Assembly: GCA_030141605.1 (NCBI GenBank)
Contig: JAQGDQ010000451.1
Coordinates: 1 to 64,000, forward strand
Source of the DNA: Tubiluchus corallicola
Taxonomy: Eukaryota; Priapulida; Priapulimorpha; Priapulimorphida; Tubiluchidae
Reading direction: 5' to 3'
Length of the DNA: 64,000 bases
Each line of letters begins with the position of its first letter. The stretch's first letter is position 1. The translations under genes were made by a program, and so were the position numbers. Positions 1 through 64,000 of this stretch are shown piece by piece. The notes beneath the pieces are model-generated. The model had not been told where the DNA came from. It did not search any database and saw only the letters and a program-made list of their open reading frames with translations.

Positions 1-424
1 GGGTGAAGCAACAAATTGCAATTTTGTGACCATAGAGAGTAGAAAGTGGACTTAAAATATCAATTACCTTGTTTCATGCATAATTTAAAATACCCAACTA
101 TCAAGGATACATGATACCTAATTGTCTCAAAAATGCCTAAGTACTGGCCGCTCCTATGCAAAAGTATATAAAAACTGTCTGCAATTGATTCAAATAACTC
201 CGCACAATTGATTCTATATTTTTATACATAGAGATATACACTTGGTTACACTGATGTACGTGATGTAAACAAAGTGACGGCCTGCCAACTAGCGGGCAGC
301 TTGTGAAATAATGTACTGGGTCAGTAAAAAGTTTCTCAACGAATTTTCGCGATTTACAAAAATGGCACTATTGGTCTTCCGAAAACTCGGAATTCCGCGT
401 ATCCGCGGAAAATTCTCATCCCTG
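1..424 (+). mobile_element. hAT-type non-autonomous element, cut by the window edge
   Basis: This is near-identical, apart from small differences, to 37100-37527 and ends with the same terminal ATTCTCATCCCTG. Its left end lies before position 1. Confidence 0.85.
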
Positions 425-515
425 GAACTATATCCGATGCTTTTTCAATGAATAAGCAATAACTTTCAGTTCAACTGATCACTAATAACGATCACAGTGA
501 AAGCTAGCCTAGTAC

Positions 516-665
516 CTGTGAGTAATCAACTCCAGAAAATTCTTAGATTTCAGTTCAACAAATGCATTGTCTATGTGTTCCACTCTAGACAAGATCACCT
601 CTAAGCAAAGCTGACGAAACACAGCATGAAGACCTGGCAGCATGAATAGCATCTTATTCATAAAC
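516..665 (-). CDS. PRKDC: PRKDC exon (most downstream in window)
   Basis: 150 bp, phase 2 to 2. It encodes LPGLHAVFRQLCLEVILSRV and VELKSKNFLELITH, matching human [20 protein letters not shown] and FQLKSKDFVQVMRH. The acceptor is ttgtag and the donor gtacta. The gene continues beyond position 1. Confidence 0.96.
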
Positions 666-1018
666 CTACAAAAAAGAGCATTTAAAACTTACTTGAGAGA
701 TCACTTTATAAAAACATTAAACATAATTTCAAAGTTTAAACTGAAATTTTGCAACACTGATGCAAAATGGCTGCTAGCTCTAAAAACAGACAACGTATAA
801 AGTATGCCAAATTTACACTGATAATACTATCTCTATGGCGCATCAAAGATGTCAGCGCACCCAAACAGAATAATTGTAAACTTTAAAGAAATATGCTGAA
901 ATCATATTGAGATACTATGGTACCTGAGGTTATAAACAGAATTGTGGTCTTTATGACAGTGAAACTTAAACTTGCTGCAAAACAAGTGAGGGAAAAACAA
1001 AAAAGTCTAAGAACTTAC

Positions 1019-1930
1019 GTGTCCGCAAAGTGCTGATAATGAAAAGTAGTCTAAGAACTTACCTGTCTGCAAAGCGCTGATAATGAAAAGTAGTCTAAGA
1101 ACTTACCTGTCTGCAAAGCGCGGATAATGAAAAATAGTCTAAGAACTTACCTGTCTGCAAAGCGCTGATAATGAACAGTAGTCTAAGAACTTACCTGTCT
1201 GCAAAGCACTGATAATGAACAGTAATCTAAGAACTTACCTGTCTGCAAAGCGCTGATAATGAACAGTAATCTAAGAACTTACCTGTCTGCAAAGTGCGGA
1301 TAATGAACAGTAATCTACTTACCTGTCTGCAAAGCGCTGATAATGAACAGTAGTCTAAGAACTTACCTGTCTGCAAAGCGCTGATAATGAACAGTAGTCT
1401 AAGAACTTACGTGTCTGCAAAGCGCTGATAATGAACAGTAATCTAAGAACTTACCTGTCCGCAAAGCGCTGATAATGAACAGTAGTCTAAGAACTTACGT
1501 GTCTTCAAAGCACTGATAATGAACAGTAATCTACTTACCTGTCTGCAAAGCACTGATAATGAACAGTAGTCTAAGAACTTACCTGTCCGCAAAGCACTGA
1601 TAATGAACAGTAGTCTAAGAACTTACGTGTCTTCAAAGCGCTGATAATGAACAGTAATCTACTTACCTGTCCGCAAAGCGCTGATAATGAACAGTAGTCT
1701 AAGAACTTACCTGTCCGCAAAGCACTGATAATGAACAGTAGTCTAAGAACTTACCTGTCCGCAAAGCGCTGATAATGAACAGTAGTCTAAGAACTTACCT
1801 GTCTGCAAAGCGCTGATAATGAACAGTAGTCTGAGAACTTACCTGTCTGCAAAGCACTGATAATGAACAGTAGTCTAAGAACTTACCTGTCCGCAAAGCG
1901 CGGATAATGAATAGTAGTCTAAGAACTTAC
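1019..1930 (-). repeat. Minisatellite of 21 units (44 bp, some 40 bp) built from a PRKDC exon end plus its splice donor
   Basis: Unit starts are at 1019, 1063, 1107, 1151, 1195, 1239, 1283, 1323, 1367, 1411, 1455, 1499, 1539, 1583, 1627, 1667, 1711, 1755, 1799, 1843 and 1887, adjoining the genuine exon end at 1931. On the minus strand each unit reads as 32 bp of exon tail ending TTTGCAGACAG, followed by gtaagttcttag. Every unit therefore carries an almost consensus donor (CAG/gtaagt); a few units have gtaagt after CAC. Forty-bp units lack part of the intron stub. Confidence 0.95.
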
Positions 1931-2061
1931 CTGTCTGCAAAGCGCGGATAATGAACAGTTATCTTCTGCAGGCTGATAATAAACGCTCCCTTATCCGTTA
2001 CCTGCATCACTGATAGTTGATCCGTTACAGCATCATGGAAAGCTCCTTTCGTTACCTTTTC
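1931..2061 (-). CDS. PRKDC: PRKDC exon whose 3' end seeds a minisatellite
   Basis: 131 bp, phase 0 to 2. It encodes FHDAVTDQL, DKGAFIISLQKITV and YPRFADR, matching human LCELVAKQL, DKFIVCLNKVTK and FPPLADR, with the same residue spacing from the neighbouring exons. The last 32 bp and the adjoining gtaagttcttag are repeated about 21 times downstream (see 1019-1930). Confidence 0.93.
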
Positions 2062-2919
2062 CTAGTAATCATAGGTAAAGAGTTACACATGGTAAAGAGT
2101 TAATCACAGGTAAAGAATTACACATTGATGAAAGTGCTGAACAAAAAAACTTGAAATTGGTACACAGGCCCGACAATGCACGTTTCGTGCAAACCATTAA
2201 AAAGTGAAAATCAAAATCACAATCTATATAACACTGTGACAGAACACAGACACAAAAGCATCTATGATTTGTCTTCAATAACTTCTGACAGGCAAATGTG
2301 CAAAAAAAACTAAACAAATACATTTCAAAAATCTTACAATCGCATAAAAGTATTTTTAAAAGGTTGAGAAGTCTTGCTCTTAATGAGAAAAGAATGCGCA
2401 CAACATTTCATCGTTATTATTCAAACTTATTATGATAACTAAAACTACCGAGATAATTGAGAAATTTCATTCATCGGATGCTGAGCATCAGTACCATCTC
2501 TGACAGCAGACGAGCAAAAAAATCTGCCTTCATATACTAGAACTGCTGGTAGTAGTAGTAATAGTTTATTGACTATAATTCTACATAATTCGAGATTAAT
2601 AAACTTTAACAATGGATAACCAGAAAAATAACTATAGTCCAAAAAGACATTACCAAAATGTCACATCGAGAAAATACAGTGCACACAGTTATACAAAATG
2701 ACAATATGGCAAATCTTAGAAGTCACTGAAATTGATCTCATGAACCACGCTTTGTGAAGGCAGGAAAAAACTATATGAGGTTTCTAGTTTTCGTTTCCTT
2801 TGTTAATTTCCTATCATTTTGCAGCTAAGCAAAGTGATGTGAAAATGATACCAGGTCCATTAAACGACTTAACATCTCAAATTAATTTAATATTACAAAT
2901 TTATTAATTGATCACGAAC

Positions 2920-3157
2920 CTTTTCAGCAAGATAATTCAGCACCATTCCGATCACCTCAGCTGCAGGTGCATACACGCCCTTATACTTCACTACAAGATT
3001 CTTTACAATGGCTTGAAGAAAACGCGTTCTGTCTATCCCCGGAGTGTAGCTGTACGGAGGCAGACGATTTGCCATGACGATCCCGAGCAGCTGAACGCCC
3101 ACGCCATGGTTATCCTTTGCACGTGAGGCGTCCTCTATCAGATGATTATAAATTATA
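2920..3157 (-). CDS. PRKDC: PRKDC exon
   Basis: 238 bp, phase 2 to 0. It encodes DNHGVGVQLLGIVMANRLPP and YKGVYAPAAEVIGMVLNYL, matching human DNSVGIQLLGIVMANDLPP and YKEVYAAAAEVLGLILRYV. The donor gttcgt is non-ideal but gives the right residue spacing to the next exon. Confidence 0.97.
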
Positions 3158-3622
3158 CTGCAAAATGAGAAAGTGATCATTCTAGGGAAAATCTCACAAG
3201 CACCACAGAGTGAAAAATGATAGTATATTGCTAGCTAGGGAATAAAACCTATACTAAGCAGGTTTCTTTAAGTTAAGTGCAAACTGTAGAGGTACTTTTA
3301 GCAGCCTGCTTAGCCCAGCAGCATTGACATTTCCTGCTATAAAAGTGGAGGAACTAACTCAGCAGGCTGTCCAATACAAAATCGACGAAGTTCTTAAAGA
3401 AATGAATAGTGACACCATTCCTGTCGAGAAATCAAAATGAATTGTACCCCCGTCCATTTATAACTCTCAGAAATTTCTATGTAAAGGGCCGGATCTATGG
3501 AAAGTTTGCAAAATGTTGAAATAAATGTAAGTACAATACTATTAGCATTAAAAAACAAGAAAACCACAGATGTCAGTTCACTAAAACGCACGAGACAGAA
3601 AAAACTAGCAGATCAAACAAAC

Positions 3623-3774
3623 CGAGTTGGTACATCGATGCAGTCTCTCCAGCACTCCACAACAGTTTTGATGATCTCTATGTTGCTACGAAACACAGAT
3701 TTGCTTGGATGGTCGGCACTCTGCATCAGAAACTCAACTAGCCTGGTGGCCAATGAACGTTCAGTCAAGCTGCC
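3623..3774 (-). CDS. PRKDC: PRKDC exon
   Basis: 152 bp, phase 0 to 2. It encodes [20 protein letters not shown] and [15 protein letters not shown], matching human [20 protein letters not shown] / NLEIIKTLVECWKDC. The acceptor gttgaag was set by phase. The intron before it holds a ~360-bp AT-dinucleotide tract. Confidence 0.95.
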
Positions 3775-3837
3775 CTTCAACACACAAGTACAAAAAAGAC
3801 ATAATAGAAAAAGCTTGTAAATTTTATGGACTCTCTC

Positions 3838-4219
<382 letters not shown>

Positions 4220-4418
4220 AGTGAAGAGTGAAAATGTTTTGAAATGACCATTATGGATGCTAATGTACCTCCAGCAGTTGTCTGACTATAGTTGAATCAA
4301 CAAAAACTGTATGTGTGTCACAGTGATTCAATTGGAAGTTACCAGCTTTTCCAGCTTTTACTGTTTCTAACTGTTACAAAAAACAATAACAGATCTAACG
4401 ACAAATTTTAAGACTTAC

Positions 4419-4562
4419 TCCCGGAACGGCCACTGTTGCCCAGCCGAGTATCGTCACTATTAAATCCACCGTGAAATAATGCAAGCCATCGCCGCCGCAG
4501 TTGCCATTTACGATGAGTTGCATTAGAGGTACAAGCCACGATTTAGCGTAGGGACGAAATAC
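4419..4562 (-). CDS. PRKDC: PRKDC exon
   Basis: 144 bp, phase 0 to 0. It encodes VFRPYAKSWLVPLMQL and GGDGLHYFTVDLIVTIL, matching human VFRPYAKHWLSPLLQL and GGEGIHYMVVEIVATIL. The donor is gtaagt. Confidence 0.97.
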
Positions 4563-5045
4563 CTACAGCACAACATATTCATTAATCCCTAAGTAAATTA
4601 TTGTTTACACTAACAAATTTTCAAAATTTTTTCTGTACTCTGCCAAACCATCCACAGCAAGTAGGCCGCCGCCGCTGCCGCTGCTGCCACTGAGTACCAC
4701 ATTCCAGCTTCAAAATGTGCCAAATTGTATAGGACTTCAGAATGCGAAGCATTGTGTTACTTGCTTACTGAATTTTCTCTACCCACTGCCTGGCACTGGA
4801 TGTCATTTACCATTGCTATGGAATATGTTTTACGATTAAAAATTTAGAATATCGGTAACCCTATTCTGACATCACAATACAAAGACTGGCTACAAACTTG
4901 TTACAACAATGAGAATAAAACCAGCATCACTGTTTAACAGATGGTTTTTATAGGGTTACTTCACAAGTGGGTAACCCAAAAACATGACTAAATTACAGTG
5001 ATCTAATCACAGACAACGCAGCGGTCACGGCAGCTAACATTGTAC

Positions 5046-5162
5046 CTCTTCCGTATTTATTATTAGCTTGGCAACGAAGAGCCGGACATTAAGATGAGAC
5101 GTTGCATCAGTAAACCTCTTATGAAGGCTGTCCATCCAAGCTGGCATGTTGTTGCTTGAGCC
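5046..5162 (-). CDS. PRKDC: PRKDC exon
   Basis: 117 bp, phase 0 to 0. It encodes MPAWMDSLHKRF and VRLFVAKLIINTEE, matching human LPSWMKFLHGKL and IRLFLAKLVINTEE. An hAT element lies 75 bp upstream of the acceptor. Confidence 0.96.
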
Positions 5163-5244
5163 CTGTTTAAATAAAATAAAATAAAACAATTACTTTCACG
5201 GGCAAAGGATGGCATTAGTCAATTTGAATACAGTTCAACTAGAG

Positions 5245-5736
5245 CAGTGGTTCCCAACCTTCTGTTGACGGTGACCCCTTTCCAGTACCCTGCATCATAT
5301 CGCGACCCCACGAAGAACATAAGTTATACTATTAAGGTTCGTTCGCACTTATTAATTTTAACTTACTAGTCAACAAATTATTGAACAATGAGTGATTGTT
5401 TCATTAATTAATCAATGTGATGGTCGTGCCTGTTTCTCAGCGCGACAATCATGTTTGATTTTATTTCAAACTGACGGGCGATGTACACTGTACAGAACGT
5501 GCATTTTCATTTTCCCAGTAAAAAAGCACTGGTATACCGCATTTAGAGCGGGAAAACACATTTTCACTTTCTAGAACAAAATGACGTAATGAAAGACTGA
5601 GGAAACAAGACCTATTTACGTACTTTTTATGGAAACAGAATTTTTTTAAAATAGTTTTTGGATTAGCTCACTATCCCACGAAAAGTGCTCTGCGACCCCA
5701 TAACTGGGGCCGCAACCCCAAAGATGGGAACCATTG
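5245..5736 (+). mobile_element. hAT (Charlie-like) MITE with 8-bp target duplication
   Basis: It begins CAGTGGTTCCCAACCTT and ends in the imperfect inverse AAGATGGGAACCATTG. AACTAGAG flanks it at 5237-5244 and 5737-5744. The ends resemble the CAGTGGTTCTCAACC class of Charlie-like hATs. It contains no coding capacity I can recognise. Confidence 0.9.
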
Positions 5737-6084
5737 AACTAGAGTTAAGTTGTGCCAGTGACTGAAATTAGCAAAAAGTGACTTCAGTTTACACAATTAC
5801 AAATCACATTTCTGATGTTTAATACAGACAACTTTTAAAGCACAAGTTTATTCTTAAAATTTATTTATAGACGACAAAGCAAACAAAATATACATTTATT
5901 ATTGCATCAACATTAACCCAGCTATTGTGACTGTAAACTCAATTCAGACACAGCTAAAAAAACCGTTTCAACCTCTTCACTAATTTAAGTCCTGACACAC
6001 ATTCAACTTTAGCTGGTCCACAGTCAAGATCAGTGAGCTGTGACAACAATTCACACAGTAACAAGATGTATAACTGTTGCTGAA

Positions 6085-7015
6085 TTATGAAGAAGCTAAA
6101 CCCTCGTGAACAAGCTGAACCCTCATGAATAAGCTGTACCATCATGAACAAGCTAAACCATCATGAACAAGCTGAAACGCCATGAACAAGCTAAACCATC
6201 ATGAACAAGCTGAAACGCCATGAACAAGCTAAACCATCATGAACAAGTTGAACCATCATGAACAAGCTGAAACCTCATGAACAAGCTGAACCATCCTGAA
6301 CAAGCTGAACCATCATGAATAAGCTGTACCATCATGAACAAGCTAAACCATCATGAACAAGCTAAACCATCACGAACAAGCTAAACCATCCTGAACAAAC
6401 TGAACCATCATGAACAAGCTGAAACCTCATGAACAAGCTGAACCATCCTGAACAAGCTGAACCATCATGAACAAGCTGTGCCATCATGAACAAGCTAAAC
6501 CATCATGAACAAGCTAAACCATCATGAACAAGCTGAAACCTCATGAACAAGCTAAACTATCATGAACAAGCTAAACCACCATGAAGAAGCTAAACCATCA
6601 TGAACAAGCTGAAACTTCATGAACAAGCTAAACCACCATGAAGAAGCTAAACCATCATGAACAAGCTGAAACTTCATGAACAAGCTAAACCACCATGAAG
6701 AAGCTAAACCATCATGAACAAGCTGAAACCTCATGAACAAGCTGAACCATCCTGAACAAGCTGAACCATCATGAATAAGCTGTGCCATCATGAACAAGCT
6801 AAACCATCATGAACAAGCTAAACCATCATGAACAAGCTGAAACCTCATGAACAAGCTAAACCATCATGAACAAGCTAAACCATCCTGAACAAGCTGAACC
6901 ATCATGAACAAGATGAACTATCATGAAGAAGCTGAACCCTCATGAACAAGCTGAACCCTCATGAACAAGCTGAACTATCATGAACAAGCTAAACCATCAT
7001 GAACAAATTGAACCC
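6085..7015. repeat. 19-bp minisatellite, about 49 copies
   Basis: The unit is CATGAACAAGCTRAAMCMT with AAC/AAA, GAA and CCT variants. Higher-order blocks are visible, including a 57-bp (three-unit) period at 6570-6720. Intronic. Confidence 0.95.
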
Positions 7016-7352
7016 TCAGAATTAATAACGACTTTCCAGTAAGTGCAGCTTGAGGTGGAATTGTCTTAACTCTGTTCTTTTAAAATAAAGTTGCAGTTGA
7101 ATGGTATAAAATCTGTGATCATTTTTCCAACTATTTTAATTCAGAGTTAATCGGTCCAAAATTGAAAGATGGTAATTTTCAATAAATGACTACATATCCA
7201 ATTGCGCAGAACACAAAAGACATTATGCCAATGAATTAAAATGTAAGAAATGAATATTGTAAAAAAAGGAATAATGGCAGATTCAATTAAAACCAAAGCA
7301 GTGAAAATATTTCAATTTATGTGCAAATTACAGACAGCCTAAAATCTTATAC

Positions 7353-7481
7353 CTTAGTAGCTGCAGCTTCCATTCCAATGTTATTGTGTTTCATGTGTCG
7401 CAGCAACATGATAAGACTAAGCATGCACTCATGCTCGTTGAGTTCATCCATCTCCATTTCAACGTAATCGCCATGTTCCTT
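7353..7481 (-). CDS. PRKDC: PRKDC exon
   Basis: 129 bp, phase 0 to 0. It encodes VEMEMDELNEHECM, matching human LELEMDELNRHECM. The acceptor is atatag and the donor gtataa. Confidence 0.96.
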
Positions 7482-7574
7482 CTATATTGACAAAATCTCG
7501 TTAAAAAATGTCCGTTTTAAATTTCATTAAAAAATCTAAAAGTTTCACAAAAAAACTTTACTGTGAGTCTAATA

Positions 7575-7971
7575 CAGTGTTCCCTCACTTATTGCGTGTG
7601 TTCTCTTCCAGGACCCCCCACGATAAGTGAATTTCCGCGAAGTAGGGACGCTGTACTTATTTTAGTAGTTATACATTATTTTAAGTCTTTATAAACCCTC
7701 ACCACACTCTTATACATAACCCTTTCCCATTCCCTTAATAACTTTTCTGATACTGTACATGTACCTTTTAAAAAACTTTACTTAAATGTTCATAAAAATG
7801 TTTTAAACTCTTAAACCTAGATACACAATTTTAAAACTTTGATATGGAGTACCGCAAAAACCTGCGAAACCGCAAAAATACCGTGATAAATATTTTACAT
7901 TAATTTTTTTTGAAAACCCGCGAAACAGCGGGTCCGCGACAAACAAACCGCGAAGTAGCGAGGGAACACTG
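7575..7971 (+). mobile_element. pogo/Tigger-type MITE
   Basis: 397 bp with termini CAGTGTTCCCTCACTTATTG and CGAAGTAGCGAGGGAACACTG, flanked by TA on both sides. This is a classic Tigger-like end. It has no coding region. Confidence 0.9.
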
Positions 7972-8250
7972 TACATGGCGTTTACTGTATGAGCTTAGTA
8001 TCGGTAAATATGGACAATCGGCAAATTCGGACAATGCCTCCCCACTTTTGTCCGGCAAACTGACATATAAGTGTAATAATTTTTGACCAACTTAGATTTA
8101 TGCATTTAAAATGAAAACTTTTTTAAAACTTCTTAAAGGTGACCATCTTTTCAAAGTTTGCATTGTATCTAAAAACCTGTCTTATATATATAATCACTTT
8201 GTGTACCGGCAAATCAGACAGTTTCAGTGTTATACAACAGTGGTACCCAC

Positions 8251-8347
8251 CTGCGCATGTTCCATAGAGTTGCTTGTCCTCTCTTGTTTCCTAGCAACAG
8301 TCTCACCTCTGTAAGTCGACTGAGATGCGCTGCTGCTAAAATCATAC
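8251..8347 (-). CDS. PRKDC: PRKDC exon encoding the PQR-like autophosphorylation linker
   Basis: 97 bp, phase 2 to 0. It encodes YDFSSSASQSTYRGETVARK, corresponding to human FDFSTG ... SSQDPRPATGRFRR. The Ser-Gln codons lie at 8325-8320, aligned with the human Ser2056 SQ site of the PQR cluster. The linker is shorter than in human. The acceptor is ttatag and the donor gtgggt. Confidence 0.88.
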
Positions 8348-8924
8348 CTATAATATCATAAAGAAAAGTTTTGTTGCAAAAAATGAAAAAACTGATACCT
8401 CTCTAGACGAAAGCTCATTCTCTACCTGACATATGAAAAATAGCAACTTACAAAGTTACTATAATATGAGCCTCGAATTTTATCCCCAACAAAAACAATA
8501 TGAGAAAAAGAAAAATGCTAATTAACTAATAACAGCAAATAATAAAGTAGTTACATTTCTAACATACTAGACCCAGGAGCATTCCATATAAATGTTTCAT
8601 GGTGAATTTCAGCTTTTCAAACAAGTTAATTCAGCTTAGGGTTTAGTAAAATACACCTTGTGAGCAAACAACCCAACTTACATAAGTCAAAGCACAGCTC
8701 ACAGGCAAGCAAGAAGCCAAATTTTCACCCACTGCGTAGCCTGCCAAACTCATGCATGGTGGCCCAGAAAAACGTTTTACAGTCCAGTAACACACTCAAA
8801 GCTAATTTATTTACTTATAATAAAAAATAATACAAAACCTCCCTTTTACAGGGCAAGAGTGCACTAATTCATACAAAAGATACGCTACATATTGAAGCCC
8901 AATATACATGTAAATTCAATATAT

Positions 8925-9090
8925 ATACACACACACATCCATGCATGCATGCATACACGCACGCACGCACACACACACACACAGTCAGACACACAGATAG
9001 AAACACAGACTCACAGACAGACACACAAACAAACAAACAATCAAACGTACGTACGTACGTACATACATACATACATACATACATATTAAA
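8925..9090. repeat. Compound microsatellite (AC, TGCA, ACGC, AAAC, ACGT, ACAT)
   Basis: Successive short runs of di- and tetranucleotides with clean borders, ending in ACGT x4 and ACAT x6. No gene. Confidence 0.95.
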
Positions 9091-9183
9091 GCTAATACAC
9101 GAACTGTGAAGCTTATCGTCACTGAAAGTACTCACCACTGTATTTCTATAACTACCACTGTACCACTTATGGAACTAATGTAC

Positions 9184-9308
9184 TTAGGAAAACTACAACT
9201 TTTAAGGCTATAACGATGTGGAACGAAATACCATTGAATTTTAAACAATCAAATCGATATCAATTCAAAAAAGTCACACAATATAATCTATTATCAGAAT
9301 ATTTATGA
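9184..9308 (+). mobile_element. LINE ORF2 C-terminal fragment
   Basis: The plus strand encodes TFKAITMWNEIPLNFKQS and QFKKVTQYNLLSEYL then TGA, the same WNxxP / FKK pattern as other non-LTR C-termini. The upstream part is absent. Confidence 0.65.
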
Positions 9309-10608
9309 TCTCCTCAACTTTGTGTTATAAATGAACTTGTTATGCGTGTGTTATATCAGAATTAAAACATACACGTAAGCTCACAACTATTCCGTCTATT
9401 ATAAAATGTTTATTACTAAATATCTATGTTTAACTGTTATTTGCTGTATTTGTTCAAACATTGTTATTTGATGCTTATTATTTCTTAAAACAATTGTTTA
9501 TGCTTAGTATAAGATGCTAGTCCAAATCTAGTATGTAAGGAATTATTCAAACTATGTTATCGTGTAATAATTGCTCTGGAGGGACGACTAGATAGCTCCT
9601 TCGTCTCTTCACAATGTTATCTAATTTATATTAGAAGAGAACGGTGGTGGTAGTGAATCCAACTGATTAATTTTTCACGATCAGCAGCTCTTTGTAAAAC
9701 TTCCCAAGTTTTGGGAACACTCCTAGTTCCAGTTCCCATTTCCTGGCAAGAAAAGGAACTAATCAGACTAGCTCCTCTAACTTTAGGAATGCAACTACAC
9801 CCATTTTTCAGTTTCTTTGCACCAAAAGAAAGTAATTTAATTATGTTCATATTTACTTCACCTTTTCAGTCCATTATCCACGGAATTGTGTATCTTAAAC
9901 GCCTTTTATTCTCAACGACAAAATTTTTTTACATTTTTCAGAGAGAGGAAAAAACTGTCACAAAAATTAATGTAAGTAGAACTTATAAAGAAAGGAGTTC
10001 TAATGTGATTTTAGTTGCAAGTTCCACTGTAAGAAACAGAATTCAAAATCATTGCTTTAATAACATTCTAAAAATAACATTTCAATTTGATGTAACAAAC
10101 CAGCTACACTTCCAAATTTCTGGAAGTTGGTTCGTTTTTCCACGAACTAAGTTCACTACCAAACTCTGCTCTTTTCCACAATGAAACCTGAACTTGACGA
10201 GAAGCGCTTAGGCGGCAGTGATACCTTTGGGCGCTGACAGACTTCTTGTACTCGGTGAACAATAAACTTGTAACAATAACACCTGAACTTGACAAAAAAC
10301 GTTTAGGTGGAAGTGATACCACCAAAGAGACCATTTCTGTATGTATTTTATAGTTGTTATGCGTTGTGAAGTAAACATTCTTATCTTCTTAACTTATCTT
10401 ACTGTACTGGACCAAATTACTTAGAACCTTGCAATTGTCGAGAGCATTTTCATTTGCGGTAAGACAAGACAAGCAATTCCATCATGTACAATTTGTGTTT
10501 GTAAATTATGTTGTGCTCCACGCTTGTTACTTGTGCTTATTATAAGTATGACATCATCACAGCAACACCTTGCACTGACGAGTTTTACACAAAAAGCAAA
10601 TTAATTAC

Positions 10609-10809
10609 CTGCTAACATCAGCACTCAGGCTGCTATCAGCTAGATACTGCGATGCAAGGTAGTTCACAGACTCATCCTCGGGGAGTTCTGGCTCTTCTTC
10701 ATCTCCTCCACCATCTCTCCGTCTGCTCTTCCTAACGTCCGATCTAATGGCGACGAAGCGTTTCTTTTTGGTAGCAAAATCCGTGTCTGATTCTTTGTCA
10801 AACTTATAC
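10609..10809 (-). CDS. PRKDC: PRKDC exon, start of the phosphorylation-cluster linker
   Basis: 201 bp, phase 2 to 2. It begins with a basic tract KKKRFVAIRSD, then an acidic GGDEEEPELPEDE, then YLADSSLSADVSR, which equals human YLADSTLSEEMSQ. The charged insert is longer than in human. A piggyBac-like MITE starts about 65 bp upstream of the acceptor. Confidence 0.93.
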
Positions 10810-10875
10810 CTGGCAACAACAGTGACAAAACTGACAATAAACGCAGCTAAAAGTCGATGCTACAAAGAAAGTTAA

Positions 10876-11450
10876 CCCTTTTATTACGCCAGGCAGCACA
10901 CTCCTTTTTGGTATTCTTGCAAGGGAGACCGGTAGACCGCCGCCCAAGCTCAACACTAAGCACAGTCATCCAGGTCTGTTTATTTCAGTACTACGGCCAG
11001 GCAAAAATATTGTAGAAAAGTTTAACATCCGTGGGATTGGAGTTGCTTTGCAAGAAGTAACGCTAACCAGCCAATCAGCATCTGAAGCCAGGTGCATTCC
11101 ACAATACTGTACTGTATTGTACGTTCTCATGCAAACTTGCTTGTTGATAGTTAGTGAAATGTGTTTAGTCACTTGTTCTGCATTCTTATAAAATAATTGC
11201 GTATTATGGATTAGTAATATGACTTTTGTGAAAATTGGCTTCTAAATATAAGTATGTGCTCATTTGTGTGGGTGTGCGCGTGCATACATGCATTAGTGCA
11301 TATATGTGTGTGCATGTGCATAAAAAAGTAATATACAATATTAGTATTTAATAACAAATGTACAAGACGCTATTTTAGTAACACACCACAAGACGTTATT
11401 GTCAAATGTGCAAAAGCCCATATGGCCCTGTTAAAAACATTGCTGTAAAG
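10876..11450 (+). mobile_element. piggyBac-like MITE, copy 1 (diverged right end)
   Basis: It starts TTAACCCTTTTATTACG. It is homologous over most of its length to the elements at 27981 and 50696 (shared GAAGCCAGGTGCATTCCACA). The internal position that is a TG repeat in copy 2 holds a short TG-rich stretch here. The right terminal repeat is not recognisable. Confidence 0.75.
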
Positions 11451-12049
11451 TTCTCGCCCCGAGACTGCCAGATGAGGTCCATGAAGACGAGCAGTCCTCT
11501 TCAGTGTGAACACGCTGCATTCTCTAGAAAAGAGTTTCACCTAATGCTACTGCTTAATTAAGACCAAAAATTAGTGACAGAGCTAATGTCTGTATATACT
11601 GGCTGAAGATTTCACTCAGCAGGAATAGTAGTTGATGACAAAAACCAACTGCGTCCAAACTTCCAAAAAATAACATTGAAAAGCAAGAAAGGAAAAACAA
11701 AAGATTACTAATTTTGGTCTAACACATGCCTACTTATAATGTACACATGTAACACAATCATGAGATCTGGTTTCAGCACTGAAAACAGCAGTACTCATGG
11801 TTGACAAGACAGGTAACAACACACAGACAGAGACATCTTAAATCTCATATGCACTACTTTTATACATGCCATTCACATTTGCCTGCAGAAAAGGAAAGCT
11901 AAAACGGGGGAGCTTCAAACAGACCCCATTAAGCCAACTACATGTGGCAACTATAGTATGGCACATACATTTTTATATATACGGACAAAACTTTACAGCA
12001 TATTTATAATTTCCACATTTACAGTACTTTATAACATAGCAGCAATTTT

Positions 12050-12531
12050 TTTAAAGGAAGAGAGGATGATTTTTCATATAATACTCCATTTTCAAGTCCG
12101 ATAAAAAGTATACATTTACACACAATTAATACTGCAAATTGATGATAATTAAATACTAAATTAAAATTTTAATTAATGGAGGGCGAGCGCAACTATTGAT
12201 GACATCACAAACTAACATAATTTTCAACAGCAAAAATATTCCATGAGCGTGTTTGTAAAAGCGAAAATTGAGGTACAGTGCTACTGTAAAATATCCACTA
12301 GGCAAGTTTTAAGATAAAAATTAAAATTTCAAATTTACCGCTGCGCTCACGCTGTCGAATGTGTGTAGTTCGTCACAAACTAACACATCAGACCTGAAAG
12401 GTGCAGCACCTGTTTTTTGCGCAACATGTTTCTGAAATGTGTGGTAATAATTCTTTCACGTCATTTTTTGAAAAAATAGTACGTTTCCGTTCAATATGTT
12501 AAAGAGTAGATTATTTTGACCTGCAGTTTAG
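12050..12531 (+). repeat. Dispersed repeat family X, copy 1
   Basis: It aligns over about 480 bp with 52573-53180. Shared blocks include GGATGATTTTTCATAT, TGATGACATCACAAACTAAC, TTTACCGCTG and GTAATAATTCTTTCA. Neither clear terminal repeats nor coding sequence were found, so the family is unknown. Confidence 0.75.
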
Positions 12532-13314
12532 CTTTAAGCTGATTAGTATCAACAAGAATGCTCTGATTAATCTTGCAATTCGTTTCAAAAACCTGTCGGG
12601 TAAATTTTGCTGACCGGGTAAACAATCTATTGACTGGACAGTAATCTCTTATTGTCCTCACAAATTAAAATCTCAATTTCTGATTTGGAAATAAAGTATA
12701 ACCTGTGCACGTGAGTGTGTGAGGGTGTGCATATGCGCATGTGCATGTGCATGCATGCATGGGTACGGGTGCATGGTGCGTGTGCATCTTTCTATGTACA
12801 GATTAAAAAACTTTGGGACCCAAATATAACAATGACAATTATGACCCTTTTTTACGCACTAACTTGTAAATTCTTAATGCATAATCTCAAAAAGTTTTAA
12901 AACAAACGATATGTAACTACTTGTGATGAAGCTTTATAACTTACAAAGTATTTTTAATCTGTTACCAAAAGCACATGCGCACACGCGTGCAAGCATGCCT
13001 GCACTTAGAACCTGTCCCAGACAATTCTCAAAATATTTAAGTGTAATCCACAAATAGATTATTTGGATTATTAAGGTATTTAATGTTTCATTAATTATAT
13101 ATTAATTAGTAATCTATACATTAAATTTTGTTCTTTTCAAAGCAGCAAAAACTCAAGGAAACAGAATGTACATATACAGTAAGCAGCCATGAACTCACTA
13201 CACACAATGAAGTTTCATCAGCTGTAAAATTTTGTTAATTTACTGAACCTAACAGTTAAAAATTATCTAATTAAACACAGTAATTACGGAATAAATCATA
13301 AGTTTCTGATTTAC

Positions 13315-13524
13315 TTTTTCTCCTTGTTGATGATATTATCCCATATGAATTGACCCTTAGCTGGCACTTCCTGCATGAGAAAAACATTGTAAAAATTTGC
13401 TTCAGTCTGCGTGCATGATACAGCGGCAATGCAAGCATTGTAAGCAGCACAGTGGTACTGACGACGCAACTCAATTAAAGACGTTTCTCCACGCACATCT
13501 TCCTTATAGGCATCCAGGAATAAC
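13315..13524 (-). CDS. PRKDC: PRKDC exon
   Basis: 210 bp, phase 2 to 2. It encodes LRRQYHCAAYNACIAAVSC, matching human [20 protein letters not shown]. The donor gtaaat follows a GAAAAA exon end. Confidence 0.96.
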
Positions 13525-13552
13525 CTATAACAAAAAAAATTATAAGTCTAGT

Positions 13553-13650
13553 TTTCCCTCGAGTTTCTTATCTGTGGAATTCTCTACCACAAAACTGTTT
13601 CCTGATAACCAAAACCTCATCTCCTTCAAGAGGAATGATAGCAGATAGTG
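13553..13650 (+). mobile_element. LINE ORF2 C-terminal fragment, frameshifted
   Basis: YLWNSLPQN occurs in one frame and NLISFKRNDSR plus stop in the next. Together they resemble a decayed WNSLP ... FKR C-terminus. Confidence 0.55.
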
Positions 13651-14214
13651 AGTCCCATCAAAGGCAAAAGTTACAACGGTTCGACTTTTCATGAGTTGTA
13701 CTCACATTCATCTTTCTAACTGAGACCCCTACCATGAAGGGCGCATGCATTGTCTGAGGTGATTTATATTAAAAATTATTGCTATAATTACTTAAAGATA
13801 ATGAAAAAAGCATTCCACGATCTGTGTATCCAACATACCCAGTAAATACATGTATAACAAATATTTCAACCTGTATAAACACAGGATATGCTAATTCATG
13901 AAATCTCAAAAACTGTTCTTTACTATACACTGTTGCATGTTAACTAGCATTTGGTATTTGTGGTAGTATAATTAGAAAAATGGAAAGTAAATAGAACTAA
14001 ATGCCAAACAAATTATATTTAGGTAACGTAAGAAGACAAACCGTGTAATTTAACTACATGAAATTTGAAAATGACATAGATATTTTTTGAACAGCTGCCT
14101 TGATGTGATTTTGGTGATGAGAAACTTGTCTAGCCTTTGGTCTCTTTGCGTTCATGTTGGAAGAGCCCCTTCTCTTTTTTGTCATTGTTGCAGTTGGTTT
14201 ATGTTGACGTTCTG

Positions 14215-14905
14215 CGTCTGTGCTTTGTATTATGTGTTATGTCTGTAGTTATCACTTTAACATCAAAGATTGGGCAGTCAATGTACTATGTGTTATGTCT
14301 GTAGTTATCACTTTAACACCTAAGATTGGGCAGTCAATGTATTATGTGTTATGCCTGTACTTATCACTTTAACATCTAAGATTGGGCAGTCAATGTATTA
14401 TGTGTTATGTCTATAGTTATCACTTTAACATCTAGATTTGGGCAGTCAATGTATTATGTGTTATGTCTGTAGTTATCACTTCAACATCTAGGTTTGGGCA
14501 GTCAATGTATTATGTGTTATGTCTGTAGTTATCACTTTAACATCTAAGTTTGGGCAGTCAATGTATTATGTGTCATGTGTGTAGTTATCACTTTCACATC
14601 TAAGGTTGGGCAGTCAATGTATTATGTGTTATGTCTGTAGTTATCACTTTCACATCTAGGATTGGGCAGTCAATGTATTATGTGTTATGTGTGTAGTTAT
14701 CACTTTCACATCTAAGGTTGGGCAGTCAATGTATTATGTGTTATGTCTGTAGTTATCACTTTAACATCTAAGATTGGGCAGCCAATGTATTATGTGTCAT
14801 GTGTATAGTTATCACTTTAACAGCTAAGGTTGGGCAGTCAATGTATTATGTGTTATGTGTGTAGTTATCACTTTAACAGCTAAGGTTGGACAGTCAATGT
14901 GCGTG
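14215..14905. repeat. 56-bp minisatellite, about 12 copies
   Basis: The unit contains TAGTTATCACTTTAACATCT and TTGGGCAGTCAATGTATTAT. Copies differ by a few substitutions. Intronic. Confidence 0.93.
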
Positions 14906-15566
14906 GGTCCCGGCCGGGAGACTTTGAAGATAGTGAGAAGGGACCGAAATCTGAATCTTTCCCGGTGTCTCACCGGATGACCCTTTTCCTTTAGTGGTCA
15001 TTTTGTACGCGTGTAGTTGTAGATTGCATGATTTGCAGTTGTTTGTCTCTTTTTGTTGTTTGTGTGATGGTGTTGACGTAATTTGAGTTTAATTAAGATA
15101 AACAGCATTTATAGCGTGTTAAAGCGTTCTAAGCAAAAAATATAAACCACGACGAAATTTCAAGAACATGAATGGACCACAACCTAAATTTTGTGACATA
15201 TTCTAAAAATGTGGCTAAATTAGTGTAAGTATGACAATGATAATCAAACGATTTAACCACTCTGGTAAACAAAGGCCTTATCCGCTAGAATGGCAACACG
15301 GTATATTAATATTACTTGCGTATACAACTATCTTAAATTTGTGTTTATGTTTATTCATGTTGTACCATTGGGTTTATACATCAAGGTTTGGTGTAGTGTC
15401 TTTGGTTTAAATTGTTGAGTTTGACTTGTGTAATTGTGTTCTTGATAAAGTTGTATAGGTTTTTTTGTAGCGCTGTATATGTGTGTAATTGTATCTTTAT
15501 AATCTGTGTGTGGATTGTCTGATTTGTAATTGTGATTACCCAATAAAATATCTTGAATATCAATAC

Positions 15567-15745
15567 CTGCAAGCCGAGGATGTTAGGTTCTTGCTTCCCG
15601 CTTGCCGTGTCCGCATGAACACTTGGTTTAGCCTTGCGCTGTCGCCGTGGACTTCGTCTTTCGGTAGAGAAGAGAACATGACTCCTAACAGGGCAAAGTT
15701 GCCCATCTTTAGCACCAATTGCTTTTCGAATGCACTCTCTGGACT
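15567..15745 (-). CDS. PRKDC: PRKDC exon
   Basis: 179 bp, phase 0 to 2. It encodes SSLPKDEVHGDSARLNQVF, matching human SRLPKDDVHAKESKINQVF. The frame fixed by both neighbours differs from the longest open frame over this stretch. Confidence 0.95.
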
Positions 15746-16559
15746 CTGTAATCATTGCACAACAACATTCTTACGGTTAAATTCTGAATAAAATCATATC
15801 ACGGAAGGCCATCTCCGAATGATTATTGTGCAGGTTAAATAACAATGTTCAACTAATGCAGCTTATAGCACAAAAATGTGAGGTAACCAAACTGAATTTA
15901 TTGCAAAAATCTGTTAATTTGGATTATTCTAACAACAGCGAACTGTTTTTCATCGCAAATAGGTTTACATCCCAAATAACAAATTTAATTACGGTACAAA
16001 TGGGCACCATTGAGTACATGAAGAGTTAGAACATTCAAACCATCTACTGGGCAGACCACCACACTAGGATTGACTTCACTCTTAATATGCATGCCACCAG
16101 TAAAAGCAGCATGACAAGCTAAAAAGTCAATATTTAAAAAAAACAATATTTTAAAAAACAATAATTTACACAAACGAATGCATCATTACTGTCGAAGTTG
16201 GGAGTCAAGTGATACGTATTTTACATCTTAGCATCTGTCTGCCTGGCCTGCTTGCGTGAAAACAACCAAACTTAGCATCTTGCACTAGACGACTATGTCT
16301 TCAACTGCCTATTCCCGTTAGAATTAAAGTGGGTAAAAAGTGCAAAACTTTTGAAACAGCTGATGTTTTTACCTTCATAAACTCACCTTTGCAGCTACCC
16401 CCATTTCTTTGGCTATTTTTGTGGCTTTAATTTTTGTAGGCATTGTGAAAGGAACCCAAAACTGGGTTACAACATACACTCAATCTCTAAACAACATTTT
16501 TGTAGTGCTTACAATTTAACTACAAAAGTTGTAATGATTTGGTACATTATATACATTAT

Positions 16560-16860
16560 ACACACATACAGAGAGCAAAAACATAAACATCTATAGCTAA
16601 GGGTACTAGTATCACATTGTAGAAAAACTCAGTGTTTGCAGACTTGTTTCTCATGAATCCAACCTGTATTTCGTTCTTCAATAGCATTAACATACATTTA
16701 GATGGCCCCTTTAAACTGATTAACTCTAACTGCTTCGATAGCCTTTTGAGGTAAACCGTTCCACAAATCAAATATCCTATTGCTATAAAAATATTTTCTT
16801 AAATCCAGGTTTGTTCTTTTCTTGTACAGTTGTAACTACAGACGACTACATGATCACCCA
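16560..16860 (-). mobile_element. LINE ORF2 C-terminal fragment
   Basis: The minus strand encodes LRKYFYSNRIFDLWNGLPQK and RVNQFKGAI, the WNxLP ... F(K) motif at the C-terminus of many non-LTR ORF2 proteins. A stop codon follows and the remainder is degraded. Confidence 0.75.
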
Positions 16861-17154
16861 TGCAAGGTCACCAAAAACCTATTAAAATCAGTCCACTCTT
16901 AACATTATAAGCTGTGCATATTTTCTCAAATCCTTACAGTTTTGTTGGATTTTACAAGCCTCTTCTTAATCTCTCCTCTGCCTCCTCCTCCACCACCGCT
17001 TACGAACCAACAACCGCCCTGCATTTTATTTTTAGTTCTTTTCACAAATTTGTATAAGCACGCAGCAAATGGTTCCTTTTTATGTACTTAAAACAAACAA
17101 ACTAAACAGGACATTGTAAAAGAAAACAAAGAACAACAAAGAAAACAAATGCAC

Positions 17155-17359
17155 CTTAGTGAATTTCGCCTCTGCTGACGTAAAGATGGTCGTCAAGTGA
17201 TCGGAGAAAAACTCAGAGACTGCTTGTTGTTTGCACAGCTGCAGTAGCGGCAAGCAGACCGTCTCCAACGCTGAACGTCGGCACTGAATCTGATGAGAGT
17301 CGTTCAAGAAGATGTTATATGGAACATCCACCGCCAGCTTCTGCTTGTCTGCTGGGAGC
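17155..17359 (-). CDS. PRKDC: PRKDC exon
   Basis: 205 bp, phase 2 to 0. It encodes VSEFFSDHLTTIFTSAEAKF, matching human [20 protein letters not shown]. The acceptor is ctctag and the donor gtgcat. Confidence 0.93.
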
Positions 17360-17826
17360 CTAGAGAGAAAGTTCTGTCATAAATAAATAACAAACACTCC
17401 GGTTATGGGTATCCAAGTGATTAAAACATTAGATGGCATTGATGTGTTCAACCACATGCAGTTCTAGTTTAAAGCTCATGACTGGCTACCTGAGTCAACT
17501 CAGAAAGCGTGTTTGCAGTGTGTTAGCCGCTGGTGGCGCCTCAACGCAGTCACATTAAGAGTTGTTAATAAATAAGACTCGTTAATAAACAATTATGGAT
17601 AATCTCCTTCCTGCATCCACTTTGCCCATAAAACTGGAATTGATCCGAAACATCCGCAATTGCATTTTTTCTCACAGACATACGAACAAAATTAACCAAG
17701 GATAAAATATCGGGCAAATGGGAAAATACCGTCGCCTGGCGTAACTGACAACAGTTTTAAAGAAGACATCCAAAATGTCATAAATACATATGCACCATCG
17801 AAATGTAAGCAAAATCGAGTTGAAAC

Positions 17827-17954
17827 CTTTTAATGAACCTCCGCAGAGATTTCTGGATCCCCTCCTCGTAAACGTGATCACTTTCCCGGCAAACGATCGT
17901 AATCAACAGTTCCAGCAACATAGTGCTGCCAGACAACTCCATAGCAGATAATAT
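17827..17954 (-). CDS. PRKDC: PRKDC exon
   Basis: 128 bp, phase 0 to 2. It encodes MELSGSTMLLELLITIVCRE, matching human [20 protein letters not shown]. The donor is gtttca (weak). Confidence 0.95.
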
Positions 17955-18215
17955 CTGTAACAAAAACAATATGGAAAAATATCAATATGTCATCAAACAA
18001 TTGTAACAAACCATCATTGATTAGCACTATGCCCATTAAATGTCCTATATTCATTAAATCCAAAGCTTTGGAAGGAAATATGTAAGACACTGATCGACTA
18101 GGCATTTCACGATAGAAGGAAATTTGAAAGACAGGAGAGAGCCTGAATTTAAAGAAGGAACCTAATGTTAATTAGTTTACATTGTAGTTTATTTACATCT
18201 AAGATTAAATTATCT

Positions 18216-18330
18216 ATTATCATTATTATAATTCTTTATTTAAAAAAATAAATATGTACAAGAAGGTGTCCCTCTATTTGCACCAAGATGACCCCCTACT
18301 TGCAGGGAGAGATTAAATAATACTGCTTAG
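18216..18330 (-). mobile_element. LINE 3' tail
   Basis: On the minus strand it reads TGCAAATAGAGGGACACCTT, then AATAAAGAATTATAATAATG. It matches the tail of the LINE at 34366. Confidence 0.6.
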
Positions 18331-18540
18331 AATTAATTAGCAAATCTATCCCATTTTCATTTTTCTATTTTGGCTAATAAAATGAGTTTTTTCTTTGGAA
18401 TACCAAGTATGAAAAAATGTTATAGAATTCGGGAAATTTCTTCTGTTAACAAACTGAAAACCCATTGGCTATTATCAAACAATGTACACAACAGTTAAAT
18501 AAAAATGATCAAAACTGTATAAAATAATATATAATTTCAC

Positions 18541-18708
18541 CTTGTCTATGGCCTGTATGTAGTCACAGTAAAATGGACTTCCAAGCACAAGTTCAGAACT
18601 TCTGAGTGGAAAACTATCGGCCACTAGTTGATCTAAACATGACCTTAATTTAGCTAAGTGAAATGGTGGCAAGTCACAGAAAAACACCAGCAAATCCAAT
18701 ACAGAATT
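18541..18708 (-). CDS. PRKDC: PRKDC exon
   Basis: 168 bp, phase 0 to 0. It encodes LRSCLDQLVADSFPLRSSEL, matching human [20 protein letters not shown]. The 72-bp and 52-bp minisatellites lie in the intron before it. Confidence 0.96.
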
Positions 18709-19020
18709 CTGCAAATAAGACGACAGTTCAACTTGTTTGTTACATTTACAAACGGTGTACGTGCAAAAGCAGCGAAACTTTTTACCTTTAGGCAAGGGGG
18801 CACTGAAGCAATGAGTAACATTACAGAACAATTTATTACACGAAATCACTGCTGAAACAATTATTAATCTATCATACCATTACAGCTTAACTGGGAAGCC
18901 TTGAGTGTCTTGTACAGCCTGCAATCTTGAAGGGTAGTTGGATGAGTGACTAGAAGAACTCAAGGTCCTCCAACACATCTTACAGATGTCTCACACATTT
19001 GTCACTAAAATACTGATCAC

Positions 19021-19815
19021 TGAGCATTTGCACCTGAAAGATCATTTTCAGCAAGCTATGCTTCTCAGATAGTAAACCAAGGACCACAGTGTGGAGCATT
19101 TGCACCTGAAAGATCATTTTCAGCAAGCTATGCTTCTCAGATAGTAAACTGAGGACCACTGTGTCGAGCATTTGCATCTGAAAGATCATTTTCAGCAAGC
19201 TATGCTTCTCAGATAGTAAACCGAGGACCACCGTGTCGAGCATTTGCACCTGAAAGTTCATTTTCAGCAAGCTATGCTTCTCAGATAGTAAACCGAGGAC
19301 CACCGTGTCGAGCATTTGCACCTGAAAGTTCATTTTCAGCAAGCTATGCTTCTCAGATAGTAAACCGAGGACCACCGTGTCGAGCATTTGCACCTGAAAG
19401 ATCATTTTCAGCAAGCTAGGCTTCTCAGATAGTAAACCAAGGACCAATGTGTTGAGCATTTGCACCTGAAAGATCATTTTCAGCAAGCTATGCTTCTCAA
19501 ATAGTAAACCAAGGACCACCGTGTCGAGCATTTGCACCTGAAAAATCATTTTCAGCAAGCTATGCTTCTCAGATAGTAAACCGAGGACCACCGTGTCGAG
19601 CATTTGCACCTGAAAGATCATTTTCAGCAAGCTATGCTTCTCAGATAGTAAACCAAGGACCACCGTGTCAAGCATTTGCACCTGAAAGATCATTTTCAGC
19701 AAGCTATGCTTCTCAGATAGTAAACCGAGGACCACCGTGTCAAGCATTTGCACCTGAAAGATCATTTTCAGCAAGCTATGCTTCTCACATAGTAAACCGA
19801 GGACCACTGTGTCAG
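19021..19815 (-). repeat. 72-bp minisatellite, 11 copies, open in one minus-strand frame
   Basis: The unit is 72 bp (24 codons). The minus strand therefore stays open for 275 codons, repeating SEKHSLLKMIFQVQMLDTVV. It lies in the intron before the PRKDC exon at 18541. I judge it non-coding because no donor/acceptor pair integrates it and vertebrate DNA-PKcs has no such insert. Confidence 0.9.
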
Positions 19816-20759
19816 CTAGAAGTGCCTTTCACACAAGCCAATTTCACAACTGGCCACCAGTCACAGTTTGACGAAAAACGGGCAAAAATTCTTTCCGTTG
19901 TACGAGTATGAATATTTTGTTAGTTTTGTGCTAAAACTGGGTAGTTCACATTGCTGTAGTTAACTATTTGTTTAAAACGTTATACAGATTAATTGTTTAG
20001 GCCTAAATGGGTTTCAAAACAAATTGCATTCACCCCCATATTCAGTTAAGTTATAATAAGTCAAAAGTACCGATGGCCCTATTTTTATTAATCATTTTCG
20101 GCTTTAGACAGGATCATCAATTTGTTACTAGCAGTGTGACAAGTGAGCTATACAAGCATATTTTGATTCAGCTTTGACACAGCTACAGGTGCAAAACTTA
20201 TCACTTTTCTAATTAAGTCAAGTGCATCAGAATAAACAGGATAGTCACAATTATTAAATGATAATTAAATTGTGTATCGTGACATTTTCTATATTCGTTT
20301 GAACAAAAACAGAATGAAGATTCCGGGGAGAAGTTAAAGTTAAACGCATATGAATTAACTTTTGCATATTGTAGATTGCATTCACAAAAATCACTGTAGA
20401 TCGACATTGTACAATGTTGTTTATTGTTTTTAAGTTAAAACAAACAAGGGCTTGCTTGAATAAATCTCTTCATGCTTTTCTATGATTTCTTTGATAGTCT
20501 AAGCAACTGACCACTTTATCTGTCCAGATATCTCCGGTGTGTTTGGTGGATTCAGGTCGGGCAAATTTTCTAAGTTATTTAGTTCAATCGAAAAAATTAA
20601 TCCCAGAGTTTCAGGTCGCCATTCATATCATATCCTTAAACATCGCAGGCTGTACGAGGCACCAGACGCTGTCATACTAAATTTTGAATGCATGATAGAT
20701 TTGTAATTGTTTCAGCAGTGCCTTAATGTAATAAATTGTTCTGTACTAATACTTGGTGC

Positions 20760-21262
20760 TTTGGTACCCTGGCTTTTCTTATGTACCACCCTGTATGACT
20801 TGTTGTTTTTGTACATCCTCCCTGGCTTTTCTTATGTACCATCCTGTATGACTTGTTGTTTTTGTACCTCCCCCTGGCTTTCCTGATGTACCACCCTGTA
20901 TGACTTGTTGTTTTCGTACCTCCCCCTGGCTTTTCTTATGTACCACCCGGTATTACTTCTTCTTTTTGTACCTCCCGCTGGCTTTCCTGATGTACCACCC
21001 TGTATGACTTGTTGTTTTTGTACATCCCCCTGGTTTTTCTTATGTACCACCCTGTATTACTTCTTGTTTTTGTACCTCCCCCTGGCTTTCCTGATGTACC
21101 ACCCTGTATGACTTGTTGTTTTTGTACATCCCCCTGGCTTTTCTTATGTACCACCCTGTATGACTTGTTGTTTTTGTACCTCCCCTGGCTTTCCTGATGT
21201 ACCACCCTGTATTACTTCTTGTTTTTGTACCTCCCCCTGGCTTTCCTTGTGTACCACCCTGT
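20760..21262. repeat. 52-bp minisatellite, about 9 copies
   Basis: The unit contains ATGTACCACCCTGTATGACT and TTTTTGTACCTCCCCCTGGC. Alternating variants (TTTCCTGAT / TTTTCTTAT) suggest amplification as dimers. Several minus-strand open frames over it are repeat artefacts. Confidence 0.93.
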
Positions 21263-21542
21263 ACAATAGTTGCATTGTTAAAACGAAGCCAAAAGAAAGG
21301 CTTTCTATAAATCATAAAACTAATTAACTAAGTTTTTGCTACTATCCAAAGTGGCTTATTTCATTACACAAATGTGTAACTCCGGTCAGCCTACTGAAGA
21401 TGCCAACATTTTACATTCAAAAACTTTCTAGTCAAAATCTGATTCATTTTTAACACGCCTAACTAGAGAGACTCGACTGCTTCGTTTAACACACATATCC
21501 TTACTACAAAAATGGCAACAGCAAAACGGTAATGCCACACAC

Positions 21543-21771
21543 CTTGAAAGACAACGGAGCTTTGGTGTCTGTAAGTAGCGTCACATACGTGTCGAAAACC
21601 GGCTCGAAAAACGCATGCTTGCCATACCGAGAAACTGATGGATCGATAATTAGCAACTTTGACAACAGAATTAATACGGATTTCTTCTGATCCAGTCTAG
21701 AGGAATCCATCCAGAGGTTTTGCAGGAGTTTCCAATTAGCCAAAACGGTGTTGACTATATCAGTCCCGCAT
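21543..21771 (-). CDS. PRKDC: PRKDC exon
   Basis: 229 bp, phase 2 to 0. It encodes SVLILLSKLLIIDPSVS and FDTYVTLLTDTKAPL, matching human AVLALLAKILQIDSSVS and FTTYISLLADTKLDL. The donor is gtgtgt. Confidence 0.96.
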
Positions 21772-21904
21772 CTAGTGAGAAGAAAAGATAACATAAACGC
21801 AGAATTATCAGTCTCATTAATTAGATTATGACTCTGATTGCGGTTTGCTTCACAACAATTATTACCTGTTGCCGAAAATGAGTTGAAGAAAGAAAGGAGA
21901 TGCT

Positions 21905-22035
21905 TAAAAATTGTAAATTAGTTGGGGTTTGAACCCCAGGCCTGGAATTAGTGCTCCCATGCTCTGCCAGTCCAACATGACCGAGCAGGTCCAAGATTTG
22001 CTCCTTCCGGTACACAATCCAACAGCGCCACCTGT
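21905..22035 (-). mobile_element. tRNA-derived SINE head
   Basis: The minus strand reads GTTGGACTGGCAGAGCATGG, then B box GGGGTTCAAACCCC. It is tRNA-like with a palindromic T-loop stem but no full cloverleaf context, so I treat it as a SINE rather than a tRNA gene. Confidence 0.6.
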
Positions 22036-22834
22036 ATCACCGGTATGTACAACATAACAGTTAACACTTTCATGAAAAAGTCAGCAACCTAGGAAAAATC
22101 AGTTAAGCATTTCAACCGGACTGGCAGAACAAAATAGATGTCACGCTGATGTAGTGACCATCGGTCAGCTTAGTACGGATGTTTCAAATAACTTGCTACA
22201 GCGTCAATGTAACTAGAAACTTGAAAAATCGATTAAAAAAATAATGGCCTTGTTTGGTAATCGTTCCAAAAAGCAAAATTCCAAAGTGGACATCATATGC
22301 TTAAAATTGCTACTCATTAGTCAACCAATGATATTACAACTTCAAATGATGCTAAATAAGTTTTTCAAAGAATGGAGAGACAGCAAAGCATGCTGTCCTT
22401 GTACAGCACACTTGGTGCTCATTTTGTGACAAGTATCATTGAGTTAGGTGGAAAACCAGGAGCAACTGACACTGTACTATTTCAAAAGAACACTACAAAT
22501 ACTAACTCAATTCATGTAGTACCCCCCAGGTGACACTTTGCACTTTACAAACGTGCGATTAAAAAAGAACCATTGCTATGATGACGATATAAAGCAAAAA
22601 ACTTGTCTTGCTAACATGTGATTACCATTTTCGAGCAAGTTTACTTTCTGAAGCACTTACAAGAATGAAAATACGTTAGGCTATTAGTTTGCACATCAAA
22701 CGCTTCATGTTCTCGTACTCTGTATCCATACTACATGCAGTTCCAAAAACATGTTTAAGATGTTCGAAAAATTTGTTCATGAATGAAAACAAAAATCGCC
22801 TAACTAACTACTAACTTAGATTTACCAAGCTTAC

Positions 22835-23150
22835 CTTTTGCGCAGCGGACGATCTCGAATAAGTTCGTCCAAGCAGTCCACCAGTGCACTCGTTACAACG
22901 GCTTCTTGTTGAGAAAACTTTGCAAAGATTGGATGCAGCAGAGTTTGAGCGTTCGCACAAATGTGCTGTACGATTTCAGCTTTGAACGTTACGTAAAAGA
23001 GAGAACCTCCTTGAACTGATGGCCTCTGTTTGAAGAGATATTCTACAAGACTGACGTCTTGTGGCATTGTAGTGAAATACAACTTCAGCATTTTGCCTCC
23101 TAGCTGTCTAGCGGTTGGTGTGAGCGATTTATGTTTTTCATCTGTGCACG
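22835..23150 (-). CDS. PRKDC: PRKDC exon (longest in the window)
   Basis: 316 bp, phase 1 to 2. It is a helical HEAT segment containing RQLGGKMLKLYF, VTSALVDCLDELI and RPLRKR. It is collinear with human CKQLASGLLELAF ... VSAVLNGMLDQSFRER. Sequence identity is modest, but order, phases and splice sites (ttgcag, gtaagc) fit. Confidence 0.9.
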
Positions 23151-24068
23151 CTGCAAATTTGTAAAAAAAGAAGCTGTTTAGAATTCTGATAGCAATAATG
23201 ACATACAGTTTTTAAGCTTGTATGTCATTCAGTTAGCCAGCACTACGAGAGTCTACAGAAAAACAGGACAGTATAAACTAAACTACAGACTCCAACATGA
23301 AGCAACACTGATTCCAGGAAATGTCTTGACAGATCGCTATGTGCAATTTTACTCACTGCACCAGGTAAAACACTGCACGTACAGGGTAGGGTAAGCAGGT
23401 AAACCCATTTGTTACTGCTATTAGTTTGAGGTATATGCTAATTAGATGGGTTAATCAACAACATTAGGAAGCTTAGGTCACTATTAGTACCGCTACCAAA
23501 CATTGCTTCCCGATTAATTCCACCAACTAGAAATTGCTGGAAGTCACAAAAACATTGCCTTTAGCCCTCGGTCATGGTCACTCAAACACTGGCAATGGGG
23601 CGTAATCACACACCACGCGTAAATGATACTGTACCACTTCCCTACCTCATATCTTTGGCTGCTCTGTGGTATTAGAGAAGGCTATGTACGTTTACACGTA
23701 AAAAAATTGTAAGGAAATCATCAGAAGGAATGTTTTTATTTAGTCAGTTACATCATTTCACTTAAAATTGGCCTCCAAGGCCTAATATAGGACATTTTTC
23801 CATGGCAATGGAAAGTTTCTAAGCTAAGCAAACAATATATTTCCGCGCTAGAAAAATATTTAGCATTTAATTACTTTTTTCATTTTTGCCGATATCAAAT
23901 ACTGAGAAAGTCAGTATAATGGTAATACTGGGGCTGAGGTGAAAACTGAGTTGTAATTAATATTATAGTGAAAGTTAAGTGAGGCGCAAGAGATCAACTG
24001 ACGTTTGCTCATAGCAGACAGATAATAATTTAAACACAGTAGCGGACACTTCGTGGCAAAATGATATA

Positions 24069-24835
24069 CCGTATATACTTATGTACAAGTCGATGTGCAT
24101 TTTAAGACCAAAAATTGCATCATTGTATATTACCTGTGTACAAGTCGACCCTAAAATATTAAGATCTTCCAGAGTAAATGATGTCAACAATGGCCGAGTA
24201 ATAAATCAATGTTTTCCATATGTTTGCATATGTAGATCTAAGCCTAGTAAAAAAACAGTAAACGAATGTATGCCTACGTCAGAACTCTGGCTTTAGTAAA
24301 CACTATTAATTTTACAAGGATGCAATTAAATCTTGTGGTTCATCACCTTCCCATTTGAAGAAAAAAATAATTTACTAAAATTAATACTGCTGCATAGTTG
24401 TGCTGGTAATCGATATTTTGCCAATAAAACATGCATATACAAGGCCAGTGCAAAACTTCCCGCGGCAGCCGATAGGCGGCAGCACCTGTACAACATTGGC
24501 AGTTTCCATGTTCTGATCGTGTGCTCTGTCGCTAGTTCATTTACTGGTAATAAATAAATTTTAACTTAATTTCACGTACATTAAAATAAATTACAGTAAT
24601 ATTTGTTAATTTTGTGAAGTAATGTCAAGATGCGAACGTTCTCTGATGTGAAGTATCACAGTATGAGTGTTCATTCAGTCTAGCGTATAATGAAGGATTA
24701 TTTCTTTACATATTCGTATTGTAGACGACTCTTTAGCGACATCTCCCAAAAACATATCGTAAGTATAAGTCGACCCCAAAAGTTTCACCTTAAAATCGCC
24801 TCCCAAAAATGCAACTTGTACATAAGTATATACGG
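24069..24835 (+). mobile_element. TIR element with TA target duplication (Tc1/mariner-pogo group)
   Basis: 767 bp with inverted termini CCGTATATACTTATGTACAA / TTGTACATAAGTATATACGG, flanked by TA. No coding capacity was recognised inside. Confidence 0.85.
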
Positions 24836-24978
24836 TAATTAAATAAAGATGCGTGTGGTACTTGTGCACCCCATTTCTGGTGGAGAAGGGTTAAACAAAC
24901 AACATGTCAGTAAAGCTCATTCGTACTAACAACACACATTACCGTTTAAGTATAAAACTGCATAATAATTAACCACAC

Positions 24979-25139
24979 CTTGATATACAATAGCGAGTAA
25001 CCGTGTCGCCATGGCCGCAGCATCTTCAGTTACCAGGCTCAGCAAGCCGGACGATTGCAACTGTCCGTATCCCGTAACTAAGTGACACAACGAGACAGAG
25101 TCCTGAGCAGTATTTACTAATGAAATCCCGGACAAATCT
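24979..25139 (-). CDS. PRKDC: PRKDC exon
   Basis: 161 bp in the only open frame, exit phase 1. It encodes VTGYGQLQSSGLLSLV and LLAIVYQ, matching human VSACKQLHRAGLL and ELLSLVYK. The upstream edge is uncertain by 2 nt (tandem AGAG acceptor). Confidence 0.88.
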
Positions 25140-25380
25140 CTGAAAAATAATGAAGATGATGATAATATTAGTATTTCTTTGCACAGCCTGGTGCTGAGTA
25201 ATCATCATTCAATCGGTTGAATAAACTCAACAACTTTTTCAATTCTGGACTATAGACAACATACTGACTAAACCTAGTATAATTTGAAATACAGACATTG
25301 AAAAGTCACACGAATGGACGTACAAACCCAGGTATTGACAGACTTAGACTGCTGACACCTATACATATGAGGTCACTCAC

Positions 25381-25425
25381 CAGATCACCGTAACTGTAGT
25401 ACTTTTTAGTAATTAATAATGCCTG
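25381..25425 (-). CDS. PRKDC: Possible short PRKDC exon (tentative boundaries)
   Basis: 45 bp with a good acceptor (gcttttgcag) and donor (gtgagt). It encodes QALLITKKYYSYGDL, which aligns loosely with human MKALKMSPYKDIL at the right place in order. With these ends, the join to the exon at 24979 is out of phase. It becomes in phase if donor gtgacc, 4 nt further on, is used together with an acceptor 2 nt further into the next exon. About 10-15 residues may be encoded elsewhere. Confidence 0.5.
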
Positions 25426-25485
25426 CTGCAAAAGCATAAATTTGAACTAAAGAAATGAATTTTTGAATTGAATTGAAAAGAAGTA

Positions 25486-26240
25486 CCGTATTTATTCGAG
25501 TATAACGCGCAAACTTTTCTACCTAAAAAAGAACTCAAAGTTTGGGTGCGCGTTATGAACGAGGGCTGGGGTGACACGCTTAGATGTATCAATATATTTT
25601 TTGTGCAATGACTCATTAGTCGAAGATATCGCTGACCACAATCGCAAAACATTGAATGCAGCCACATCTCTCGACCCACAAAATGCCTATGGTCTATTTT
25701 TAGTAACAGTATCCAAAGCACTTGCGTGGACAATCTAAAATAAATAATTCTCAATGGCTCGTGCGCAACACTCACTGCAGAGGCGAGGCGTAGCTAAGGA
25801 AATAATCAATAATATTTGCGTCATCAGCAGACTTTATCAGAAGGTGTCACTCCCAAGAATTCTTATTATCTGCTGTGATGTATGGTAGTTATTTCCTCGC
25901 CTCGCCCACACTGCAACATGAGTTAAGCATTGCATGTTTTGCACAATTACCAATATGATGACAATTACACTGATGATAAATTGACTCAAGAAGAATGGAA
26001 ACAACTCTTTGGTGTATCTGATGATGAATCGGACTTTGAAGGATTTTAAATAAATATTGTAAATTTTATTTCGGTATTGTGTTCATAGTTTACTTTACAT
26101 TGTCAATAAATGATTTTTATCATGGCCGCACGTGTTCAACAACGTTTGTCACTTTTACAATGCTTGGTCAGAGCCGAGAAAAAGTGAAACAAATTTTTAA
26201 TCGAAAATTAGGGGTGCGCGTTATACTCGAATAAATACGG
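25486..26240 (+). mobile_element. Deletion derivative of a pogo-like transposon
   Basis: 755 bp with inverted termini CCGTATTTATTCGAGTATAA / TTATACTCGAATAAATACGG and TA duplications. A plus-strand remnant at about 25947-26050 encodes a tail EEWKQLFGVSDDESDFEGF then TAA. This resembles the acidic C-terminus of pogo/jerky-type DDE transposases. The rest of the transposase is missing. Confidence 0.85.
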
Positions 26241-26743
26241 TAGTTAATATCCTGTTTTGATTATTACGCTTACCTGATTGAAAGCACCTTTTTATTTTTT
26301 ACCTACAGTTAAACACATTGCAAGCTGCAATACAGGACTCAGTGTCAAGGCTTGCTCAACATAGATGCTTATGGGATATAAAACAGAACATATTATGTTT
26401 TGGATAAGCAAGTGGTGCCTCCTTGCATTTGTTTTTTGCAAAATTAAGCTGTTGATAGACGGGTGAGCTAGGACAGGAAATAGTCCATTGGCCTCATTTT
26501 GGAGACAGGAAAGAAACAAAGTCATTCTCAATCAGTACGTTGTGTCGTTTAATAATAAAATTTTGTCAGTCGAGTTCTCTTTAGCAAAAATTAGTAAGAT
26601 GCGGCAAAGATGTAAGTTTAATTTCTTCATATTTCATAATATTATTATACATTTTCATTGTAGCAATTAATTATCTTTTTTTACATTGGATTTGCAGAAA
26701 CTGTTTTTGTTTGCTTCAGATAAAACGAAGTCGAGTCTCACAT

Positions 26744-26772
26744 AATACGTCAGTCAGTCAGTCAGTCAGTCA
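26744..26772. repeat. CAGT tetranucleotide run
   Basis: Seven tandem CAGT/GTCA units. Minor. Confidence 0.9.
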
Positions 26773-26994
26773 AGTATGTCATGATGTGATGTGATTTTGG
26801 AATGAGACGATGATTGTCCTTTTTGGACAATAAAAAATCATAAATTACATCTAAAAGACTGCTGAATTGTATTTAGCACATGTTTTATATCATCAGTCCG
26901 TGCACCTAGACGAGACGGCCATATTGCTTTCGAGAACAGAACACCTGGACAAGGCTAGTACAGCATAGCTTGCGGGCAAGGACAAGATTTGTTG

Positions 26995-27130
26995 AGACAA
27001 AATGAAGAACAGCTTCAGCAAAAACGGCAGAAGAGCTAAGAAAGTTGCTTACGGGATAAGGGATTACAAGTCGCTGGAAACAAAGCAGAATTAGTCCAAC
27101 GAGTACTGGACAGCGAAATTACAAGAGGTA
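26995..27130 (+). pseudogene. Degenerate SAP-domain coding fragment
   Basis: Two adjacent frames give TAEELRKLL and then RDKGLQVAGNKAELVQRVL, a SAP DNA-binding motif broken by a frameshift. An open frame at 27305-27556 (83 aa, ending VIYTQ) may belong to the same dead element. The family is not identified. Confidence 0.45.
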
Positions 27131-27980
27131 ACCACGCCTACTTCAAAGAGTGAGAGCGTTAAAACGGCTCGCGACCAATCAGGCGAGGGGGGAGTGACGC
27201 AAAAGGACCCACGTCCAGCAGTGTAAAAACTTGTGCAACAAATGTTAAGCAGGCTTGATTTGCATGCTTTAAAAATTAAAGAACAGAAATTAAGATTATA
27301 AGCCATGAAAATCAAAAATTTGCACATGCAAAAGGCTAGTCAGTGGTCTGCTAGTTCAGATGTGGTTTCGCCTGTAGCCAAAGAAATATCAAGTGCAGAA
27401 AAGGTAAATGAGTGGATTGAAAAGTCACACAAAGATGTCGCAGAAGACATTTTCCTGGGCATCTGCATCACTGAATATCATCATAAAATAATCCAAAGTG
27501 CCGCAAATGTACTTCACTTTAATAAGCAAAATTTATTTGTCATTTACACACAGTGAAGAACACTGTACCAGAATCTTACCGCACAATCGCAAAACTGCAC
27601 AAATGTAAAATTACTGTAGCAACAAGTCAATGCATACTCACTGGTGGCTTGTTAGGAAAATGGAAGCAGACTTGACAAAATCAGTTTTGAGCGGAGCAGA
27701 CAGTTTCCTTGAAAGGGCATTTATTACCTGTGCCGTCTGAAATGAAAATAAAATACAAAGTTTCGATCACGGCAGATCATTTTCTATTAACCAAAATCTT
27801 CAAAAATTCATGTGACATGTGCATTTCAGGCCCAGCGTATACATGTCAACAAAGTAGTGAAGTTTTTTTCACTTTATTTAATGGCGCAAATCATATATTA
27901 TAAGCAAATAATCTTCAAATTATTAAAGTACATTCCACGTAACAAGATAATGATATCTCACAAAGCATGGGGCACTTGAA

Positions 27981-28746
<766 letters not shown>

Positions 28747-29028
28747 TTAACACATAAATAAATGAGTTTATTTATCACCTTTTTATAAAAAGAACAACAC
28801 ACAAAACAATTATATAGTAAACGTACTAAACAATAACAAACTCATGTGGATTGTTAGTTAATGTTTCCTAATGGAATGGCAAGAATGATATTATAGTTTT
28901 TGGCAAAAGGGTGACAAAGAACTAAAAGTTATCAAAGTCAATCACATCATCATGTAACAAAACATGAGATCTGCACAGCAAACAGCCAACAAAGCTTCTT
29001 AAAACCTCCGTATCTTTAAACTACACAC

Positions 29029-29151
29029 CTGTTCTGGAAGCTTCGTCATCACCTCCACATCTGCCATGTTAAATCCAAGAGCTAGCGGCTGCAGTGTCGC
29101 ATTTAAAAACATGTTCCACAGGTCCTTACTCCAGAAACTTGTGGGTATCAC
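29029..29151 (-). CDS. PRKDC: PRKDC exon
   Basis: 123 bp, phase 0 to 0. It encodes LGFNMADVEVMTKLPE, matching human IGFNIGDVQVMAHLPD. The acceptor is tctttag and the donor gtgtgt. Confidence 0.95.
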
Positions 29152-29691
29152 CTAAAGAAGTTTAAAAACGCAGAAGCATCTTTACTTAAACGTAGACAAC
29201 ATTATATCTATGAGTAACAATAAACATGAAAGTTTTGGTTGTCCCAAGACACAGACAACCAACAGTTAAGCAAAATGGAAACAAAATTATAAAAATATTC
29301 TTAAACTTTGATAATTCTTTACAAAATTCAGCACGCTGTAAACCAGGATATAATACTCTGTGGTGAAGCCTATTTAACGTGGATGCTTGTGGCAAGACCA
29401 GAATATAGCTCATATCAAGGATGATCTTCGAAAATTACGTGACGAATAACCCTCTGACAGTGGTGTCATAACCAAATTTGATGCATATGAATGGCCTCTT
29501 TCTCTTTGGTGATAAACTTTAATGATAGGCATTGCAAATGTACTAAGTTATGCAAAAATTCTCTGTAAGACAGGAAGGTTTGTACAGGACTGGCTATATA
29601 TAAGTAAGTGAAAAAACTCAACACAATTTAAATCATTTAGATTATAACAATGCTAGTAATTAACGTTATGAATTCAAGAAGAAATTCTTAC

Positions 29692-29770
29692 AGTTAGAAC
29701 ATCTTTGGTATAGGCAGTAAAAAGAATTTCTGTCAAATTCATAATTCGAACGACCACAGTGCACTTCGTT
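29692..29770 (-). CDS. PRKDC: PRKDC exon
   Basis: 79 bp, phase 2 to 0. It encodes KCTVVVRIMNLTEILF, matching human KCTVVVRIMEFTTTLL. The acceptor is ttttcag and the donor gtaaga. Confidence 0.96.
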
Positions 29771-30074
29771 CTGAAAATATCAATAAATAATCATCATCAA
29801 TTGAAACAGATGCTAGATAAATCGATGGATATAAATAATTAAAAAATTAACTTGTTAACATTATTAGTTGTCAAAACGCTCCAGAGACGCAGTTTTGAAG
29901 TTCATTTCAGGAACACTTCTACCATATTAGCTCAATAACTTGTTTTAGGACAATGGCTCCCCCTAAAGCGAAGTTCAATTGAATTAATTTGCTCAAAAGG
30001 TAGAAGACTCTTCTCTAAGTGCCAGATGGCTAGTATGAACCTAGCTACAGTAAAAACTCTACAAAAATACATAC

Positions 30075-30225
30075 CTATCATACTGTTCGAGTTCGCGGGG
30101 TGTAAATACTAGGGATTCATTATTACTGGCCCGACCAGTGCAATCCTGCACCAATGCATTCAAATCCTTTGCTGCTACGTTACGCACAAAATATTGCAAT
30201 GCTTCAAATAGTTTCGTCTTCTGCG
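30075..30225 (-). CDS. PRKDC: PRKDC exon
   Basis: 151 bp, phase 1 to 2. It encodes LFEALQYFVRNVAAKDLNAL, matching human [20 protein letters not shown]. It ends in a segment ELEQYDR that precedes KCTVVVRIM in the next exon. Confidence 0.92.
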
Positions 30226-31139
30226 CTGTAAAATAAAACAAAGAACATTTTACAAAAGAGGAACCTCTGGAATGCTAAAAATTACAGTAATTAATGAAAA
30301 TGACGCACAGGGTTTCCACCATGTTGTTTAAAAAGCTGAACTCAACTCAATGAGATTTTCACATGCTTTACGAAGTTTTACAAGGTTCCAGTTGAAGATG
30401 TCCACAGAAAACCGTTTGTTCTAGGACTCTATAAAAATTATATTTAAAGTGTTCTTTATGGACTTCCCAAAAGAAAAACTTTTACAATAGAATTACAATA
30501 AAATTGATCCCATCATTTCAAAAGTAACTGGTGAAGATGTATTCCTTGTTGTTACTCTTGATAATTTGATTGCTTTTGGAGCAAGTGAAAATGATGTTAA
30601 AATTATGAGAATGCTAACAGATAAATCATTGAATTAAGCAGGCTCTTGAGCTAATTGTAGCACATGTGAGTAATAGTGATTGTAAGTTGAAATATGATTA
30701 CTATTACATAATGTAGATAGCACAAGAGTAGCTACACAGGTCCAGCTGTGTATATCTACATTGTTTACTGTGATAGTGAATGTTGTTTTTTTATGATCAA
30801 GTGTTATATTTTTATTAAATTCGTGGACAAACTGCTTCTTTTGGCAAGCTTTGGAAATGATTAAACACAAAATGGTTTAAAATTAAAAAAGCTTTGATAT
30901 ATGAAATGTTAATTATACGGGGCTAATTACTATTGTTGAACATAAACCATCGTTGTTTGTTAATTCTGGCTTATCACATTCAAAATCTACTGCTCTGCAA
31001 GCAAACATTTTTAATATTTATTAAAATTTCTCCTCAAATTAACGTATTTAATTTGCATAAAACAAGAAATTCATTTTTAGTTGTTATTGTCAAATGAATC
31101 TATAGAAGATGAACAGAAACACGAAGGGAAGCCATTTAC

Positions 31140-31327
31140 AGCTAAACATTTCGTGCGGCGTCAGCAGGTTTTCACCAAACAGCCACGTGTAGCAATCGAG
31201 CGCGGCAAGCACAAGTTCAAACCAACAAAGAATGTCGTGCAGCGAATACGTTTGTGTGAATGCTGGGAGCGTCGATGCTTGACTCAGTCCAATAGATCCC
31301 ATGCCAATAGAAACATCGCCCTCAAAC
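31140..31327 (-). CDS. PRKDC: PRKDC exon
   Basis: 188 bp, phase 2 to 1. It encodes ILCWFELVLAALDCYTWLFG, matching human [20 protein letters not shown]. The donor is gtaaat. Confidence 0.96.
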
Positions 31328-32084
31328 CTATGAGAAATATACATAAAAGACTAAGTGCATCTTATTAATACGACTATGCTGAAGGAAACGGTTAAGTGAT
31401 CACAGGTGTGCGTTTAATGCTAAGTTACGCAATGCCAAGCCGGTTTAACAAATGAATGGGTGGCTGCCTAGAAAACTAATACTGGATGTTTTATCAGCCA
31501 TACTGTACCCGGCTATTGACATTTGATGCATTCAATGGTGATCTTCTGTCAGTTCTTTTAAGTCATTCAACAGTTTTTCTGCAATAGTGCTCCATTGTGA
31601 TATCACAATATTAGAAAAACCACCCGCACCACGCACACCACCCACACAATGCCATAAAACAACAGCAACAACAAAAATATTTCGCACAACGTTGAAAGTG
31701 AGTGAAATGACAAGTGCTAAAAAATCTATTTACTGATGATCAATAATGCAGGAACATTCTACATAGTTTTTGCTTACTGTTCCCGAACTGATGGTAATAA
31801 GCTAACTGTTAACAGGTTATAAATGCACAATTGCGGTTGTCGTAGAATTCAAATGTTCGTGAAAATTTAGAATGCGCTTTGTTTGCCTCACACCGAGTAA
31901 ATCGCAGAGATTTTTTCATTACATGAACAAAAGCAAGAAGAAGAAAGAAAGAAAGACCAGCATTACAACGAAAGAAATCTGTTTATAAGTTACACCATAA
32001 GAGAGTAACCCAAAAAATCTACAGTTACATCAGAACCCTAAGCAAATCAATAAACCATCTCAATCAAGGAAAAACACTGAATCA

Positions 32085-32165
32085 AAAGAGCCGACGTTAG
32101 ACTCGAACTCACTATCCCTGGACAACAAGTCACAAATTACACCACATTTAGCTCTAAATACCAGG
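32085..32165 (-). mobile_element. tRNA-like SINE head (weak)
   Basis: The minus strand carries a B-box-like GAGTTCGAGTCTAAC downstream of an A-box-like GTGGTGTAATTTGTGAC. Short and degraded. Confidence 0.4.
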
Positions 32166-33706
32166 GTCATAAATAATAACCTACATATAAATATTAGACA
32201 GTTTCTACCATATTAACCGGACATACATTAGTAACTATCAGCAACGTGTGCTAATTAAAAAATATCTCACTATATCTGTTCTCCAACGTTCTTGACCTAC
32301 ACTCCATTGATCCTAAACTGACCAGTAGGTACAATGCCTGTAAATAAAGCTAAGGAATCTCTTTTAACTGTCTCTCTCCTCCTTAAAGTATGTCACCTCT
32401 ACAAATGACAGATCAGAAAACAGCGCTAGAAAAACTACAATGTAATTCCGTCATCAAGTAGAAAATGGAAATTTCTTCTATATACGGAATATGGGATGTG
32501 GAAATTTTAATCTTAAAGGAAAAAACAAGTGGCTAGAATGTGAGGCGTTTTTTAGCATGAACTTATGCTTATGTGTAAACCTATGCATATTACACCCTTG
32601 AATGTAAGTACTAAAAACTGTAAATGTACCCGTTGTTTTTACTGTTCTTTGTGTATTTGATAATTGTGTGCTTACATAGCAAAATCGTCCATAAGTCGGC
32701 AAGTTGAAGTTGAGGTGCAGGCTACACACTGAAAAATATAACCTTGACAAAAACGCTATTAAAATTGGACATTGTTTTTTGTCTTGTTTCTACAAAACCC
32801 ACGCAACCGTACGAAAGTCTGGTTGCTATGAATTTTACAAGAGCAAATTGAAGTTATGTTTAAATCCAGTAGACGACTCTTCCAGGCGAAGATCTGGTCT
32901 TGTGAAGAGAAAAAACCCGAAGCAAAATGGCCGCTTCCTTGAGCTACAATCGGACTTTGAATGTACAAGTTTTTTTACAATTGTAGTACTAGTTTCTAGA
33001 CAGAAAAGTCGGTAAGGAGTTATAAAATTAGATCTTTAGTGTTTTTTGGACATTTTCCTGATAATTTGATGCTAGAATATTAAAGTCCAATATATTTAGC
33101 ATTTGCTTTCATAAAAAATAAGAAATCGACTTTTGACCAAATTTTCGATGCTGTCTACTTTGAAGCATCATAACGTAGTTTTAACTATGCCGACTTATAG
33201 ATGGTTTTGGTTTGCAAGCACATATTTATCATAATTTGTTGATGTTAATTTTTTTTTTAACTTTTAGCTAATCCGCCTACACGAGTGATCATAACAAATC
33301 ATATTATGAGAATCTTAGCAATCAGTCAAACCACATTACACAAAAGTAGACATTAATCAAACTTAATATCATTAAATCAAATTATTAGTTATAATTATTA
33401 ATCAAACTATCTCACAAAAGGGAGACTAAACAGCTCACTACGACGAATAATATCGAAAAAAGCAAGTTCTCATAAGTGCTCATACCTCATCATAATTTCT
33501 TAAATAATGAACCCTTTTTTTCGTTCACAGCTACCTCTTTCGATGAACAATCTAAATGTATAAGCTGTTGGTATAAGAAAAGTCTACGCATCACATTCTC
33601 AAATGAAAACCAAAACATTCAGTCCACATTGTGGCAATGATCTCAAACACCTGTGCAATTTTAATGCTAATTACCGATCTAGATACATAATCACAAATCT
33701 TCTTAC

Positions 33707-33785
33707 CTGTTTATGAAATACTGAGCTCCATTGTTTAATTCATAGATAGCTTTAAAGAAGTCAGCCGGTTGCTTGCACTTCAATT
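33707..33785 (-). CDS. PRKDC: PRKDC exon
   Basis: 79 bp, phase 1 to 2. It encodes NNGAQYFIN followed by RFEG across the junction, matching human EGVSFLINTFEGG. A tRNA-derived SINE starts about 40 bp upstream of the acceptor. Confidence 0.88.
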
Positions 33786-33825
33786 CTAAAATAATAAAAC
33801 TTGAATCACTGTTCTGCAATAACTA

Positions 33826-34072
33826 GAGGCAAGCGAGACAGTCGAGTGGTTACAACACCTGGCTACCGACGCAGAGGTTCTGGGTTCGAATCCCACTAAT
33901 GTAGAGGTTTTCAACGATCGTTTACCACTGGAGCAGGGCTTTATAACCACATTCCTAGGCCTACTTAGTCTTAATTGAGTACTTGGCGGGGTAGTGGGAG
34001 AAGGAAGGTGTTGAAAGGTAGTTAATTACTTGTCCTTTCTGCGTTCATAAACAAATACCGTAACCAGCTGGC
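33826..34072 (+). mobile_element. tRNA-derived SINE
   Basis: The A-box-like TCGAGTGGTTACAACACC and B box GGTTCGAATCCC lie about 35 bp apart. An unrelated body with a GGTAGTGGGAGAAGGAAGG-type segment follows. A related copy is at 61549. It starts about 40 bp upstream of the acceptor of the PRKDC exon at 33707. Confidence 0.75.
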
Positions 34073-34365
34073 ACTACATCAGGGTTATGTCATCATTCTT
34101 CTTCTTCATCTTCATCTTCCTCTTCTGACAACTTTTCATTAAATTTTGGTTGTCCAACTTCAAGTTTTTAATGGTTGGTTTCCTTAACAATCGATTATGA
34201 AGTATTACACTAGTTAATATCAGTAAATTAAAAATTTGATTGCTGATAATTCCTCTACGGTTTGAAAATGGTTTGACGAAATTCACAATCAGTCTATCTA
34301 ATAATAACATGTATACTTATTTTTCAGTTTCTGTATGCATTATATATACAGACTCTGAAAGGTGG

Positions 34366-34952
34366 CACAATTATTATAATTATTAAAAATCTTTATTGAA
34401 AATTATACAAGAAGCCCTCTATTTGCAGGGTACAAAAGTACAAAAATTTTAAATAAGTCTTTACACTACGTACATTAAATGAATTACTTACTAAACAAGC
34501 TGACAATTTTGCATTACGATTTACTTGCTCTAAATATATATCCAATATTTATAATCAATGTATAATCAATTTACTATAAGATCATTTTGGGTTAGTTCTT
34601 TCACAATATCTATATACATTTTAATTACATTAGTGTCTCTCTTTCTGTAAATGTTTCGAATGTCATTATTTTCTAAGCCGCGCTCGATATTCACTCTTAT
34701 ATCTTGTCTAACAAATGGTAACGGACAATGAAAAATTAAATGTTCTGGGGTTTGACTGCCCAAACCGCAAACACACAGATCTGAATCAGTTATACCTATC
34801 CTGTATTTAAATGATTTGCAACCTCTTCCAAGTAGAAGAGCTAACGCACTTCTTTCTATAAATCTGTCACATTTACTGACTGGTATATCTAATGGTGTTG
34901 TAAATATAGGAATTAACTCTATAATATTGGTGGCACAATATTTAAAATGCAC
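34366..34952 (-). mobile_element. LINE 3' fragment: ORF2 C-terminus plus 3' tail
   Basis: A minus-strand open frame of about 128 residues ends at 34566. It carries DLCVCGLGSQTPEHLIFHCP, the Cys/His motif (CxC..H...C) found after the reverse transcriptase in jockey/CR1-type non-LTR elements. A 3' tail containing CAAATAGAGGGC and AATAAAG then ends in ATT-rich repeats. It is truncated at its 5' end. Confidence 0.8.
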
Positions 34953-35783
34953 TGAAAAAAAAACTTCTCATACTGAAAATTGGGAGTAAAATTCTAACCG
35001 ACGAGCTAAAAAACTTAAGCTTAGATATATACTTAAACAATGCACTCCGTAAGAAATTCTATCACGCAAAAACTACTAAAAGAATCACGTAATTAAAAAA
35101 ATGAAAGGCACCTTTTTTTCTTTTTAATAAAAATTTTATTAAATCTGCTCCCCTAGTCTGTAATAATCTGTCAAGAATAGCAGAAAGTAATGTTGTTATA
35201 AACTGTGCCTGATCTTGCATATTAGATTTATATACATGTTAATTAAAGCATTAATAATAATATATTTTTTTTAGTTTTGGGATTATCAGTGTTTGGTTAT
35301 TATTAATAACAATGAAGTAAACCTTCAATTATTAATTTGGAAATGTTTAATTTAAAAAATAGACAATTATGAGTTATTGCACTGTATCAATGTGTTATTC
35401 TTCATATTACAACTGATTAAAAACTATGGTAATTATTATAAATGGCTTGTGTTTGTTTTATTGTGCAGTATTTTTATATTCATTTTTCAAATTTTAACAA
35501 AATTTTAGGACAGTTATATGAAAGAACAGTTCATCTGCTTATAACTTTCTAGTTAGCTATTTCATTAACAACATAAAAGTTTTATCCTAATACTTTTTAC
35601 CGTTGAAAAAATGGGATTATAAAGAGAAACATTTTGTCATCTCACTAACTGATTATTAAAAACAATAATATTATTGATTATTATTACAATAATACTGATA
35701 TTCTGATATTCAAGGCTCTTTTCTACACTGAATAGATTTGCTTTGGTCGATCATAAGTGAAATCAATTAAATTTTGCACTTAC

Positions 35784-35911
35784 TATCTTGATGCAAGGCC
35801 AACTTGGTCAGCAACTCCATGCACTTGTGTCTGCACTCCGTCTGCGGTCGTCCACATTGCCGTAGCAACCATCGGCACACCAAGAAAAGAGTCGGTTTCT
35901 CCTGCCAGTCT
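35784..35911 (-). CDS. PRKDC: PRKDC exon
   Basis: 128 bp, phase 2 to 1. It encodes [20 protein letters not shown], almost identical to human [20 protein letters not shown]. The acceptor is atttag and the donor gtaagt. Confidence 0.98.
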
Positions 35912-36466
35912 CTAAATCAAGGGATAGACATTAAAGTACAAGAAAACATTCTTCATAAATAAAGCTTAAAAATTTGTCTTGAAATTTTATATCACTTACA
36001 GGCTGTCAGCTTGTGTTAGTAGTAACGCTGTACAGAATTTGTAAATTCAAACTCCTGCTGTGACTGTTAGGTGCAGCCATTTTAAGGGTAAGTCACTTGA
36101 AATAAGTTTAGATAACATTGCGTAAAGTTTGAAAAAATAATTAGCGCTTTGGCAGTGCACTGTTCGCTGACTAAGCAAAAGTCTTAATTGCTTTATATTG
36201 CCAATTCGTCCTCAGCAGGCATTAAAGTATGTTTTTAAATGTCTTCTTTGACAGCTGACCTGCTTTTCTACCAGAATTAAAGACCAAATTTCCGATATTG
36301 AACAGTGATTAATTAGTAATCAATTAACGGATAAAGTAATCGATAATCGATACTTGAGGCATTTGTATACCCCACTACCAGGCAAGAGAGAAACGAGCAA
36401 AGTAATTTATATATTGAAGAAAAAACATAAATTTTGTATGTAAGGTGAATAAGTCCAACAAGCCAC

Positions 36467-36569
36467 CTTGGATGCTTTCGATGTTTGTTTGGTTTGTTCA
36501 TCAAAGTAGCTTTAGTACACAAAATTCGTTCTATATGATCCAACGCCGTCTTGCTCTGTGACACAGTTC
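36467..36569 (-). CDS. PRKDC: PRKDC exon
   Basis: 103 bp, phase 1 to 2. It encodes TVSQSKTALDHIERIL, matching human TIQQCCDAIDHLCRII. The acceptor aaacag was chosen over a nearer cacag because only it keeps frame with the previous exon. Confidence 0.92.
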
Positions 36570-37006
36570 CTGTTTAAAACATGAGAAATTTCATGAGTTT
36601 AGTAGAATATGTTCAGTCATAATAGCAAAAATACGTTATCGCAAATCCGACCGAAACATTTCCCATGTTAAAAATGTACTGACAATTTCCAATGTAAAAA
36701 AATTACAGGAAATCAACAAGATGACAACAAAATGGACTCCCACAGAAACTTTTGAACTCGTGTGAAATGAGGTAACGCAATTTAAAACGACTTTTGAAAA
36801 TGTCATTTCACAGCAATAAAAATTTAAATGTTGGGACTTGTTTCTTGGAAAACTGTAAAGAAAGTTAAAGGAGTACAAAAGCTTCAGTTAGTTTACTAAT
36901 AAATTTACTAGACAGCTCTATAAATAGTGCTGCTAACAATATGCCATGTATACCATAGTGACATCTATTAACTAGTAGCGGTAACTAGTGCCCTTGCATT
37001 ATAAAC

Positions 37007-37527
37007 CAGGGATGAGAATGACAAATTGCAAAACACTCTGAAACAGGTCGAGGGGTTGGGGGCAACGTAGGCCCACATGGGGGTTCAAGGGGGCGAAGCC
37101 CCTTGGAGCCAGCAACAAGTTGCAATTTTGTGACCATAGAGAGCCCCTAAGTGGACTTAAAATATCAATTACCTTGTTTCATGCATAATTTAAAATACCC
37201 AACTCAAGGGCACATGATACCTAATTGTCTCAAAAATGCCTAAGTACTGGCCGCTCCTATGCAAAAGTATATAAAAACTGTCTGCAATTGACTCAAACAA
37301 CTCCACACAATTGATTCTATATTTTTATACATAGAGATATACACGTGGTTACACTGATGTACCTGATGTAAGCAAAGAGACGGTCTGCCAACTAGCGGTC
37401 AGCTTGTGAAATGATGTACTGGGTCCGTAAAAATTTTCTCAACAAATTTATGCGATTTACAAAAATGGCACTACTGGTCTTCCAAAAACTCGGAATTACG
37501 CGTATCCGCGGAAAATTCTCATCCCTG
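37007..37527 (+). mobile_element. hAT-type MITE with perfect 8-bp target duplication
   Basis: 521 bp with terminal inverted repeats CAGGGATGAGAAT / ATTCTCATCCCTG, flanked on both sides by TTATAAAC (36999-37006 and 37528-37535). The 8-bp duplication and CAGGG start are typical of hAT. It contains no transposase frame. It sits directly downstream of a PRKDC splice donor. Confidence 0.92.
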
Positions 37528-37552
37528 TTATAAACAATCTGCAGGCACTTAC

Positions 37553-37647
37553 CCAAAGACTTGTCGTCACCGTGAGCCAAAGCAAGACTTTGAACAAACG
37601 TTGCCAAGATTTCCACCATGAAAATATCGACTAAAGATTCCTCCTCT
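37553..37647 (-). CDS. PRKDC: PRKDC exon
   Basis: 95 bp, phase 2 to 1. It encodes REEESLVDIFM and QSLALAHGDDKSL, matching human EEESLVEQF / ESLALAHADEKSL. The donor is gtaagt. An hAT element ends 25 bp past the exon, with its target duplication ending 17 bp past it. Confidence 0.96.
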
Positions 37648-37904
37648 CTGCATAAAGTAAATAATCAGCTGTTTCTAGCATGTAGAACAGAAAGAGAAAA
37701 TCTGTTGAAATAAGTTCAAAATGAGCAATAAATATGCAACAGAAACAATCTGATAATGGCAAATTCAATAAGGTTGTACACAATCAACACCACTGAAAAT
37801 ATTGAGAACCACTGATTTAAACGCAAACACTACAGGTCAAGTACGGCCTAAGTTAAACGCTAAAACATGCCATGCCAAGACTAAACAACAAACAGGAAAC
37901 TAAA

Positions 37905-38215
37905 CGGACTTGCAAATGTATAGAGGCATTAAACGAATACGGCCAAAGTTCTCAAAATTTAAGCTTTGCAGTATACACACATCTCGGTTTGCCGGACGTC
38001 ACATTTACGGATATCGCAAGAATCAGACAAAATCTGGGCCGTTAAAAAGTCCCGCAAACTACGGACACAGTTTTGAGCTGGCCACTAGTTGGCAGGCCGT
38101 CACTTTGTTTACATCATTACATTAGTGTAACCAAGCAGCATGTAAACTGCCGATAGTTTTTATACACTTTTGCATAGGAGCGGCCCGCACTAGACGTTTT
38201 TGAGACAATTAGATG
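37905..38215 (-). mobile_element. Diverged, inverted partial copy of the 37.0-kb hAT MITE
   Basis: In reverse complement it shares blocks such as GGCCGCTCCTATGCAAAAG and AAAGTGACGGCCTGCCAACT with the copies at 1-424 and 37007. The left half is highly diverged and the ends are unclear. Confidence 0.6.
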
Positions 38216-38355
38216 ATTGATTTTATACTACCAAGAGTCTAATACACGGTGCCTATTGTATTAGTTTAGTATGGGAAAATACAGACAATCGGCAAATTCT
38301 GACCGATGTCACCCACCCCCTCCGATGTCCAGCAAACCGAGATATAAGTGTACTG
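37970..38355. repeat. Inverted pair with GTCCGGCAAACCGAGAT-like arms; related segment at 7985-8080
   Basis: Left arm CATCTCGGTTTGCCGGACGT and right arm GTCCAGCAAACCGAGATATA are inverse to each other. The segment CAATCGGCAAATTC ... ATATAAGTGTA recurs at 7985-8080, beside the pogo MITE. This looks like another small TIR element, but its target duplication is unclear. Confidence 0.5.
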
Positions 38356-38644
38356 TGCAACAAAAAAATGCTGACGTTAATCAAATCGATAACCTTTTTT
38401 GTTGATTATCAAAGAGAGTCGCTCTATTTCCAAAATAACAAAGTTCAGTTTGACACATCAATGCCACAAAAAATCAATAATGTGAAAATTAAAATGGCAA
38501 ACTATAGAAGCCAGACTGCCTCTACATTCAGCATCAATGACATGCATCCATACTTTGTTTCCAACAAAGCCTAAAACTAATGTGACTGATGAACTAAGCT
38601 TTCCCTGTGTTTTACCTCATGTCATAGCTGAAAGGTAAATTTAC

Positions 38645-38766
38645 CTGAGCACAGTGTAGATGTTGTTGAACGCTAGAGCTGCCCCGAGACGCTTCATGGA
38701 GCTCGGATGAAGAGCATAACTGTAAATCCGTTTCAGCAGACTCTTCGCGTTACCAGGGCTCTTCTC
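38645..38766 (-). CDS. PRKDC: PRKDC exon
   Basis: 122 bp, phase 0 to 2. It encodes [20 protein letters not shown] and [13 protein letters not shown], matching human [20 protein letters not shown] / KRLGASLAFNNIY. The donor is gtaaat. Confidence 0.97.
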
Positions 38767-39296
38767 CTGTTGCTAAGAAACGTAAAAGAAAAATACATTT
38801 GAAAAGCAAAATCTATTTCTACTCTAAAACTGGGCATTCTAGATAGCTTATTCAACAAAATTTATGATTTAATAATCAGTAACGAACATAGAAGTTATGA
38901 TTATGATCAAGTCTAAAAAATTTCTGCTTCACTGCCCAAAACAAATTTAGAATCTTCTAGTTAGCAGGGCCACAGCCTGAGAGCTTGCAAAGGGAGTAGA
39001 TAAAAATGACCATTCCACAATGGAATTTTTTGAAAAACTTTTACTTCATATGAAATACTGCATCTAGTGTGTGCTCAAAAATCCTTGGAAAAAATGGATG
39101 CTGCTACTTGTTTTCCCAATAAAAACTACTGTGCACAGTTATAGTTAAAGAAGAAAAGACAGCCAGGAAAGTACCAACTTGTGACAATGAATGAATGCAT
39201 TTTCTCACAGAATAAATAACAACTTTGTAAAAATTATTTAAAATTCATTTTTGTACTTTAAATCCCAAGAGGAACAGCTACCCGTTCATGGCCCTA

Positions 39297-39360
39297 TAGG
39301 CTATAGCCCTGGTTAGTAAACTGAGCACCAATTAGAGGGCTCTAGGTTCAATTCCTAAAC
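39297..39360 (+). mobile_element. tRNA-like SINE head (weak)
   Basis: The A-box-like TGGTTAGTAAACTGAGC and B-box-like AGGTTCAATTCCT are at normal spacing. No cloverleaf was confirmed. Confidence 0.4.
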
Positions 39361-39473
39361 TAGAATTCCATTTTTTTGATCACTCTAATCCTTCTTACTA
39401 ACATAATAAATTTTGCTGCTTTGAGTTTGTTAGAATGTTATCTGTCCAGGGATTGGGCAGATGCTACACTGAC

Positions 39474-39572
39474 CTGTTTAGAAGTTTGCTTTATTGACCA
39501 CTCTAGAAATTCTCGAACACAGCGTGCGGAAAAATCACGCAGAGCCATGTCTGACGGATGAATCAAACCCTC
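39474..39572 (-). CDS. PRKDC: PRKDC exon
   Basis: 99 bp, phase 0 to 0. It encodes LRDFSARCVREFLEWSIKQT, matching human [20 protein letters not shown]. The acceptor is gttgcag and the donor gtcagt. Confidence 0.97.
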
Positions 39573-40230
39573 CTGCAACGAAACACAAATAAAATGGGTC
39601 AGAGGGCCACTTGTGGGGGGCATCCATCCATTTCACCATGCCAGGGTGCTTTATAAAAACTAAATCAGGTGATGAACATTTTACGATGTGACTAAAACTT
39701 GAAACAACCAGCAAAGCAATCATTAAGAAGATGCATAAATCTAAAATATGAGCTCAGATGGAGAAAAAACATTGCAAGTAAACCATTACTGCGACCAGTA
39801 AAGAAATTGTATCATCTCCTTATAACACGATATTAACCTTTGACAAACTATTGCACCAATTTTTCCACTTGCAAATTTTTAAACTTTATTTTAAAATCTC
39901 GCAGTGAAAACATGTTCTGTCAACTTCAGGTTCCATAATACGAATAAGTGAGAAAACACTTGGGGAATTATCTAACTGAAAAGTTTAATTTATTTTTGCA
40001 TTACGTAAGATCCATGTAAATACGTGTTTGAATACTGCACAGAAAAAATGCATAAAGCTAATACTAAAATGGCAAATTGAAACAGCTAAATAATCAAATA
40101 TTTCGCTAGAAAAAATTAGTAAAATTAAAATAAAAAATATAGAAGAAACATTACGTTATAGAATGGTTAATTAAGCAGATAAGAAGAAATAGTTCACTCC
40201 ATGTTAGACTGCATTACGAAAAGTGAGAAT

Positions 40231-40836
40231 AGGGTTACCATACGTCTGGGTTTCCCCGGACACGTCCTCTTTTTGGGCCTCTGTCCGGGCGGGTTTTCAA
40301 AAAATCGGCAGTTTGTCCGGGTTTTGCCTCAATCCGTAAGTATGAACAGATGTTGCCAACTGCAGAGGCGTACGACAGTACGAGACAAAGAAAAGCTCGT
40401 TAATTTTCAATACAAAATGTTGCTAACATCTCAAAATGCAACCCTTGTAAAAGCTTTGTGTACATATTTACTGAACAAAAGTAAGCGATGCGCACATCTC
40501 TATGGGTCACACGACTCACACCGCTGTCGATACTCAGCGTATTCGCTAAGGACTTAAAATGACATCAGCTTCCGGGAGCCATTTTGTTTGTTTTTATGTG
40601 AATTTCTTTAAATTTGTATAGTTTCGCTGTTTTGCAATTTTGAGCAACTGGTAAAAGTTAATTAGAAAGTAGCAATGCCGAAACGACAGTGCGCATTTAC
40701 AGATGACATGAAGGCCAAGAACCCGTGTTTTCGCATTTTATTTTGTTTTAATAAACCCTAGACTGGTCATTTTTGCCTACTTACAAGAGTGCAAAAAAAG
40801 TGTCCTCTTTTTCAACTCAGACAATATGGTAACCCT
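40231..40836 (+). mobile_element. TIR element, hAT- or Mutator-like
   Basis: 606 bp. It starts AGGGTTACCATACGT and ends ATATGGTAACCCT. The flanks AAGTGAGAAT (40221-40230) and ACGTGAGAAT (40837-40846) match in 9 of 10 bases. The duplication length is compatible with Mutator-like or hAT; I cannot decide between them. It has an internal TCCGG-rich region. Confidence 0.8.
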
Positions 40837-40929
40837 ACGTGAGAATCATCGTGAATTATCATCTTGTGTTTTGATAAATGATGCTCAAGGTTATACAGTC
40901 ACTAAAGGCATAAAAGCTTATAACCATAC

Positions 40930-41037
40930 CAGCATAGAATCAAGCAGGGCTGCCGTTTCCGGTCTCTCGAACGACGAAGGTCGTGTAAACCAATGAATAA
41001 GCTGTACCACTAATGGTTCAAACAGCTGCTTGCTCAC
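40930..41037 (-). CDS. PRKDC: PRKDC exon
   Basis: 108 bp, phase 0 to 0. It encodes QLFEPLVVQLIHWFT, almost identical to human QLYEPLVMQLIHWFT. The acceptor is attgcag and the donor gtatgg. Confidence 0.97.
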
Positions 41038-41395
41038 CTGCAATTAAAACAAGTTAAAAAAATGCGCAAAAAAGAAATCAGATCGAATCAAAAATTAAAT
41101 TAGAAGAAATTCCGATAAAATTGAAAATGTAGCATGAAATCCTGCCTACAACCAGTCAGTGTTACCTTATAAAAACACGTCCTATGAGGAAGTGAAGTGT
41201 CGCATTAAAAAACAGGAAACTTGTTAAAAAAGAATTGCCAGTATTTTTTATTGAACTGTTGAACTGTTGTTTTGAATACTATAAACTTACTGTATTGCAC
41301 ATGTTCAACTTTTATATGAACACTTGTATACTTATTATACTATATGCATTCAATCACTCAGCACATTAAAGGACATGTAGCATAAAGAAACATAC

Positions 41396-41464
41396 CGGTT
41401 CAACATCGCAGCCTAATTTCAACAGGACAGGAAACAGTTTTCTATACAGACGATCCATCGGGTT
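41396..41464 (-). CDS. PRKDC: PRKDC exon (short)
   Basis: 69 bp, phase 0 to 0. It encodes LFPVLLKLGCDVE, matching human TFPVLLRLACDVD. The acceptor is cttgcag and the donor gtatgt. Confidence 0.95.
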
Positions 41465-41630
41465 CTGCAAGAGTAATGAACAAGTGCTTAATGCTTCAGT
41501 AACTATTCGTTTCTATTGATGCAACAGAAACTACAGAATGAATATTATATCTTACAAACTGACATGCGAATGAAAGTACACGAAAGTTAAATATTATAAA
41601 TGAAGCATTAAGATAGAACTAGATTTATAC

Positions 41631-42273
41631 TAGTGGCGCACCGAAGGCACATTTTCATCAACCAAACCGAAGCTGATTTTTTAAGCTTGTGTGCCACTGA
41701 ACCAAAACTTAACCGAATGATCGGTCATACTGCCGAACCACATTTTTTACCAAAATTGAACCGAATTATCATGTAATTCCATGTGAAAAGAATTGTAAGC
41801 TCTGCAAAGTTTTGTTGTTGTAAGTTAGTGGTAATTAGCGAACTGTGAAAGTTGTTCTGTGTTTTTATTTAATGGTTACGTCGTAAAGTACTAAGTATTA
41901 TAAAAACAGCCCTGATTCTTTCAAAAACTCTTCAGACTATTTGTACAATGAATAAAGACAGTATTTATGCAAAACTGCAATGGTATAATTGTTTACTAGC
42001 TCGAGTTGTCATTGATTTCATGGTATATAAGTGTCATTAATTGAATACAGCACTGGTACTATAATGCGCATTGATGGTGTATCACATTCTTCGAGTTATC
42101 ATGCAGAAACAGAAAGCAAAATGTCGACTGTTGTGGCATGTTCACTGTTTATTATCAGCTTTAGTTCAGATAAACTTTTATAAGCACTATAGGAAAATAT
42201 TCAGTTTGTTTCACAAAATTTTCACCAAATATAACAATTATTGAAAAAGTAATATCGGAATTATGTGCATCCC
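41631..42273 (+). mobile_element. Degenerate hAT-like element
   Basis: The left end TAGTGGCGCACCGAA pairs imperfectly with the inverse of the right end TTATGTGCATCCCTA. A TAGGGATGCACCGA-type end is common in animal hATs. No clean target duplication remains. Confidence 0.55.
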
Positions 42274-42429
42274 TAATTTCGAAAGGTGAGTTCATTACAT
42301 TTAGAATATTCAAACTGGACGATAAGCTTAAGTTTAAGAAACTGCAAACAAAAAACAAAAAAAAATAATGCAGACAAACAAAAGCAGGAAAAAGCCAGAA
42401 AGAAGAAAGTGTTAAATTCAAACTGCTAC

Positions 42430-42572
42430 CTTCTGCATTGTGCTTTCTGGCATTTGGACACCTGTTCCCAGCATATAGAGCACAAATGCGTGCAACAGTT
42501 CACATGCAGCAACCTTTGTCTGACGATCGCTTGAAGAAACGGCCAATTCTGCCACCCTTGGCAAGAAGGGAT
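42430..42572 (-). CDS. PRKDC: PRKDC exon
   Basis: 143 bp, phase 1 to 0. It encodes [12 protein letters not shown] and [20 protein letters not shown], close to human DVFLPRVTELAL / [20 protein letters not shown]. The donor is gtagca. Confidence 0.97.
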
Positions 42573-43194
42573 CTAGAAATGTTCATTAACAGCATTACAA
42601 ACATAAGCCTTAGTCCCAGGTTCAGTCATTAGGTTTTGCCAGTAGGAGCAATATGTTATCTCAAAACATTTTCTTTTAAACCTACGTGCAAATGTCCTTC
42701 TTTTTGTTGATATAATTATTTATAATTAATAATTTATAATCACTATAAGCAAGTACTAATCTCTGCGCTATGCACTTTTTACTATCCAGACTTGGGGCCA
42801 CTTAATTTTCTCAAATAAACACATACGATGACCCATCGCCTAAGGAAACAACTCTCACGAGGTAAAGGTACATAATAACTGGAGAACATGTTTAACTAGG
42901 CTCAGAGGTATAGTGAGCCAAAAAAATAACTTTTATGCTAATTGTGCTAAATTCAAATTTGACGAAATCATTGTTAATAGGAGAATGTGTAATCAATGTA
43001 ACATGCAAGAGTGAGGCGATAAACTTCACTACGTGTTAATGCGTCTGTACTTTAAACAAGCCAGGGAAGTGCACATTAAACCATATTATTGCAGGAGTCC
43101 TAGCATCTTGCAGTACAGCTTTTTTCAACTAGTAAACCAAAGGACTTAATAAGGCGAAGGATGTTAGTGTTATAACGTATGAATTTAACTAAAT

Positions 43195-43700
43195 TACTGT
43201 AATTTTTTCTGCACTGCACAAGTTATATTGTTTTTACTTAATGCTTACCATATTGTTGTTGCAGTGTTCAAGTTGCATTGCCCTTACTTAATGTTTACCA
43301 TATTGTTGTAGCAGTGTTCAAATTATATTGTCCTTACTTAACGCTAACCATATTGTTGCTGCAGTGTTCAAGTTATATTGTCCTTACGTAACGCTTACCA
43401 TATTGTTGTTGCAGTGTTCAAGTTATATTGTCCTTACTTAATGCTTACCATATTGTGGTTGTAGTGTTCAAGTTATATTGTCCTTACTTAAGACTTACCA
43501 TATTGTTGTTGCAGAGTTCAAGTTATGTTGTCCTTACTTAAGACTTACCATAGTGTTGCTGCAGTGTTCAAGTTATATTGTTCTTACTTAACGCTTATCA
43601 TATTGTTGTTACAGTGTTCAAGTTATGTTGTCCTTACTTAATGCTGACCAAATTGTTGCTGCACTGTACAAGTTACATTGTTATTACTTAAAGCTTGCCA
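43195..43700. repeat. 50-bp minisatellite, about 10 copies
   Basis: The unit reads CATATTGTTGTTGCAGTGTT then CAAGTTATATTGTCCTTACT then TAATGCTTAC. The plus strand has an acceptor-like TTGTTGCAG in each unit and the minus strand an ATG/gtaag donor-like string. Intronic. Confidence 0.92.
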
Positions 43701-44949
43701 GGTTGTTGTAAAAATGTTTTGCATACATTTGTTGTAATGTCTCCGCCCAAAAGGGTAATAGAGATTTGAAATAAATTTGAATTTTGAAAATTTGTGTCGC
43801 ACTTACAAATGAAACAATGAGTTTACCAGAGGATAATGATTCGAGTCATTAACTCAAATTCGAGTGCATTAAAGCAGGTCTTTCTTAGCAGGAACTCGGA
43901 ATCGAGAAACGTGCCTCTTACTAAAAAGCCAAGACTTACTAAGTCTCTTACTAGAACAACCCTCTCATCAGAAATTGCTGAACATGTCTTGTGTATAAAA
44001 TCGAACAATAGTTTGCAGTGCAGGACGTAAATTTAGTGTAAAATTTTGATAGAATAAATGTTCTGAAGTAATATGCCTCTGTACGTTACGGCAATTAATT
44101 AATTAACTACCTAGTGTGTTATAATAGACTGCATTGTGCATAATAATAATGATATTTGCTATGTACATCTTCCTGTATTAGCCCTACAGACTTGGACATG
44201 GACTCATTAGTAAAACATTTGGAGTAAAAATAATTTTTTTTCCTCTGGTGTCTGCACCCTATCACCTGTAGTCTTAATTATCTCCACATTAACTTTCCCT
44301 ATTGTACATAATACGGGAAATTAGAGAATTGTATGATATTTTGCTAGTTTCATGATGACATGAAATTCCATGATGACAAACACATGATATACCATCAGTT
44401 TGTGTTAAGAGACTGAACAGTGTATGACAGCTGTCAAAGACGGGCGATATTTCACGCATAAGACCCGACTACGTGAAGCAAAATAACATAGCGACATCTC
44501 GTCATTGGCTTCTTCTAATAATTTTCCCTTGTGCGTAAAGTGGCAAACAGGTAAAAGTTTCATGACACAGTTACACCTGCAAAGACTGATTCTTCAAGAA
44601 TTATATCTGTAACGCAAGAGTTAACTTTGTACAAAACACTTCAATTATCATGCTTTTTTGTGCCTTAGAGCCTCTATACACTGTCAGGAAGAAGAATAGC
44701 TGAATGGATGCAGTACATATTTGGGTATGAAAGTTAAACAATGTTAAAGTTGACTAACAAATGGGTGAAGAACCACCAGAAAAATGTTGAGAGAGGCGTC
44801 TGAGACAATCTTGTTTTAGAAGACTAACCTAGATTTGGAGCTAGGAGCTGGTCCTGCCACAACAGCAGTAGGCTCTGAGATTAAATGCTCAATTCTGGAG
44901 CGCAGTGTTGAAAACTATACAAAAATAGCCTTGACGCCGTATAACCTAC

Positions 44950-45142
44950 CAAAATAAATCACTGGCTTCATGTCCTGAAACGGCACGGCAAACTTGAGAT
45001 GTTTCTCTCTATTCCACGAAACTGCGATGGCCGCAACGTCTTCCGCGCTGCAGGAAACGAGAGCATGATTTTTCTCGCCACCCAGTAAGCCGAGAAAACG
45101 AATGATTCTGTTCTGTACCGTCAGCAGCTGGGATTGATCGAC
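44950..45142 (-). CDS. PRKDC: PRKDC exon
   Basis: 193 bp, phase 0 to 1. It encodes RFLGLLGGEKN and WNREKHLKFAVPFQDMKPVI, matching human MLGSLGGQIN and [20 protein letters not shown]. The acceptor is a strong pyrimidine tract ending cttcag and the donor gtaggt. Confidence 0.97.
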
Positions 45143-45893
45143 CTGAAGAAAAAGAAAGCATTGTACACAGGTAAGACAGAAGAGTTGGCACAACAAAAAT
45201 ATATTTTCCACTTAAAACTTTTACAAAACTTTAACGCGCTTACCTTTCCTTCTAATTAAGCACGTTGAATAAATCCGATAAAATGAAATATAATTGCAGC
45301 AACAATTAAAAATAAAACGCTCTCGGTGTTACGGAGAGGTCAAATTATGAATGCTAGCACTGCATTTCACATCTTCGTTAACAGAAAAGTTAGAATTTGC
45401 AGAACTAAAATATATATATATCTGAAGCACACATAAATGTTATTACGAGGAATTTTATTCAAAATTAGTTCAAGAAAATGGATATTCGAAGTCCATTGTG
45501 CATTTCATCAACACTGTAAATAAGAATATGCTATTAATGAGAATAAGAAATTAAAAAAACTAATTTCGCTTTGAACTTGGACGTTATTTTCTTGAAGAAT
45601 ATGCACATATTTATTTTTTCCTGAAGAAACTGAAATTGGATTTCCAAATACCTGTTTCCTAAACTTAGTTTTTATATAAATGTGCATATAATTTTGAATA
45701 TAATTATTTTAATTCTATGTTTATTCATGGAAGCTAAAATGATCAAAACTTTGCTGAGTTTTCTTATATAGTTTTCGGTTTATAATTCCTCTTTCTATGA
45801 TTAATAGAAGACAGGAAGTAAGAATACAGACAACAAATGAGTTGTAGTTTAATAAAACCTCATTTAAAAACCATTCACTAATTGCGAAGTTAC

Positions 45894-46006
45894 CTTTTGG
45901 TGCTTCTGCTTGGAAAATGCAAGCAATTTCACGGGAATTTTCCGACGTCCCCGACCTGACGAGCTTGCCAGGAAACTAATAGTGCTTTTACCAGAGGAAG
46001 CATCAT
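45894..46006 (-). CDS. PRKDC: PRKDC exon
   Basis: 113 bp, phase 1 to 0. It is a basic segment, GRGRRKIPVKLLAFSKQ, aligning with the human stretch ending FNKVVLKHLKK. Conservation is lower here, but position, phases and splice sites (tcacag, gtaact) fit. Confidence 0.88.
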
Positions 46007-46679
46007 CTGTGAAGTGTAAAAGTGCTGTCAGTCAATTAGTCAGTAAGTAGGTACTGTAATGGTCTAATCTTAAATAACTATTAATAAAGAATCACAAAAA
46101 ATAAGTGTGATAGGTCTGCCCTGATATCCAGAAATTGATGAAATATAGGGTAAAGTGAGATACGATGCCCTCTTGAAGCGAAAGGCAAACAGTGTCAAGC
46201 CGTTTTGGCATATACGACTTGCGGTAATGACAGCAAAATGCTTGTCGAGGCTTGTCATTTTCAGCTTGATTAGAGACAGTGGGTTATCTTCCGCTGTACC
46301 TGTTGTCGTGGTGACTTTTGTGACAAATAAAACGAAAGAATGCGAATTTTTACCACCGCCGTAACACTAACTTTATTCTTTTTTACCCGAGCGCAATCTC
46401 TCAGTTTTCCCCTCTCATGCCAACTCAACAACTGCCTAACTTCTTTTCTACAGTTACACGTAAATCAATTCAATTCAATGGCTTCTTTATGGCGGGCGAA
46501 TCGTGAAGCCCAAACTTCACGACACCTGTAAATGGAACAGCATCGACATTTATCTAACACTAACAGTTTACTAATGCCAAAAATAGCTGTACTGCACTGA
46601 TCTGACAACTAGACAAAAGAAATTAACACGTACAAGTATTTCTCCTATTAGAATACATCAAATGATTTGTCTCTCATAC

Positions 46680-46839
46680 CATTAGTGTCAACCGTTTTTA
46701 AATAGCTGTCGAAACACGGCAGAATTTCACTGTAATAGTTCTGCAACTGCTCAATAGGCAGCTCTGCGTTCCATGTCTCTAGAGCTTTCAATGTTCTCAG
46801 AGCCAGAGGGAGGTAATTCAAACCTATCTCCAATGCCAA
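46680..46839 (-). CDS. PRKDC: PRKDC exon
   Basis: 160 bp, phase 0 to 1. It encodes YYSEILPCFDSYLKT, matching human YYKDILPCLDGYLKT. The gtatga donor was chosen because it joins in frame to the next exon (AAT G + AT). Confidence 0.95.
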
Positions 46840-47059
46840 CTACAAAAAAAAACATGTAAAATTCAGCGTTTGGTACATGTCACATGAACGAAGGCTGCAA
46901 ATGTTACTATTCAAAATTAGTAACCATACAGATCCAAATTTGGCACTAACATGCAAAGTTCATGCATAATAGGCCACATCAGTAGTGAAAACAAATCATT
47001 GTAAAAGTGATAGATTCTCGCAAATATATGGAAAGCATCTGTGAGCAACCCACATGAAA

Positions 47060-47240
47060 GTGACTCTCAGAGTGAGGTCACCTGCACCACTGTACACTTA
47101 CACCGCGAGGTCACCTGCACCACCGTACATTTACACTACTGTCACTCACAATGAAGAGTTGACACCCTAAACCGTGAGGTCACTTGCACCACTGTACACT
47201 TACACTACTGTCACTCACTATGAACAGTTGATACCCTAAA
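47060..47240. repeat. Short tandem duplication, 2-3 imperfect copies
   Basis: Copies carry GAGGTCACCTGCACCACTGT followed by ACACTTACACTACTGTCACT. Divergence between copies is low. Confidence 0.75.
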
Positions 47241-47661
47241 ACGAATAAGGGCGACATGGAGGAAACCCATTGTATTGCATTTGAGTTCTAATGATTCTGC
47301 ATGCAGACAAACAAACAAACTTTGTTTTATTTGCATAAAAATAAATTAATAAAAAATCACATGTTAGCAAATATAAAATTGGTTACTTCGTTTAGGGAGA
47401 ACATTTAGGGTGTCACATATACGTCCAAAGGTGACTGATACAGCTCTCTGCCCAGAGATGTCCCAAAACCCAGCGAGACATCTTCTCTGTCAGTCTAGTG
47501 TCTCATGTGTGTGAATTATCTTTGATGATGAGATAACCTCCGGTCCTGCCACAACAAGCTACACTGAGTGGGCCCCACCCTGAGTGCTGATAAGTCAATG
47601 CAAGAGAAAATGTAACATACAACTTTTAAGCTTTCTCTAAGATGTGAAGTGCACTTGTTAC

Positions 47662-47781
47662 CTTCACGGCAGCCACGACGGCGGATACGGTTTGCATCAC
47701 GATGGCCGATGGTAAAGCGAGCACAAATTGCAGACAAGAAATGAGCAAATCATCCTGGTATGTCTTCAGCTGAACCAATAC
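47662..47781 (-). CDS. PRKDC: PRKDC exon
   Basis: 120 bp, phase 0 to 0. It encodes KTYQDDLLISCLQFVLALPS, matching human [20 protein letters not shown]. The acceptor is cttcgcag and the donor gtaaca. Confidence 0.96.
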
Positions 47782-48797
47782 CTGCGAAGATAAACAAGCA
47801 CTCGTAAAAAGCTTTACACATTTAACATTTTTTACGAGAGCACAAATCAATATTCTGGCATGACTTGCAACACAAAGAATATTAGAAAAATTCGTTTAAT
47901 GCTTATAGTGAAAGATATCAAAATGCAGGATAAAAAACACATAGAAAAGTATTTAATCGAACTGCTTATTTATTCATTTCACTAAAATAAAAACAAATTC
48001 AACAAAATGTAATACGAGCTATTAAGTAAGCATTACATCGTTAAAGGAAGCCATACTTTCACACCAAATAAGGCAAATGCACCAGGATTCGCCTAATCAA
48101 ACGAAAAATCAATAATGCCTGGTTAGTACAGAATAAACATTTTATGAATTTCATTGGTTGTATTCTAACTTTATTTTTATACAGATACAAAAAGCAACTA
48201 GCCTGTAACTGTAGTACAGTAACAACACAATGTTAATAAAACTATTCGTATTTTTGTAACTATTTCTGACAAAACGGTGTGATAAATTAACATCAGATAC
48301 TAAAAGGACTAGCTTTTCCCAGAGAGAAAATTAAAGATCCATACTCGAATTTGGCATTAAAATTTTCTTTTATATTTTGTATTGCCATGGCAACTGTACA
48401 GTTAGATAAATTGATCTTTGCATGTGAAGGTCCATCAGTACCAACTAAGTACATGATGATAACTACACATGACTGTCAGCATCTGTCAGCTTAAATAAAT
48501 AGAGAAAAGCAACAGATTTGCAGTATAAGTAACTCTTTTTTAAAAATGTGACAAGTCGACTGAACATTTTAGAACTTATGTAAGGCAAAAAATATGTCCA
48601 TAAAACTAAACATTCGTTACCAAGTCAGAAAAACTGTAGCCATATTTCATCGATGGGGCATCATTATGTGAGGGATTATTGTACGTTTCTTTAATGCGAG
48701 CTAAAATACAGAGTTGCCAAACTCCAAAATTAAAACTTTTAGACCTCTGAAAATCTGGGATAGTAAAAAGTTTCTGGCATGACTAAATGCTACTCAC

Positions 48798-48908
48798 CTC
48801 ACTACTAAACTTAGTGAACAACGCCATGCTATTAGCAAGATCTACATCATCGCTCCCGGTATCAACCTCCATCAGATCTTGACTATCACCTTTTTCAACT
48901 TCACGTTT
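48798..48908 (-). CDS. PRKDC: PRKDC exon
   Basis: 111 bp, phase 0 to 0. It is a charged, poorly conserved linker followed by NSMALFTKFSSE, matching human YSCFALFVKFGKEV. The acceptor is ttttcag and the donor gtgagt. Confidence 0.92.
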
Positions 48909-49211
48909 CTGAAAAAAATCAGATATTTATTAAGTATTTTGAGAAAAAGTTTAGCTCAGAACATACCATAAACTTAGCTCAGTTAGCTAAAAAGTTTAGC
49001 ACAGAACTAGTTTCATGAGAAGTTAAGCAACAAAGGTTCCGGTTAGCAGTTACATCGTTTAACACAAGAGAATCCAGGCTGAACAATCTTTACAGAATAG
49101 ACCAAAACAAAAACTGCACCTATTCACGACCAAAAGAATACACTACGCAAGTCTCTAATTCAGCAAAGATCAGTAAATCACTGTTGGTTATGTTTGAAAT
49201 GTGGCTGTTTC

Positions 49212-49671
49212 GACTTATAACACTATGTGGAATATGTGTGTATTATTGACTACTGGTGTACGGGTAGCGTTAATACAAAGTGGCCATGTGGAAGCTGTTA
49301 GGAAATACAAAGTAGACTACATTAGTAATCCCGAACTGCACGTTTAGAACATTTTCTCTGTACAGACTTAAAACACTATGTGGAAAATGTGTGTATTATT
49401 GACTACTGGTGTACGGGTAGCGTTAATACAAAGTGGCCATGTGGAAGCTGTTAGGAAATACAAAGTAGACTACATTAGTAATCCCGAACTGCACGTTTAG
49501 AACATTTTCTCTGTACAGACTTAACACACTATGTGGAATATGTGTGTATTATTGACTACTGGTGTACGGGTAGCATTAATACAAAGGGGCCATGTGGAAG
49601 CTGTTAGGAAATACATAGTAGACTACACTAGTAATCCCGAACTGCACGTTTAGAACGTTTTCTCTGTACAG
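49212..49671. repeat. 153-bp tandem triplication
   Basis: Three near-identical units begin at 49212, 49365 and 49518, each containing ACTATGTGGAATATGTGTGT and ending CATTTTCTCTGTACAGA-like. It begins about 66 bp downstream of the donor of the exon at 49738. Confidence 0.95.
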
Positions 49672-49737
49672 ATATAACTATTTGCATGAAAAAACAATGT
49701 TTAAAACAACAACGAAAAACGTGCAAAGGATACAAAC

Positions 49738-49897
49738 CTTGAAAAATTTCATAGTCGAACACAACTGCATGCAAACCGTTAGCAACTTGTAAAAACCGCT
49801 AATGAGCGGATACTTCGTGGAAAACGTGATCAGTTCGTGTCCGAAACCGTACACCCATTTCCGAAATAGTTCACTGTGTTTTCCTGGTAGCAATTCT
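49738..49897 (-). CDS. PRKDC: PRKDC exon
   Basis: 160 bp, phase 2 to 0. It encodes WVYGFGHELI and KYPLISGFYKLL, nearly the same as human WVYSFSYELI / RLPLISGFYKLL. The reading frame stays open upstream of the acceptor, but the chosen AG gives the in-frame join to the previous exon. Confidence 0.96.
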
Positions 49898-50695
49898 CTA
49901 AACAAAGAAAAACAGCTAAAGAAATCAAGTAAATTTTTTAGTGCTGCGCTTTTATACATTACAGAATTAGTGAAGATATTCAACACATCAAACACACTGG
50001 TAAGTAAGGCTGTTAGAGACCTTAGCAAGGAAATTATTACATCAAAAGTGATTCATTATATGGCTTTATAATTAGCGAGATACACATAAAAACCAATGAA
50101 AACTTCCAATCACCACATCTTATTAAAGGTAAATTTTTAAGTAAAGGTAAATTTTTAAGTATGTCCTAAAAAACTTTCAATGCAAAGTTATATTACTCAG
50201 CATTATGATTACCCGTTTTAAAGACATAGTCAATTTTAAAAAAAATCTTAATAATTTAAATGTTCGCGTCAACTGGCCAAACATCATTGTTTCACCATCC
50301 TAATGTGCACCGTTGACTCGCCAAAAACACATTATTAAATCTTATTGACAAGATGCAGTATTTCATATTTTTGCTTAGTTTGTGAAGTGCGCGTTAAGCA
50401 CGTTTTGATTATTTGCTGAACTTTGTGCAACGTTATATGCAACGTTTGCTTCAATTTCTTACTCATTGACTAACCGTTAAAATGGCTGCATCTAACGGTC
50501 ATTGAGGGAACTTAAATTTACAAAATTATACAGCATTACTGCTAAAGCAAGCTCTGTGTGCAATAAGATTTAAGTGATAAGTGATATAAAATTTCAAGAT
50601 GAACTAGTGTTAAGCTTTATTTATTTTTAAGAATTCTGTTTTCTGCGTGATGTAATAAGAAGCCCCTTTCTACTAAACTATACGCCTATCTTTAA

Positions 50696-51649
50696 CCCTT
50701 TCACTACGTAGTTGCATTTTAACTTGGCCACATTGACTTTTGCACATTTGACAAAAACTTCTTGTGGTATGTTACTAAAACTAAATATTGTAAATAAATA
50801 AATAGTTACTCGTTATTGAGTACTAATATTTTAAATATTAGTTTTATTTCTGCTTATGCGCACGTGCACACGCACACGCACACACACACACACTCACACA
50901 CACACACATGTGCACACCTCCATAAATAAGCATGTACAGTCAACCCTCGTTAAACCAGACTAATTGGGGGGAGGGGTCCGATTTAGCCGATTGTCCGATT
51001 TATCCGATATGCCTATATATGGGCTATATTATACAGGAATAATCACCTTAATAAGGCCTATATACATTGCACTATATACTATACTGTATATTACTTTAAA
51101 ATAGTTAACCTATGAGGATAAAAAAATTATTGTACAGTTGGTAGGCTGTGTTGTGTTTAGCGCTCTGGCTTGGACGGAAATCGGCCAGTTTCCTTTACGA
51201 CGGATGATGTCCGTCTTATCCGATATCCGGGCTAACGGGGTCCGGTTTAACGAGGGTCGACTGTACTTATATTTAGAAACCAGTTTTCACAAATGACACA
51301 ATACTAATCCATAATATGCAATTATTTTATAAGAATGCAGAACAATCAACTAAACATACATTTTATCAATGATCTACAAGTGATTTTGCATGGGAACGTA
51401 CCATACAGTACAGTATTGTGGAATGCACCTGGCTTCAAACACTGATTGGCTAGTGAGTGTTACTTGTTGCGAAGCAACCCCAATCTCAAGGTTGTTAAAC
51501 TTTTCTACAATGTTTTGCATGGCCGTAGCAGTGAAACAAACAGACCTGGTTGACTGCACTAAGTACTGAGCTTGGGTAGCAGTGTACCACCTTCCGTCCC
51601 TTGCCTGAAAAACATAGGCGACAGTGTGCCGCCTTCCGTAGCGAAAGGA
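50696..51649 (-). mobile_element. piggyBac-like MITE, copy 3, inverted and interrupted by a pogo MITE
   Basis: The ends are CCCTTTCACTACG and CGTAGCGAAAGG, with TTAA on both sides (50692-50695, 51650-51653). It is the reverse complement of copies 1 and 2. The CA tract lies at about 50870-50905. The 327-bp insertion at 50937 occurred after this copy was in place. Confidence 0.88.
50937..51263 (+). mobile_element. pogo/Tigger-type MITE nested in a piggyBac-like MITE
   Basis: 327 bp, starting CAGTCAACCCTCGTTAAACC and ending TTTAACGAGGGTCGACTG, with TA target duplications at both sides. It is inserted within the element at 50696-51649. Confidence 0.9.
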
Positions 51650-51696
51650 TTAAGTGATAAGCAATCAAGCAATTAGCTAATTATGTGAAAACACAC

Positions 51697-51794
51697 CTGG
51701 AGAACTCAACAAGATTGCAAAATATGACAAGATCTTTGGCTGCAGATGACTGCGTGTCTACAGTGCCAGTCGAATTCGCCAGAGTTTGTTCAAC
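51697..51794 (-). CDS. PRKDC: PRKDC exon
   Basis: 98 bp, phase 0 to 2. It ends in KDLVIFCNLVEFS and is completed by RELLP in the next exon. Human has KDFSAFINLVEFCREILP. The acceptor is ttggtag and the donor gtgtgt. It lies just left of a piggyBac-like MITE with a nested pogo element. Confidence 0.94.
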
Positions 51795-52323
51795 CTACCA
51801 AAAAAAGCACTTATTTCAAATCCACAGAATTGCTAAACAACAATCCAGGTAAGTGGCCAAGTGATTGTGGTGGTCATAAGTGGTGTCGACTCAATCACCC
51901 AAATTCAGTAATATGTAAATCATTTATTTCGCAAACGAATGCCACAAATACTGGATAGGTGATTGCAGAGAAAACAGCTTTTGGGCACTTTCATCTACCA
52001 CACTGTGCCAGGACAGGAACTTAGCTCACCACAGAGGATAATCACACAAGATGAAACACCAAATCTTAATCATGTACCGATGCAAAATTGCACATGGACA
52101 GTTGGACACCACATAGAACCTCTCTGAAAGAAACAGTGGAAGGCACTACAGTAACTGAAACTGCTTAGAAGCAGTTTTCAATAATCACTCATTAATTTGC
52201 TAAACGGATACTATGCTGCTTAACTTTCAAAGTACATTTTGACTACACTACGACTCGCGACCTTTGCAAAAAAAGAAGGCACATTTTCCATGACACCCGA
52301 AATTGATCAAATAAATGATTTAC

Positions 52324-52460
52324 CTCTAAATCAATGTCTTTCTTTACCTCCAAATCCAATTTGTTGATAATTTTCAAAATGGCCATGATGATTTCATCGT
52401 ATATGGACTGTGTGAGTTCAGCTCGTACAGCTAGTGGAATATCTGCAGTTAAAAACTCCT
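52324..52460 (-). CDS. PRKDC: PRKDC exon with an apparent 2-nt frame disruption
   Basis: 137 bp. IYDEIIMAILKIINKLDL matches human LYDEFVKSVLKIVEKLDL. The neighbouring exons require entry and exit at phase 0, so a length of 3n is needed, but the exon is 3n+2. Read from the acceptor it begins EFLTADI (compare human SILADEA) and then hits TAG. The frame is restored if one AT of the ATATAT at 52439-52444 is removed. Alternative splice sites could also avoid the stop; see findings. Confidence 0.85.
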
Positions 52461-52572
52461 AAAAAATGTAACAAATTCTACTAAAGAAAAATGTGAAGTT
52501 AGAAATAGAAAGTTCACATCAAAAAATGGTAACATCAACATACATGAAGATCAAACGATCGTGCTATGTAGT

Positions 52573-53180
52573 CATTTAAAGGCAGACAGGATGATTTTTC
52601 ATATACTACCCTATTTTCAAGTTCGATAAAAAGTATACATTTTAATACAATTAATGCTGCAAAAGCGTTTCTGATAATTAAATAATAGATTAAAACCTTA
52701 ATTAATGGCAGACGAGCCCAACTACTGATGACATCACAAACTAACATAATTTTCAACAGCACAAACATTCCATGAGCGTGGTGCACGTGTTTGTGAAAGC
52801 AAAAATTGAAGTACAATGCTATTATAAGATATTCATAATGATGTTGTTCTAAAACTAGGCAAGTTTTGAGATAAAAATTCAAATTTCGAATTTACCGCTG
52901 TGCTCATACATCGCTGTTGAACGCGAGTAGTTTGTCACAAATTAACACATCCGAGTTGAGAAGTACGGCACCTGTTTTTTTTTGTGCAATGCGTTTCTGA
53001 GATGCAGGCGCTAGTACACGTCTAATTAGCAAATGGCGAAATGCTTGTAACAGCGAAGAACTAGTGGCGCGAATGTGAAACTGCGTTTGTGGGGTAATAA
53101 TTCTTTCATGTAAGTCATTTTTTGAAAAAATGTTTTCTTTCAATATTGTAAAGAGTAAATTGTTTTGACCTGCAATTTAA
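52573..53180 (+). repeat. Dispersed repeat family X, copy 2
   Basis: Same orientation as the copy at 12 kb, with insertions such as an extra segment around 52780-52850. It lies between two PRKDC exons. It contains the conserved stretch TGACATCACAAACTAACATA. Confidence 0.75.
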
Positions 53181-53458
53181 GATTGGGTGCAGATTTGCTC
53201 TAAGATTAGCAATAAAATGTTCAGACACACACGTTGCGATTTGACCTGGGTCACAGGTTGCACATTCAAAATTCGATGGGTGGTGATGGGGGTGGAGTGA
53301 TGTGGAGTGGTGCAGTGGGTGTGGTGTGTTTGTCCTTGCGGGTTTATGCACTTAAATTTTTGCGGGGTTTGGCTAGTTAAGAATTAATACTGTTCAACAG
53401 CAAAAGAATCAAGACATCACTGGATTAACTTTTCACAATCGTATCCATGGTAACACAC

Positions 53459-53622
53459 CTTCATCTGCATACTGTCTAGAAGCCGTTTCCACAAGGTTAC
53501 GTAATCTTTATATGTCACGCGGCGAAAATCCTCAAGCTCTCTGTCACCTTGAGTCGTGAGACTCTCCACCTCGGACTCCGTCGGCATCGGGTTGGAACAA
53601 GTCCGAATTATACCTTGATACA
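53459..53622 (-). CDS. PRKDC: PRKDC exon
   Basis: 164 bp, phase 1 to 0. It encodes VYQGIIRTCSNP, then an acidic linker, then VTYKDYVTLWKRLLDSMQMK. This matches human VHQGLIRICSKP ... PTYKDYVDLFRHLLSSDQM. The acceptor is atttcag and the donor gtgtgt. Confidence 0.95.
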
Positions 53623-54453
53623 CTGAAATTATAATGTATAAATATTACTAATATTGCCTGCTCCTGATGATATTAATTAACATAACAAACTGAGCTACTA
53701 GTCACTGACTTGCTAACACATCACAAACAGTTTGATTATCATGACTGTTTAAGCTATAACACACCACATATAGTTTAAAACGGTAGTACATGTTGCTCAG
53801 AAACAAAGAATATGACGAAATTCTGCTGTACTATTATAGGCGAACTGGAAACAGAGGGGCAAATACAGTTCATGGTATGGTTAGTTTTGACTTGTACATG
53901 TAACTTTAAAACAACAGTGAATTGGTTGGTGAGTTATAAGAATTAAATTAAGAGCAGCCATGATCACAGTGTAGAGAAGCCTAGTAGTCACGGTACTAGA
54001 CCTGTAATATGAAAGCTCAGTACTGACTGTTCGCCTTTCATTACTTCTGGACAAGTTTGATTTCAAAACTCAATAAATGTAGGTTCGTTTCACCATTTCC
54101 AAAAATGGGTTTGTCACAATCAATATTAAGATTAATCTGTAATAGCGACGTATACTTTCCTGATCTGAGCAGCTTACTAAAATACAATTTTCGCAACAAT
54201 CACTCAATTCTGTTACTCATAATCCATTTCACGTGCAAGTAGTCCAAATCAATCTGAGCTACTTAACAGACCGGACGGAATGTGGATTCGATTAACATGA
54301 ATAAAAAAGTGGAAAAAATTCTAACAGAGATACAGCAAGCATGGCAGTCTAAAGCACAATTCAATCTAGCTTGAGGAACCTACAATTGCACGAACTATTA
54401 GAAACTGTTGTCTCTGGACAGAAAACCGTGTTTGCTTAGAAGTTTTTACCTAC

Positions 54454-54628
54454 CTACGCTAGAAATGAAAGTACGTTGCATGGAGCCCTTAGTTCTCATC
54501 GACAGAAACACTCTTATAATGGCCCGATGAGCCAAATAATCCAAGTGAGTGTTCTTACGGAGCAACGGATACCTCTCAATCAGGACGATGACTAATCCCT
54601 CCAGAGACAGCAGAAACGGTTCGGATAG
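54454..54628 (-). CDS. PRKDC: PRKDC exon
   Basis: 175 bp, phase 0 to 1. It contains AHRAIIRVFLSMRTKGSM, matching human CCRAIVKVFLALAAKGPV. The donor was chosen at the first of two overlapping gtaggt/gtaaaa sites because only that one joins in frame (GTA G + TG) to the next exon. Confidence 0.95.
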
Positions 54629-55445
54629 CTAAATAAAAAGGAAAAAAGATCAAATACCAGTGTTTCAAGTGGTTTCTTGTAAACCAAACTTACGCTGTAA
54701 ATTACACTTACTTTCAGTACATTTATGGCTTCTAACAGCTGGAAAACACCCAGTTTCACATACGTATTTGAACTTCTTAAGATCACCATATGAATAAAAA
54801 TTACATAAACTTCAAAATTAGCCAAAAGTAACAGTATCAGTAATTAATTTCACCTAACATAAAGTTAACACAGTTAGGTAACTTTCACAGAGACAATAAG
54901 TACAGTTGGCACTGTTCGATTGTGTTCTTTGAGAGCAAGAATCAGCCTTTTCATAGTTTTGTTGTGCGCACGCGCTGTAGGTCAAAGGTTAAGTGTGCCA
55001 CAGCAATGCGTCTTAACTACAATTGTCACGTGACATGTGCGTAACGCAAAACATCACTTCACTGGCTTCAGTTGTTTTACGTGGACTTTACTCAATTATG
55101 TATTAGTCTGTGTGTAGAGTGATTTACTAGCAGGATCTTGCTTGGGAATAAGAAAAATTTAACAGCTAGCTGTTAAAACTATTACTATTACAATAGCATG
55201 GGCTGGGAAGCATTATTAAGTGTACACAAATGAGTTGTCTGGTATGGCTAACCTTTGACCTTTTCACAATCATCATCAATTGCTGGAACTGTGAAAAGGT
55301 TTATTCAGGTTCGCCATGTCACACCGAGCCTATAGCTTGAATTTTCAAAATATTTGTGTTCTAATTACAAGGTCTCAGGCTCAAGTCACGTTTTACAAGC
55401 CACTAAGTTAATACATGTTATTATCATCATGTGAACATGCTACAG

Positions 55446-56512
55446 CAGGGGTGTGAACGAGCCGCGACAGATCTTGTGCGGCCCGCGAAGAGGTTTGTCA
55501 ACCTAATGAAAGTGCTGCCCGGGCGATGAATTGAGTCACAACTACCGGGAAGTTATTTGTAGCTGAAGTCCGCACCACGATCGCAAAGATTGTGCTGGTA
55601 GCTTTTTCACTAGATCGGATGGCATTAACCCTTACGAGACAGTTGTCACTTGATACCACTGTTGGGCATGATGAAATTTCACGTTGCTCACTTGAAACGC
55701 AAAAAAGCGATGTAATCACAGAACACAGCAAACTATCACGGAAGCCGCCACTGAAATGCTCAAATATGCAAGAAATGCGAGAAGCAATCTGATTGGCTGG
55801 TAGTAAGACCAACCAACCAATCTCTAGGCTTCTACTATCGGGCCTCTTGATCTGTCCAGTCGTCTTCTTGGTCATAGCAGGTACAGATCATTTTGACTTG
55901 GTTATTTTACAAAATAAATTAAAAATAAATAAATTATAAATAAAATTATAAAATAACGATGTCAAAATGATCTACACCTATTATGACCTAGAAAACGACT
56001 GGGCAGATCAATTTATGTAAGTAGCTAGCAAGCTGTAAAAGTGTGATGACCCCTGACATAGGGGGACTGCCAGATTTTAGTTTCTGCTTAGGCTCAGTAG
56101 TACACATCTCGATCAGTGGCTGTTTCGTCGTTTCATCAGATGTAGTGTTCTTATAAATAAATCAGAATCATGGATAAGAAAAAGAGGAAGATTGAAGAAC
56201 ATCGAATGTTTCAAGATAGATTAATATGCACTGTACTGCACAGACTGTGTGAGATACACTGTATTAATATGCATTGTAATAAAATTACCACTATCTGACA
56301 TGAAAGTTGAAATCTAGGGTTTTTAATATAAATTTTAATAACTTCTAAAATAATTTTCTTGAGTGTAGTAGTAATAATGTGCAAAGATCGGATGCAAAAA
56401 ATCTTTATTAAGTCCTACTGTTCTTGGCTTGTTGACCAAACTTCATGTGGCGCGCAGGAATTGCGGGAAAGTTTAATGTGGCCCGGCTAGTCAGATAATT
56501 TGCACACCTCTG
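55446..56512 (+). mobile_element. hAT (Charlie-like) non-autonomous element with internal hairpin
   Basis: It starts CAGGGGTGTGAACGAGCC and ends GCACACCTCTG, with GGCCCG motifs inside both ends. The flanks are TGCTACAG and CGCTACAG, an 8-bp duplication with one mismatch. About 1.07 kb long. It has no intact transposase. A long imperfect palindrome lies at about 55850-56010. Confidence 0.85.
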
Positions 56513-57158
56513 CGCTACAGCATAATCATTTCAGAAGAGAATAAGAAAAAAAAGTTACAAAGTTTTTCCTGTGATGTTGCTATACCACAATGTTTTAGAA
56601 TTTGTTGCTTTGTTAGTTGTTGAGAACATTGATTGCATTGCTACTGCTGAATGAACAAATATCTGAATATCTATACCTTCAGCTGAGATGACTTTGGTAT
56701 TTAGCAAATGTTCTAATGATATCTCTATACACTTTCTATCAGAAAAACCTAAAAAATCACGTTTCTTTCGGTTGCATAGTTTGGCCCATATTTGGAGCAG
56801 CAACTTTTACATTTTTTGTACTAATTATACTTTTCCTTGTGACTTAGATTATTATTTTTGTTTATTGTTGCAGTGTGCCGAAAAAACTGTTTTCACAGAA
56901 ATGTTTGCTCGTAAAATACTAACAGAACGTAACAACATCAAGTTTTTATGTTAATGAAGTTTGTGGAAGCATACATATAAAGAAATAGCACAGCCGTGTG
57001 CAAATTATCACATTTAGTAAAGTGCATAATCTATGAATGATTTTGTGGTTGCTGTACTTTCTGCACTAAGACATAATGCAAAGAAAATGAATCAGATATA
57101 ATTCTTGTCGAAAATAAAAAAGCAAACCTATAAAAGGCAACACCGTGAAATTTTGTAC

Positions 57159-57243
57159 CTCGTCAAGTTCCAACACGATGCTTGCGAGTGCTTCCAGAAA
57201 GCTAGGTAGCTGTACAATCTTCTCATCAATCATGATCGCATTT
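57159..57243 (-). CDS. PRKDC: PRKDC exon
   Basis: 85 bp, phase 2 to 0. It encodes QLPSFLEALASIVLELDE, matching human VYQMPSFLQSVASVLLYLD. The acceptor is ttgttag and the donor gtacaa. The first base completes a serine codon with the upstream exon. Confidence 0.93.
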
Positions 57244-57532
57244 CTAACAACGAAAAATGTTGCTAAATTATTTTGCTATGTTACGTGTCCTTATTACAAG
57301 AATTGTTCTACTGCAAAATGCAAGATGTTTCAAGTACATGGTTGATTAACGAGAAAACTTCAAAAATTTCCAACATCCCCGATTTCTTGCATTTTCAAGT
57401 TGCAAGGTAAATACTGCACCCTACTATACAGTACTATGCACTTCAATACAGCGTCTTCCTTATTTTATTACGAAAAAAATTTATTTTCATTGGAACAGTA
57501 GCAGAGGAAAATGATGTAGCTGCTTATACGTA

Positions 57533-57822
57533 ATGGAGCGTTCAGACTAGCCAGTTTTCTGCCGGGCATTTTTCTTTCACAGCAAACTCGCAAGTGTGAA
57601 CTGCCTTGCAAGTTACTGTGGGCAAGTTATTGCAAATTCTCCGATAGTTGTTACGAATTACTGTCTAGTGTTGACACCTTGGCGAGTTACTCTCGACACT
57701 TCTTGCAGCGAATGTCAGCTCACACTTAGGTCGGACAGTAATACTCACAAGTTTTGCTCTCTGGTCTGAACATGCTTGCGAGTTACTCGGCAAAAAAACT
57801 CCCTAGTGTGTGAACGCGCCAT
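57533..57822 (+). mobile_element. Small TIR MITE next to a PRKDC splice donor
   Basis: It begins ATGGAGCGTTCAGACTAG and ends CTAGTGTGTGAACGCGCCAT, imperfect inverted repeats. The body is rich in repeated GCAAGT/GCGAGTTACT motifs. The superfamily is uncertain. It ends 14 bp from the exon at 57837. Confidence 0.75.
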
Positions 57823-57836
57823 GAGATCAGACTTAC

Positions 57837-57919
57837 GAGAAAAACAGTTGTTCACTCTGTTGAACCATCTTGTTGAACATGTAGCAAACATCCTTCTCGC
57901 TCATGAACAATTTGCAGGG
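57837..57919 (-). CDS. PRKDC: PRKDC exon (most upstream one found)
   Basis: 83 bp, entry phase 0, exit phase 2. It translates to PCKLFMSEKDVCYMF and onward, matching the GPCKVINAKDVDFMY region of human DNA-PKcs. The acceptor is gttttag and the donor gtaagtct. The preceding exon, which should end near GYGLFAG, was not found up to 64 kb. A TIR element ends 14 bp beyond the donor. Confidence 0.9.
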
Positions 57920-58789
57920 CTAAAACACAAAGAAAATGCTAGCAATAACAGCAAGTCATTACCTCCGACGAGCAGGCTACGTTTTCATCGCCGCTTGTTT
58001 GTTTGTCTGTCTGTTAGCAGAATTATGCAAAAAGTACTTGACAGATTACCACGGAGTTTTCGGGAGCAGTAACCCTGGGTGGTGCAAGGGACAACTAACA
58101 AACTATTAAATTAAATTATCCATATTTAGCAAATAGATGTAACTACATCAAAATGGACTTTATTGCCAACCGGTTTCAAACAAACTGTTCATTGTCAAGG
58201 CATCTAAAACAAAGAAATTTACCAGAATTTAGAAACAACATCAAAATGTAATTCAGTAGTTAGATAGCCAAAAGACATATGATAAACCATTATACAGATA
58301 ATTTAGCAATGTACCTTGCAGATTACAAATCTTGATTGGTATGAAACTATGCTACACTCCATAAACAAACAAACAAATTTGTGGAATTCAGCAACAAAAT
58401 GGCAGCTCCCTAATATTGACAGTTCTGCTACTACTAACATATTTGTTGTTTTTTTTTCTATAACTGATCTTTTTCAAACACTGCTTGAGACTCAATAAAA
58501 ACTATTTTTGGCATTGAGCAACAGTGTGAGTGCACACACTGTACAGGCTAATACACTACTACCTCGGATAGTCATTTTACAAACACATGAAGTAAACAAT
58601 TGAAAAAAGTGACAACAATCAAATCTAGGACAACATAAGTTCCTTTAGCTTCACTTCATAACAGTAATGAACAAAATCAAGATTAGAAGTTCAGCTCAAA
58701 CACAACATCACTACATAATTGTGATTTTACAACAAAATAAAAACCATTGTTCAAAATAGAACACGGTTTGGTTTAAAAACTTAAAAAAA
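57920..58789. other. No gene recognised between PRKDC and tetraspanin copy 1
   Basis: I looked on the minus strand for the PRKDC exon that should end near GYGLFAG and did not find it. No open frame here resembles a known protein. A short duplication or small repeats cannot be excluded. Confidence 0.6.
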
Positions 58790-58865
58790 CTCCAGAGCCA
58801 TGAACACATGCATTTTTATTAGTGTTTTTAGCAAGGAATAGCTTAAACTGCCACAAAACAAAGTT
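58790..58865 (+). promoter_or_regulatory. 5' flank shared by the two tetraspanin copies (with 60455-60529)
   Basis: Both ATGs are preceded by related sequence. Blocks of the form AAACTCCAGAG, an ACATTTTTA-like block, AATAG(T/C)TTAAA and CACAAA lie at matching distances. The duplication therefore included the 5' leader and perhaps the core promoter. No TATA box position can be assigned. Confidence 0.5.
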
Positions 58866-59705
58866 ATGGGCATAACTATTAGTGAAAATGGAAGACAAGC
58901 ACTCTTGCTGGTTGCAGCGTTTCAATGTACAGCAGGAGTTGTTGGTGGTTTACTCTTAATTATAGCAGGTGATTTTTTGCAACACAAACTGGAAAAATAC
59001 CATAATATTATTGGTTCGCATCTGCACAATGCCGAATGGCATTTTGTCTGCTTTGCCGTTACCGGCGTCGCTTTCATGGTCAACTGTATCAACGGCTTCT
59101 CCATTGTAACGCATTTAATGGTACCCGAACAGAGACATCACCGAATATTTGTTTTCAATTTGTATTTGTCTTTTGATATGATCATTTGTTGCATGCCCGG
59201 AATCGTGAGTTTGTCATGCTTTGTTGATATACACTACTTTAGTGTGGCATTCGAAGAAGGAATTTTAGAGTCGATGAAGCTGTACTCAACAAACGACACA
59301 ATTAAGCAAGTGCTGGACGAAATGCAGGTTACTTACAAATGCTGCGGCAGTCACAGCTACCAAGATTGGATGAACTTAACGTCTTACTCAAATTACAATG
59401 ACGACAACGTGTCAGACTTTGCGCAGACTTTCCAACAGGTGCTGCCCTCGAGCTGCTGTGACGAGGAACTCGATTGGGAATGCATGTACGATAATGAAAC
59501 CATGGCAACGATGGGATGTAAGGAGGCTCTCATGGGGTACTTTGGTGACTATCTATTAAAAAGGATAGGTATGCTTGCATTAGCCGTCGCTGTGTTCCGC
59601 GTCTTATCTCTGTGCTGTTTGCGCTTAATTCAGACCTCCATCGTCGAGGCTCTTCTAATAGGAAACCCAACCGCACCAGCAGCCGGATACTTATTCAGAC
59701 TGTAA
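58866..59705 (+). CDS. Peripherin/ROM1-like tetraspanin, intronless copy 1
   Basis: A 279-aa four-pass membrane protein in one uninterrupted frame from ATG to TAA. Hydrophobic segments are at about 12-35, 58-81, 94-120 and 233-256. The large extracellular loop has the tetraspanin CCG at 159-161, DW at 167-168, SSCC at 195-198, Cys206 and GC at 217-218, giving six loop cysteines. N-glycosylation sequons lie at 143, 170, 181 and 210. The post-loop block GCKEALMGYF and the C-terminal LRLIQTSI resemble the peripherin-2/ROM1 branch (GCRAALLSYY, LRYLQTSL). Tetraspanins organise membrane microdomains; the ligand here is unknown. Family members normally have introns, so the intronless form suggests a retrocopy. 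It lies antisense to PRKDC and probably inside one of its introns. Confidence 0.93.
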   Translation: MGITISENGRQALLLVAAFQCTAGVVGGLLLIIAGDFLQHKLEKYHNIIGSHLHNAEWHFVCFAVTGVAFMVNCINGFSIVTHLMVPEQRHHRIFVFNLYLSFDMIICCMPGIVSLSCFVDIHYFSVAFEEGILESMKLYSTNDTIKQVLDEMQVTYKCCGSHSYQDWMNLTSYSNYNDDNVSDFAQTFQQVLPSSCCDEELDWECMYDNETMATMGCKEALMGYFGDYLLKRIGMLALAVAVFRVLSLCCLRLIQTSIVEALLIGNPTAPAAGYLFRL

Positions 59706-59984
59706 AGGTGGAGCATTTTTACGAAATACAATCCAAGACTTAATCTTCAATTTTGGCGTGTTTTTTGGACTCTCCACAGGATTTTGTTGCTTGTTTTTTC
59801 TTTGATTTCTTTCAAAGGTTTAATGCATCCATCCTCCAATCTTCAGCTGTTTGGTGCACTCGCTTCCTCTTACTCTTCTGTACTAGATCACAACTTCCTT
59901 GCCTCCAGCTTTTCACCTTGACACTCTTCATAATAATTTTCTCCATAGATTTTTCTTTATGTTTATCTTACTTTTTTCTTTACA

Positions 59985-60190
59985 GGCTCAATTCAATTCA
60001 GTTTATTGCAATAATAAAACATAGAAGGACACTGGCAACAGCAACATACACAACAAAACGATAAACTTATACAAGATTTTATGAGACAGAAAACTGCCAT
60101 CTGACGAAGTGTAACAAAAACAAAAGAGCGGGCTTCTTTCTCACGAAATTCCACTTCTGGAAGTTTAAGGTTTTTTGCCAAATATTTAAA
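59985..60190 (-). mobile_element. Probable LINE 3' tail
   Basis: On the minus strand it ends in CAATAAACTGAATTGAATTG, a polyadenylation-like signal followed by TTGAA repeats, as seen at non-LTR 3' ends. It sits between the tetraspanin copies. Confidence 0.45.
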
Positions 60191-60245
60191 CGTTCATCCT
60201 ACAGATTTCATTCTCTACACTTCCTTGAAAAATTTTGTTTTTCCT

Positions 60246-60248
<3 letters not shown>

Positions 60249-60317
<69 letters not shown>

Positions 60318-60320
60318 ACT
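60249..60320. repeat. CT microsatellite
   Basis: About 70 bp of nearly pure CT, interrupted once by CCT near 60305. It lies upstream of tetraspanin copy 2. Confidence 0.97.
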
Positions 60321-60529
60321 CTAAACAAAAGTTAGCAAACTAACAGTTAGAAGGCAAGTTGAGTTTAAACTCAATTTCATGACATCATTGTGAGTTTGAA
60401 AAGAACAAATACCATTGTCCTAAAAAGAATGATTTCGTTTCATTTATAAACTAACAAAACTCCAGAGATAAGATACATTTTTATAAGTATTATAATAAAA
60501 AATAGTTTAAAATATCACAAAGTAGAGTT

Positions 60530-61372
60530 ATGGGTATAACAATCAGTGAGAATGGAAGACAAGTACTCTTAATGGTTGCAGCATTTCAGTGTGCAATGGG
60601 AACTGTAGGTGGCTTGTTCCTAATTCTTGCAGGTGACTACATGCAGCGTGAATTAAAAATATACGAAAATGTTCTTGCCTCGCGATTCCATAATGGCGAA
60701 TTCTGGTTCATTTGCTTTTCAGTCACTGGCATCGCTTTCGTTGTCAACTGTCTCCATGGCTTCATCGTCGTAACGGATTCGATGATGCCCGAACTGCGGC
60801 GCGAACGAATGTTTATTTTCAGCTTATACATGTCTATCAGCACGACAATTTGCTTTATGCCCGGTCTCGTGGGCTACTTGTGTTTCATGGATATCGGGTA
60901 TCTTGGCAAAGCACTCGAACAAGGGATTTTCGAATCGATGGAAATGTATCACAAAAACGACACAATCAAACAAGAAATCGACGAACTACAGATGACCTAT
61001 CAGTGCTGTGGTAGCCGAGACCATCAAGACTGGTTTAACATTTCCTCTCACCTAAATCACGACAATTACAACGAATCGAAATCAGCAGGAACTGCTGAAC
61101 ACGTGCTGCCCTCAAGTTGCTGCGGTGAAGAATTTGACGATGAATGCGTGTACGACAACGAGACTGTTAATACACGAGGGTGTAAAGAAGCTCTCATGCA
61201 TTACTTTGGCAATGTTCTGTTAAGAAGCGTAGGCACCATTGCACTAGCAATACTCGTGCTCCATATTTTATCACTCGGCTGTTTCCGATTGATCCAAACT
61301 TCGATAGCGGAAGCACTTTCGACGGGAATTCCAACTACTCCAGCAGTCGGCTACTTATTCAGAGTCGGCTGA
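60530..61372 (+). CDS. Peripherin/ROM1-like tetraspanin, intronless copy 2
   Basis: 280 aa, a tandem paralogue of the gene 0.8 kb upstream. It has the same length, the same start MGITISENGRQ, the same end GYLFR, and the same CCG (159-161), DW, SSCC and GC cysteine framework. Four sequons sit at the same positions. Divergence lies mainly in the extracellular loop (residues 170-195) and the first loop, as expected of selected paralogues. Both frames are intact, so both copies look functional. An AATAAA at 61394-61399, 22 bp after the stop, could be the polyadenylation signal. Upstream is a CT microsatellite, then about 75 bp resembling the 5' flank of copy 1. Confidence 0.93.
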   Translation: MGITISENGRQVLLMVAAFQCAMGTVGGLFLILAGDYMQRELKIYENVLASRFHNGEFWFICFSVTGIAFVVNCLHGFIVVTDSMMPELRRERMFIFSLYMSISTTICFMPGLVGYLCFMDIGYLGKALEQGIFESMEMYHKNDTIKQEIDELQMTYQCCGSRDHQDWFNISSHLNHDNYNESKSAGTAEHVLPSSCCGEEFDDECVYDNETVNTRGCKEALMHYFGNVLLRSVGTIALAILVLHILSLGCFRLIQTSIAEALSTGIPTTPAVGYLFRVG

Positions 61373-61399
61373 CATCAGCTGCTTCTTTGGACCAATAAA

Positions 61400-64000
61400 C
61401 AAGAACAAAAAATCCACAATTCAGTCTTTCAGAGTTTAATCTTTCCTTTCTCCTTACTATCTTTAAAGTTTAATTTACTGCACACATTTATACACGTATA
61501 AAATGACCACACGATGAAATAGCAGAAAGTAGTCAACCTTTAATTCTAAATCTGGATGAACGGAGGCACTCCAATACCGATCTAGGAGTTGTGGGTTCCA
61601 GTCCCATTCATGTCGAGGATTTACGAGCTATGCTTCACTCGAATATGACTCTCTGGCTACCTTTCTAAATCTAATTGGCTTCAGTTGAGAATCTGATCAT
61701 TTGCTGGTGGAAGAAAGGTGGCTAAGTGAGACGGGCTAGCCACTTCTTCTCCTTGTGTGCAGTGGATTCGTAAATAGATTCAATAACTATCTATCCCAAC
61801 TTGTCCTCGGGTCGTGAAACCATTTTTTTCTTCTTCCCCCGCAAACCTAAGTAAACTCATCAAATGTCAAACAGAAAACTGACTCCCAGTTAGCACCAAC
61901 TGCAATGCAATCAGATTTCTGCAAGGATGCACATGTTTCAGTAACCATAAGTAAGCACAGTAATGCTATATACTTCTACTACAGACACTCTCCTTTTCAA
62001 CTGCAAGCTAGATTTGTGTTAAGCGTACAAATATGCAGGTCCCTGTAGCAAATGAAAAATGTCACGGTAATAATATGCAGATTAAGTTTAAGTTTACCCC
62101 ATCTCTTTTTTTGAAGTTACTGTAGAATAAATGCATACGTAGCAAGTCTCTCACATCCAGTGTGTGTCACTCGTATCTGTAAGTGTTGCCCCGCTTTCAC
62201 GCCCAACGTGTTATTTCTCCAGCATTTAAAATGTTAACAGAATAAGTGAAATTGAATGAATTAAATTTTTAAAAAAATTTATCACTTTGCTCGAGTATGC
62301 CGTGCTGTGGGTAAAATAGTAACAACAATAATAGTAGAAATCCTCGGTTTGTGCAAAATTACCGCAACAAACAGGTAAGCTAAACTTAGCCAAGAGCTCG
62401 TATGCGGCTGTTCTTGTCGACGTTTCTACACACGAATATGTGTAACGAAATTTTCTGATAAAGATGCTAAAACAATTTTTGTTCAGAATTCATAGAAAAT
62501 ATTATGCAATGGCCTGTAAATTTACAAAAACACGTAAAAGCCTATGATGATCTGGCATCTTTATTGAAACTTAAGGGTTTCTATACCGGCTTTGTTTCCA
62601 AATAAGATTAGCAATGACAAAGTTGATAAAGTATCAGAAGTGCTATATGTGAAAGTTCTATGTGTGTCTTTGCATTCCATACGCTGCACGCGCAAACATT
62701 GAAAGTGTTTCTATAATGTAGAATTTTTAAAACCCAAAATCTAATGTTTCAGAACATTGTAATAAGATTTAAAAAGTAGACTTGGTCGTCACTATCATCT
62801 GTAAAAGGGTTAGTTTCTATAGGTGACACCAGGGGTTCCTAAATGCTTCCAAAATGTCCTTAACTGATTGCACTTAGCTGGAACTTTATCGAGGGGGTTG
62901 CTAACCACAGCAAAAAATTCCCCCTTTCTTTTTAGGAAATCTCCTTTTTAGATCTCCGCAAATGGAAAAGAAGTCTGCTTTGGCGACTTTATCCCCACTA
63001 AAGTATTATTTCAAATGTTACACAACGTACTGGGCCAAAACAACCTGAGGTCAGGTCTGAACAAACAGTGGGATTCCATCGTATATATTAATTTCAGTGG
63101 TAATCTATATATATATATATATATATGGATATATAGCCGACGAGGCTACAGTTGCGATGACCGCACCATTTTCGACGATCCATACATCAAACAAAAAGTC
63201 TCCACCAATAGGTTCGCACCTGGGGGTTTAACCTTCGAATTGGGCTCACTGGAAAGAACGGGGGGAAAAAACCTCCAAAATAGGTCATTTTTTGCTCGTT
63301 TTTGCAAAACTTACATACCTGTTATTTCTAGAGAACGGGAATGTGCCGGGGACGGTGCCAGTAATGGTTAGATAGCCCGTTCAATGCTGGGTGTAACGGT
63401 CATATTTAGATTGAGCGGGAGAGCCACTAATACCTGCTACGGGCATTTTCCCAGATCCCACTCCGGATTTTTTTGAATTTTTGGCCAAACAGCCTGTAGA
63501 AAAAACATTCTAGCAGTGCCTGGTGGGACTCTTGGGTAAACAGGGCTACACGTTGATCTGGGCTGCATTTTAGAACGCTTCTACTGTGAGGAGCTGCGAC
63601 GAGTTGATTGGAGGTTCCATTTCGAGCGATTTTCGCTTGGAAAACTGCTGACGCAAAGTCATTGTTCTGACATCATCTGTTATAGTCTGCTTATAACCTT
63701 ATAATTTTAATTCAGTAAAAAGCTGCTGCTGGCTTTGCGTTATAAGTGAGGACTATGTAGGGTGTTCGCATATTATTGATTATAAGTGCATTTATATGCA
63801 AAATTTTTAGCGGGGCCTTTGCTAGTCATACTGTTGTTGTTTTAAATGCCTGTATAATGCTTATGGCTTGAATTCTAGAGCGTTGCTTTCTAAATATTAA
63901 AATTTGTCAATAACTGCTTGAAAACATCCAAAGAATGTGGCTGAAGCGTTGCAGAACTGATATTTAACAAAAAAGTTGTGAAAGACAAGAATTTTTGTTC
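61400..64000. other. Right end of window: SINE, AT run, no gene recognised
   Basis: Apart from the SINE at 61549-61790 and a short AT run at 63106-63125 I see no supported feature. A plus-strand open frame at 63015-63371 (118 codons) begins inside low-complexity sequence and resembles nothing I know. No PRKDC-like exon was recognised on the minus strand. Confidence 0.55.
61549..61790 (+). mobile_element. tRNA-derived SINE, second copy of the same family
   Basis: The B box GTGGGTTCCAGTCCC is followed by a body that parallels 33900-34065: TCGAGGATTT, then TTGAGAATCTGAT, then GGTGGAAGAAAGG, then a tail with TTCGTAAATAGATTC. Confidence 0.65.

Follow-up and report, generated by a model that had tools for sequence, protein, structure and literature searches.

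A 22-unit minisatellite across a PRKDC splice donor in the priapulid Tubiluchus corallicola

Introduction

The length of a minisatellite array usually varies between individuals, and in arrays of the type known from human 6-16/IFI6 the repeated region reportedly includes the end of an exon together with its donor site. Minisatellites are defined in one account as tandem units of 15-100 bp (PMC3618361) and, going by the title of the 1995 report by Turri, Cuin and Porter (PMC306954), multiple splice donors are supplied by a minisatellite in the human interferon-induced gene 6-16/IFI6 (G1P3); a further account has two downstream repeat units of IFI6 acting as donors, giving three mRNA species that encode isoforms (PMC4526556). 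A second related system is intron gain by AGGT tandem duplication (the Rogers model), for which cases from potato RdRp, fission yeast and ATP2A1 are put forward in one paper (PMC4974935).

The array described here, located in the PRKDC gene of Tubiluchus corallicola, is like IFI6, as far as the title of the 1995 report describes it, in being a minisatellite with multiple splice donors, the additional donors (hereafter decoys) being predicted in PRKDC from the sequence. The kind of arrangement is thus not new, given this precedent as so described; the PRKDC case differs from it, and from the three isoform mRNAs attributed to IFI6, in belonging to an unrelated gene and in that each decoy adds an immediate stop. 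It is also like AGGT intron gain, as outlined in the paper cited, in that a tandem duplication multiplies AG/GT within a gene (here and below the slash marks the splice border). The model proposes an exonic segment carrying AGGT; PRKDC likewise has AGGT, but its duplicated piece extends across an exon-intron border that was there beforehand. In a limited literature search for tandem repeats of PRKDC in invertebrate introns, judged by its listing, nothing on such an array was found.

Results

The locus and its gene

The window, meaning the whole stretch of DNA that was analysed, is taken from a 190-kb contig, of which it forms the initial 64 kb, window base 1 being contig base 1, and belongs to an assembly of 343.5 Mb in 2344 contigs. 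The minus strand of the window carries PRKDC, and the three exons that surround the array, all identified by alignment to human DNA-PKcs, are as follows:

2920..3157, minus strand: PRKDC exon A, the upstream exon, encoding IIYNHLIED...LAEK, with edges set by eye
1931..2061, minus strand: PRKDC exon B, 131 bp, encoding EKVTKG...HYPRFAD plus 2 nt, the source of the repeat as judged from its sequence
516..665, minus strand: PRKDC exon C, 150 bp, encoding FMNKMLFMLPGLH...ITHR, with acceptor TTTTTTGTAG/GTTTATG

When joined, exons A, B and C match residues 2266-2427 of human DNA-PKcs in a translated alignment (best E 8.8e-41), which is gap-free in the ADRFMN region from the exon B side through, and this alignment bears out both the PRKDC identity and the ADR/FMN junction that a first-pass annotation of the DNA had proposed. 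Further PRKDC-like pieces were chosen by eye from open reading frames, so that their openness holds by construction. Some of them failed to align; others match the human protein in four stretches within residues 499-1126, three of which pass the threshold alone, and in three stretches between residues 1446 and 2254, giving a partial gene model. The exon B alignment and the matches scattered over residues 499-2254 suggest, without proving it, that the array is carried by a working PRKDC gene. Just 515 bases of the contig remain past exon C, so that the 3' half of PRKDC is presumably on another contig.

In the 343.5-Mb assembly, with scoring confined to the best candidates, the array gave a match at a single locus (1 candidate), and exons B and C (3 candidates) were matched nowhere but at that locus; a second allele or paralogue, which was considered as a candidate, is rejected on these grounds.

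Several other features of the window were observed. Its first 424 bases, at the contig end, consist of a high-copy interspersed repeat of approximately 420 bp, for which scoring the best 40 of 2244 candidates gave at least 39 further strong matches, 92-95% identical. On the plus strand, 58842-59705 and 60506-61372 contain two similar long open reading frames of 287 and 288 aa from stop to stop, which by eye we take to be tetraspanin-like and to be tandem paralogues lying past the 5' part of PRKDC, and a minus-strand open reading frame at 34566-34967 resembles, by eye, the terminal part of a reverse transcriptase from a non-LTR retrotransposon.

Structure of the array

1004..1959, minus strand: minisatellite with a 44-bp period and 22 units (Tandem Repeats Finder, 91% matches; unit table; single match in the genome assembly)
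1925..1933, minus strand: donor 1, CAG/GTAAGT, with G+1 at 1930, U1 duplex of -12.1 kcal/mol and support from the junction alignment
1004..1915, minus strand: 21 decoy units, with donors whose G+1 runs from 1886 down to 1018, 17 reading CAG/GTAAGT and 4 CAC/GTAAGT

With its 22 units of 44 bp and 91% matches the array falls within the definition of a minisatellite. Unit 1 is made up of the conserved end of exon B and donor 1, as expected of an array of the IFI6 type and in agreement with the earlier proposal that the minisatellite was born at an exon-intron border, while units 2-22 are the decoys. Read on the minus strand, each unit comprises 29 bases of exon end followed by 15 bases of intron start. 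The annotation had described 32 exon and 12 intron bases repeated 21 times; the 21 tandem copies were indeed found, but the shared piece has to be divided as 29 + 15, since at the position of ATA in the exon the decoys have ACT or ATT.

A GTAAGT donor is present on the minus strand in all 22 units, its G+1 ranging between 1930 and 1018, and is preceded by CAG in 18 of the 22 donors and by CAC in the other 4. Consensus donors are thus kept in the later units as well (GTAAGT in 21/21, CAG/GTAAGT in 17/21), and the statement that most copies retain the complete motif was correct. The sequence CAGGTAAGT occurs 18 times on the minus strand of the window, in every case within the array, and once on the plus strand. 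Three of the 22 units (7, 10 and 15) are shortened to 40 bp by a 4-bp deletion just past the donor. The 32-nt pseudo-exon that had been ascribed to each unit, lying between cttag and gtaag, describes most of them rather than all: of the 21 unit tails lying ahead of a decoy, 17 have the opening CTTAG, three lack the motif and one reads CTCAG. At its far end the array is adjoined by a strong candidate acceptor with a long pyrimidine tract, the AG of which ends at 975.

The array lies 1 kb from the end of a contig which terminates in a high-copy repeat, and this might point to an assembly artefact or an incorrect length. Such an explanation is extremely improbable, as the units vary irregularly in substitutions and 4-bp deletions, and exon C, for which no match was found elsewhere in the assembly, lies past the array; the copy number itself may nevertheless be off, given the repeat at the nearby contig end.

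Junctions formed by the 22 donors

Joining donor 1 to exon C results in HYPRFADRFMNKMLF, which is colinear with human SFPPLADRFMNAVFF, and among the 22 donors only donor 1 gives the conserved in-frame ADR/FMN junction. All of donors 2-22 (21/21), when computationally joined to exon C, produce a stop straight after ADR, exactly as the first-pass annotation had stated for any later donor, and the length of the resulting exon ranges from 131 nt with donor 1 to 1043 nt with the last donor.

That the same stop follows from all 21 decoys is one of the points in favour of the main rival to a silent array, and the reading with consequences: decoys would be used to an appreciable extent, the stop after ADR would direct these transcripts to NMD, and the length of the array would set the amount of full-length PRKDC. 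We consider this unlikely, though deserving of more weight than any other alternative.

Donor strength and RNA folding

Predicted U1 pairing is -12.1 kcal/mol for CAG/GTAAGTTC, found in 15 of the 22 donors including donor 1, and -13.7 kcal/mol for CAG/GTAAGTAG, found in three donors, all of them decoys. In total 17 of the 21 decoys equal or exceed donor 1 in U1 pairing. This supports appreciable decoy use, as there are 21 decoys, 17 with a perfect CAG/GTAAGT and three of these at -13.7 as against -12.1 kcal/mol; on the other side, the four CAC decoys are much weaker (-5.7 kcal/mol in the three that were measured), matching PRKDC pieces flank the array on both sides, and the decoy donors carry no signal of selection in either direction (see below).

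Across the window, 20 of the 4227 minus-strand GT sites examined reach -12 kcal/mol, and since 18 of these fall within the array, most decoys cannot be considered weak sites. Among 17 further PRKDC exon ends, 16 were assigned a donor by eye, some of them uncertainly, with pairing of -3.2 to -9.5 kcal/mol; the end near 37392 allowed no such assignment. The minus-strand sites 8250 (CAG/GTGGGTAC, -12.8 kcal/mol) and 48797 (GAG/GTGAGTAG, -12.4 kcal/mol), both outside the array, are better than donor 1, and in view of the incomplete PRKDC exon map donor 1 may not be the strongest donor of the gene. Donor strength as the sole selector of the splice site was rejected, because with 17 CAG decoys of equal or better U1 energy strength alone leaves a win of donor 1 unexplained.

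Concealment of the decoys by RNA structure was also considered, and is not supported by predicted folding. According to the prediction, RNA of the array folds less well than its shuffled versions (z +3.75, with 20/20 shuffles folding at least as well), although a repeat may fold worse than its shuffles from unit composition alone, and for exon B together with the first units the predicted folding is unremarkable (z 0.25; 118/200 shuffles at least as well folded). Searches for known RNA families at gathering thresholds and for tRNAs found none.

Acceptors within and beside the array

The array contains 18 AG/GTAAGT motifs in register, which brings to mind nested or recursive splicing, whereby donor 1 would be joined to a later AG of AG/GT, the donor remade and the intron shortened stepwise with the mRNA unchanged. 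Rogers' AGGT model and fission-yeast introns across several 24-bp duplicates, as presented in the intron-gain paper (PMC4974935), lend some support to this, as does a further AG within the array, that at 1111, which equals the natural acceptor in pyrimidine fraction (0.75). The 17 decoy AG/GTAAG sites themselves are poor acceptors, their mean pyrimidine fraction in the 20 nt above the AG being 0.56 versus 0.75 for the natural one, and a step of one unit, at 44 nt, is very short. Moreover, AG/GT is part of every CAG/GT donor, so that the motif is no evidence of use, and we hold recursive splicing to be very improbable.

A different gene model may be drawn with the acceptor AG ending at 975, in which a further exon lies between B and C and the array fills an intron of its own:

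924..974, minus strand: candidate in-frame cassette exon of 51 nt, with acceptor AG ending at 975 and donor CAG/GTACCATA; prediction only

The pyrimidine fraction of this acceptor, 0.85, is the highest of the 113 AGs examined in the intron, and it is among only 8 of 3717 minus-strand AGs with a fraction of at least 0.85 and YAG; the candidate exon is open, keeps the reading frame and has a donor of -7.1 kcal/mol at 923. Human DNA-PKcs, on the other hand, has no insert at the B/C junction, and three donors at -5 kcal/mol or better lie past the acceptor, one of which gave the open in-frame exon. One success in three options could easily come about by chance, and we therefore find this gene model quite improbable.

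Origin and evolution of the array

Exon B retains a CCG codon, aligned to a Pro of human DNA-PKcs, in a position where 18 of the 21 decoys have CAG, which gives the direction of copying as from exon to array, and exon B is accordingly, as far as can be judged from these codons, the source of the repeat. Certain variants are common to non-adjacent units (the 4-bp deletion in units 7, 10 and 15, and AAGACAC in units 8 and 11) and suggest later block duplications. The gradient of similarity along the units is weak (Mantel r 0.11, with 435/5000 permutations as high), so that no clear polarity of growth emerges.

Comparison of variable columns within the units, 1/9 in the donor versus 9/32 elsewhere (Fisher 0.41), gave no indication of selection on the decoy donors, nor did the invariance of all six GTAAGT columns (P 0.10). 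There is thus no sign that selection has either preserved or destroyed them.

Other arrays and the odds of a border position

Large tandem arrays are common in the window: seven were found with a TRF score of at least 700 and a period of at least 19, covering 4804 of 64000 bases (7.5%). The six others have 3 to 49 copies and units of 19-72 bp, except for one with a unit of 153 bp, which exceeds the usual minisatellite range of 15-100 bp. They lie in the same gene as the exon B array, with similar copy numbers and mostly similar unit sizes, but their edges, with flanks read by eye, contain no exon border in any of the six, and donors at -8 kcal/mol or better occur only in the one at 43219-43709. 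Of the six, the array with the 153-bp unit comes nearest to any border found, beginning 65 nt beyond a PRKDC donor at 49737.

Three of these arrays have features of their own. The one at 43219-43709 (50 bp x 9.8) contains five moderately strong minus-strand donors of the ATG/GTAAG type, that at 49212-49672 (153 bp x 3) has three fair acceptor-like sites of identical sequence, and the array at 19022-19813 (72 bp x 11) has a period divisible by 3 and is for the most part open in both orientations (282 aa on the minus strand; 88 and 151 aa on the plus).

For six 44-bp seeds placed at random in 53 kb, the chance of at least one spanning a border was very roughly estimated at 18-30%, assuming 40-70 exon borders, this number being itself an assumption. 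The birthplace of the array, the sole one of the seven at an exon border, is therefore notable without being improbable, and in a gene so rich in arrays it is statistically unremarkable.

Discussion

The explanation that we favour, and consider probable, is that a tandem duplication across a PRKDC donor expanded to 22 units, that donor 1 is the one used, and that the array is a tolerated by-product and not an evolved device. A small tandem duplication would have happened across the exon-intron border and then grown into the minisatellite, with the original exon and donor staying intact at the upstream end of the duplication, in which case all of the extra copies become intron. Donor 1 would then be taken by the spliceosome, being 131 nt from the acceptor of its exon, a size that fits this reading better than the 1043 nt given by the last donor, favoured by exon definition and the first to be transcribed; the 21 decoys may bind U1, yet would leave with the intron. 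If the upstream donor wins in this manner, the array is silent intron. The array, its gene, the junction, the stop after every decoy and the exon-to-array copying are observed; a win of donor 1 in the cell and neutrality of the array are our inferences. In favour of this explanation are the gap-free exon B alignment, the direction of copying, the lack of any sign of selection on the decoy donors, the low predicted folding of the array RNA and the abundance of large tandem arrays in the window; the U1 pairing of the 17 CAG decoys counts against it.

What is known of competing donors does not all point in this direction. Among equally strong neighbouring donors the one nearest to the acceptor is often favoured, as in vitro examples attest, and at the present locus this would be a decoy that produces the stop; Hodson (2012) and Eperon (1993) are said to have dealt with such competition. 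In one study the presence of several U1 on alternative donors affects the choice of site, and not the efficiency of splicing unless the sites are too close (PMC5389562), which is in favour of a silent array. Against it, another paper states that with an enhancer situated between them, the intron-proximal of two donors in competition is preferred, an effect not clearly seen in its authors' own global data (PMC5585400).

The first-pass annotation had proposed that the decoys must be suppressed or variable 3' ends tolerated, and that allele length may tune PRKDC; these proposals are hypotheses. A stronger form of decoy use followed by NMD would see the array as a length-variable brake on a DNA-repair kinase, in which 21 additional donors, including 17 equal to or stronger than donor 1, divert some of the PRKDC transcripts to one truncated, NMD-bound message, and PRKDC dose differs between individuals with copy number. 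We judge this rather improbable. If true, however, it would provide an in vivo ladder for gauging the choice of the spliceosome among approximately 20 nearly equal donors 44 nt apart.

As a genomic object the array is unusual, yet with a human precedent. Work on donor competition usually deals with two or three sites at a time, and the locus offers a natural run of 22, most of them identical in their core, placed beside a single correct junction and with a clean readout, either in frame or an immediate stop. Should donor 1 nearly always win, this would speak, in vivo, for exon definition or a first-come choice rather than for nearness to the acceptor; should it not, the length of the array would act as a tunable control of dose on a repair gene.
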